Source: a virus
Length of the DNA stretch: 37,247 nucleotides
IMG/VR virus record: IMGVR_UViG_3300042465_005916
Coordinates: 1-37,247 of that record
Direction: 5' to 3' (one strand)
The translations under genes and the position numbers were made by a program. The notes beneath the pieces were generated by a model. That model saw nothing but the letters and a program-made list of their open reading frames with translations. It did no database searches and was not told the DNA's origin. Below are positions 1 to 37,247 of this stretch, one piece after another (position 1 is the stretch's first letter; each line of letters starts with the position of its first letter).

Positions 1-16
1 CACGGGTAATTCGAAC
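1..16. repeat. Left copy of 16-bp terminal direct repeat
   Basis: The 16 bases cacgggtaattcgaac occur here and again as the last 16 bases of the window (37232-37247). Together they close the sequence into a circle. The join lies between the last gene of the right end and the small terminase gene, which is where lambda-type phages carry cos. The repeat may be the cohesive end itself or only an assembly overlap; the sequence alone cannot decide. Confidence 0.85.
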
Positions 17-40
17 CACGCCGACGGACTGTTGCGTGGT
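15..40. other. Stem-loop upstream of small terminase (candidate cosB/TerS site)
   Basis: ACCACGC (15-21) and GCGTGGT (34-40) form a 7-bp inverted repeat around a 12-nt loop, directly ahead of the small terminase ribosome binding site (aaggggg, 47-53). In lambda-type phages the small terminase binds sites beside cos, so a terminase recognition element is plausible. There is no T-run, so an intrinsic terminator is unlikely. The functional role is inferred only from position. Confidence 0.4.
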
Positions 41-57
41 GTTGCTAAGGGGGTTAA

Positions 58-594
58 GTGAGGGCGGTTGAAGCACTGGATCGGCAGGGCGCTCAGTCTG
101 AGCTGGCCGAGTTGATCGGCGTGAGCGAGGGCCGGGTGAGCCAGATCATGTCCGATGGCATCGTGGAGCGCGGGCAGCCGCTGGCCCAGCAGCTGCGCCA
201 GTACTGCGCCTGGCTGCGCGAGGTGGCCGCTGGCAGACAGTCCGAAGAAATGGGCGGGCTTGACCTGGTGCAAGAACGCGCCGCGCTGGCCCGTGAACAG
301 AGGCACGGCATAGAGATCAAAAACGCTGTGGCGCGTGGCGAGTACGCGCCGATCGGGTTGCTGTCTGAGGTGCTGGCCACGGCCAGCCAGTCGGTGGTGG
401 AGCGCTTTGACCAGCTGCCCGCCGCCCTGCGCAAAACCTGCCCCGACTTGCCCGAGGCTGCGCGTGACCAGGTGATGAGCCTGCTGGCCAACGCCCGCAA
501 CGAGTGGGTGCGGGCCACGGCTGACCTGGTGGCCAAGAACCTTGCACCGGCTGACGGTGTTGATGACGATGAAATTCAAATGGAGACTGACTGA
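58..594 (+). CDS. Terminase small subunit (Nu1-like)
   Basis: A 178-aa protein that probably recognises the packaging site and hands phage DNA to the large terminase. Residues about 12-32 form a helix-turn-helix (SELAELIGVSEGRVSQIM), as expected for the DNA-binding end of Nu1-type subunits. The rest is helical and charged, with an acidic C-terminus that may contact the large subunit. The start is GTG at 58 because an excellent ribosome binding site (aaggggg) sits 5 nt upstream. It is the first gene after the presumed cos site, and its stop overlaps the next start (TGATG), so the packaging genes are translationally coupled. Size and place fit the lambda family well. Confidence 0.85.
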   Translation: MRAVEALDRQGAQSELAELIGVSEGRVSQIMSDGIVERGQPLAQQLRQYCAWLREVAAGRQSEEMGGLDLVQERAALAREQRHGIEIKNAVARGEYAPIGLLSEVLATASQSVVERFDQLPAALRKTCPDLPEAARDQVMSLLANARNEWVRATADLVAKNLAPADGVDDDEIQMETD

Positions 595-878
595 TGACTG
601 CAACTACCGCAACTGGTGATTTTTTGAACACCCATAAATCGATCATGCTGCACATGGCGGCATCACTGATTGAAAGCCTTACGGATCTGGTTGAGGAGGA
701 GGTGGCAGAAATTGATCCTTTAGAAATCCGGATCAATGGAGAAAAAACAGGCGAAATGACTCCTCGCAAATTGGCCGAGGAAGTGAGAAAAATTGCCGAA
801 AATTTTAAGCCGATCAAGATGGAAACGAAGGTGCATGACCACCGCACTGAAGAAGATGACGAGGATGACGACGAATGA
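594..878 (+). CDS. Acidic hypothetical protein between terminase subunits
   Basis: A 94-aa protein with no family I recognise. It is predicted helical in its first half, and its C-terminus is an almost pure Asp/Glu tail. Its start overlaps the small terminase stop by one base and its stop overlaps the large terminase start by four, so it sits inside the packaging operon. Base composition is clearly lower in GC than its neighbours: I counted 28 G/C in the 60 bases 721-780. It therefore looks like a recent insertion. A packaging accessory role is possible from position; the acidic tail could mimic DNA or bind a basic partner, but that is speculation. Confidence 0.7.
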   Translation: MTATTATGDFLNTHKSIMLHMAASLIESLTDLVEEEVAEIDPLEIRINGEKTGEMTPRKLAEEVRKIAENFKPIKMETKVHDHRTEEDDEDDDE

Positions 879-2932
879 GCCGCGCCCCATCCGAAACCCT
901 GCGGGCCGTGTTGGCGGCGATCACCTCTGGCTTGTCGCCGTTGCAGGCGGTGGTGCCGCAGACGCTGAGCAAGTGGGCCGAAGAAAACTTCTTCCTGTCG
1001 GCTGAGTCCAGCCACACGCAGGGGCGGTGGCAGGCTTACCCGTTCCAGCGCGGGTGGATGGATGCGTTCAGCAACGACGACATTGAAGAGGTGACGGTAC
1101 GCAAGGCAAAAAGGGTCGGGTATACCAAAACCCTGCTGGCCTTCATCGCCTACAACGCCGTGCACCGCCGCCGCAAGCAGGCGCTGTGGCAGCCGACCGA
1201 CGATGACCGTGACAGCTTTGTCAAGTCTGAGGTCGACCCGATGCTGCGCGATGTGGACGCGATCAAGCCGGTGCTGCTGTCGGGCAAAGAAGACACGATG
1301 AAGCTCAAGTCGTTCTTGGGCTCGGTGCTGCACATCTTGGGCGGCAAGGCGGCGCGGGCTTACCGGCGCATCACGGTGGCCGTGGCCATGCTGGACGAAG
1401 CCGATGGTTTTGACCAAAAGATCGAGAAATCGTCGGACCCTATCACCCTGGCGCGTGGCCGTTTGGAAGGGGCCCCGTTCCCCAAGCTGATCGCGGGCAG
1501 CACGCCGCGGGTCAAAGGCCTGAGCCATGTGGAATACCGCGAAGAGCACGCCGACGCGCGGGTGACCTACCACGTCACCTGCCCACACTGCGAGGCCGAA
1601 CACCCGCTGGGATGGGGTGGGGCCAAGGTTGACCACGGCTTCAAGTGGGACGGCGCGGACCCGTCCACCGTGCGCCATGTGTGCCCGCATTGCCGGGGCA
1701 CCATCACGCAGGCCGACTACCTGAAACTGTGGGAGCAGGGCGCGTGCTGGGTGAGCGAGTGCGGCGAATACCGCTACGGCCACGACGGCGTGTGGCGCAA
1801 CGCCCACGGCGACAAGCGCAACGCCCCGCGCCATGTGGCCTTCCACATCTGGACGGCCTACAGCCCCCAGCGCGAATGGTCCGACATCGTGCGCGAATTT
1901 TTGGAAGCCAGCACCAAAGCCAAGGCAGGCGAGACAGGCCCGCTTGAGGGTTTCGTCAACGAAACGCTGGGCGAGTGCTGGGAAGAAACGATCGAGAAGG
2001 CCGACGAAAACGCCCTGGCCCTGCGTGCCGAAAGCTACAAACGCTTCACCGTGCCATATGGCGGGCTGGTGTTGGTCACTGGGTGCGACGTGCAAGACAA
2101 CCGTTTCGAGCTGGTCACCTGGGCCATCGGCAAAGGCGAGGAAATGTGGGCGATCGACTACACCGTCATCCCCGCCAACCCTGCCGACGAACGCGAATGG
2201 GACAAGCTCGACACCTACCGCGAGACCGTTTTCAGCCACACCAACGGGCGCGGCATGAAGATCGAAGCCATGGCCGTGGACACGGGCGGCCACTTCACGC
2301 ACCAGGCCTACAACTACTGCCGCAACCGCGAACGCATGCGCGTGTTTGCCGTGCGCGGTGACCCGCAGCCGAGCAAAATGGTCAAGGGAAAAGCCACCAT
2401 TCAAGACGTGAACTGGCGCGGCCAAGTGCTCAAGCGCGGCGTGCGCCTGTGGTACGTGGGCACCGACACCGCCAAAGACTTGGTTTATGGCCGCCTCATG
2501 GTCACCCAGCCCGGCGCGGGTTACGTGCACTTCAGCAAAGACCTGCCCATCGAGTTTTATACCCAGCTCACGGCCGAAAGCCGCGTGCCGCAAAAGACCA
2601 GCCGGGGCATTGAATACAAGTGGGTCAACACCAAACGCGCCCGCAACGAAGTGCTGGACTGCACCGTTTACGCCATCTTTTGCACCCACGCCCTGGGCCT
2701 GCACGCCTACACATCGGCCATGTGGGAAAAGCTGGAAGACGCCGTGCAACCGCGCAGCGGCGATTTGTTTGCATTGCCAGCCACAAACCCTGACACAAAC
2801 CCCGAACAACCAGATAAATTTACGGGTCCGGACGCAGCCGCCGACCTGCAAGCCGCCGCTGCCCAAGCACAGCAAAACCGCCCCCAAATGCGCCGCCCAT
2901 CGCGCCAACCAGGAAACGCCCGAACATGGTGA
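875..2932 (+). CDS. Terminase large subunit (lambda GpA family)
   Basis: A 685-aa packaging motor and nuclease. The N-terminal ATPase shows the lambda-specific Walker A variant KAKRVGYTK (residues 77-85) and the Walker B LDEAD (173-177). A treble-clef-like pair of CPHC motifs follows in the middle, typical of GpA. The C-terminal nuclease half begins around GCDVQDNRFEL, whose Asp is a likely metal ligand. Length fits the family (lambda gpA has 641 aa). The protein cuts concatemers at cos and pumps DNA into the procapsid through the portal encoded downstream. The start ATG overlaps the preceding stop (ATGA), and the Ala/Gln/Pro-rich C-terminus overlaps the next gene by 7 nt. Confidence 0.95.
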   Translation: MSRAPSETLRAVLAAITSGLSPLQAVVPQTLSKWAEENFFLSAESSHTQGRWQAYPFQRGWMDAFSNDDIEEVTVRKAKRVGYTKTLLAFIAYNAVHRRRKQALWQPTDDDRDSFVKSEVDPMLRDVDAIKPVLLSGKEDTMKLKSFLGSVLHILGGKAARAYRRITVAVAMLDEADGFDQKIEKSSDPITLARGRLEGAPFPKLIAGSTPRVKGLSHVEYREEHADARVTYHVTCPHCEAEHPLGWGGAKVDHGFKWDGADPSTVRHVCPHCRGTITQADYLKLWEQGACWVSECGEYRYGHDGVWRNAHGDKRNAPRHVAFHIWTAYSPQREWSDIVREFLEASTKAKAGETGPLEGFVNETLGECWEETIEKADENALALRAESYKRFTVPYGGLVLVTGCDVQDNRFELVTWAIGKGEEMWAIDYTVIPANPADEREWDKLDTYRETVFSHTNGRGMKIEAMAVDTGGHFTHQAYNYCRNRERMRVFAVRGDPQPSKMVKGKATIQDVNWRGQVLKRGVRLWYVGTDTAKDLVYGRLMVTQPGAGYVHFSKDLPIEFYTQLTAESRVPQKTSRGIEYKWVNTKRARNEVLDCTVYAIFCTHALGLHAYTSAMWEKLEDAVQPRSGDLFALPATNPDTNPEQPDKFTGPDAAADLQAAAAQAQQNRPQMRRPSRQPGNARTW

Positions 2933-3333
2933 AAAAAGCCACCGCCACAACCACGCCCGCCGACCTGCTGGCCGACCATTTGCCTGACGCCAAGAAAATG
3001 GTCACCCCCGCATTTGTGGCCGCGCCCGATGACCTGATCGACGATGTGCTCGACGCCGTGCTGCAGCTGGCCCCCGCCTTTTGCGCCGCGCTGGCCCAGC
3101 ACCGCGACCAGCTGCAGGCTCTGGCCCTGAAAGTCAGCGAGCAAAAGCACCGGGAATACGCAGGGGATCGGGTATACATCCCCAGCACCACCGAAACCGC
3201 CCGCCGCGAACGCAGCAGCCGCAACGCATCCATCCTGCGCGACCACCAAAACGGCGAACGCATGATGCTGCTGGAGCGGCGATACAGCCTGAGCAAGCAA
3301 GCGATCTGGAAAATCATCAACAGCAAGGGGTAA
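2926..3333 (+). CDS. Mor-type transcription activator-like protein
   Basis: A 135-aa protein whose last 35 residues (RDHQNGERMMLLERRYSL then SKQAIWKIINSKG) look like the DNA-binding helix-turn-helix of the Mu Mor/C activator family. The first 80 residues are Ala/Leu-rich and helical, as in the Mor dimerisation region. Mor proteins switch on middle or late promoters, so this is a candidate late-gene regulator of the phage. It lies inside the packaging/head operon, overlapping the large terminase end by 7 nt and leaving 3 nt before the next gene. Assignment rests on the C-terminal motif only. A phage structural role with a coincidental HTH is the alternative. Confidence 0.6.
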   Translation: MVKKATATTTPADLLADHLPDAKKMVTPAFVAAPDDLIDDVLDAVLQLAPAFCAALAQHRDQLQALALKVSEQKHREYAGDRVYIPSTTETARRERSSRNASILRDHQNGERMMLLERRYSLSKQAIWKIINSKG

Positions 3334-3336
3334 AGC

Positions 3337-3654
3337 ATGAGCCTTGAAGCACTCACATTCACAGCCGCTGAACTTGACGCTTTGCTGGAAAAAAGAAGGC
3401 TGCATGACATCGAAGAAACCAACCGCCGCGCAAACGCCAGCTGGACGCTGATGTGCGAAAAGATGGTGGCGGCTGAGCGTGAGGCGTGGCAACAAGAGCG
3501 AGAACAGCTCCTGACAAAAATTGGCGTCCTCCGCAGTCAGTTGCTTGGAGTGAGAATGGAATTTGGGGAGGGATCAACCATCAGCAATCTTGCGGCAGCA
3601 CTGGGTGCTGAAGACGCAGTAAACGCCGCCGCCATCCGCGCCAGATCCACATGA
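3337..3654 (+). CDS. Hypothetical coiled-coil protein
   Basis: A 105-aa protein of unknown function. Residues about 15-65 are rich in Glu, Arg, Lys and Leu in heptad-like order, suggesting a coiled coil; the C-terminus is Ala-rich. It starts 3 nt after the Mor-like gene and overlaps the next gene by 4 nt (ATGA), so it is part of the same coupled cluster. Nothing in it points to an enzyme. Similar small helical proteins often sit between terminase and portal genes in phages of this type. Confidence 0.65.
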   Translation: MSLEALTFTAAELDALLEKRRLHDIEETNRRANASWTLMCEKMVAAEREAWQQEREQLLTKIGVLRSQLLGVRMEFGEGSTISNLAAALGAEDAVNAAAIRARST

Positions 3655-3842
3655 CCGCCCAACAAGGCCACCTCTACCTATTCCACCAGGCCAAAGTCAT
3701 GGCGATGAAATCGGGCGGGGTCACGGTGCCGGTGCGACGGCTGGTGGACGATGGCTGGGGGCTTGGCCCGGTGGAGCATGTGAAGGCCGACAAGCTGCAG
3801 CCGCTGCCGATGCGCTACTTTCACGGCGAATTGCCCAAGTGA
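3651..3842 (+). CDS. Small hypothetical protein
   Basis: A 63-aa protein I cannot assign. It contains a short beta-rich core (GGVTVPVRRLVDDGWGLGPVEHV) and few charged clusters. The start overlaps the previous stop by 4 nt. It is the last gene of the packaging cluster: after its stop comes a 73-bp gap with the first copy of a stem-loop repeat that recurs at 11.3 kb. Codon use is like its neighbours, and translational coupling supports it being real. Confidence 0.6.
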   Translation: MTAQQGHLYLFHQAKVMAMKSGGVTVPVRRLVDDGWGLGPVEHVKADKLQPLPMRYFHGELPK

Positions 3843-3844
3843 AA

Positions 3845-3876
3845 AGCGTCAACCACTTTGTTTGACCGGTTGACGT
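3845..3876 (+). repeat. Stem-loop direct repeat, copy 1
   Basis: The stretch starting AGCGTCAAC at 3845 is repeated at 11312, with 30 positions alignable and one difference (G versus A at the 24th base). Within each copy the ends pair: here GCGTCAAC with GTTGACGT (7 clean pairs) across a loop of about 15 nt. It sits in the gap between the packaging genes and the gpW-like gene. There is no T-run, so it is not a classical terminator. It could be a boundary sequence, a protein-binding site or an RNA-processing hairpin. Confidence 0.8.
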
Positions 3877-3915
3877 TGGCGCGGTGACATTCGGTGCAAA
3901 CCACACCGAACCACC

Positions 3916-4476
3916 GTGACAACCACCCCCACCACCGAACCCACCCGCATCGTTGCGGGCGACACCGCCAAGTGGCTCAAGACGCTGGCCGACTACCCCG
4001 CCAGCGCGGGCTGGGCGCTGGTCTACACGCTGATCAACGCTCACCACAAAATCAGCATCACCACCACCGCGCAGGGCGATGACCACCTGGCCAACGTCAG
4101 CGCCACCGTCACCGCCACCTGGCACGCCGGGGCCTATGACTGGCGCGCCCAAGCCACCAAGGCGGGCGAGGTCTACACCGTGGCCACAGGCCGCATCGCC
4201 ATCGACCCGTCTTTTGATGCGGTCACCAAGCTGGACAACCGCACGTCGTCTCGCAAGATGCTGGACGCCGTTGAGGCCGTGATGCTCAAAACCGCCAGCA
4301 CCAACGTGCAGGAATACGAAATCGCTGGCCGCCGCCTCAAGCACTACAGCATGGGCGAGCTGCTGCAACTGCGCGACCGCCTGCGCGGCGAAGTGGCCCG
4401 CGAAGAAGCCGCCACCAACGCCGCCAACGGCACGGGCGGTGTGCCTGGCCGCATTTACGTGAGATTCGGCCAATGA
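3916..4476 (+). CDS. gpW-like head-tail connector protein
   Basis: A 186-aa protein placed exactly where lambda has W, between large terminase and portal. Residues 10-95 form a beta-rich domain (GDTAKWLKTL, then TATWHAGAYDWRAQATKAG). The C-terminal third (EYEIAGRRLKHYSMGELLQL followed by a basic helix) is the gpW-type module that helps join head and tail. It is about twice the length of lambda gpW because of the added N-terminal domain. The start is GTG at 3916. No strong ribosome binding site is visible, and the next gene overlaps the end by 4 nt. I am fairly confident of the C-terminal family; the N-terminal role is unknown. Confidence 0.7.
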   Translation: MTTTPTTEPTRIVAGDTAKWLKTLADYPASAGWALVYTLINAHHKISITTTAQGDDHLANVSATVTATWHAGAYDWRAQATKAGEVYTVATGRIAIDPSFDAVTKLDNRTSSRKMLDAVEAVMLKTASTNVQEYEIAGRRLKHYSMGELLQLRDRLRGEVAREEAATNAANGTGGVPGRIYVRFGQ

Positions 4477-6395
4477 ACCAACCCAACATTTTCCGCCGCG
4501 CCGCCGCATGGGTCACCGGCAACACCCCGGCTAAAGGCAACCAAGTGCGCCGCTTTGAAGCCGCCCGCCTGGACCGCATGACCAGCGAGTGGTTTGCCAC
4601 GGCCAACAGCATCAACCAAGAGCTTTACAGCGACCTGGACCTGCTGCGCCGCCGTGGTCGCCAGCTAGTGCAAAACAACGACTACGCCAGCAAATTCAAA
4701 CGCATGGTCGAAGACAACGTGGTCGGCCCCGTGGGCGTGCGCCTGCAAGCGCGGGTGGAAGACAGCCCCGGCAAGCCCGACCGCCTGGCCAACGCCGCCA
4801 TCGAGCAAGCCTGGGCCGAATGGGGCCAAGCGTGTGACGTGACGGGCCAGCTCAGCTTTGCCGACCTGTGCACCCACATCATGGGCAGCCTGCCCAGCGA
4901 TGGCGAGTTTCTGGTGCGCATTGTCAAAGGCGCGGACGCGGGCAACCGGTTCAACTTTGCGCTGCAGGTCATCGATGTGGACCGCATCGACACCACCTTC
5001 AATGGCAGCTATGGCGACAACACTGTCATCATGGGCGTGGAGGTCAACCAGTACCGCCGCCCCGTGGCTGTGTGGTTGTTTGAGGCCCACCCATCTGATG
5101 GCGCACGCAGCAGCCGCCGCCGCATCCGCGTGGCCGCAGACGAAATGCTGCACCGCTTCAAGGTCACCCGCGCCGAGCAAGTGCGCGGCATCCCATGGAT
5201 GGCCCCCGGCATGCTCAGCCTGCACCACCTTGGCGGCTTCATGCTGTCGGCGCTGCTGGCCGCTGAGCATGGTGCCAACCATTACGGCTTTTTCACCACG
5301 CCAGACGGCATGGCCCCCATCGGGCAGGCCGACGCATCGGGCGCGACCATCACCGCCAGCCAGCCCGGCATCTACGACACACTGCCGCAGGGCGTGCAAT
5401 TCACCCCGCACGACAGCAAATACCCCAACGAAGTCTTTGGCCCCTTTGCCAAGACCTGCCTGCAGCGCATCGCCACCGGCTGGGGCGTGGCCTACCACTC
5501 GCTGGCCAACGACCTGGAAGGCGTCAGCTTTTCCAGCATCCGCTCGGGCACGCTGGAAGAGCGCGACCGCTGGACGCACGACCAGGAATGGTTCATCGGC
5601 TGCTTTATTGAGCCGGTCTACAAACAATGGCTGCAAATGGCCCTGCTGTCGGGCGCCATCGTCATGCCCAACGGCTCGGCCCTGCCAGCCAGCAAAGCCG
5701 CCAAGTTTGCCCGCCACGAATGGCAAGCCCGCCGCTGGGAATGGGTGGACCCACAAAGCGACATGAACGCCAAGGTGCTGGCCGTCAAAGCGGGCCTCAT
5801 GGCCCCGCAAGACCTGTGCGCATCGATGGGTTACGACTACGAAGACACCATCAAAGCCATCGGCCAAGCGCAAGCACTGGCCGCAGAGTTTGGCGTGGCG
5901 CTCACCGCCTACGAAGGCGCACCCGGCGCACAAACCGCCGCCAACGCAGGCGCACAGCCCACGCAGGCCAACGGTGGCCGCAGCACAGATCAGCCCAGCC
6001 ACAGCGCAGTTACCAACGACCAGGCACAACGCCAACACACCGAGCTGATGGCTGTGATCGCTGGGCTGAACAACCGCCAAACAACCGTGCAACTGTCTAC
6101 CGCCGACATCGAGGCCCAAATGCGCGGCCTCACCGACGCCATGACCGCGCACATCAAAGAAGTCGCCACCGAAATGCCCATCGTCGTCAACGTGCCCCAA
6201 CAAGCCGCCCCCGTGGTCAACGTGGCCGCCCCGGTGGTCAACGTCACCGCGCCCGCCGTCAACTTCGAGGCCAACATGCCGCCCGCCCAAGTGGTCGTGC
6301 AGCACCCCACCCGCGCCGTGCAAACCGTCAAGCGCGATGCGAACGACGAAATCGTCAATACCACCACCGAATACACCATCGAAACGAGAGAGTAA
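4473..6395 (+). CDS. Portal protein (lambda gpB family)
   Basis: A 640-aa dodecameric portal through which DNA enters and leaves the head. The lambda-family signature is clear: an N-terminal RNNDYASKFKRMVEDNVVGP stretch, a central domain ending in RFKVTRAEQVRGIPWMAPGM, and the VSFSSIRSGTLEERDRWTHD segment with the following WFIGCFIEPVYKQWL. Length is longer than lambda gpB (533 aa). The extra C-terminal 120 residues are Ala/Gln-rich with VVNV repeats, a low-complexity tail of unknown use. Its start overlaps the gpW-like gene. It cooperates with the terminase genes upstream and the protease-capsid gene downstream. Confidence 0.95.
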   Translation: MNQPNIFRRAAAWVTGNTPAKGNQVRRFEAARLDRMTSEWFATANSINQELYSDLDLLRRRGRQLVQNNDYASKFKRMVEDNVVGPVGVRLQARVEDSPGKPDRLANAAIEQAWAEWGQACDVTGQLSFADLCTHIMGSLPSDGEFLVRIVKGADAGNRFNFALQVIDVDRIDTTFNGSYGDNTVIMGVEVNQYRRPVAVWLFEAHPSDGARSSRRRIRVAADEMLHRFKVTRAEQVRGIPWMAPGMLSLHHLGGFMLSALLAAEHGANHYGFFTTPDGMAPIGQADASGATITASQPGIYDTLPQGVQFTPHDSKYPNEVFGPFAKTCLQRIATGWGVAYHSLANDLEGVSFSSIRSGTLEERDRWTHDQEWFIGCFIEPVYKQWLQMALLSGAIVMPNGSALPASKAAKFARHEWQARRWEWVDPQSDMNAKVLAVKAGLMAPQDLCASMGYDYEDTIKAIGQAQALAAEFGVALTAYEGAPGAQTAANAGAQPTQANGGRSTDQPSHSAVTNDQAQRQHTELMAVIAGLNNRQTTVQLSTADIEAQMRGLTDAMTAHIKEVATEMPIVVNVPQQAAPVVNVAAPVVNVTAPAVNFEANMPPAQVVVQHPTRAVQTVKRDANDEIVNTTTEYTIETRE

Positions 6396-6400
6396 ACACC

Positions 6401-6775
6401 ATGACCGAACCCGTATCCACCACCGCAGCAGGCGCCGCCAGCGTCGGCTTTTTGGCACTGCTCATCGGGGCCATTGGCCCTGTGGCGGCAGACGTCATGC
6501 TGGTCGTCATCTCTGCGCTCGCGGGCTGCTTCATTGCCCTGAGCAGCATGAAGGGCCAGACCGTCATGCAAAGCATCGGTTTCATCGTCATCGGCGTCAC
6601 TGTGGCGCTGGTGTTGTCTTGGGCAGCCACCGGCATCGTCACCAGCTTGGTGCCCGGCTTGAACTCTGCATACACCCCTGCGCTGATCGCCATGGGCATC
6701 GGCTTCATGGGCAACCAGCTGCCCAGCATCTTTGCGGCCATCGTGGCCAAAGTCAAAGGCAATGCGGGGCTGTAA
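6401..6775 (+). CDS. Small membrane protein, candidate holin
   Basis: A 124-aa very hydrophobic protein with about four transmembrane segments (roughly residues 12-30, 32-48, 57-80 and 87-115) and short charged ends. Lysis in phages needs a holin, and none is encoded beside the endolysin at 24.5 kb. This is the first of three consecutive small membrane proteins at 6.4-7.4 kb and the likeliest holin by size and topology. The start is ATG at 6401, 5 nt after the portal stop; the longer reading frame upstream is a shadow of portal. It could instead be a membrane protein of unknown role or an antiholin. Confidence 0.65.
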   Translation: MTEPVSTTAAGAASVGFLALLIGAIGPVAADVMLVVISALAGCFIALSSMKGQTVMQSIGFIVIGVTVALVLSWAATGIVTSLVPGLNSAYTPALIAMGIGFMGNQLPSIFAAIVAKVKGNAGL

Positions 6776-6778
6776 CCC

Positions 6779-7105
6779 ATGATCGAGATCAAGCTCTGGC
6801 TCATTCTGGTGCTGCTGATCGAGGTGCCTGCCATCGCCATGGTGGCGTGCCACCTACAGCTGCGCGCCGCGCTGGCCCGAATGGGGTTTGGCTGGCTCAT
6901 GCTTACCGGCATTTTGCTGTCCACCTTTGGCCTGTGCGTGCAAGTGGGCCGCAGCATGAATTACATCAAATTCAACGCCTACCCGGTCGATGAATGGTTC
7001 CCCTTTTGGGTCACCAAAGACATCGGCATCTCGATCATGCTTTTTTGCCTGATCCGCCTGGCCATCCAGCAACACCGCGAACAAACCCCACCCACCAACC
7101 CGTAA
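6779..7105 (+). CDS. Small membrane protein (lysis or accessory)
   Basis: A 108-aa protein with three predicted membrane helices (about residues 5-24, 36-56 and 76-93) and a polar tail ending in HREQTPPTNP. It follows the holin candidate after 3 nt and is followed by another membrane protein after 12 nt, so the three form a cassette. The FNAYPVDEWFPFWV loop between helices 2 and 3 is rich in aromatic residues. I do not recognise a named family. A role with the first protein, as antiholin or membrane partner of the amidase encoded 0.3 kb downstream, is inference. Confidence 0.65.
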   Translation: MIEIKLWLILVLLIEVPAIAMVACHLQLRAALARMGFGWLMLTGILLSTFGLCVQVGRSMNYIKFNAYPVDEWFPFWVTKDIGISIMLFCLIRLAIQQHREQTPPTNP

Positions 7106-7117
7106 GGCCGCGCCACC

Positions 7118-7408
7118 ATGTCCATTCCACTTGTTGAAGTCTGTTTCATCGTGTGCATGCTTGCACTGATCGCCATCGGGTTTTATTGCTCGCACCGGCT
7201 TGACGCCAAGCACCCGTTTTGGGTGCGCCTGATCGTTCTGCTGCCGTGCCTGACCGCCTTTGCCACGCTGGCCGCGATTCCCATAGGCGCATATGCCGCC
7301 TTTTGGCCCGATGTGGGCCGCGCTGTGAGCTCCATGCTGGTTTACGCCCTGGTGGCAAGCCGCTTCAGCAGCCGCCCGTGGCTCGACATCCGCACCACCA
7401 AAGACTGA
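7118..7408 (+). CDS. Small membrane protein, third of cassette
   Basis: A 96-aa protein with two to three membrane helices (about residues 6-23, 33-56 and 64-80) and a polar, probably cytoplasmic C-terminus (RFSSRPWLDIRTTKD). Small proteins of this layout occur next to phage lysis or head genes and are usually annotated only as membrane proteins. It ends 6 nt before the amidase gene. With its two neighbours it gives three membrane proteins in a row inside the head module, which is unusual. Its function is unknown; holin or antiholin is possible. Confidence 0.65.
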   Translation: MSIPLVEVCFIVCMLALIAIGFYCSHRLDAKHPFWVRLIVLLPCLTAFATLAAIPIGAYAAFWPDVGRAVSSMLVYALVASRFSSRPWLDIRTTKD

Positions 7409-7414
7409 GCCGCC

Positions 7415-7876
7415 ATGTTGCATCTCGCGTCATACAAAGGCACCCAGCCCGGCTGGAAAGGGCTGGTGAACCGCGCCATCAGGTTTTTCACCAAGTCCGC
7501 TTACAGCCACAGCGAGATCTGCCTGGGCGACCCGTTTGCTGGGCCGGTGGACTGCCTGACCAGCGCGGGCACCGAAGGCGGCGTGCGCATCAAGCGCATG
7601 CAACTCAACCCCGACAAGTGGGACGTCATTGCGCTGCCCCATGTGAGCGAGGGCGCAGCCTGGCACTTTCTGGCCGACAACGCTGGCCAGCCCTACGACT
7701 TCATTGGCTGCGTGCGCTCGGTGCTGCCATTTGTGCGCGGCGAACACCCCCGCAAATGGTTCTGCAGCGAAGTCTGCGCCGCCATCATCGGCCACGCCGA
7801 ACCATGGCGCATGCACCCCGGCGTGCTGCACATGGTCACCACCCAACAAACCAAAACGCAAGGGCACACAGCATGA
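7415..7876 (+). CDS. Permuted papain-like amidase (YiiX/NlpC-P60 type)
   Basis: A 153-aa probable cysteine hydrolase. The order of the active-site motifs is circularly permuted relative to classical NlpC/P60: the histidine motif AYSHSEICLGD (His32) comes first and the cysteine motif KWFCSEVCAAI (Cys117) comes late, after the PYDFIG segment (residues 93-98). This is the layout of the YiiX/YaeF-type amidases, which cut peptide or amide bonds, possibly in peptidoglycan or lipids. It lies just after three membrane proteins and overlaps the next gene by 4 nt. It could be a second lytic enzyme or a virion-associated wall hydrolase. The fold call is good; substrate and role are inferred. Confidence 0.75.
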   Translation: MLHLASYKGTQPGWKGLVNRAIRFFTKSAYSHSEICLGDPFAGPVDCLTSAGTEGGVRIKRMQLNPDKWDVIALPHVSEGAAWHFLADNAGQPYDFIGCVRSVLPFVRGEHPRKWFCSEVCAAIIGHAEPWRMHPGVLHMVTTQQTKTQGHTA

Positions 7877-8214
7877 TCACCAAACGCATCAAACCCGTCA
7901 CCGCCTACGGCTCATTGGGCCGCGTCCAGGCCACCCGCTACACCGTGCGCAGCATGGAAGACGACCTCTTCGGCTCCCTCGTGTTTAAGCACGAGCTGAT
8001 CACCGATGAAGGCCTGTTTGCCTGCGCCGCGTCGCACACATTCAAATACACCAGCGCCGACACCAGCGCCTTCACCGGCGTCAACGACAAAGGCGAGCTG
8101 ACCTGCACCTGGGACGCCAGCGCAGAAGGCGCGTACATCATCGTGGCGCAAGCACTTGGTTTTGAGTTTGAGCCAACAGTCGACGCGACCAAAGAATCCT
8201 TTTTCGAGGGCTGA
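7873..8214 (+). CDS. Hypothetical protein ahead of 959-aa structural protein
   Basis: A 113-aa protein of unknown family. The start is ATG at 7873, overlapping the amidase stop; the longer open frame reaching back to 7219 is a shadow of the membrane-protein genes. It looks beta-rich, with an aromatic/acidic middle (GELTCTWDASAEGAYIIVAQ) and no membrane segment or signal peptide. It ends 3 nt before the large structural gene, so a role with that product, for example as chaperone or adaptor, is reasonable but unproven. Confidence 0.6.
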   Translation: MITKRIKPVTAYGSLGRVQATRYTVRSMEDDLFGSLVFKHELITDEGLFACAASHTFKYTSADTSAFTGVNDKGELTCTWDASAEGAYIIVAQALGFEFEPTVDATKESFFEG

Positions 8215-8217
8215 TCG

Positions 8218-11097
8218 ATGACATTCGCACTAGCAACAGCGGTAGCAGGGGCGGGAACAGTCTCATGCGCTGGCACAACAACCGTAACAGGTAGCGGCAC
8301 AAACTTTGGCGCTTTTGCTGGTACTGCAAGACTTGGCGGAACGATCACCGTGGGTGGCGTGACAAAGACCATCACGGCCATTGCCTCCGCCACCTCGCTG
8401 ACGACCGATACAGCCTTTGGCACTTTCTCAGCGCAGGCGTACACAGGGCAGCGCGAGATTCTGCAAACTGGCACTGACACCATGAACACCAGTTTGGGTG
8501 CTGCTGCTGGTTTTACGATTACTAACCGTGGCGACCAATTACGCACGTTTGACGCTAACGGCCTTGACCTGACCATCAACGGCGTTTTGACGGTTGACAG
8601 CACGATAGCGCAACTGCGAAACAACACCACGACAAGCGGCTTAAAAATAGTTTCGACTGGTTCGGCAAGTGCTGAATTGATTATCAACGGGCGCAGGGCG
8701 GCGGCTAACAATGGCCCATTCCCTTATGCTGGTTTGGATTGGCTTGGCGCTAACGGTCAACTGATTATGCAGTTGCAAGGCACTGCAACATATCCCGCAA
8801 AGCTGACATTGCGCGATTCGTGCATTCGTTACGGCGCGGATTGGTTTACAACCAACTTAGGCCAATTCAGCACGATCACCACTGAGGGCGACACCTGCTG
8901 GATTTTGAACGCAAGCGGTAGCGGTACAAGCCAAGCCCGTTTACGCCTGAACAACACTACGCCATCTATCAACTTCACAGCCAACAAAACCTTCGTTGGC
9001 GTGTGGTTGAATTTTGGTGTGCCTCAAACCAGCTTGAAGGGCTACACCCCGATTGCAACTGATGGCCCTGAAATCAACTTGGCATCCGTGGCAGTGGCCT
9101 CTCGAATCGTTATTGAGGATTACGACACCACTTACATTCAAGCGGCCTATTACGCTGGCGCTCAAATTGTTCTATATGGTTCAGCATGGACACGCCTCAA
9201 AAACAACTTGCTAGGCACAAACATTGTTTGGCGTTCGGTTGCTGCTGTTAGCGGTCGGTTTAACGTGCTGGAATTTTCAAAGCAGATCACCATTCGAGCG
9301 CAAGACACAGCGGGTAATTTGTTGTCAGGCGGATATATGTATTATCAACCCGTAGGCGCAAACGTGGCGGGTATTCGTGCCAAAGGCATTACCACAGATA
9401 TTACTTTTGACCTGAGCCAGCAAGCAGTTGCAACAGTTGCAGGTGCGGCAACCAGCGAATTTGTTTATGCGTTGGATTGGGCAAACAGTAGTGTCAACGA
9501 AAGCACTTATGCTTATTTCTGCACTGGTACGACCAAGGGTGCTGAGACACACACTTTTTACTACAGTCAATATGGATACGACAAACAGCCGTTGGTTCTA
9601 AGTTTGGCGGGTAACGGCCCGGCGACCATTGCGGCTAACGGTTCACCTGCAACATATGTCAACGGTAGTTTGCCTACAACTGACAAAGTTATTGCTAACG
9701 CAGCGGCCATCACGGGCGTGACGTTCAACTTCAGCACTAAAACCATCACGGTCACGGGCATTCTGACAATCCAACAGATTTATGATGCCTATCAGTACCA
9801 ACTAAACCAGATTGCCAACCTGCAAACGGCTGACGAATGCACGGTGGCCAACGGCCAAACGTACTACGTGGGCTGGACGATCAACAACATCGGCACAATT
9901 AGCGCGGGGGCAAGCCTGACCACAATCCGCGCTGCAACGATCACCAACACCGGCACGATCACAGCCATCTACACCTCCAGCGCGGGCACTTCCTCCATCC
10001 TCACACTCAAAAAGGTCACCGCTGCAGGCGTGGCCGCCATCTGGCACCCCAGCACCACAGCCACCGAGCTTTTCCAGGCCAACGCCACCGGCAGCGCGGC
10101 GGACTACACCGTGTATTACCCACCCGGCTCTGTCGGCCTGGTCAAAAAATACGCCCGTGAGCTGTACGGCTTTCAGCGCGTGGAAGGCTCCATCACACTG
10201 GCCGCTGGCCTCAACGTGGTCGAGTTCATCGACATCCCTGATGTGGGCATCAGCGAGCCAGTGCAAGCCACCGTGGCCGCATACACCACCATCGAAGGCC
10301 CATCCAAGCGCTACGACCGCACGGCGGTTTTCCGGCTCACAGAGCAGGGCATCAAATTGGGCCAGATCGCCACCCGAAGCGGCACCAGTATCGAGGGCAC
10401 TTTCAGCGTCAAGGTGCGCGACGATGCGCCCGCCGTGTATTCGGTGCTGGGCAACGTCATCACGATCAAGGCCGCGAGCTACGACGCCGACGCCAAGTAC
10501 GTGAAAGAGGTGGTCACGGGCGGCGGCACCTTTACCGCGTTTGACACCGAGCTGATCGGCATCGACGTGGAAGACGCCAACGGCGACAGCTCTGTGAACG
10601 TGCAGGGCACTGTGGGCGGCCTGGTGGATGTGTGGAAGTGCGTGAACGGCACCATCAACGCCGACTATGCCACCGGCACCAAGATTGCCAGCAACATCAG
10701 CGCGGGCAAGTACCGCTTCACGGGCACCAGTGGCTTCAAGCTGATCTTCTACGACAAGAGCAGCCTGCTGGCCCGCGACTGCAGCATGAGCAAGGGCAAC
10801 TACGTGCTGGGCTGGTACGTCTACGACCAAGCCACGGGCGGCCTGACGCAAAGCCAGAACACCGACTTCGCCACCATGGTCAGCAAGGTGAATGACATCT
10901 TTGCCGACGTGAACAGCGTGACCAACGGCTTTGTTGAGGCCACCGACAACCTGCACGCAATTCGGGCGGCGGTGGACACCAAGCCCACGCTGGCCGAAAT
11001 TGCAGCCACCACCATCAACGCCAACATTGTCCAGGTCAACGAAGTGCCCGTGGGCGGCACTGGTGCCGAGGGTGACGAATGGGGCCCGTCCGCATGA
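8218..11097 (+). CDS. 959-aa beta-rich surface/fiber-like protein in head module
   Basis: A long Thr/Ala/Gly/Asn-rich protein with no cysteine clusters or enzyme motif. Residues 10-80 form a GTTTVTGSGTNFGAF-type beta domain that recurs in phage fibers and surface proteins. About 80-560 is rich in short beta strands and is probably a beta-helix or stacked beta-sandwich. The C-terminal 350 residues look like further beta domains with a short helical end. The first 1.6 kb is AT-richer than the rest: 27 of 60 G/C at 9121-9180 against 39 of 60 at 10561-10620. That suggests a swapped-in domain. A head decoration, head fiber or adhesin role is inferred from composition and from position between portal and capsid genes. 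Confidence 0.7.
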   Translation: MTFALATAVAGAGTVSCAGTTTVTGSGTNFGAFAGTARLGGTITVGGVTKTITAIASATSLTTDTAFGTFSAQAYTGQREILQTGTDTMNTSLGAAAGFTITNRGDQLRTFDANGLDLTINGVLTVDSTIAQLRNNTTTSGLKIVSTGSASAELIINGRRAAANNGPFPYAGLDWLGANGQLIMQLQGTATYPAKLTLRDSCIRYGADWFTTNLGQFSTITTEGDTCWILNASGSGTSQARLRLNNTTPSINFTANKTFVGVWLNFGVPQTSLKGYTPIATDGPEINLASVAVASRIVIEDYDTTYIQAAYYAGAQIVLYGSAWTRLKNNLLGTNIVWRSVAAVSGRFNVLEFSKQITIRAQDTAGNLLSGGYMYYQPVGANVAGIRAKGITTDITFDLSQQAVATVAGAATSEFVYALDWANSSVNESTYAYFCTGTTKGAETHTFYYSQYGYDKQPLVLSLAGNGPATIAANGSPATYVNGSLPTTDKVIANAAAITGVTFNFSTKTITVTGILTIQQIYDAYQYQLNQIANLQTADECTVANGQTYYVGWTINNIGTISAGASLTTIRAATITNTGTITAIYTSSAGTSSILTLKKVTAAGVAAIWHPSTTATELFQANATGSAADYTVYYPPGSVGLVKKYARELYGFQRVEGSITLAAGLNVVEFIDIPDVGISEPVQATVAAYTTIEGPSKRYDRTAVFRLTEQGIKLGQIATRSGTSIEGTFSVKVRDDAPAVYSVLGNVITIKAASYDADAKYVKEVVTGGGTFTAFDTELIGIDVEDANGDSSVNVQGTVGGLVDVWKCVNGTINADYATGTKIASNISAGKYRFTGTSGFKLIFYDKSSLLARDCSMSKGNYVLGWYVYDQATGGLTQSQNTDFATMVSKVNDIFADVNSVTNGFVEATDNLHAIRAAVDTKPTLAEIAATTINANIVQVNEVPVGGTGAEGDEWGPSA

Positions 11098-11312
11098 GCC
11101 GCCTGAGCAGCTGGGCCAAGAGCTGGGCCTACACCTGGAAGAACACCTGGGGCAAGGTGAGCGAAGACACCACCGCCGCTGGTGGCGTCAAGCACAAACG
11201 CCGCCGCCCCCTGCGCATTGGTGCGCCCTGGGTGTGGATGCCGCCACCCGCGCCCCTGCGCCGCAACCGCCGCCGCCGCGATGCCGAGCTGCTTTGCTTC
11301 ATGCACCCGTGA
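11094..11312 (+). CDS. Small basic Trp/Arg-rich protein
   Basis: A 72-aa protein starting at ATG 11094 and overlapping the stop of the 959-aa protein. The N-terminus is Trp/Lys-rich (LSSWAKSWAYTWKNTWGKV) and could be an amphipathic membrane-binding helix. The rest is strongly basic with Pro and Arg runs. No family is recognised. The tight overlap suggests it works with the large upstream product. Its stop lies just inside the second stem-loop repeat, so transcription or RNA stability may change here. Such an Arg-rich short frame in GC-rich DNA could also be fortuitous, hence the moderate confidence. Confidence 0.5.
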   Translation: MSRLSSWAKSWAYTWKNTWGKVSEDTTAAGGVKHKRRRPLRIGAPWVWMPPPAPLRRNRRRRDAELLCFMHP

Positions 11313-11344
11313 GCGTCAACCACTTTGTTTGACCAGTTGACGCT
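11312..11344 (+). repeat. Stem-loop direct repeat, copy 2
   Basis: Second copy of the repeat at 3845. Here the pairing is perfect: AGCGTCAAC (11312-11320) and GTTGACGCT (11336-11344) form a 9-bp stem with a 15-nt loop. It lies in the only gap of the head module, 34 nt before the protease-capsid start. The two copies have the same orientation and bracket exactly the block gpW-portal-membrane cassette-959-aa protein. No T-run follows. Confidence 0.85.
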
Positions 11345-11377
11345 TGCCCCAATTTAATCCACGCAAAGGCCACACAC

Positions 11378-13276
11378 ATGACCACCGCAACACACCTGAG
11401 CGCCGAGCGAATCGGCCAGATCAACCAAGACAAGCGCAGCGTGCGCGGCCTGGTGGTCGAACGCGCCGCCATCGACGAAACCGCCCGCACCGCCACTTTG
11501 GCCTTTGCCAGTGAGCAGCCTTATGAGCGGTGGTGGGGCATCGAGATTTTGGACTGCACCCCCAGCGCCATGGACACCAGCCGCCTGCGCTCGGGTGCAA
11601 ACCTTTTATGCGACCACGACACCCGAGATGTCGTTGGCGTTATCGAATCTGTCGAAATCGGCCCCGACCGGGTAGGTCGAGCCGTGGTGCGCTTTGGCAA
11701 AAGCGTTCGCGCAGAGGAAGTGTGGCAAGACGTGCGCGACGGCATCCGCCGCAACGTGTCTGTCGGCTACATGATCAACGAGGCATTACTCGAGAGCACA
11801 AAGGATGGTGTGGAAACCTACCGCGTGACCTCTTGGACGCCTTACGAAGTTTCGCTGGTCTCCGTGCCAGCTGACGCCAGCGTTGGCGTGGGCCGCAGCC
11901 AAGACCCCGACACAGCAGCCCCCGCTGCCGTGACCGAGGCCACTTTGCCCGAGCCCGTGCCTGCAGAGCGCACCGCCCCAACCGTTATCACCCCCTCCAT
12001 CAAATCGAAGGAAAAGAAAATGACCGATCCCGTCATCGAAGTCGTCGACCAGCGCAACCACGCCGCCGACATCACCAAAATCGCAGCCTCCATTCCCGGC
12101 GGCGCTGAGCTGGCCATGAAGTCCATTCAGGCTGGCCACACTGTGGAGCAGTTCCAGGCCGAAGCCCTGCGCGTCATGAGCACCAAGCCCGTGGCCACTG
12201 CAGACATTGGCATGGACCAAAAAGAAGTCAAGCAATACAGCTTGATGCGCGCCCTGAACGCCCTGAGCAACCCCGGCGACCAAGCCGCCCAACGCGCCGC
12301 CGCTTTTGAGCGCGAGTGCTCCGAAGCTCAAGCCAAAGTGCTGGGCAAGTCGGCCCGCGGCCTGTTTGTGCCCAACGAAGTGCAAAAGCGCGACCTGTTG
12401 GTCGGCACGCCCACAGCCGGTGGCAACACCGTGGCCACAGACTTGTTGTCTGGCAGCTTCATCGACATCTTGCGCAACGCCATGGTCATCAACCGCATGG
12501 GCACCCGCATGATGACTGGCTTGGTCGGCCAAGTCGCCATCCCCAAGCAAACTGGCTCTGCCACAGCTTATTGGGTGGCAGAAAACGCCGCGCCAACTGA
12601 GTCGCAGCAGTCGTTCGGCCAAGTCACCATGACACCCAAGACCGTGGGCGCATGGACTGACATTTCCCGCCGCCTGTTGTTGCAGTCGAGCATCGCTGTG
12701 GAGAGCTTGGTGCAAACCGACCTGGCCACCGTGTTGGGCTTGGCCATCCAGCAAGCCGCCATCAACGGCTCTGGCGCGTCTAACCAGCCTTCCGGCCTGA
12801 TGACCCTGTTGACCACACCTGCAGTGGTGGGCGGCACCAACGGCGCAGCACCTACATGGGCGCACGTGGTCGCTCTGGAAACAGCCATCAGCTCGGCCAA
12901 CGCCGATGTGGGCACTCTGGGCTACCTGACCAACGCCAAGGTGCGCGGCAAGCTCAAGTCCACAGAGAAGTTCACCACTTCCAACGGACAGCCGATCTAC
13001 GAAGCCGGCAACACACCGCTGAACGGTTACCAAACCGCCATCACCAACGCCGTGCCATCCAACATCACCAAGGGCACAGGCACCAACCTGTCGGCCATGT
13101 TGTTCGGCAACTGGGCTGATTTGATGATCGGCATGTGGGGCAGCTTGGACCTGATGGTGGACCCTTACACCGGCTCCACAGCAGGCACCGTGCGCGTCGT
13201 GGCTTTGCAAGACGTCGATGTGGCCGTGCGCAACCTCGAATCGTTCGCATCGTTCGTGGACGTGATCACCGCCTGA
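11378..13276 (+). CDS. Prohead protease - major capsid protein fusion (HK97 fold)
   Basis: A 632-aa polyprotein. Residues 1-180 are an HK97-type (S78) prohead protease: catalytic His80 in LLCDH, Ser128 in RRNVSVGYM and the acidic Glu157 in TSWTPYEVSLVSVP. About 180-330 is a Pro/Glu-rich linker and helical scaffold (delta) region. About 330-632 is the HK97-fold major capsid protein (for example SGSFIDILRNAMVINRMGTR, and the MLFGNWADLMIGMWG segment). The protease would process itself and the scaffold during maturation. An in-frame ATG with a strong ribosome binding site at 12020 can give scaffold-capsid alone, which would supply the large excess of capsid over protease that a head needs. Confidence 0.92.
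   Translation: MTTATHLSAERIGQINQDKRSVRGLVVERAAIDETARTATLAFASEQPYERWWGIEILDCTPSAMDTSRLRSGANLLCDHDTRDVVGVIESVEIGPDRVGRAVVRFGKSVRAEEVWQDVRDGIRRNVSVGYMINEALLESTKDGVETYRVTSWTPYEVSLVSVPADASVGVGRSQDPDTAAPAAVTEATLPEPVPAERTAPTVITPSIKSKEKKMTDPVIEVVDQRNHAADITKIAASIPGGAELAMKSIQAGHTVEQFQAEALRVMSTKPVATADIGMDQKEVKQYSLMRALNALSNPGDQAAQRAAAFERECSEAQAKVLGKSARGLFVPNEVQKRDLLVGTPTAGGNTVATDLLSGSFIDILRNAMVINRMGTRMMTGLVGQVAIPKQTGSATAYWVAENAAPTESQQSFGQVTMTPKTVGAWTDISRRLLLQSSIAVESLVQTDLATVLGLAIQQAAINGSGASNQPSGLMTLLTTPAVVGGTNGAAPTWAHVVALETAISSANADVGTLGYLTNAKVRGKLKSTEKFTTSNGQPIYEAGNTPLNGYQTAITNAVPSNITKGTGTNLSAMLFGNWADLMIGMWGSLDLMVDPYTGSTAGTVRVVALQDVDVAVRNLESFASFVDVITA
12008..12022 (+). promoter_or_regulatory. Internal ribosome binding site and start for capsid alone
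   Basis: AAGGAAAA followed by AATG lies inside the fused gene, 5-6 nt before the in-frame ATG at 12020 (codon 215, sequence MTDPVIEVVDQ). Translation from here gives a 418-aa scaffold-plus-capsid protein without the protease domain. This resembles the lambda C/Nu3 nested arrangement. The purine-rich string stands out from the C-rich surrounding codons and falls exactly in the linker between domains, which supports real use. Confidence 0.65.
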
Positions 13277-13282
13277 TCGGCA

Positions 13283-13603
13283 GTGCAGGCAACCCCATCA
13301 CCCAAGGCCCAAAGCGTGTTCACCGAATCATTCGATGTGTTTTTTGAAGAAAGCGAGTTTGCCGTCACGGCGCTCGTGGACGGACAAAACATGTCGGTGA
13401 TTTTCGACGCCGCTTACGCCCTGGGCGATGTGGGGCCCTATGGCATGAGCAGCGTGGCGCCCATCGTCACGCTGCCCACTGCCAAAGTGCCCGCCGACCC
13501 CATCGGCAAGCCCGTCGTGGTCAACGGCAAAAGCTACCTGGTCACCGTGCACCAGCCTGACGGAACAGGCGTGAGCACTTTGACTCTGGAGGCCGCCACA
13601 TGA
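13283..13603 (+). CDS. Head-tail joining protein (gpFII-like)
   Basis: A 106-aa beta-rich protein directly after the capsid gene, where lambda-type phages encode FII or a head-closure protein. The second half (GKPVVVNGKSYLVTVHQPDG then TGVSTLTLE) matches the compact beta-barrel style of those proteins, including the final strand ending in LE. The start is GTG at 13283, 6 nt after the capsid stop, with no clear ribosome binding site; a later GTG at 13319 would shorten it by 12 residues. It overlaps the tail terminator gene by 4 nt. Role inferred from size, place and fold style. Confidence 0.65.
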   Translation: MQATPSPKAQSVFTESFDVFFEESEFAVTALVDGQNMSVIFDAAYALGDVGPYGMSSVAPIVTLPTAKVPADPIGKPVVVNGKSYLVTVHQPDGTGVSTLTLEAAT

Positions 13604-14031
13604 CCACCGTGTTTGCCAATGTCGTTGGCTCGATGGTGACTGCGCTGAGCGCGGGCACCACTGTCAGCCCCAACATCAGCCGCGCCCGCATCAAGCCGCT
13701 GGCCGCTGAGTGGGCCACCGCTGTGGTGGTGCGCCTGCAAGAGTCGCAGTTTGAGCGCCTGGCCATCTTTGGTGCGCCCATCAACACCGACACACTGGTG
13801 GTGGTGGAGTGCTACGCCCGCAGCACCAGCCTGTCGCCTGACTTGGCGGTCGATGCCGTCATGCAGGCAGCTTATGCCCGCCTGGCCGCCGACCCCACGC
13901 TGGGCGGCACCGTGGCCGACTGTCAGCTGCAAGCCATCAACTTCGACTTCGACCACGAACAAGACCGCATGGGCTGCGCGCTCATGACCTACCTCATCCG
14001 CCACCGCACCCAATCACTCAACCTGGAGTAA
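13600..14031 (+). CDS. Tail terminator protein (gpU-like)
   Basis: A 143-aa alpha/beta protein in the gpU position between head joining and tail tube genes. It has the pattern of a tail terminator: a helix near the N-terminus, strands such as TDTLVVVECYAR, a helix VDAVMQAAYARLAADPTL, and final strands (DRMGCALMTYLIRHRT). In this family it forms the hexameric ring that stops tail-tube growth and joins to the head. The start overlaps the previous stop (ATGA) and the end is 2 nt before the tube gene. Confidence 0.7.
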   Translation: MTTVFANVVGSMVTALSAGTTVSPNISRARIKPLAAEWATAVVVRLQESQFERLAIFGAPINTDTLVVVECYARSTSLSPDLAVDAVMQAAYARLAADPTLGGTVADCQLQAINFDFDHEQDRMGCALMTYLIRHRTQSLNLE

Positions 14032-14033
14032 CC

Positions 14034-14990
14034 ATGCCCCGCTATATCCGCAACACCGCCCTGCTGGCCAAGATCGAAACCACCGAGGGCACCGACGCCA
14101 CACCCACAGGCGCGGCCAACGCGCTTTTGATCAGCGATGTGACCATCAACCCGCTCAACGCCCAAAACGTCGACCGCTCCATCGTGCGCCCCTATTTCGG
14201 TGCGTCTGAGCAACTGGTGGGCACCGCTTATGTCTCCATCGACTTCACCGTCGAGCTGGCAGGCAGCGGCACCGCCGCCACCGCCGCCCCATGGGGTGCG
14301 CTGCTGGTGGCTTGCGGCTTTGTCGAATCGGGCACCACCCACAAACAATACGCCCCCGACACCCCCAGCAACCAAAAGAGCGCCACGCTGTACTACTACG
14401 ACGATGGCGTGCTGCACAAACTGCTGGGCGCAAAAGGCACCTTCAAGATGCAAATGGGCATTGGCGAGCGGCCCACACTGGCTTTCAGCTTCACCGGCAA
14501 AGACGGCGGCGTGACCGCTGTGGCCAACCCCACCACCACGCTCACCGCCTGGAAGCAACCCATCGTCATCACCGACCCCAACACGGGCGACGTCAAGTTT
14601 GGCGCAAGCTACGCCGCTGGCGTGGTCACGGGTGGCAGCACCTACGTGAGCCAAGGCCTGCAGCTCGACATCGGCAACGCCGTGCAATACACCCCGCTGC
14701 TGGGCGCTGAATACATCGACATCACCGACCGCGCTGTCACCGGCTCCATCCAGCTCGACCTGACTGGCGCACAGGAAGTGACCCTGATGACCAGCGTGAA
14801 GAGCAACACCCTGCAGGCCGTGAGCTTGGAGCACGGCACCGCCGCTGGCTCCATCGTCGGCGTGCACATGGCCGCTGTGCAGCTGATCAACCCGACCAAG
14901 GCCGACGCCAACGGTCGCCGCCTGATCGGCTTCGACACCCGCAGCGTGCCCGTTGCTGGAAACGACGACCTGATCATCTACAGCAAGTAA
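14034..14990 (+). CDS. Major tail tube protein
   Basis: A 318-aa beta-rich protein that forms the stacked rings of the siphovirus tail tube. Features seen: an N-terminal arm (RYIRNTALLAKIETTEGTDA) typical of this group of tube proteins, two beta-sandwich halves, and a central segment GAKGTFKMQMGIGERPTLAF. Codon use is strongly GC-biased like other highly expressed structural genes here. It lies between the tail terminator and the frameshifted chaperone pair, the standard order. A 29-nt gap with ccgagag follows before the chaperone gene. Confidence 0.85.
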   Translation: MPRYIRNTALLAKIETTEGTDATPTGAANALLISDVTINPLNAQNVDRSIVRPYFGASEQLVGTAYVSIDFTVELAGSGTAATAAPWGALLVACGFVESGTTHKQYAPDTPSNQKSATLYYYDDGVLHKLLGAKGTFKMQMGIGERPTLAFSFTGKDGGVTAVANPTTTLTAWKQPIVITDPNTGDVKFGASYAAGVVTGGSTYVSQGLQLDIGNAVQYTPLLGAEYIDITDRAVTGSIQLDLTGAQEVTLMTSVKSNTLQAVSLEHGTAAGSIVGVHMAAVQLINPTKADANGRRLIGFDTRSVPVAGNDDLIIYSK

Positions 14991-15019
14991 CAAAAACAAA
15001 CCCGAGAGACAACCCGCGC

Positions 15020-15349
15020 ATGTTCAAGCTCAACCCCAAACCCACCTTCACCGCGCCCGTGGCGCTGTCCGTGCCCGGCTTGTCCGAGCCGTTGGAGGTG
15101 TTGTTCACCTTCAAGCACAAAGGCAAAGACGCCCTGGGCAAGTGGGTGGCCACCGCCACGCAAAAGATGGACGCCGAAGCCTTGGGCGAGGTGGTTTGCG
15201 GCTGGGCTGGTGTGAAAGACGAAGACGGCAAGGATGTGCCCTACACCCTGACCGCTTTATCTGACCTGCTGGAAAACTACTCGGCCAGCCAGGGCGAGAT
15301 TTTCCGGGCCTACCTGCGCGAGTTGACCGAGGCGAAACGAAAAAACTGA
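15020..15349 (+). CDS. Tail assembly chaperone, short form (gpG-like)
   Basis: A 109-aa protein in the gpG position between tail tube and tape measure. These chaperones coat the tape measure and recruit tube subunits during assembly and are not in the virion. It has an N-terminal beta domain and a helical C-terminal part (LSDLLENYSASQGEIFRAYL). The stop at 15347-15349 directly follows a slippery heptamer, so most ribosomes make this short form and a few continue in the -1 frame. It cooperates with the tape measure gene downstream. Confidence 0.85.
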   Translation: MFKLNPKPTFTAPVALSVPGLSEPLEVLFTFKHKGKDALGKWVATATQKMDAEALGEVVCGWAGVKDEDGKDVPYTLTALSDLLENYSASQGEIFRAYLRELTEAKRKN

Positions 15350-15681
15350 TACAGGCTGCAAAGAAACTGGTCGAGGGCTTTGACGATGTTGAGGCCACCG
15401 ACAAAGCCCTTGCAGCCTTTGGACTCAAGGCCGAAAAGCCCCAAGAGCCTGACCACCTGGACATCTGGCCCGAAAACGTCGAGCCCTTTGCGGTGTTCAA
15501 GGCCATGGCCACGCAGTGGAGCGTGGGCATGAATGGGCCGGTGGGCCTGCGCATGGAGGCCATGGCCTTTATGTTGGAGATGCAAGAGGTGCCCAAGGCC
15601 GACTGGCCCGAAGTCACCAAAGCCGTGCAAGTGATGGAACGCGAAACCTTGCGCCTGTGGCGCAAACAAAATGGGGCCTGA
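15020..15681 (+). CDS. Tail assembly chaperone, -1 frameshift fusion (gpGT-like)
   Basis: By a -1 shift at 15340-15346 the 109-aa short form is extended by 111 residues read from 15346 to the stop at 15679-15681, giving a 220-aa fusion. The -1 frame is fully open from before the short-form stop and encodes a helical domain (IQAAKKLVEGFDDVEATDKA near its start, then VFKAMATQWSVGMNGPVGLR). The only ATG of that part lies well inside the domain, so independent translation would lose its first 40-odd residues. The ratio of short to long form is important in lambda; I cannot judge it here. It ends 6 nt before the tape measure start. Confidence 0.8.
15340..15346 (+). promoter_or_regulatory. Slippery heptamer A AAA AAC for -1 frameshift
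   Basis: In the zero frame the codons are CGA AAA AAC TGA. The heptamer A AAA AAC is the classical strong bacterial -1 slippery sequence, and after slipping the reading continues AAA AAA CTG ATA. The stop codon follows immediately, which adds pausing. I did not identify a convincing downstream stem by eye. Confidence 0.88.
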
Positions 15682-15687
15682 CAGCAA

Positions 15688-17937
15688 ATGTCCGAAGCAA
15701 AGATTGTCCTGACGGCGGTTGACCAAACCAAAGCCGCCATCGAATCGGCCAAGCGCAACATGGCCAGCATCGGCGAAACCGTGACCCGCGTGACGGGTCT
15801 CATGGGGCCTTTGGGCGTGGCCATCGCGGGCGCTTTCAGCGTGCAGGCCTTCAAAGGTGTGCTGGACATGATGGACCAGCTCGACGAAATGTCCGAGAAA
15901 ACGGGCGTGTCGGTCGAGGCGCTGAGCAAACTGCGTTATGCGGGCGAGTCTGTGGGCACCACCACCGAGCAGCTGGGCGGCGGCTTGCGCAAGCTGGCCA
16001 AGCTCATGGGCGATGCGGCCAGCGGCAGCGAAGAGGCTGGAAACATTTTCAAGGCCATGGGCGTGTCGTTCAAAGACGCCAGCGGCAACCTGCGCGACAC
16101 CGACCAGGTGCTGAGCGACATGGCGGGGAAGTTCGCCACATGGAAGGATGGCCCCGAAAAAGCCGCCATGGCCATGAAGATCTTTGGCAAGTCGGGCGAA
16201 GACATGATCCCGATTTTGAACCTTGGTTCGACTGGCCTGGAGAACATGGGCAACGAGGCCGAAAGGCTGGGCATCAAGCTGTCTGGCGATGCGGCCAAAG
16301 CGGCGGCTGACTTCAATGACAATTTGAAAAAAATATCATTGACTGCCGAGGCGGCGGGCATGGCCATCATGGACCCGTTTGTGTCTTCGCTTGGCAGCCT
16401 GTCGCAAGCATTTCTGGACGCCAAAATGAACGGCGAGGGCTTTTTTGGTGTCCTGTCCCGTGGCATGGCAAAGCTGCCAGACTTGGGGGACATTGATCTC
16501 GGGCCAGCCACCAGATTCGCCAAAATTTTGATGCAGTCCGGCAAAGTGCTTGAGGGCACCGTGGCCGGGTCTTCAAAGGCCGGGGCGGGGAGAGGAACCA
16601 TTGCAGACCCGCGCAGCATGGGTGACCCCGGCTCGATTCTGTCTCAGGTGAGGAATTGGGGCGGTAAGCCCGACATTGAAAAACTTGGCGAAAAGAAAAA
16701 AACCGCCAGCGACACGGGTGCCAACACCGTCAACAACCTGATCAGCGAATATGCCCGCCTGAGCGGCAGCATGACCAAGGTGGACGAAGTGCAGCGCATG
16801 CTGCAGATCAGCGGCGACAAATTCACCTTTGCGCAAAAGCAGCAAGCGCTGGCCACCGCTGCGCAGATCGACGCCTTCAACAACAAAAAGATCGCCAACG
16901 ATGCCGAAGAAAAAGGCATGCGCGAGCTGATCACCCTGCAAGAGCAGGCCGAACTGGCCTATGGCCGCACCATTCTGGCCATGTCTGACGAAGCGCGGGC
17001 CATGGCGTTCAATACCTCGCTGATCGGCAAAACCGCCGAAGAGGTGGCCCGCCTCACGTTTGAGCGCGAGCTGGCCATCAAAGTGGCGCAGGCCGAGTCG
17101 ATGGTGATGAACGACGCCAACAACGGCCTGATCAATCAGATCGAAGCCACCGAGCGGCTGGCCGCCGTCCAGCGCTTGGCCAGCGACACCCGCGCCGAGT
17201 TCATGGCCCAGCAAGCCGACCAGATCAACCAGCAATATGACGCCATGCGCGGCGTCAACGATGCGGTCAAGGAATACCAGCTCAGCATCAGCAAGATGGG
17301 CGAAAACACCAAGGGCGTGATGACCAATGCCTTCCGGGGCATGGAAGACGCGCTCACCAACTTTGTGCGCACCGGCAAGCTGGACTTCAAGAGCTTGGCC
17401 GACAGCATCATCAGCGACATGATCCGCATGCAGATCCAGCAGTCGGTCACCGGGCCGCTGTCGGGCATTTTGGGCAAGGCCATTGGTAGCTACTTTGGCG
17501 GCAGTGCAGGTGCAGACTTTGGCACCGGCGCAGCCTACGGCTCGCAAGACATGGGGACGTATTTCGCCAACGGCGGCGTCATGTCGTCCGGTGGCCCGCT
17601 GCCCATGAACGCCTACAGCAACGGCGGCATCGCAGACAGCCCGCAGCTGGCCATCTTCGGCGAAGGCCGCATGAACGAAGCCTACGTGCCCCTGCCCGAT
17701 GGCCGCACCATCCCCGTCACCATGTCGGGCGGCGGCGGGGCCAACGTGGTGGTCAACGTGCTGCCAGGCAGCGGCCAGACGGCTGACGTCAAAACCAGCC
17801 AAGACAGCCAAGGCAACATGACGCTGGATGTGGTGATTCGCCAGATCGAAGACAGCATGGCGGGCAACATGGCGGCGGGCTCTGGCAGCCTGTTCAACGC
17901 CACGGCCAGCCGCTTTGTGCCACAGGGAGCGCGATAA
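15688..17937 (+). CDS. Tail tape measure protein (lambda gpH type)
   Basis: A 749-aa long helical protein that sets tail length and is ejected with the DNA. It has an Ala/Gly-rich hydrophobic stretch near residues 33-55, heavily charged coiled-coil regions through the middle, and the conserved lambda-type C-terminal domain (RGMEDALTNFVRTGKLDFKS then LADSIISDMIRMQ). At the usual 0.15 nm per residue it predicts a tail of about 110 nm. It starts 6 nt after the frameshifted chaperone gene and abuts the next gene with no gap. A short AT-richer patch around 16.3-16.7 kb suggests an internal exchange. Confidence 0.92.
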   Translation: MSEAKIVLTAVDQTKAAIESAKRNMASIGETVTRVTGLMGPLGVAIAGAFSVQAFKGVLDMMDQLDEMSEKTGVSVEALSKLRYAGESVGTTTEQLGGGLRKLAKLMGDAASGSEEAGNIFKAMGVSFKDASGNLRDTDQVLSDMAGKFATWKDGPEKAAMAMKIFGKSGEDMIPILNLGSTGLENMGNEAERLGIKLSGDAAKAAADFNDNLKKISLTAEAAGMAIMDPFVSSLGSLSQAFLDAKMNGEGFFGVLSRGMAKLPDLGDIDLGPATRFAKILMQSGKVLEGTVAGSSKAGAGRGTIADPRSMGDPGSILSQVRNWGGKPDIEKLGEKKKTASDTGANTVNNLISEYARLSGSMTKVDEVQRMLQISGDKFTFAQKQQALATAAQIDAFNNKKIANDAEEKGMRELITLQEQAELAYGRTILAMSDEARAMAFNTSLIGKTAEEVARLTFERELAIKVAQAESMVMNDANNGLINQIEATERLAAVQRLASDTRAEFMAQQADQINQQYDAMRGVNDAVKEYQLSISKMGENTKGVMTNAFRGMEDALTNFVRTGKLDFKSLADSIISDMIRMQIQQSVTGPLSGILGKAIGSYFGGSAGADFGTGAAYGSQDMGTYFANGGVMSSGGPLPMNAYSNGGIADSPQLAIFGEGRMNEAYVPLPDGRTIPVTMSGGGGANVVVNVLPGSGQTADVKTSQDSQGNMTLDVVIRQIEDSMAGNMAAGSGSLFNATASRFVPQGAR

Positions 17938-18306
17938 ATGGCCACCTTTCCCACCTACGTCGACATTGCTTGGGCAGACACGGCCGAACAACCCGCCAGC
18001 GTGGTGCTGCGCTCCGAGATGGAGCGCGGCGTGCCCAAACAGCGGCGCATGGCCAGTGATGCCATGGTCACCGTGCCCGCCACGCTGTACTTTCGCACCA
18101 AGCAAAACGCCACCGACTTCGAGGATTGGGTCTACACCCAGATCGGCGGCGGCGCGGATTGGTTCACCTGGACGAACCCGCGCACCGGCACCGCCGTGCA
18201 GGCCCGCATTGTGGGCGGCGACATTGGGGCGCTCAAGCCCGGCAGCCGCGCCTGGACGTTTGCAGAGCGCAGCTTGCAGCTTGAATACCTGCGGAGCGCC
18301 TACTAA
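17938..18306 (+). CDS. Minor tail protein (gpM position)
   Basis: A 122-aa beta-rich protein in the place of lambda M, directly after the tape measure. It contains conserved-looking aromatic strands (ATLYFRTKQNATDFEDWVYT and WFTWTNPRTGTAVQARIVGG). Proteins here usually form part of the tail tip or close the distal end of the tube. It starts on the base after the tape measure stop and the next gene begins on the base after its own stop. I recognise the type but not a precise family name. Confidence 0.7.
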   Translation: MATFPTYVDIAWADTAEQPASVVLRSEMERGVPKQRRMASDAMVTVPATLYFRTKQNATDFEDWVYTQIGGGADWFTWTNPRTGTAVQARIVGGDIGALKPGSRAWTFAERSLQLEYLRSAY

Positions 18307-18783
18307 ATGAGCGTGAGCGCATCCACCCGCACCCAACTGCAAGCCACGTCTGACCCGCATGGCGTGTTGGAGCTGCTGCAGATCGACCACGCCAGCTTTG
18401 CCAGCCCGGTGCTGATTTGCAACGACACCCGCGACTGGACCATTGGCGGGCAGACCTATGTGGCGCTGCCCTTTGCCTGCAAGCTGCCCAACGACGCCCG
18501 GGGCGAAAACCCCCGCGCTCAGCTGCAGATTGACAACGTGGGCCGGGAACTGACCGGGGCCATCGAGGGCCTGCCCGTGGGTGCTGAGCTGCTGGGCACC
18601 TTCAAGCTGGTGAGCCGCGCCACGCCCACCGTGGTGGATTACCAATTCATTGCCCAGCTGTCGGGCATCAGCATCACGCCCACCGCCGTGACTTGCACCA
18701 TGGGCGCAGACGACACCATGCGCCAAACGGCGGTCCGCGTGCGGTTTGACCCGCAAAACACACCCGGCCTATTCCCTGGATGA
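18307..18783 (+). CDS. Minor tail protein (DUF1833 type, gpL position)
   Basis: A 158-aa beta-rich protein in the lambda L position. The motifs LLQIDHASFASPVLICNDTR and the later PFACKLPNDARGENPRAQLQ are characteristic of the DUF1833 phage proteins, which hold the gpL place in many siphophage tips. Lambda gpL binds an iron-sulfur cluster through cysteines; here only Cys near CNDT, FACK and VTCT remain, so I do not claim a cluster. The end overlaps the NlpC/P60 gene by 4 nt. Confidence 0.75.
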   Translation: MSVSASTRTQLQATSDPHGVLELLQIDHASFASPVLICNDTRDWTIGGQTYVALPFACKLPNDARGENPRAQLQIDNVGRELTGAIEGLPVGAELLGTFKLVSRATPTVVDYQFIAQLSGISITPTAVTCTMGADDTMRQTAVRVRFDPQNTPGLFPG

Positions 18784-19211
18784 ACATGAGCACCGAAGCC
18801 CAAGATTTTGCCGACGCCCAGAGTTATGTGGGCGTGGAATACGTGCCCGGCGTGTACGACTGTGCGCATTTGTTTCTGGACGTGCAGCGCCAAGTGTTTG
18901 GCCGCGAGCTGACCATCCCCGCCGGGCTGGGTGTGCACAGCCTTGGCCGCGCTGGGCAGGCCCGCCAGATCGCCGTGGCGCGTGACGCGCTGGCCGAACG
19001 CATCCAAGACCCCGTGCACGGCTGCGGCGTGCTGCTGACCACGCCGGTCGACGGCGGCCAGCTGGCTTGGCACATCGGCACCGTGTTTGTGTACCGGGGC
19101 GATGTGTGGGTGCTGCACAACTCGCACGCCATGGGCTCGGCCAGCCTGAACCGCCTGCGCGACTTCGCCTGGCGCGGCCAGCGCATCGAGGGGTTTTACA
19201 AATGGAAGTGA
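18780..19211 (+). CDS. NlpC/P60 tail-tip peptidase (gpK-like)
   Basis: A 143-aa cysteine peptidase of the NlpC/P60 class in the gpK position. The catalytic Cys28 lies in GVYDCAHLFLDVQRQVF at the head of a helix, His98 in LAWHIGTVFVY, and a polar third residue is probably in the VLHNSHAMGS strand. Such tail-tip enzymes cut peptidoglycan locally during DNA entry or process the tip. The start is ATG at 18780, overlapping the previous stop; a second ATG two codons later is possible. It overlaps the J-like gene. It is distinct from the permuted amidase at 7.4 kb and the endolysin at 24.5 kb, so the phage has three wall-type cysteine hydrolases. Confidence 0.82.
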   Translation: MNMSTEAQDFADAQSYVGVEYVPGVYDCAHLFLDVQRQVFGRELTIPAGLGVHSLGRAGQARQIAVARDALAERIQDPVHGCGVLLTTPVDGGQLAWHIGTVFVYRGDVWVLHNSHAMGSASLNRLRDFAWRGQRIEGFYKWK

Positions 19212-22200
19212 TGGACTTGACCGCCGTGCAGCCCACCCGCCTGGTGCGCACCCCGCACCCTCTGACCACGCAGGGCCAAACCAGCGTGGCCGTGCTGCAG
19301 CAAGACGGCGAAACCCTGCTCGCCCTGCTGCAGCGCCACGACGTGGACAGCACCTGGGTGGTGGAAGTGGGCGGCCTGCAAGTGCCCGCCATCCTGTGGG
19401 GGCGCGTGCGTGTGCACCATGGGCAGGTGATTGAGTGCCGGTCGGTGGTGCAAAAGGATGTGGTCAAGATCATCGCGTTTGCGGCACTGGCTTATTTCAC
19501 CATGGGTGCTGGCAATGCCGCGCTGCTTGGTGCATTTGGTGCAACGGCGGGCACGTTTAGCGCTGCCATCATCGGCGCAGTGGCCTTTGCTGCTGGTGCC
19601 ATGGTCATCAACCGCATATTGCCGCCACCCAAAGCCCCGAGCATGGACATGGCCAGCAACACGGTCGAACCCACCTACAGCCTGAGCGGTGGCCGCAACA
19701 GCCAGCGCCTATGGCAGCCCATGAGTTTGGTGCTGGGCCAGCCTTATGCCGTGTTCGACCTGGCCGCGCAGCCTTATTCATATTTTGGCGGCGAGGACCA
19801 GTACCTGCAGCAAATCTTCCACCTGGGCATCAACTGCCAGCGGGTGGACGCCCTGCGCATCGGGCAGACGGCCATTGGCAATTTTGAGAGCGTCAGCATC
19901 GCCGCCAGCGGCCTGCCCGGCAACGGCTACAGCACCGCCATGCCCAGCAACAACGTGGACAGCATCCCGGGTGCATTGCTGGACGCGCCAACCGGCACCG
20001 GCCCGTGGGTCACCCGCACCACCAGTCTTGGCACCGCGCAGATCGCCATCGACATCGAGGCGAATTTGTACGGCACAGACTCGACCAGCGGCGCGTGGGT
20101 GCAACGCCAGTGCGACATTCAAATTGAATACGCCGTGGCCGGGTCGGGCAATTGGGTGGGCTTGCAAACCGGATCGACCAAGCGGGTGCAAGAAACTTAC
20201 ACCGAGGAAGGCTGGCAGCGAACGTTTGTTGACTATGGCTACATTGATGAGTTCGTGCAAGTTACCAAATATAGATGGGTTGATCAGCCCGCTCCCATTG
20301 GAGTCGGGTGGTTGTTCAACAGCACCGCCAAGCCGCTGCGCCGCACATTCACCATCTCTGTGGCACTGGGCCAATACGACGTGCGCCTGCGCAAGATCAC
20401 CGCCAACGAAACCACAACCACTGGCCAAAACGCGGTGCAGTGGATTCAGCTGCGCAGCTTTCAGGCGCAGACCGCCAGTTTTCCCGGCCAAGCCCTGCTG
20501 GCCGTGAACATGAAGGCCAGCGGCCAGCTGAGCGGCGCGATCGACGAGCTCAACGGCATCCTGACCGCCAAGCCCTGCCCGCATTGGAATGGCAGCGCAT
20601 GGGTCACCGCCACCAACCGGGGCGATGGCCTGAGCAACCCTGGCACCATCATGCTGGCCTATGCCCGGGGCTTTTACGACGGAAACGGTCGCCTCATGGC
20701 AGGCCTTGGCTGGCCCGACAGCCGCATCGACCTGGACAGCATCAAAGCCTTCACCGTGTGGTGCACCGCGCGCGGCTTCACTTTCGACGCGCACATCCAA
20801 GACGCCATGAGCCACGGCGACCTGCTTGACGCCATCGCCTATGCCGGCATGGGCAGCATGTCCATGCCCGACGGCAAGCTGGGCGTGCAGTGGCTGGCAG
20901 ACGATGCGCCCATCGAAGGCGTCATCAACATGGCCAACATCAAGGCCAAGTCGTTCAGTGTGCAATATGACCTGAACGACCGCGCCGACGAAATCGAATA
21001 CGGCTACTTCGACCGCAACCAGGGCAACCAGTGGAACGCCCTGCGCGTGTTGGCCCCCGGCGTCACCATGCCGCGCAGCACCGCCCGCCTGAGCAACCTG
21101 GGAATCACCAGCCAATCGCACGCCGCCGTGCTGGCCCGCCACAGCATGGCGCAAAACATTTACATGGCCAAGGCGATCACGTTTGAGCAAGACCTGGAAC
21201 ACCTGACCTACCGGCGCGGCACCGTGCTGAGCTTAAGCCACGACATGACCCAATGGGGCTACAGTGGCCGCGTGCAAAGCGTGACCGATGTGGGCGGCGT
21301 CATCACCCTGGGGCTGGACGATGCCGTGCCCGCTACCGGCCCCGGTGGCGCGTCCAACAAGTTTATCGGCCTGCGCCTGCTGGGCGAGGCGCAATACCGC
21401 ATCTTTCAGGTGCAGGCCTTCACCGGCACGGCGCGGTCGGTCACGCTGGTGGGCGCATGGCCTGCGGGCGTGCCTTTGCCGGGCAGCGTGGGGGCGGGTG
21501 GCCAAGTGCACGATGCGCTGTGGGTTTTTGACTTCAAGGCGACGCCTGGCCTGCGCGTGGTGGTCAGCAAGGTCGAGCCCATGGGCGGCATGACCGGCGC
21601 ACAGGTCACTGTGGTGCCGCTGCCTGACGAATTTTGGCCATTTGTGAACTCGGGCGCATACACCCCGCCGCCTAATCGCAGCCTGCTGGCCCGCCTGCCC
21701 AATGTCACATCGGCGCAGGTGTTTGAGGTGCTGCGTCGCCAGGGCAACACCTGGTACACCGAGCTGACCGTCAACTTCGACCTCAGCGAATCCACGGGCA
21801 CCGTGCAGGTCTGGGCCGCGCAAGGCGATGCGGCGCTGGCGCTCATCGGCACCACCACAGACCGATCATTCACCTGGATGGGTGGCCTGAGCGAGACGTG
21901 GGCTGTGGAGCTGCGCCCTTACAACGCCCTGGGCCAGATCGGCGGCAAGCAGCGCATTGTCTACACCGTGCAGGGCCTGAGCGCCCCGCCGCCCGATGTG
22001 GTCAGCTTCACGGTCAACGGCAACGTGCTGAGCTGGACGCCTGTGGATGTGGTCGACTTGGCGGGCTACAAAATCCGCTTTCAGTACGGGCAAAACACCT
22101 GGTGGCCCACGGCGGCGCAGCTGCACGATGGCCTGATCACCGAGACGCCCTACACGCTGGTCAATCGCCCAGCGGGCTTGGTCACGCTGCTCATCAAAGC

Positions 22201-22990
22201 CGTGGACACCACCGGCAACGAAAGCACCAACGCCGCCAGCATCACCCTCAACTTGGGCGATGCGCTGGTGGACAACATCGTCAACAGCTGGCCACAGCAC
22301 ACCGCCTGGGCGGGCACCAAGACCAACTGCAGCGTGATTGGCGGCCAACTGGTGGCCAGCGCGACGGATTTGTTTTATGGGGCAGACGAAGAGCCGTTTT
22401 ATGGCATGGACACCAGCGCGTTTTATGCGCTGTCGCAAAGCCAGAGCATGCGGTATGAGTGGGACGTCATATCCAACGGCCCCGGTCGGCTCACGCTCAG
22501 CCACAGCATTGTGGCCAGCAGCTACACCATTGAATATGCCCGCGACAACGCAGAGGCGTTCTACGGCATCAGCGGCGACTTCTTTTATGGGCCAGACGCC
22601 GACCCGTTTTATGGCCAGCCGCAAGACTGGGCTGTGTGGCCTGGCTATGCCGACGCGGTGAACGGCGAGACGTTCCGCTTTCGCATCACCACCGCTGGCG
22701 GCACGGGCACCGAAGTCATGCAAACGCTGCAAGCCAACCTGGACGTGCCCGACATCACCGTCAACACCAACGACCTGGCCGTTAGCGCCACCGGCACCCG
22801 CTTGGCCGTGCCTGCGGGGCTGCTGGCCATCAAGAACATCCAGATCACGGTGCAGGCCGATGGCAACGGCGGCGTGACCGCCCGCTATGCCGACAAAACC
22901 AATACCACGCTGGGCCCCATGGTCTACGTGCTCAACGCCGCTGGCGCGCAAGTGCCGGGGCTGATCGACGCCGTGATTCAGGCTTATTGA
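19202..22990 (+). CDS. Tail tip / host specificity protein (gpI-gpJ type)
   Basis: A 1262-aa central tip protein. The N-terminal 80 residues and the hydrophobic stretch 88-140 (glycine/alanine-rich) resemble a gpI-like segment fused to J. The core to about residue 640 is the J-type hub (a long region with LDAIAYAGMGSMSMPDGKLG). Fibronectin-like beta domains follow, for example around residues 930-1030. Near the C-terminus two clusters of octapeptide FYG repeats (1058-1081 and 1120-1143) interrupt the beta domains. It probably binds the host receptor or carries the fiber encoded next. I chose ATG 19202 over 19211; both are in frame and overlap the NlpC/P60 gene. The open frame back to 19067 is a shadow. 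Confidence 0.85.
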   Translation: MEVMDLTAVQPTRLVRTPHPLTTQGQTSVAVLQQDGETLLALLQRHDVDSTWVVEVGGLQVPAILWGRVRVHHGQVIECRSVVQKDVVKIIAFAALAYFTMGAGNAALLGAFGATAGTFSAAIIGAVAFAAGAMVINRILPPPKAPSMDMASNTVEPTYSLSGGRNSQRLWQPMSLVLGQPYAVFDLAAQPYSYFGGEDQYLQQIFHLGINCQRVDALRIGQTAIGNFESVSIAASGLPGNGYSTAMPSNNVDSIPGALLDAPTGTGPWVTRTTSLGTAQIAIDIEANLYGTDSTSGAWVQRQCDIQIEYAVAGSGNWVGLQTGSTKRVQETYTEEGWQRTFVDYGYIDEFVQVTKYRWVDQPAPIGVGWLFNSTAKPLRRTFTISVALGQYDVRLRKITANETTTTGQNAVQWIQLRSFQAQTASFPGQALLAVNMKASGQLSGAIDELNGILTAKPCPHWNGSAWVTATNRGDGLSNPGTIMLAYARGFYDGNGRLMAGLGWPDSRIDLDSIKAFTVWCTARGFTFDAHIQDAMSHGDLLDAIAYAGMGSMSMPDGKLGVQWLADDAPIEGVINMANIKAKSFSVQYDLNDRADEIEYGYFDRNQGNQWNALRVLAPGVTMPRSTARLSNLGITSQSHAAVLARHSMAQNIYMAKAITFEQDLEHLTYRRGTVLSLSHDMTQWGYSGRVQSVTDVGGVITLGLDDAVPATGPGGASNKFIGLRLLGEAQYRIFQVQAFTGTARSVTLVGAWPAGVPLPGSVGAGGQVHDALWVFDFKATPGLRVVVSKVEPMGGMTGAQVTVVPLPDEFWPFVNSGAYTPPPNRSLLARLPNVTSAQVFEVLRRQGNTWYTELTVNFDLSESTGTVQVWAAQGDAALALIGTTTDRSFTWMGGLSETWAVELRPYNALGQIGGKQRIVYTVQGLSAPPPDVVSFTVNGNVLSWTPVDVVDLAGYKIRFQYGQNTWWPTAAQLHDGLITETPYTLVNRPAGLVTLLIKAVDTTGNESTNAASITLNLGDALVDNIVNSWPQHTAWAGTKTNCSVIGGQLVASATDLFYGADEEPFYGMDTSAFYALSQSQSMRYEWDVISNGPGRLTLSHSIVASSYTIEYARDNAEAFYGISGDFFYGPDADPFYGQPQDWAVWPGYADAVNGETFRFRITTAGGTGTEVMQTLQANLDVPDITVNTNDLAVSATGTRLAVPAGLLAIKNIQITVQADGNGGVTARYADKTNTTLGPMVYVLNAAGAQVPGLIDAVIQAY

Positions 22991-23024
22991 ACGCACAAAC
23001 CCCATTTGAAAGGAAGTTTAGAAA

Positions 23025-24113
23025 ATGTCAGCTCCACCCCTTAAATCAGAAATTGCGGGCACGCCCAGCAATGCGCAAGCCAAGGCGGGGTTTGCCTCGC
23101 TGTGGGACTATGTTGTCGGGCGGCTGGGGGGCGATGCGACTGCCCCTGCGCCGTCTGACGCTGAAAAAGAAGCCACCCGCCAAGCGCTTGGTATTGCCAG
23201 CGACAGCATGCAAAACATGCTCATCAACCCGGGCGGCGGCTTGGTGTATCAGCGCTCAGTGGCATCCACGGCTGACGATGTGTATTTTGCCGATCGCTGG
23301 TACGCGCTCACGCAGTCCGGGGCCATCACGCCATCGGTACTGACAGACCCTGAAAACGGCTACACCCACGGCGTGCGCATGACCCAATCGCAAGCGACAG
23401 CCCAGCGCTTTGGCTACGCCCAGATCATCGAGGGCAAAAACTGCAAGCGCCTGCGCGGTGGCTCGGGTGTCTTTGCCCCGCGTGTGCGTGTGTCAGCATC
23501 GCAGCCCATCCGATACGCCATCCTCGGCTGGACGGGCACCGAGGATCTTGTCACATCCGATGTGGTCAACGATTGGAACTCTGCCAGCTTTGCACCCAGC
23601 GGCTTTTTCCTGTCGGCCAACGTGAGCGTGATCGCTGTCGGCGCTCAAACCCCAACGGCCAACACCTGGACCACGCTGGGCAACATCTATGGATCGATGG
23701 GCAGCACGTTCAACAACGTGATCATCATGGTTTGGACCGAGGGCGTGGCCGCGCAAAACTTCACGCTTGATTTTGACTGGAACGAATTCAACAAGGGGGC
23801 CATCGTGATGCCGCCAAATTTTCGGGATGTTGGGCGGGAGCTGATGATGTGCCAGCGGTATTACCAGTTGTGGCAAGTGGGCTACGCTGATGCTGTGTCG
23901 ACAATTGCCACTCGTTATTTTGTAGGAAGTTTTGCGGTTGAAATGAGGGCAACGCCTACGGTTGGCGGGACAAGTGCCGTTGAGTCAGAAACAAACGTCT
24001 CGTCTTTTGCTATCGGGCCATTAACGGTTCGAGGCGCTAGGTACAACATTGTTCCAACAGCGAGCGCCCCAATATTTGCCAGCAGACTGGCCTCTTTGAT
24101 TGCGGAGTTGTGA
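23025..24113 (+). CDS. Tail fiber / receptor-binding protein
   Basis: A 362-aa protein after the J-like gene, with a strong ribosome binding site (aaaggaag) upstream. The first 45 residues (PSNAQAKAGFASLWDYVVGR) probably attach to the tip. Then comes a beta-sandwich that looks carbohydrate-binding (SQPIRYAILGWTGTEDLVTS). The segment RDVGRELMMCQRYYQLWQVG is a motif common in phage tail fibers ahead of their C-terminal domain. The last 80 residues come from visibly AT-richer DNA (28 of 60 G/C at 23881-23940), suggesting a swapped receptor-binding tip. Host range is probably set here together with the J-like protein. Confidence 0.78.
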   Translation: MSAPPLKSEIAGTPSNAQAKAGFASLWDYVVGRLGGDATAPAPSDAEKEATRQALGIASDSMQNMLINPGGGLVYQRSVASTADDVYFADRWYALTQSGAITPSVLTDPENGYTHGVRMTQSQATAQRFGYAQIIEGKNCKRLRGGSGVFAPRVRVSASQPIRYAILGWTGTEDLVTSDVVNDWNSASFAPSGFFLSANVSVIAVGAQTPTANTWTTLGNIYGSMGSTFNNVIIMVWTEGVAAQNFTLDFDWNEFNKGAIVMPPNFRDVGRELMMCQRYYQLWQVGYADAVSTIATRYFVGSFAVEMRATPTVGGTSAVESETNVSSFAIGPLTVRGARYNIVPTASAPIFASRLASLIAEL

Positions 24114-24114
24114 C

Positions 24115-24528
24115 ATGTACCAAATTTTTAACGATCTACGAACTGGAAAGCAAATGGCTATTGTCCGCATCGCTGACAACGCCTTCATCCCCTTCGACCC
24201 CGCCAACTCCGCGTATGCCGAGTATTTGGCCTGGCTAGACGAAGGCAACACCCCGCTGCCCGCAGACCCACCGCCACCACCAGACCCCAAACTCACCGGC
24301 ATCGAGTTCGATGGCGTCATGTGCAGCGCCACCCGTGACGACGAGGCGGGCCTCATGGCCGTGCTCATGGCCAAGCAAATGCAAGGTGATGCCTTCAAGC
24401 CCACCAGCTTCTACTTTGCCAACGGCTCCAAGCTGATCATCACCAAAGACAACATCGCCGCCTTCACGGCGGTGTGGATGCCGTTTCGGCAGAGCTTCTT
24501 TGTCGCCGCGCAGGGGGCCGCATCATGA
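24115..24528 (+). CDS. Fiber-associated protein (DUF4376-like)
   Basis: A 137-aa protein following the fiber gene. The N-terminal part has a proline-rich linker (LPADPPPPPDPKLTG). The C-terminal half ends with FANGSKLIITKDNIAAFTAV, a pattern I associate with DUF4376 proteins, which often act as fiber chaperones or fiber-linked proteins. The start is ATG at 24115 next to the fiber stop; the earlier in-frame start at 24100 would overlap it without a ribosome binding site. It overlaps the endolysin start by 4 nt, linking fiber and lysis genes. Confidence 0.7.
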   Translation: MYQIFNDLRTGKQMAIVRIADNAFIPFDPANSAYAEYLAWLDEGNTPLPADPPPPPDPKLTGIEFDGVMCSATRDDEAGLMAVLMAKQMQGDAFKPTSFYFANGSKLIITKDNIAAFTAVWMPFRQSFFVAAQGAAS

Positions 24529-25022
24529 GCAAAATACTCACCCAAGCCCGCCAATACCTCGGCCAAAAAGAAGTGCCCGGCGCAGGGTCCAACCCGTTCA
24601 TCGAGCGCGTGTGGCTTGCCCTGCCGGGTGGAAAATGGTTCTGGGACAACGCCCAAAAAGACGATGGCCAGGTGCCATGGTGCGGGGCCTTCGTGGCGTA
24701 TTTGTGCAAAGAGCTGGGGCTGGACTTCCCCACGCGCTACGCATCGGCTCGGTCGTGGGCTGACTGGGGCGTGCCCGCTGGCGTGGCCGAATACGGCAGC
24801 GTCGCCGTGCTGGTGCGCAACGGTGGCGGGCATGTGGCCATCGTGACGGGCGTGTCACCCGATGGCAAGCACGTTCGCCTGCTGGGCGGCAACCAGGGCG
24901 ACGCCGTGTGCGAAAGCTGGTTCCCCGCCGATCGCGTGATCGCCTACCGCAAGCAACCCGACGAACAACTCGCCGCCGCGCCCGTGGCTGCAGTCGGTGC
25001 GCTTAGCAAAAGCGAGGCCTGA
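24525..25022 (+). CDS. Endolysin (cysteine amidase/peptidase)
   Basis: A 165-aa cell-wall hydrolase of the small CHAP/NlpC-like phage endolysin group (TIGR02594-type). The catalytic set is visible: Cys53 in VPWCGAFVAYLCKELGL, His103 in GGGHVAIVTG, and Asn123 in LLGGNQGDAV. There is no signal peptide or membrane anchor, so it needs a holin to reach the periplasm. The last 20 residues are a low-complexity Ala-rich tail. The start ATG overlaps the preceding stop, and it is followed after 3 nt by the spanin gene. No holin lies adjacent, unlike most lysis cassettes. Confidence 0.85.
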   Translation: MSKILTQARQYLGQKEVPGAGSNPFIERVWLALPGGKWFWDNAQKDDGQVPWCGAFVAYLCKELGLDFPTRYASARSWADWGVPAGVAEYGSVAVLVRNGGGHVAIVTGVSPDGKHVRLLGGNQGDAVCESWFPADRVIAYRKQPDEQLAAAPVAAVGALSKSEA

Positions 25023-25025
25023 GCC

Positions 25026-25502
25026 ATGCTGGCCAACGTGTTTTGGTGGGCCAAGCGCCTGATCATCATTGGCCTGGCGCTTGCCTGCGCCTACTTCTAC
25101 GCCCGGTGGCAAGGCGAACGCGCCGACCACGCCAACACCCGCACCGCCGCCGCAGCCGCCGCCCTCAAGTCAGCCGCCGATGCCGCCACCACCACTCAGC
25201 AACTCCAACGGGACAAAGACCATGCACTCACCCAAGCCGCCAAACGGGCGCAAGCCAACCGCCTGGATGCTGACGGCGCTCGCACTGAGCTTGACAGCCT
25301 GCGCCACGCCATCGCCACCCGCCCGGCTGACCCCGGTGCAAATACCTGCGCCGCCCGAGATGACCGAGCCAGCCCCGCCCCAGAGCTACTCGGCCACTGT
25401 GCAGCAGCTCTTACAGACCTGGCGGCAACGGCTGACCGCCTCCACGCCGACCGAATGATGCTGTGGGACGCTTGGCCAAGGCCAGCCCCCGCGCCCGACT
25501 GA
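25026..25502 (+). CDS. Inner-membrane spanin (Rz-like)
   Basis: A 158-aa i-spanin. Residues about 7-25 (WAKRLIIIGLALACAYFYA) are an N-terminal membrane anchor, followed by a long Ala/Gln/Asp-rich periplasmic coiled coil, the layout of Rz. With the outer-membrane lipoprotein encoded inside it in another frame, it fuses inner and outer membrane as the last step of lysis. It begins 3 nt after the endolysin stop. The C-terminal part has two Cys residues (NTCAARDD and LGHCAAAL), which may form disulfide links. Confidence 0.82.
   Translation: MLANVFWWAKRLIIIGLALACAYFYARWQGERADHANTRTAAAAAALKSAADAATTTQQLQRDKDHALTQAAKRAQANRLDADGARTELDSLRHAIATRPADPGANTCAARDDRASPAPELLGHCAAALTDLAATADRLHADRMMLWDAWPRPAPAPD
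25222..25458 (+). CDS. Outer-membrane spanin lipoprotein (Rz1-like), embedded in Rz
   Basis: A 78-aa lipoprotein read in the +1 frame entirely inside the Rz-like gene. From ATG 25222 the protein has a basic start, a hydrophobic helix (WMLTALALSLTAC) and a lipobox LTAC with the lipidated Cys27. The mature 52 residues are proline-rich (ATPSPPARLTPVQIPAPPEM), the hallmark of Rz1. A later start at the Met one residue before the hydrophobic run (25267) is also possible. The full embedding matches lambda Rz/Rz1. Confidence 0.85.
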   Translation: MHSPKPPNGRKPTAWMLTALALSLTACATPSPPARLTPVQIPAPPEMTEPAPPQSYSATVQQLLQTWRQRLTASTPTE

Positions 25503-25543
25503 TCGCAGTTGTCTCCATCGTCGCCCTAAAAAAGCGGCTTCAC

Positions 25544-25575
25544 GCCCACCGCCTGCAAAGGTGGTGGGCTTTTTT
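25544..25575 (+). terminator. Intrinsic terminator of the late operon
   Basis: GCCCACC (25544-25550) pairs with GGTGGGC (25563-25569) over a 12-nt loop, and six T residues follow (25570-25575). It lies 41 nt after the Rz-like stop and would end the long late transcript before the attachment site and integrase. Confidence 0.88.
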
Positions 25576-25647
25576 GCGTGGCTCGGCCAGTGGTCGCCGT
25601 GCTAATTTTGTGCTGGATTCCCTAAAAAACCGCATAACCAAGCCGTT

Positions 25648-25670
25648 TTCGATTCCTGTCGGGGGCACCA
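25648..25670 (+). other. attP core: copy of a tRNA gene 3' end
   Basis: These 23 bases read like a tRNA 3' end on the + strand: T-loop TTCGATT, T-stem half CCTGT, acceptor 3' half CGGGGGC, discriminator A and CCA. The 5' side that should pair (ACAGG and GCCCCCG) is absent, so this is not a tRNA gene but the piece a phage carries to rebuild a host tRNA after integration. It lies 145 bp upstream of the integrase start. The isotype cannot be fixed; a 5' GCCCCCG acceptor with discriminator A could be tRNA-Leu, among others. Confidence 0.8.
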
Positions 25671-25814
25671 AGGCAAGATGCAATGCAGTGCAAGCACAGC
25701 ACAAACCCGCATAAATACAGGCTTTTACGCCCTTGGGCTTTTTGGTAAAGTGCAGCAATTGCACCAGTTTGCACCAAGCAAGCACTAAAAAAACCCCAAC
25801 AAAATCCCTAAAAA

Positions 25815-26825
25815 ATGGCAACGCCAAAAAAGACAGCCACAGGCCGGTGGTGGGTCCAGATCCAAGTGGCTGGCCAGCGCCCCTCCGGCACGTTTGACAC
25901 CAAAGCCCAAGCCACCGCCTGGGCTGCCCGCAAAGCCACCGAGCTGCGGGCCATGCGCTCGGGCCGCGCCGGGTCGGTTAAGACCTTGCGCGATGCGCTG
26001 CGCCGCTATGCCGAAGAGGTCAGTCCGTCCAAACGCGGTGAGCGGTGGGAGGTCATTCGCCTGCAAGCCTTTGAGACACCCGCCCACGCCCCCCTGCCTT
26101 TGGGCAAAAAGCTGGCCGATCTGACGCCCGAAGACGTTGCCATGTGGCGCGATGCCCGCTTGGCCAAAGTGGCGCGGGGCACCGTGCTGCGCGACCTCAC
26201 GCTGCTGGCCTCGGTGTTGGAGCATGCGCGGCGCGAATGGGGCTGGCTCGATGTCAACCCCGCGCAAGGCGTGCGCCGCCCTGCCCAGCCCGATCACCGC
26301 GACCGGGTGATCACGGGCCGCGAAACCCGCGTGATGATGCGACAGCTCGGCTGGCCCACCAGGCAGCCCGATGGCGTGCGCCGCGTGCGCACCGTGCAAC
26401 AAGCCGCCGCCGTGTGTTTTGTGCTGGCCCTCATGACGGGCATGCGTGCGGGCGAGCTGTGCGGCCTCAAGCCCGGCGATGTGATGCCGGACCACCTCAA
26501 GATCAGATCAGGCAAAACAGGCAAGCGTGACGTGCCCCTGACGCCCACCGCGGTGCGCGTGCTGCAAATGCTGGACGGGTGGAGCGGCGACACCCTGCTG
26601 GGCATCAAAGCGCAAACGCTCGATGCGTTTTTCAGACGGGCAAGGGACAAAGCGGGGCTGGTGGGCTTCACCTTCCACGACACCAGGCACACTGCCGCCA
26701 CGCGCTTGGCGCAGCGGCTGCATGTGCTGGACCTTTGCAAAGTCTTTGGGTGGAAATCCACCACCAGGGCGCTGACCTACTTCAATCCGAGCGCGGGGGA
26801 TTTGGCGAAGCGGATGGCGGGATAG
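25815..26825 (+). CDS. Tyrosine-recombinase integrase
   Basis: A 336-aa site-specific recombinase. The N-terminal 50 residues form an AP2-like arm-binding domain (GRWWVQIQVAGQRPSGTFDT), then a SAM-like core-binding domain (about 58-150), then the catalytic domain with Arg211 (TGMRAGEL), Lys234 (RSGKTGKR), His288 and Arg291 (FHDTRHTAATRL), Trp313 in the second-His position, and nucleophile Tyr322 (ALTYFNP). It integrates the phage at the host tRNA matching attP just upstream. There is no ribosome binding site before ATG. It faces the leftward operon and ends 1 nt from it, so unlike lambda int it is not on the PL transcript and needs its own promoter or, in the prophage, read-through from the tRNA. 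Confidence 0.95.
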   Translation: MATPKKTATGRWWVQIQVAGQRPSGTFDTKAQATAWAARKATELRAMRSGRAGSVKTLRDALRRYAEEVSPSKRGERWEVIRLQAFETPAHAPLPLGKKLADLTPEDVAMWRDARLAKVARGTVLRDLTLLASVLEHARREWGWLDVNPAQGVRRPAQPDHRDRVITGRETRVMMRQLGWPTRQPDGVRRVRTVQQAAAVCFVLALMTGMRAGELCGLKPGDVMPDHLKIRSGKTGKRDVPLTPTAVRVLQMLDGWSGDTLLGIKAQTLDAFFRRARDKAGLVGFTFHDTRHTAATRLAQRLHVLDLCKVFGWKSTTRALTYFNPSAGDLAKRMAG

Positions 26826-26826
26826 C

Positions 26827-27210
26827 CTATGCGTGAGTAATCAATGCCTTGTATTCACTCTCTAGCTTGGCCGCGTATTGCCTTGCACGCCTCATGTCTG
26901 CAAGCTCTCTGTTAAGGCGCTCAATCTCTCGCCCGCAGCGCAGGTATTCGACCAGCGCCCGTGGTTCTTTGTCTGCCCGGTACTGCCTTATTCCTTTGCC
27001 TGCCTTGTACGCTGTATTTCTGTGTTGACTCTTGGTCTTTATGCCCAGCACGCGCTTTAAAAGTCTCTGTTTGCGGGTCGTAAGCTGAACCAGTTTGGCA
27101 AGTTCTTCTCGGCTGAGCGCGGTGTCGGCAATAGCCACCCCAGTCTGTGAGGTTACTTGCCGAGCCATTCGATTAATTGGCGTGCTTGTGAGTAGTGCGT
27201 GAAGGTCCAT
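26827..27210 (-). CDS. Basic hypothetical protein, last gene of leftward operon
   Basis: A 127-aa protein with many Lys/Arg residues. The middle (LTTRKQRLLKRVLGIKTKSQ, then YKAGKGIRQYRADKEP) is strongly basic and the C-terminal 40 residues (RCGREIERLNRELADMRRAR) look like a coiled coil. It may bind nucleic acid. I chose the ATG at 27210, which overlaps the upstream stop by one base (TAATG), over the longer form from 27228. It is the distal gene of the operon and ends 1 nt from the convergent integrase stop. Base composition is somewhat lower in GC. No family recognised. Confidence 0.65.
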   Translation of the reverse strand: MDLHALLTSTPINRMARQVTSQTGVAIADTALSREELAKLVQLTTRKQRLLKRVLGIKTKSQHRNTAYKAGKGIRQYRADKEPRALVEYLRCGREIERLNRELADMRRARQYAAKLESEYKALITHA

Positions 27211-27434
27211 TACTGGCTCCGCTCCCATTCAATAACCGAACTCAACAGCCACTTGCCATCCTTGCCTGGCAGTGGAAACCCCGGCTCACTCAAGCGCCGG
27301 GCCAGTGTGTTGCGGTGGATGCCCAGCCGCTCGCAAAGCTGCGCCCGTGTCAGCCTGGCACCCAGCATGGTGCTGAGCGACTGCACGGCAGTGGTTAGCT
27401 GCTCGATGCGCTCCATGATGACGGCTTCGCTCAT
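27210..27434 (-). CDS. Small HTH DNA-binding protein (possible excisionase)
   Basis: A 74-aa protein. Its C-terminal 45 residues (LTRAQLCERLGIHRNTLARR, then a wing-like LPGKDGKWLLSSVIEWERS) look like a winged helix of the excisionase/MerR/AlpA style; the first 25 residues form a helix. Its place two genes from the integrase and its size suggest an excisionase or recombination directionality factor, but a transcription factor is equally possible. The start is ATG at 27434, overlapping the upstream stop; the 102-aa longer frame is unlikely. It overlaps the next gene by 1 nt. Confidence 0.65.
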   Translation of the reverse strand: MSEAVIMERIEQLTTAVQSLSTMLGARLTRAQLCERLGIHRNTLARRLSEPGFPLPGKDGKWLLSSVIEWERSQ

Positions 27435-27724
27435 GGCTGGCCCTCCACCAGTTTGCCGCCACACCCCGGGCAAAAGCGCACATTGTTTTCGCCAGGCCCG
27501 CCATCGGTAAAAGTCCACACCACGCCACAGGTGGCATCAAAGGTGTCGGGCATGTTGGGGTCGTTTGATTTCGTCCAGGTGCAGAGGATTGGCTGTGCGG
27601 CTGGCTCCATCACGCATTCAACGCATGAGCAATGGCCTGTCCCACAGTTGGGCGGGCGCTTCGGCGTGCAAGTGTGAATGTCCGAAGGGGTCACTTCCCC
27701 GCATTGGTCGCATGTCGTGCTCAT
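27431..27724 (-). CDS. Cys-rich zinc-ribbon-like protein
   Basis: A 97-aa protein with 11 cysteines. A first CxxC (CDQC, residues 5-8) is followed by CNNNNCxC and CVEC around 27-37, then single Cys at 48 and 66 and a final CPGC (85-88) near the C-terminus. The C-terminal pattern (C48, C66, C85xxC88) looks like a zinc ribbon of the kind common in small phage proteins. Binding of zinc is likely; the partner is unknown. The start is ATG 27724, overlapping the upstream stop by 4 nt; the 171-aa longer frame is a shadow. Confidence 0.7.
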   Translation of the reverse strand: MSTTCDQCGEVTPSDIHTCTPKRPPNCGTGHCSCVECVMEPAAQPILCTWTKSNDPNMPDTFDATCGVVWTFTDGGPGENNVRFCPGCGGKLVEGQP

Positions 27725-27933
27725 AAATGCTCTCCGCACTTGATCTGGATGTGCTTCGGCACGCCAACGGCTTGCCATTCTTTGACCAGGGCGGGGCACT
27801 GGCTGGGGGTGCTGGGACGGTCCAGCAGTTTGGCGACCAAGGTGGTCGCGCCGATGGTCATGGCGGTGGTGGTGGCCACCAGCCACGCCACGGCCAGTGC
27901 TCCCAATGTGTTGGTGACTGCGTGGCGGGTCAT
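27721..27933 (-). CDS. Small single-span membrane protein
   Basis: A 70-aa protein with one membrane helix (about residues 10-32, LGALAVAWLVATTTAMTIGA) and a C-terminal polar part (CPALVKEWQAVGVPKHIQIK) with two Cys. It overlaps both neighbours by 4 nt. It is one of three membrane proteins in the leftward early operon. Function unknown; membrane proteins here in other phages are often involved in superinfection exclusion or host takeover, but I see nothing specific. Confidence 0.6.
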   Translation of the reverse strand: MTRHAVTNTLGALAVAWLVATTTAMTIGATTLVAKLLDRPSTPSQCPALVKEWQAVGVPKHIQIKCGEHL

Positions 27934-28442
27934 ACCGCCTCCCCAAAACAAGCTGGCCGAATAACGTGCCCTTGCTCCACCAGTTGCATGCTGCGGCGCA
28001 GGGCGTCTACGGCTTGCAGGGGGGTGATGTTGGCCAGCAGCGTGTCGATGGTGTCCAGCAGGTCGGGCACATGGGCCAGCGCCTGGGCGTCTGCGCCGAA
28101 TTTGCCGATGCGCTCAAACCGTGCCCGCATGGTGGCCATCGAGTCCATGGCGCGGTCGAAAATGTCCTGCACGATTTCGTCGGCGTTGGCGTCCATGGCG
28201 ATCACATAGGTCGTGTTGATCATCCCGGCCAAGATGTCGAAGTCTTCCATCGTGCCGCTGCCGTTGGTCAGCTTGTACCAGGCCAGCCGTGCGTCAACCG
28301 ACAGCCGCGCCGATTGGTCGGGCGCATAGGTTTGCGCGAGCTTGATGCGGCTCAGCGCCGCGTCTGGCTGTGCCAGCACGTCGTTGCGGTTCCAGCGCTG
28401 GCCGCGCTTGAATTGGGAGGCTCTGCGGGTGGCGCGGTTCAT
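27930..28442 (-). CDS. Hypothetical helical early protein
   Basis: A 170-aa mostly helical protein that begins with MNRATRRASQFKRGQRWNRN, a basic start seen in a recurrent group of phage early proteins. A helical body follows (LLDTIDTLLANITPLQAVDA near the end). There is no enzyme motif, membrane segment or cysteine cluster. It overlaps both neighbours by 4 nt and has the genome's usual codon use. I consider it a conserved prophage-type protein of unknown role. Confidence 0.7.
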   Translation of the reverse strand: MNRATRRASQFKRGQRWNRNDVLAQPDAALSRIKLAQTYAPDQSARLSVDARLAWYKLTNGSGTMEDFDILAGMINTTYVIAMDANADEIVQDIFDRAMDSMATMRARFERIGKFGADAQALAHVPDLLDTIDTLLANITPLQAVDALRRSMQLVEQGHVIRPACFGEAV

Positions 28443-28858
28443 GCTGCACCCCCTTCGGCCTGATCAATCACCCGATCGATGCCGTTAATCAAGTCCTGGT
28501 CGGACTCGATGGCCCGCAGGTCGGCGTCATCGGTAATCAGGCCCGTTTTTGGGTCGCTGTGGGACTGGATCAGGATCTCCAGCTGCTCGTTGAGCGCTGC
28601 GCGGGCTTTGCGGAGTTCGGCCAGCAAGCAGGGTGCTGCGGCGATCAGGCTGGCGTTGGCGTCAATGCTTGGATCTGACTCGACGGTGAATCTGTTGCTT
28701 GAATGAACAACCAGCGCAATAACTTTTCCGCCCGCCCAAATAGCAGCGGTTTCGCTGTTTGACTTGTTTTCGTCGTCTGCTCTCCATGTGTGGTCTGGGT
28801 TGTATTTGCCGTGTTCGTTTTTGCCAATCCACGGCCCCGGTGTGTGTTGTGTGTTCAT
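28439..28858 (-). CDS. HTPGPW-family phage protein
   Basis: A 139-aa protein with the typical ends of a widespread phage family: HTPGPWIG at the N-terminus and ANASLIAAAPCLLAELRKAR in the second half, followed by an acidic helix. Family members occur in early operons of many temperate phages of proteobacteria; their function is unknown. It overlaps both neighbours by 4 nt. The part coding for residues 10-55 is lower in GC than the rest, so an exchange may have occurred there. Confidence 0.78.
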   Translation of the reverse strand: MNTQHTPGPWIGKNEHGKYNPDHTWRADDENKSNSETAAIWAGGKVIALVVHSSNRFTVESDPSIDANASLIAAAPCLLAELRKARAALNEQLEILIQSHSDPKTGLITDDADLRAIESDQDLINGIDRVIDQAEGGAA

Positions 28859-29085
28859 GCGTGAAAAGCCTCCGTGTCTTTGATCGTGTGGTACTCAACC
28901 GTTTTGGGCTTGAAGCAGCAAAAAACGGCGGGTGATGTGGCGGTGGGCACGCCGCCGATGTGCAGCACCGACCAGGCGCGGCCACGTGCGTCTTTGATGT
29001 GCGTTGGCCACTGGCTCGGCTGCCACTTGATGCGCTCGCAGTGGCCCGATGGGTAAGGCATGGGCAGTGACAACTGGGCGCTCAT
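28855..29085 (-). CDS. Small hypothetical early protein
   Basis: A 76-aa protein starting at ATG 29085, chosen because it overlaps the upstream stop by 4 nt; the longer 109-aa frame is improbable. It looks like a small beta-rich domain with several aromatic residues (CERIKWQPSQWPTHIKDARG, RAWSVLHIGG) and a pair of Cys (AVFCCFKPK). No family recognised. Its position in the unbroken chain of overlapping genes supports it as real. Confidence 0.6.
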   Translation of the reverse strand: MSAQLSLPMPYPSGHCERIKWQPSQWPTHIKDARGRAWSVLHIGGVPTATSPAVFCCFKPKTVEYHTIKDTEAFHA

Positions 29086-29453
29086 GCGGACACCCGATGC
29101 GATGCGCCAAATCGGGCCAAGCCGACCCGGCCCATGGTGGTGTGGGCGGCATAGACCAAGGGCTCGGTCATCGATGCGTTGCAAAAGCGCGCGGGGCGCG
29201 GCAGCGTTTCGTCGGGCACCTCGATGCCGATGGCGGCGCGGCCTGCGTTGGTGATGGCCACGCCTTCAAAGGCCAGATCCTTCACGCGGGTCACATAACC
29301 CTGCATCGACAGTTTGGAGATGGCCACGCGCAGGCTGCCGCGGCTCATGAGCATTTCCATGTCGAGGATTTTTGAGCGCCCGTTTTTCTGCAGGTGGTGC
29401 AAGATGTTGACCTTGACCACGCCCAGGCTGTTTTTGGCGTTGCTGATGTTCAT
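29082..29453 (-). CDS. Winged-helix-like DNA-binding protein
   Basis: A 123-aa protein whose residues 15-75 (VNILHHLQKNGRSKILDMEM then SRGSLRVAISKLSMQGYVTR) read as a winged helix with a wing VKDLAFEGVAITNAG. The C-terminal 40 residues have no clear fold. It is a candidate early regulator in the PL operon. It overlaps both neighbours by 4 nt. A role in late activation or host gene control is possible, but no target can be seen. Confidence 0.65.
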   Translation of the reverse strand: MNISNAKNSLGVVKVNILHHLQKNGRSKILDMEMLMSRGSLRVAISKLSMQGYVTRVKDLAFEGVAITNAGRAAIGIEVPDETLPRPARFCNASMTEPLVYAAHTTMGRVGLARFGASHRVSA

Positions 29454-30034
29454 GCTGGCTCCCGTGTGGTGATGTGGTTAAAAACTCGGCGCAGTGCATA
29501 GCTGCGCAGCAGGCTGGCCACCGTGAAGATGGCGGTGATTTGCAGGTTTTCGGACAGCGTGACGTGGTGGCCATAAGCGGGCAGCACCAAGGCGGTGATG
29601 ACCACGCTCACGGCAAAGCCCACGGCGATGTTCACGGCGGCTTCGGTCCAGCTGTGCGCGTGGCTTTGGCCTTTGGCTTTTTGCTTGGCCAATGCCTCTG
29701 CGCGTGTGCCTGGTTGTTTTGGCCGAAAAATTGTTGCGCCCTCTGGCGGCTGCGGTGCGTTGTTGCTGTTGGCCAAGTCAGCCAAGCCCATGGGTTGGAT
29801 GTAGGGCCACTTTCCGTGCAGATGGTCTTGACGCACCAGTACGGTCATGGGCGCGGCGTCGGTCACGCGCACAAAGTTGGTAAAGCCGCCCTGCTCGCGG
29901 CTGCGATAACCGTCGGCGCGGGTGTAACCCAAGTTGGGCACCTGCTGGCCGATCAGCCCCGCATACCAAAGCATCGGGTCGGAGCACGCCACGATCTTGA
30001 GCACGCCATAGCGTTTGAACATGGGGCGACTCAT
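29450..30034 (-). CDS. Membrane protein with recurrent phage C-terminal module
   Basis: A 194-aa protein. The first 85 residues are soluble (SDPMLWYAGLIGQQVPNLGY, an aromatic beta-rich domain). A linker with AEALAKQKAKG follows, and the last 75 residues form two membrane helices in a pattern I know from many phages (HSWTEAAVNIAVGFAVSVVI, ending in SLLRSYALRRVFNH), possibly catalogued as DUF7220. The fusion of a soluble domain to that module is notable. Role unknown; a membrane-located early function such as exclusion is conceivable. Overlaps both neighbours by 4 nt. Confidence 0.7.
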   Translation of the reverse strand: MSRPMFKRYGVLKIVACSDPMLWYAGLIGQQVPNLGYTRADGYRSREQGGFTNFVRVTDAAPMTVLVRQDHLHGKWPYIQPMGLADLANSNNAPQPPEGATIFRPKQPGTRAEALAKQKAKGQSHAHSWTEAAVNIAVGFAVSVVITALVLPAYGHHVTLSENLQITAIFTVASLLRSYALRRVFNHITTREPA

Positions 30035-30414
30035 GCGGCCACCCCCGGCAGGTCAACCCAGCGCGACTTCATCACGGGCTGGGGCGTGTAATGGCCCCCG
30101 ACACTGGCGACTGGCTCCGAGTTGCGCTTGACAATCTCGATACCCAAAACACTGGCGAGGATGTAGCTCTGCCCGTCTTGCACCAGCGGCTGCGCGTTGA
30201 TCGCCGTCACGCTGAGGTCGGTGCCCACGTGCAAGCGGTGTTCGTTCAGCATGTAAAAAGTCTCTGCCTGCGGGCCGGTCCAGATCAGCTTGTAAGCCAC
30301 GCCGTTGGCGCTCAGGCCGGGGGCGAAAGCGTGCATCAGCAGCTGGGGTGCGCCATCGGTGGCGTGGTCAAAGCGCACCACCGCGCCAAGGGTCAAAACG
30401 CCGGTGCAGATCAT
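30031..30414 (-). CDS. Hypothetical early protein
   Basis: A 127-aa beta-rich protein starting at ATG 30414 (MICTGVLTLGAVVRFDHATD); the 218-aa longer frame upstream is a shadow of the Cys-rich gene. It contains a segment HVGTDLSVTAINAQPLVQDG and lacks membrane helices or enzyme motifs. It overlaps both neighbours by 4 nt and shows strong GC-biased codon use. No family recognised. Confidence 0.65.
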   Translation of the reverse strand: MICTGVLTLGAVVRFDHATDGAPQLLMHAFAPGLSANGVAYKLIWTGPQAETFYMLNEHRLHVGTDLSVTAINAQPLVQDGQSYILASVLGIEIVKRNSEPVASVGGHYTPQPVMKSRWVDLPGVAA

Positions 30415-30719
30415 GCGACCTCCGTCCAAGTGGTGCGCTTTTGCGCGTTGTCGTCGGCGTCTTTCGTGGCCAGCGAGGCAGCGGCCCAAATGGCCAGCAC
30501 AGCCAACACCGCCACCAGCTGCGCCACGCGCTTGACCAGGTGCGCCAAAACGCTGCGGGTGGCCTTGCGGCCTTTGCTGTGGGTGCCGTCCAGTTGCACG
30601 CGGTGCAGCTGGCGGGCTGGGCATGTGCGGCCCTGATCGCAGTTGTTGTTGCAGCAACCAGCTGGGCAGCCGTGGCCGCGCTGGCAAGTGCCCACGGGGG
30701 TGCAGCAGTCCCAGGTCAT
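30411..30719 (-). CDS. Cys-rich, membrane-anchored early protein
   Basis: A 102-aa protein with eight cysteines in the first 33 residues (positions 5, 6, 12, 18, 22, 23, 27, 33), then a basic stretch (GTHSKGRKATRSVLAHLVKR), one membrane helix (about 62-84) and a charged tail. The Cys block may bind zinc or form disulfides. If the N-terminus faces the cytoplasm, which the basic residues before the helix suggest, metal binding is likelier. It is the second gene after PL and so would be made early and strongly. Function unknown. Confidence 0.65.
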   Translation of the reverse strand: MTWDCCTPVGTCQRGHGCPAGCCNNNCDQGRTCPARQLHRVQLDGTHSKGRKATRSVLAHLVKRVAQLVAVLAVLAIWAAASLATKDADDNAQKRTTWTEVA

Positions 30720-30886
30720 GGCAGCACCTTCACGCTGATGCGCCCCTGGCCGTCGCCCAGCTGGTCCATCGCGTCGATGGTGGCGTCAAAGGTGCTGGGG
30801 AAAATGCCGCTGTAGCTGCGCGAGCCGCTGGCGGTCTTGATGGTGACGCGGCACCGGATGCCGCTGGGTGTTGATGTGGTGTGCAT
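30716..30886 (-). CDS. First gene of leftward operon, 56-aa protein
   Basis: A short gene with an excellent ribosome binding site (GGAGGGG, 5 nt before ATG 30886), the first downstream of PL. The 56-aa product starts MHTTSTPSGIRCRVTIKTAS and ends DGQGRISVKVLP; it looks like a single small beta-beta-alpha-beta domain with an internal helix (FDATIDAMDQLGD). I recall similar small proteins at the head of early operons in phages of Burkholderiales. Function unknown. It overlaps the next gene by 4 nt. It is well supported by promoter, ribosome binding site and coupling. Confidence 0.75.
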   Translation of the reverse strand: MHTTSTPSGIRCRVTIKTASGSRSYSGIFPSTFDATIDAMDQLGDGQGRISVKVLP

Positions 30887-30912
30887 GACCCCTCCGTTGT
30901 TGATGGGGTCTA

Positions 30913-30955
30913 TTGTTAGCCTTGGCGTAATGCCTTGTCAATAGCCTGAGCGTAA
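30913..30955 (-). promoter_or_regulatory. PL promoter with operators OL1 and OL2
   Basis: On the minus strand: -35 TTGACA (30941-30936), 17-bp spacer, -10 TAACAA (30918-30913). Two 15-bp operator-like sites overlap it: TTACGCTCAGGCTAT (30955-30941) abutting -35, and TTACGCCAAGGCTAA (30930-30916) across the spacer and -10. The same layout occurs at PR. It drives the leftward operon, whose first ATG is about 20 nt beyond the likely start of transcription. Extra GCGTAA and TTACGC half sites lie at 30950-30966. Confidence 0.82.
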
Positions 30956-30973
30956 TTTTTTTACGCCATGGGC

Positions 30974-31002
30974 TTGTTTTGTTCTTTGCCGCTTCTTACA
31001 AT
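30974..31002 (+). promoter_or_regulatory. Promoter of the immunity-region moron gene
   Basis: TTGTTT (30974-30979), a 17-bp spacer and TACAAT (30997-31002) point rightward, with a start of transcription expected near 31009 and ATG at 31026 after a short G-rich ribosome binding site (cggggt). It lies back to back with PL. A gene with its own promoter in this place fits a moron expressed in the lysogen. Confidence 0.55.
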
Positions 31003-31025
31003 AAGGCGAACTAACGGGGTAAAAA

Positions 31026-31685
31026 ATGGATTCTTTGTCTTATCGGTTCGGTCGCTTGTTTGCTAAGTTCGCGAAATCAGGCGGACTTTTGACGTTTGCA
31101 CTGCTGCTTTTTGTTCTTTCAGTCAGTGGTTATCTTTCGACGCCATCAAGTAAGCCTGCGAGCAGTCCTATGGCGGCTGTTTTTGATTTGCAAAAAGCCT
31201 GCGCCGGTGAGCGTTTGCAAAAGTACCAAGAGCTGATGGACAAAAAGAGTTACTGGCTGGCAAGCCTGCAGATGACTGCTTGCGGCACGCTGGGAAGCCA
31301 TCCTGAATACAAGAAAATGGAGATGGCGGCAGAGTTACTCCATTACCAGGAAGAGCTTGCGGCCAGTGGTCGAGACAAAACCCGAAAAATGGCCGCTGTC
31401 AATTCGATGATTTCGCGCGGGCACCCGGTTTCACATGCGTTGGCTGTTGAGTTTCGAAAATACGAAGAGGTTGAAATGGCACGGGCCAAGGCGGACGAAG
31501 CCAGGCTCAGGAAGTCTCAGGGCGTGACCATTGGCATGACTTATGAGGAAGTTTTGGCAAGCAGCTGGGGGCGTCCAAAAAGGGTGAACAAAACAACCAG
31601 GGCGACAAGCGAGTCCCAGCAGTGGGTCTATGACGGCGGTTATTTGTATTTTGAAAACGGTGTGCTGCGGACAATTCAGCATTAA
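31026..31685 (+). CDS. Membrane-anchored SmpA/BamE-like moron protein
   Basis: A 219-aa protein with an N-terminal membrane anchor (residues about 19-37, GGLLTFALLLFVLSVSGYL) and no lipobox, then a helical Lys/Glu-rich region. The C-terminal 55 residues (QGVTIGMTYEEVLASSWGRP ... GGYLYFENGVLRTIQH) resemble SmpA/BamE-type domains, including the GMT-EEVL helix and the closing beta hairpin. It is markedly AT-rich compared with the phage (26 of 60 G/C at 31081-31140). It faces opposite to the leftward operon and the repressor and has its own promoter, the position of rex in lambda. Superinfection exclusion or envelope change in the lysogen is a reasonable guess only. Confidence 0.72.
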   Translation: MDSLSYRFGRLFAKFAKSGGLLTFALLLFVLSVSGYLSTPSSKPASSPMAAVFDLQKACAGERLQKYQELMDKKSYWLASLQMTACGTLGSHPEYKKMEMAAELLHYQEELAASGRDKTRKMAAVNSMISRGHPVSHALAVEFRKYEEVEMARAKADEARLRKSQGVTIGMTYEEVLASSWGRPKRVNKTTRATSESQQWVYDGGYLYFENGVLRTIQH

Positions 31686-31815
31686 CTGAAACTCAAGGCC
31701 TGCGCGCTTTAAAAATAAATCTTAAAGATTGCAAACTGTAATACCCAAATTAATACTACAAATAAATATTAATACTTTTTTAGTTTTAAATAGTCTTTAA
31801 AGTTTATGATTTTGG
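31686..31815. other. AT-rich convergent intergenic stretch
   Basis: This 130-bp stretch lies between the ends of the moron gene and the repressor gene, which converge here. It is very AT-rich and holds two copies of ATTAATACT about 20 bp apart. No clear GC hairpin with T-run is visible, so how the two transcripts end is not obvious. I see no gene in it. Confidence 0.5.
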
Positions 31816-32289
31816 CTACCCAGCGGCCATTTTTCGCATTGTTTCCTGTGATCGGGCTGGGTCGTTTGCATTTGCAGCCAAGGGCATGGCTGCTTTGATT
31901 TGCCGTTCAAGCATGTCCCGCATGCTTTCGTCGGTGCTAAACCAGTCCTGCTCCGTGATGGTCTTGAACGGCCAGGTGGTTTGGATCTTGTATTGAGCAA
32001 GCGGCTCGGCGGCAAATAGATGACTGTGGTGATTGATCGACAGCGGCGGATAATCCAGCGCCCCGCGTTCAAGCCCCAATTTTTCCTCTATGTCTCGGGC
32101 CACCTCGCTGCCCATGGTTCTTGGCTTGCCAGTTTTGTGGTGGGTGGACTGATTTTTGATCTGCGACAGCGTGGCATCGGTTCGGTCCCGATCCAGCTTG
32201 ATGTTCAGGGCCGCAATTGAGCCGTGCTGGTCAATAAGTGCGACCAGCCAGTCCCTGCGGTTTTCTTCGACGGTTTTCATAGTTTCCAT
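31816..32289 (-). CDS. CI-like phage repressor, short form without protease domain
   Basis: A 157-aa protein. Residues about 12-75 form a helix-turn-helix typical of phage repressors of betaproteobacteria (WLVALIDQHGSIAALNIKLD then ATLSQIKNQSTHHKTGKPRT). The C-terminal 70 residues contain WPFKTITEQDWFSTDESM and a final amphipathic helix, with no Ser/Lys LexA-type (S24) peptidase domain. So it may dimerise through that tail and not be cleaved after DNA damage. It lies between OL and OR, is transcribed away from OR, and probably binds the 15-bp operators. The start is ATG 32289; ATG 32280 with a GGA upstream is an alternative. A protein of the antirepressor-controlled type is possible. Confidence 0.75.
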   Translation of the reverse strand: METMKTVEENRRDWLVALIDQHGSIAALNIKLDRDRTDATLSQIKNQSTHHKTGKPRTMGSEVARDIEEKLGLERGALDYPPLSINHHSHLFAAEPLAQYKIQTTWPFKTITEQDWFSTDESMRDMLERQIKAAMPLAANANDPARSQETMRKMAAG

Positions 32290-32292
32290 TGG

Positions 32293-32359
32293 ATACGCAA
32301 AGCGTAATTAAAGGAATTACGCAAAGGCTATTGACAAAGCATTACGCCGGGGCTAATAT
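32293..32359 (+). promoter_or_regulatory. PR promoter with operators OR1, OR2, OR3
   Basis: Rightward -35 TTGACA (32331-32336), a 17-bp spacer and -10 TAATAT (32354-32359). Three 15-bp operator-like sites at 24-25 bp intervals: ATACGCAAAGCGTAA (32293-32307, containing the perfect palindrome TACGCAAAGCGTA), TTACGCAAAGGCTAT (32317-32331, abutting -35) and TTACGCCGGGGCTAA (32342-32356, spacer and -10). The site nearest the repressor start would control repressor synthesis, as OR3 does in lambda. A GCGTAATT/AATTACGC inverted repeat (32302-32322) bridges the first two. Confidence 0.85.
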
Positions 32360-32366
32360 CACGGCC

Positions 32367-32612
32367 ATGAACTTGAAAGAATGGTCACAACAGTCCAGGG
32401 GGCGTCAGAAGTCCTTGGCTTGCTTCCTTGGAATTCGCCCTCCGAGCGTTTGCGATTGGGTGTCTGGCAAAAAATCGCCAAGCATCAAAGTCGCTGCCGC
32501 CATCGAGGAATTCACAGAGGGTCAAGTTACGCGAAAAGACCTTTTCCCCAACGACTGGCAACGCATCTGGCCCGAGCTGGCCGATCAGTCCTCTGCCAAC
32601 CAGGTGGCCTGA
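32367..32612 (+). CDS. YdaS/Cro-like regulator
   Basis: An 81-aa helix-turn-helix protein (QSRGRQKSLACFLGIRPPSV then CDWVSGKKSPSIKVAAAIEE) of the YdaS/Cro-like group, the first gene rightward of PR. It would act as Cro, blocking repressor synthesis and tipping to lytic growth. The start ATG 32367 lies 7 nt after the -10 box with no ribosome binding site, so the mRNA is probably leaderless. In-frame upstream codons back to 32289 are within the operators and can be excluded. The stop overlaps nothing; the next start candidate is 1 nt later. Confidence 0.82.
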   Translation: MNLKEWSQQSRGRQKSLACFLGIRPPSVCDWVSGKKSPSIKVAAAIEEFTEGQVTRKDLFPNDWQRIWPELADQSSANQVA

Positions 32613-32613
32613 C

Positions 32614-32829
32614 ATGGATTTGATCGACTCCGTTTTGTCCACCGTGTACGCCATGGCCCGTGCCCGCGCTACAGCGCAAGCCGAGACAACTGCTGCACTA
32701 GCACGGTGGTCGACCGATACACCTCGGCCACAGCGTCCTGCCGTGTTTTTGGCAGCAGCGCGGACTCGTGCAGCTCTGCAAGCCGCCCGAGGGTTGTCTC
32801 CATTTCGTCGCGCTCGGGGTGGTGTTTGA
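32614..32829 (+). CDS. Doubtful small early protein (rightward)
   Basis: A 71-aa open frame beginning 1 nt after the Cro-like stop. The first 30 residues (MDLIDSVLSTVYAMARARAT) look like real coding sequence with the phage's codon use. The remaining Arg/Ala/Pro-rich part looks like the shadow of the minus-strand frame at 32669-32911. It could be a truncated remnant of a longer gene whose end was replaced, or not translated beyond a short peptide. Confidence 0.35.
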   Translation: MDLIDSVLSTVYAMARARATAQAETTAALARWSTDTPRPQRPAVFLAAARTRAALQAARGLSPFRRARGGV

Positions 32830-32911
32830 GCATGGCCGCGCAAATGCTCATCAATGCCAGCACCCGCGCTTCGGCCTTTGTTAGCCGTGCGGTCAGTTCG
32901 TCCAGTTCCAT
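32669..32911 (-). CDS. Possible antisense helical protein in early region
   Basis: An 80-aa frame on the minus strand, opposite to its neighbours. The product (MELDELTARLTKAEARVLAL, later ERDEMETTLGRLAELHESAL) has the Leu/Glu/Lys/Met balance and GC-biased third positions of a real helical protein, much better than the overlapping rightward frame. The ribosome binding site is weak (ACGAGA). It would be transcribed toward the repressor, against PR. If real, it is an isolated counter-oriented gene or gives an antisense RNA to the early transcript. Confidence 0.5.
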   Translation of the reverse strand: MELDELTARLTKAEARVLALMSICAAMLKHHPERDEMETTLGRLAELHESALLPKTRQDAVAEVYRSTTVLVQQLSRLAL

Positions 32912-32948
32912 CGTTTTGTTCTCGTTTCATTTTTGAGGGTCTTACACC

Positions 32949-33149
32949 ATGTATGCCGATCCGCGTCACATCCGAAACAACCGCATCAACCTGTCCCTGA
33001 CAGACACCGAGCGCCGCGCCATCGAGGCCATTGCTGAGCTCAACTGCACGCAGCCCGCTGTGCTGGTGCGTGATTTGATGATCGAATTTTTGCGTTCGTC
33101 TGTCAGTGATTCTGCGCACACAGACCCGCAAATGCGAGCCACACATTGA
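32949..33149 (+). CDS. Ribbon-helix-helix protein (Arc/CopG-like)
   Basis: A 66-aa protein with a beta strand and two helices of the ribbon-helix-helix fold: RNNRINLSLTDTERRAIEAI, then QPAVLVRDLMIEFLRS. Small proteins of this kind bind operators as dimers. It lies on the rightward early transcript behind the Cro-like gene and before another small protein of similar style. A ggg-containing weak ribosome binding site (tgagggtc) precedes ATG. Its target is unknown. Confidence 0.72.
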   Translation: MYADPRHIRNNRINLSLTDTERRAIEAIAELNCTQPAVLVRDLMIEFLRSSVSDSAHTDPQMRATH

Positions 33150-33179
33150 GCCCGCTTCCGTCACTTTCAAGTCACGCAA

Positions 33180-33374
33180 ATGAGCGCCAAACCCGAACCC
33201 ACCACCACGGTCACAGCCACGCTGTCACCGCAAGAGCTGGACCGCCTGGAGCGCTACGCCCAAGCCCATGGCATGACCCCCGAGCAAGCCGCCACCCACG
33301 CCGTCAGCCAAGCCTTGGCCGCCCGCTACGTGACCAACAAACGCATCAACAACATCGTGAGGTTCCCCAAATGA
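33180..33374 (+). CDS. Small RHH-like or helical regulator
   Basis: A 64-aa protein with a Thr-rich strand (TTTVTATLSPQELDRLERYA) followed by two helices (GMTPEQAATHAVSQALAARY) and a basic end, compatible with a second ribbon-helix-helix protein. It starts 30 nt after the previous gene and overlaps the next by 4 nt. It is likely a regulator or antitoxin-like DNA-binding protein; no toxin-like partner is seen beside it. Confidence 0.6.
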   Translation: MSAKPEPTTTVTATLSPQELDRLERYAQAHGMTPEQAATHAVSQALAARYVTNKRINNIVRFPK

Positions 33375-33721
33375 CCGAAGCCGTGATGACTGCCCCTGAG
33401 CGCGTGAGTTCGCTCGATACCCAATCCGACAGCTACCGCGCCATCAACCCCAAAAAGCTGGCCAAGCAACAGCAAGAGATCCTGGACGTGGTGGCCAGTG
33501 GCTGCCACCCGATGGTGGGCGACATGAGCCTGGTCGAGATTCAACGGGCCTATGAGGCCACCTACAACACCCGCATCGATGTGGCCAGGGTCTCGGCCCG
33601 CGTCAGCAACCTGATCGCCGGTGGCCAGCTGCACCGCAAGGTGGACCCGCGCCCCTGCACGATCACGCGCCGCATGGTGCACCCGGTTTTCCCTGCCCAA
33701 AAGCAGACCTCGTTTGTTTAA
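33371..33721 (+). CDS. Winged-helix-like early protein
   Basis: A 116-aa protein with a probable winged helix between residues about 30 and 95 (KLAKQQQEILDVVASGCHPM, SLVEIQRAYEATYNTRIDVA, RVSARVSNLIAGGQLHRKVD), ending in a basic tail. The pattern resembles small phage DNA-binding proteins that sit just before the replication initiator. The start overlaps the preceding stop by 4 nt; the longer frame from 33146 is a shadow. A role in replication or early regulation is inferred. Confidence 0.65.
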   Translation: MTEAVMTAPERVSSLDTQSDSYRAINPKKLAKQQQEILDVVASGCHPMVGDMSLVEIQRAYEATYNTRIDVARVSARVSNLIAGGQLHRKVDPRPCTITRRMVHPVFPAQKQTSFV

Positions 33722-33755
33722 CGCCTCAGATACCCGAAGGCTTTGAACGTGTTTC

Positions 33756-33818
33756 GCCCCATTGCTAGAGCTGGCTTGATCACCGGCTTGAAAACTGCAC
33801 CGACCAGCGCAATGGGGC
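33756..33818. other. Long-range 10-bp inverted repeat before replication genes
   Basis: GCCCCATTGC (33756-33765) and GCAATGGGGC (33809-33818) are perfectly complementary and 43 nt apart, in the 129-bp gap between the winged-helix gene and the 39-aa gene. The loop holds a GGCTTGA tandem (33773 and 33785 region). It could fold into an RNA leader structure or bind a protein. An open frame using TTG at 33743 crosses it but has no ribosome binding site. Confidence 0.5.
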
Positions 33819-33850
33819 ACCTATTTTCTGTCGGCGAAAGGTCGGATGTC

Positions 33851-33970
33851 ATGAGCGTTTATCAGCGATACGAGCAGGCCAAAAGCGCCTGGGCACACCA
33901 ACACCCCAGCGCCACACCTGAGCAGCTTGAGCAGGCCTTCAAGGCCATTGCAGAACGGTTGGGGGTTTGA
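33851..33970 (+). CDS. 39-aa early protein
   Basis: A short gene for MSVYQRYEQAKSAWAHQHPS followed by ATPEQLEQAFKAIAERLGV. The helical YQ-YE-AK-AW-HP-AT-EQ-E-A pattern is one I know from tiny proteins encoded just before phage replication genes, so I prefer this ATG over the TTG-started longer form. It ends 1 nt before the initiator gene. It may fold as a two-helix unit; function unknown. Confidence 0.6.
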   Translation: MSVYQRYEQAKSAWAHQHPSATPEQLEQAFKAIAERLGV

Positions 33971-33971
33971 T

Positions 33972-34808
33972 ATGGCGGGCGATTGGATCAAGATGCGATC
34001 AAACCTTTGGGATGACCCGCGCATTGCACGCTTGGCAGACCTGACCGAAAGCTCAGAGGCTGCAGTGGTTGGTGGCTTGTATTGGCTTTGGGCCGCTGCC
34101 GATCAGCACAGCACCGATGGCATCATGCACGGCCTGTCACTCAAAGGCATCGACCGCAAGACTGGCGTGAAGGGTTTGGGGCAGGCATTGTGCGACATTG
34201 GCTGGCTGGCTGATCACCCTGAAGGCGTGCGCATCCAAAACTTTGAAGACCACAATGGAAGTAGCGCAAAGAAACGCTGCCAAACAGCAAAACGCGCCGC
34301 AAACTGCAAAGGCGGTAACGCTAAAAAGAGCAAAGAATCACAGCATGAAGGCATTGAAGGTAACGCAGAAGTAACGCTCACAGCGTTACCGGAAACAGAA
34401 AAAAGCGATCAAACAGCGTTACCCAGAGAAAGAGAAGAGAAGAGTATAAATACCCCCATACCCCCAACGGGGGCAAAAACCGAAAACGCAGCGATTGGCT
34501 TGCCGACCTGGTTGGCCACGATCAAGGCCAAAGGCGAAGACCCCATCCCGGCTGACGATCCGGTTTTTGAGTACGCCGACAGCGTGGGCATACCGCGTGA
34601 GCACCTTCGGCTGGCTTGGCGTGAGTTTCGAGAGCGCTACAGCCTGCCAGGTGCCAAGCGGTACAAAAACTGGCGCACCGTTTTTGGCAAGGCCGTGCGG
34701 GGCAATTGGTTCAAGCTCTGGCACTTTGCCGGTGACGCCTGCGCCCTGACCACCACTGGCGTGCAAGCCAAACGCGCAGCCGAAGCCAACGCATGGGTGG
34801 CAGCATGA
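33972..34808 (+). CDS. Replication initiator (O/DnaT-like)
   Basis: A 278-aa initiator. The N-terminal 105 residues (DWIKMRSNLWDDPRIARLAD through HPEGVRIQNFEDHNGSSAKK) are the winged-helix region common to a broad class of phage replication proteins. A long hydrophilic linker (about 110-175) is encoded by DNA containing repeats that look like origin iterons. The C-terminal 100 residues (DPVFEYADSVGIPREHLRLA then YKNWRTVFGKAVRGNWFKLW) match the DnaT-like DNA-binding domain. It should bind the origin within its own gene and load the DnaB-type helicase encoded next, with which it overlaps by 4 nt. The start ATG 33972 is preferred to the 15-residue longer form. Confidence 0.82.
   Translation: MAGDWIKMRSNLWDDPRIARLADLTESSEAAVVGGLYWLWAAADQHSTDGIMHGLSLKGIDRKTGVKGLGQALCDIGWLADHPEGVRIQNFEDHNGSSAKKRCQTAKRAANCKGGNAKKSKESQHEGIEGNAEVTLTALPETEKSDQTALPREREEKSINTPIPPTGAKTENAAIGLPTWLATIKAKGEDPIPADDPVFEYADSVGIPREHLRLAWREFRERYSLPGAKRYKNWRTVFGKAVRGNWFKLWHFAGDACALTTTGVQAKRAAEANAWVAA
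34314..34450. other. Candidate replication origin: iterons plus purine/AT-rich tract
   Basis: Five copies of the octamer GGTAACGC or its complement lie within 110 bp: 34314-34321, 34359-34366, 34370-34377 (AGTAACGC, one mismatch), then GCGTTACC at 34383-34390 and 34416-34423. A purine run (34424-34440) and AT-rich tataaat follow. Position inside the linker of the initiator gene and the adjoining strand-biased tract match the lambda origin inside O. Confidence 0.72.
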
Positions 34809-36166
34809 GCGCCGAAACCCTGAACAAGCTGGCCAGCCATGAGGCCGAATCGGGCATCCTCGGCGCTTTGCTGCTCGACAACAACGCGCTGGACCGTGTG
34901 AGCGACCGCCTCAAGCCCGAGCACTTTTTCAACGCCGTCAACCGCGAGGTTTACGCCGAAGTCTGCGCCCAGGTGCTGTCGGGCAAGCAGGCTGATGTGA
35001 TCACCGTTTTTCAGGCCATGGGTGGCCGCATTGGGCTGGATGACCTGAACGCCTTGGCGCAGTTTGTGCCCAGCGCTGCCAACATCCGCCGCTATGCCGA
35101 CACCGTGATCGAGCGTGCCAAGTCACGCGGCCTGCTGTCAGTGAGTGCCGAAATCACCGAACTGGCCCAAGACCACGCCAGATCCATCGAAGACCGTGTG
35201 GAAGCTGCGCAGGGCCAGCTGTCCAAGCTGATCGACGATGCGCCGCGTGACGATTGGGTGAGCGCCCACGAAGGTGCCATTGCCCACATCGACACCATCG
35301 AAGCAAGGGCCGAAGGCAAGATCACCGCATGGCCGACTGGCCTGTATGACCTGGACGAAATCCTCGAGGGTGGCATGCGCCCTGGTGAGCTGGTGGTGGT
35401 GGGTGCGCGGCCATCCATGGGCAAAACAGCCTTGGCCATGAGCATCGGCCTGCACATGGCTGCCGACTACACCGTGGGCATGCTGAGCATGGAAATGCCG
35501 CACAGCGAACTGCGCGACCGCCAAACCGCCATCCTCGGAAAAATCAGCCTGTCCACCGTCAAGCGGCCCAGCAAAGGCCTGCAGTGGGACAGCGTGGTCG
35601 ATGGCGTGGAGAAAGCCAAAAACCTGAATTGGTACGCCAGCGACCAAGGCGGACTGAACATCAACCAGGTGCGCAGCAAGGCCCGAAACCTTAAGCGCCT
35701 GCACGGCCTGAACGTGCTGATCATCGACTACATCGGCCTGATGTCGGGCTTGGATGGCAAGCAACAACGCGCCTACCAGCTGGAAGAGATCAGCCGGGGC
35801 TTGAAAAACTTGGCCAAAGAGCTGGGCATCGCCGTGCTGTGCTTGGCTCAGGTCAACCGCAAGGTCGAGGATCGGGCTGAGCACGCGCCTGTTCTGTCCG
35901 ACCTGCGCGACTCTGGCGCCATCGAGCAGGATGCCGATGTGGTCATGTTCGTTCATCGCCCCATTCAGCAAAAGCCAGATCTGCCCGAAGACTTCCGCAA
36001 CTACGCCAAGGTCACCATCGCCAAGAACCGCCAAGGCCGCTGCGGTGTGGTCAACCTCGCATACATCGGGGACCAAACCCGCTTTGACAGCTGGTCAGGC
36101 CAAGCCCCCAACGCCCGCACCGCCACTTATTCATCCAAGCCAAAAGGCTTTGGCCATGACGACTGA
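34805..36166 (+). CDS. Replicative DNA helicase (DnaB type)
   Basis: A 453-aa hexameric helicase. The N-terminal domain (HEAESGILGALLLDNNALDR) is DnaB-like. The RecA-like C-terminal domain shows Walker A GARPSMGKTALA (about residues 200-211), MLSMEMPHSELRDR, Walker B VLIIDYIGLM (about 303-312), the QVNRKVEDR region and DLRDSGAIEQDADVV with the conserved motif near 380. So the phage supplies its own helicase instead of a P-type loader. ATG 34805 overlaps the initiator stop by 4 nt; the frame from 34793 is less likely. It overlaps the next gene by 11 nt. Confidence 0.95.
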   Translation: MSAETLNKLASHEAESGILGALLLDNNALDRVSDRLKPEHFFNAVNREVYAEVCAQVLSGKQADVITVFQAMGGRIGLDDLNALAQFVPSAANIRRYADTVIERAKSRGLLSVSAEITELAQDHARSIEDRVEAAQGQLSKLIDDAPRDDWVSAHEGAIAHIDTIEARAEGKITAWPTGLYDLDEILEGGMRPGELVVVGARPSMGKTALAMSIGLHMAADYTVGMLSMEMPHSELRDRQTAILGKISLSTVKRPSKGLQWDSVVDGVEKAKNLNWYASDQGGLNINQVRSKARNLKRLHGLNVLIIDYIGLMSGLDGKQQRAYQLEEISRGLKNLAKELGIAVLCLAQVNRKVEDRAEHAPVLSDLRDSGAIEQDADVVMFVHRPIQQKPDLPEDFRNYAKVTIAKNRQGRCGVVNLAYIGDQTRFDSWSGQAPNARTATYSSKPKGFGHDD

Positions 36167-36389
36167 CAACACAAAGACACCATGCACCTCTTGCGAATAC
36201 TCAAAACAACAGCCGCTCAGTGGTCGGTACAGCATGACCTGCACCCACTGCTGCGCCCGCTTGATCCGATCGGCGCGGCCACTCAAAGGCGCTCAAATGG
36301 CCATGTTCGCAGCCATTGCCAGGCACCAGGGCGCACCCTCACGGGCAGCGGTGCTGCAAGCCATCAAGGCCATGGACGCACAGGGGTGA
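36156..36389 (+). CDS. Small zinc-finger protein
   Basis: A 77-aa protein with CTSC (residues 10-13) and CTHCC (29-33) forming a probable four-Cys zinc finger, then a helical half (AMFAAIARHQGAPSRAAVLQ). Similar proteins follow the helicase gene in many phages of Burkholderiales; the role is unknown, maybe nucleic-acid binding in replication. The start lies inside the helicase end (11-nt overlap) in another frame; the longer open frame upstream is a shadow. Confidence 0.7.
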   Translation: MTTDNTKTPCTSCEYSKQQPLSGRYSMTCTHCCARLIRSARPLKGAQMAMFAAIARHQGAPSRAAVLQAIKAMDAQG

Positions 36390-36393
36390 CAGC

Positions 36394-37179
36394 ATGAAGA
36401 TCGACATTCGCCATAACCTTCCAAATATTCAGGCTGCCTATGACCGCGCTGCAAAGCAGGTCCCGTTCGCCTTGGCCAAAGCCCTGAACGAGACAGCAGC
36501 ATCGGCCAAGACCAATGTGCAAAAGGAAATGCGCAAAGTCTTCAATCGGCCGACCAATTGGGTGATCAACAGCCTGCGCATCAAGTACGCATCCAAGTCA
36601 AAGCTGAGCGCCGAGCTGGCCTTCAAAGACAAGAACAGCGCCGAAAGCAGCCGCAGCATGCTGGAGCCTCACATCTTCGGTGGCAAGCGCAGGCACAAGA
36701 CCATGGAGACGCGCCTGATCCGGCGCGGCATCCTGCCTTCAGGCTGGCATGTCGTGCCTGGTGGTGGTGCCAGGCTGGACGCCTATGGAAACATGAGCCG
36801 TGGTGAGATCTCATTGATCCTGAACGTGCTGGGCACATACACCGAGTCAGGCTACAACAAAGCCAACGCAGCCACACGCGCACGCATGGCCAAGGGCAAC
36901 GTCAAAAAGGGCGTTTACGGGTACGAGCTGTGGGTCAACCCGGTAGGTGGCAAAGCCAAGCACATACCACCGGGCATCTACAAACGAGTGGCAACACCAT
37001 TCGGCTCAAGCCTCAAGCCCATGCTGATCTTTGTGCGCAGCGTGAGTTACAAGCAAACGCTGGGCTTCTTTCCCATCGTCAACGCCACCGCCAAGAAAGA
37101 ATTTTCAACCCGGTTCGATGTTGCCTTCGACAAGGCTTTGCAGTCGGCCTTCTACCGTGTGCAGGGGTCGCTGCTGTGA
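36394..37179 (+). CDS. Minor tail protein (gpZ-like), tentative
   Basis: A 261-aa protein of the style of prophage minor tail protein Z. The N-terminus has NLPNIQAAYDRAAKQVPFAL then AKALNETAASAKTNVQKEMR, the middle is basic with VVPGGGARLDAYG, and the end is PIVNATAKKEFSTRFDVAFD. In lambda, Z completes the tail end that joins the head. Here the gene lies alone to the right of the replication genes and just before the cos region, far in map order from the tail genes but, on the circle, directly ahead of the terminase. Codon use is a little less GC-biased. An unrelated head-completion role is possible. Confidence 0.6.
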   Translation: MKIDIRHNLPNIQAAYDRAAKQVPFALAKALNETAASAKTNVQKEMRKVFNRPTNWVINSLRIKYASKSKLSAELAFKDKNSAESSRSMLEPHIFGGKRRHKTMETRLIRRGILPSGWHVVPGGGARLDAYGNMSRGEISLILNVLGTYTESGYNKANAATRARMAKGNVKKGVYGYELWVNPVGGKAKHIPPGIYKRVATPFGSSLKPMLIFVRSVSYKQTLGFFPIVNATAKKEFSTRFDVAFDKALQSAFYRVQGSLL

Positions 37180-37247
37180 TGGTCCGTGCCTACCCCTCCC
37201 CCCGTGTCGGGTCCTACCCATACCCCTCCACCACGGGTAATTCGAAC
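37180..37247. other. Presumed cos region, right part
   Basis: These last 68 bp are non-coding and strikingly C-rich on this strand: TACCCCTCC occurs at about 37190 and again at about 37220, plus TACCCATACCC. Joined to the first 57 bp they form a 125-bp gene-free interval between the gpZ-like and small terminase genes. That is the place of cos in lambda-type phages. The C-rich repeats could be terminase binding (R-site-like) elements. The cut site cannot be seen from the sequence alone. Confidence 0.6.
37232..37247. repeat. Right copy of 16-bp terminal direct repeat
   Basis: Identical to bases 1-16 (cacgggtaattcgaac). It shows that the window is a full circle or a concatemer unit of about 37,231 bp. 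Confidence 0.85.

Follow-up and report, generated by a model that had tools for sequence, protein, structure and literature searches.

A candidate replication origin inside a phrog_2509-type phage initiator gene and the conservation of its layout in relatives

Phage replication origins located inside the gene of their own initiator have been described for lambda and SPP1 (PMC7466680, PMC3349717, PMC6316719). The lambda ori in gene O, like the origins of Stx phages, lies between the parts of the gene that encode the DNA-binding and the helicase-recruiting regions of the initiator, and shows iterons, an A/purine-rich tract and a palindrome (TTCGTCAGAGAATTCTGGCGAA) in that order. Lambda carries four direct iterons of 18 to 19 bp, and gene O is followed by gene P. 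In SPP1, which belongs to another host group, oriL combines direct repeats with an AT-rich unwinding element within gene 38, the gene of the origin-binding protein (PMC6316719). An active origin, oriJ, has also been reported for the Rac prophage (PMC3945230); our literature search for its mapped position returned citations only and did not place oriJ at ydaU.

Here we describe a locus of comparable layout in the virus record IMGVR_UViG_3300042465_005916, analyzed over its 37,247 nucleotides (hereafter, the window). An initial annotation had proposed a candidate origin inside the initiator gene, and this proposal is supported by a unique repeat cluster, by codon shuffles and by conservation in relatives. 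In our reading, the linker-coding DNA of this gene is very probably an initiator-dependent theta origin, working like lambda ori and SPP1 oriL with an initiator from outside the lambda O family. The features of the locus are as follows.

33972 to 34808, + strand: initiator gene, 278 aa, phrog_2509 "replication initiation protein"
34017 to 34235, + strand: codons of the winged-helix domain, residues 16 to 88 (AlphaFold2 pLDDT about 90 to 98)
34263 to 34313, + strand: codons of the basic helix, residues 98 to 114, with putative specificity residues 101, 105, 109 and 112
34314 to 34322, + strand: iteron 1, GGTAACGCT
34359 to 34367, + strand: iteron 2, GGTAACGCA
34370 to 34378, + strand: iteron 3, AGTAACGCT, 11 bp from iteron 2
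34371 to 34389, no strand: inverted center GTAACGCT-cac-AGCGTTAC, with similar centers in many relatives
34382 to 34390, − strand: iteron 4, inverted, AGCGTTACC on the + strand
34415 to 34423, − strand: iteron 5, inverted, 33 bp from iteron 4 and abutting the purine tract
34425 to 34452, + strand: purine tract AGAGAAAGAGAAGAGAAGAG then TATAAATA, candidate unwinding element
34445 to 34452: TATAAATA
34453 to 34473, no strand: CCCCC-ATA-CCCCC-AAC-GGGGG, a C-tract/C-tract/G-tract element capable of forming a hairpin
34793 to 36166, + strand: DnaB-like replicative helicase gene, whose start may be 34805

The phrog_2509 profile matches the N-terminal part of the initiator (residues 1 to 158; E 1.1e-39). 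The best PDB fold matches of its folded domain are the winged-helix domains of CRP/Vfr, at a weak Z of 5.8, and the pLDDT of helix 98-114 reaches only about 60 to 70. In the AlphaFold2 model, a disordered linker separates the winged-helix domain and basic helix (residues 16 to 114) from a C-terminal helical domain, and the repeats lie in the DNA that encodes this linker. A search of the PDB by sequence returned no solved structure matching the phrog_2509-type initiator family, and no family match was obtained for the C-terminus of the window protein. A recognizable C-terminal DnaT domain in 9 of 77 relatives fits helicase recruitment. The likeness to lambda O suggested in the annotation holds for the layout (iterons, A/purine tract and palindrome within an initiator gene) and does not extend to the protein, since the lambda O-type family is absent from its Pfam and PHROG matches at E up to 1. 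The N-terminal similarity to the replisome organizers of Gram-positive phages (PF09681, Phage_rep_org_N) is only weak (E 0.2 over 29 N-terminal residues), and the score of 12.1 bits lies below the gathering score of 23.3, so membership is not supported.

Exact matches to GGTAACGC occur at 34314(+), 34359(+), 34383(−) and 34416(−), and AGTAACGC occurs at 34370(+). These are the five iterons, three forward and two inverted, that had been claimed, and they are the only copies of GTAACGC in the window, all inside 109 bp, when about 2.6 would be expected per 37 kb. A whole-window scan identified the array at 34314-34423 as the densest 7-mer cluster of the 37 kb and found no other 7-mer cluster of five. 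Furthermore, none of 10,000 protein-preserving codon shuffles placed the same 7-mer five times in a 130-nt stretch; the maximum was four. Compared with lambda, the sites are half-sites of 7 to 9 bp in 11-bp steps with one inversion, and the gene encodes a phrog_2509 protein and is followed by a DnaB gene. The contrast drawn earlier with the all-direct lambda iterons is valid when whole arrays are compared, but the single iteron of lambda already forms an imperfect inverted repeat (PMC7466680).

The purine-rich/AT tract reported beside the iterons is found at 34425-34444, the sole purine run of at least 17 nt on either strand of the window. The 34425-34452 region is 65% AT over 31 nt in a phage of 60% GC; the AT content of the window peaks at 31753-31795 (93% in 30 nt). 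The feature, originally given as 34314-34450, runs on past 34450, through TATAAATA, to the C/G element at 34453-34473. A GC skew check gave no clear turn at this site.

Conservation was assessed in 167 non-redundant relatives from viral contigs and bacterial genomes. The family also includes epsilon15, Rac YdaU, TL-2011b and CP2. Loss of the iterons in relatives had been named beforehand as an outcome that would speak against an origin. In the three closest relatives, whose proteins are 91 to 93% identical to the window initiator, 18 to 29 linker positions differ, but all five iterons, the tract and the C/G element are free of changes; the iterons had been fixed from the window sequence prior to this comparison. 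The layout is kept across the 167 relatives. Identical 7-mers 11 nt apart are present in 126 genes (12.2 expected from codon shuffles) and 22 nt apart in 46 (9.7 expected), and inverted 7-mer pairs also peak at phased distances. The common plan of the linker DNA starts with direct half-sites every 11 bp and passes through an inversion to half-sites of opposite orientation and then to a purine tract, with the last iteron joined through CT or CC to AGAGAAGAGAAG. A purine tract of at least 12 nt is found in 161/167 relatives, where 98.6% of the arginine codons within the tract are AGA or AGG versus 13.3% elsewhere, indicating that the DNA is held and not the peptide alone.

Among named relatives, Rac ydaU, epsilon15, TL-2011b and BUCT554 share the protein family and carry, at the same place, a purine tract directly adjoined by half-sites of the GTAACGC or GTCCGC kind. 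They differ from the window in their AGAGGAAGAGGAAGA tracts (Rac, TL-2011b and BUCT554), in a DnaC-type neighboring gene (Rac) and in an initiator C-terminus annotated as DnaT-like (epsilon15). Annotations of the family members in Rac, epsilon15 and elsewhere name them replication proteins, and DnaC or DnaB genes often adjoin them. Some individual loci deserve mention. The "HNH endonuclease" of Bordetella phage vB_BaM-IFTN4 (L554:724-1554) aligns with the initiator (query residues 66 to 268) and contains a CCCCCC-AA-CCCCCC element, and its name is probably wrong. An int-alpA RNA (RF02996) was detected upstream of another initiator relative (L062:2078-2144).

Just past the tract, 35/167 genes have a perfect stem of at least 6 bp with a TNNC loop (0.7 expected), and the reverse loop, GNNA on the upper strand, was found there in none of the 167. 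On the lower strand, these hairpins carry GNNA loops, with a C-G closing pair in 28 of 31 distinct cases and unrelated stems. An alternative form with a stem around TCACTACGTTC occurs in 10/167 genes; its lower strand reads CT-GA-AC-GTA-GT-GA-AG, which would place two putative sheared G.A pairs above a GTA triloop. In DNA, loops of the GNA and d(cGNNAg) kinds have exceptional stability. The C/G element of the window occupies the place where relatives have the GNNA/GNA hairpin. On its lower strand, the window has the GTT loop of CCCCC-AAC-GGGGG in place of GNNA or GNA, and as an ordinary perfect hairpin the element is not significant alone (p 0.46). The C-C-G tract pattern is nevertheless present in 19/167 relatives, some of them also with TNNC loops, versus 0.4 in codon shuffles, and is significant only across relatives.

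An Rfam search with the hairpin returned no family. Similar hairpins were found in other initiators. A 15-mer scan of viral contigs recovered mid-gene hairpins, and all 10 genes picked for a mid-ORF hairpin match PHROG families with replication or primosomal functions. Both hairpin forms recur in an unrelated second family of initiators, surveyed over 83 non-redundant genes, and several of these hairpins directly follow CCAACA-type tracts. In DUF1376-like initiators (L465, L468, L471, L495, L499 and other loci of the L427-L544 range), mid-gene CCAACACCAACACC tracts precede hairpins of these forms and of a third, GCGCACGC-(aga/aaa)-GCGTGCGC. We also considered whether the TTCACTACGTTCA loop is merely common. 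Among the 97 occurrences listed, of at least 97 in the scan, 71 have at least three extra complementary flanking pairs when about 1 in 64 would be expected, which argues otherwise, although the counts themselves, being lower bounds, are no measure of enrichment. The strand-specific hairpin appears to be new.

The hairpin might work in the initiator mRNA or in an antisense RNA rather than as single-stranded DNA, a reading that we regard as unlikely. Folding energy favors the lower strand in 43/43 hairpins with DNA and RNA parameters alike, a result that agrees with an RNA role and does not decide between the two. Copies of the CTTCACTACGTTCAG hairpin outside long ORFs in other phages, possibly in the 5' leaders of genes, also point in that direction. 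On the contrary, the mRNA loops read TNNC, a sequence not found among the common RNA tetraloops, and the GNNA loops of the other strand are only partly GNRA. In addition, the position of the hairpin is tied to the iterons and the tract, and the hairpin is common to two unrelated initiator families. The CTTCACTACGTTCAG copies outside long ORFs were observed in L109, L134, L098/L102, L106, L120 and L124; in some phages one contig has several of them, and their orientation is possibly opposite to the gene. In L091, L092, L108, L117, L121, L165, L173 and L196, the translated hairpin gives (S)SLRS(E/G/D), a mid-protein peptide fingerprint shared by phage initiators that are unrelated in other respects. 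This constant loop frame makes a peptide role possible, but a role of the DNA is favored by the covariation of the stems and by the sharing of exactly the same codons.

The type of iteron varies among relatives (GTCCGC in 105 genes, TAACGC in 42, GTSACGC in 7 and TAGACG in 3), and this variation follows the basic helix. Residue 105 sorts the two main types in 145/145 genes, being T or V with TAACGC and D or E with GTCCGC; residues 109, 101 and 112 are nearly as predictive. The window helix is atypical, with A at 109 and C at 112. On a tree built without the helix, which has few columns and many weak forks, residue 105 and iteron type each change 14 times. Well-supported independent pairs agree in 7/7 cases (p 0.016), whereas columns outside the helix, among those listed, agree in only about 0.3 to 1.5 of 7 pairs. 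The rule also holds in 13/13 named phages and prophages outside the set in which it was found: residues other than D/E accompany TAACG sites in Rac YdaU, TL-2011b, CP2, SAC, 673R7, CBW1004C, BUCT554, PAN70, VW-6S, ctnlZ23 and Olaya, and D/E accompanies GTCCGC sites in epsilon15 and Carin1.

This rule, which appears to be new, could reflect linkage only, with neighboring helix codons and iterons swapped together. The first iteron begins where the helix codons stop, and the 14 iteron-type switches suggest cassette exchange. However, the strong signal is confined to residues 101, 105, 109 and 112, which form one face of helix 98-114, and neighbors such as 103, 104, 106, 107 and 108 lack it, making simple linkage improbable. 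The helical period of the informative residues argues for a direct reading of the iterons by the helix, and the comparison of sequences argues that the two change together.

A second iteron array was observed near the 5' end of the gene in 77/105 GTCCGC-type relatives (at least two sites; 6.3 expected), as in L018:2011-2041 and L059:4054-4084, at gene offsets 54, 65, 78 and 100 and again with spacings of 11 and 13. Such an array, found in most relatives of this type, could be regulatory and would suit sites acting as operators for transcription or copy-number control, with replication beginning elsewhere. We consider this very improbable for the linker array. The GTAACGC type, to which the window belongs, is without a 5' array (one site in 42 genes), the abutting purine tract and the downstream hairpin would be needless for an operator, and a mid-gene array beside a helicase gene is the arrangement of lambda and SPP1. 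That the repeats are a by-product of the low-complexity linker peptide, rich in R, E and K, has almost no probability, because the sites read in the gene frame as GNA, VTL and ALP and thus not as one repeated peptide, the signal is lost in codon shuffles that keep the protein, and the tract arginines are almost all AGA.

For the initiator-dependent origin that we favor, the sites, their spacing, the tract, the hairpin loops and the helix-iteron rule come from the sequences; binding, melting, helicase loading and a role for the hairpin are what we infer. By analogy with the lambda and SPP1 origins inside initiator genes, the initiator would cover the iterons, melt the tract and deliver DnaB. 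It would bind the GTAACGC half-sites of its own gene, which at 11-bp spacing would occupy one helix face in two opposed sets, with specificity provided by basic helix 98-114 beside the winged-helix domain. The bound complex would then melt the adjoining purine tract and TATAAATA, with opening predicted at the AGAGAAGAG tract, and the C-terminal domain would recruit the DnaB helicase encoded directly downstream. Once the lower strand is melted out, the inverted repeat beyond the tract may fold on it as single-stranded DNA, and the hairpin would help to open the bubble, keep it open or mark the place of primosome assembly.

More broadly, the strand-specific, single-stranded DNA hairpin with its super-stable GNNA or GNA loop could be a general and exchangeable module of phage origins that unrelated initiator families share and a common host factor recognizes, alongside a four-residue code on one helix for the iterons, a reading that we hold tentatively and rate at slightly less than even. 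In that reading, the candidate factor would be the primosome, primase or RNA polymerase, starting or orienting the first strand.

These results provide a base-level map of a likely origin for a large group of temperate phages that has received little study and that includes the E. coli Rac prophage. The helix-iteron rule offers a direct test of how initiators shift their target yet keep their function, and it would allow the protein sequence to tell the iteron type and hence replication incompatibility. If it acts as single-stranded DNA, the hairpin would be an origin part shared across initiator families and would point to a single host step exploited by many phages.
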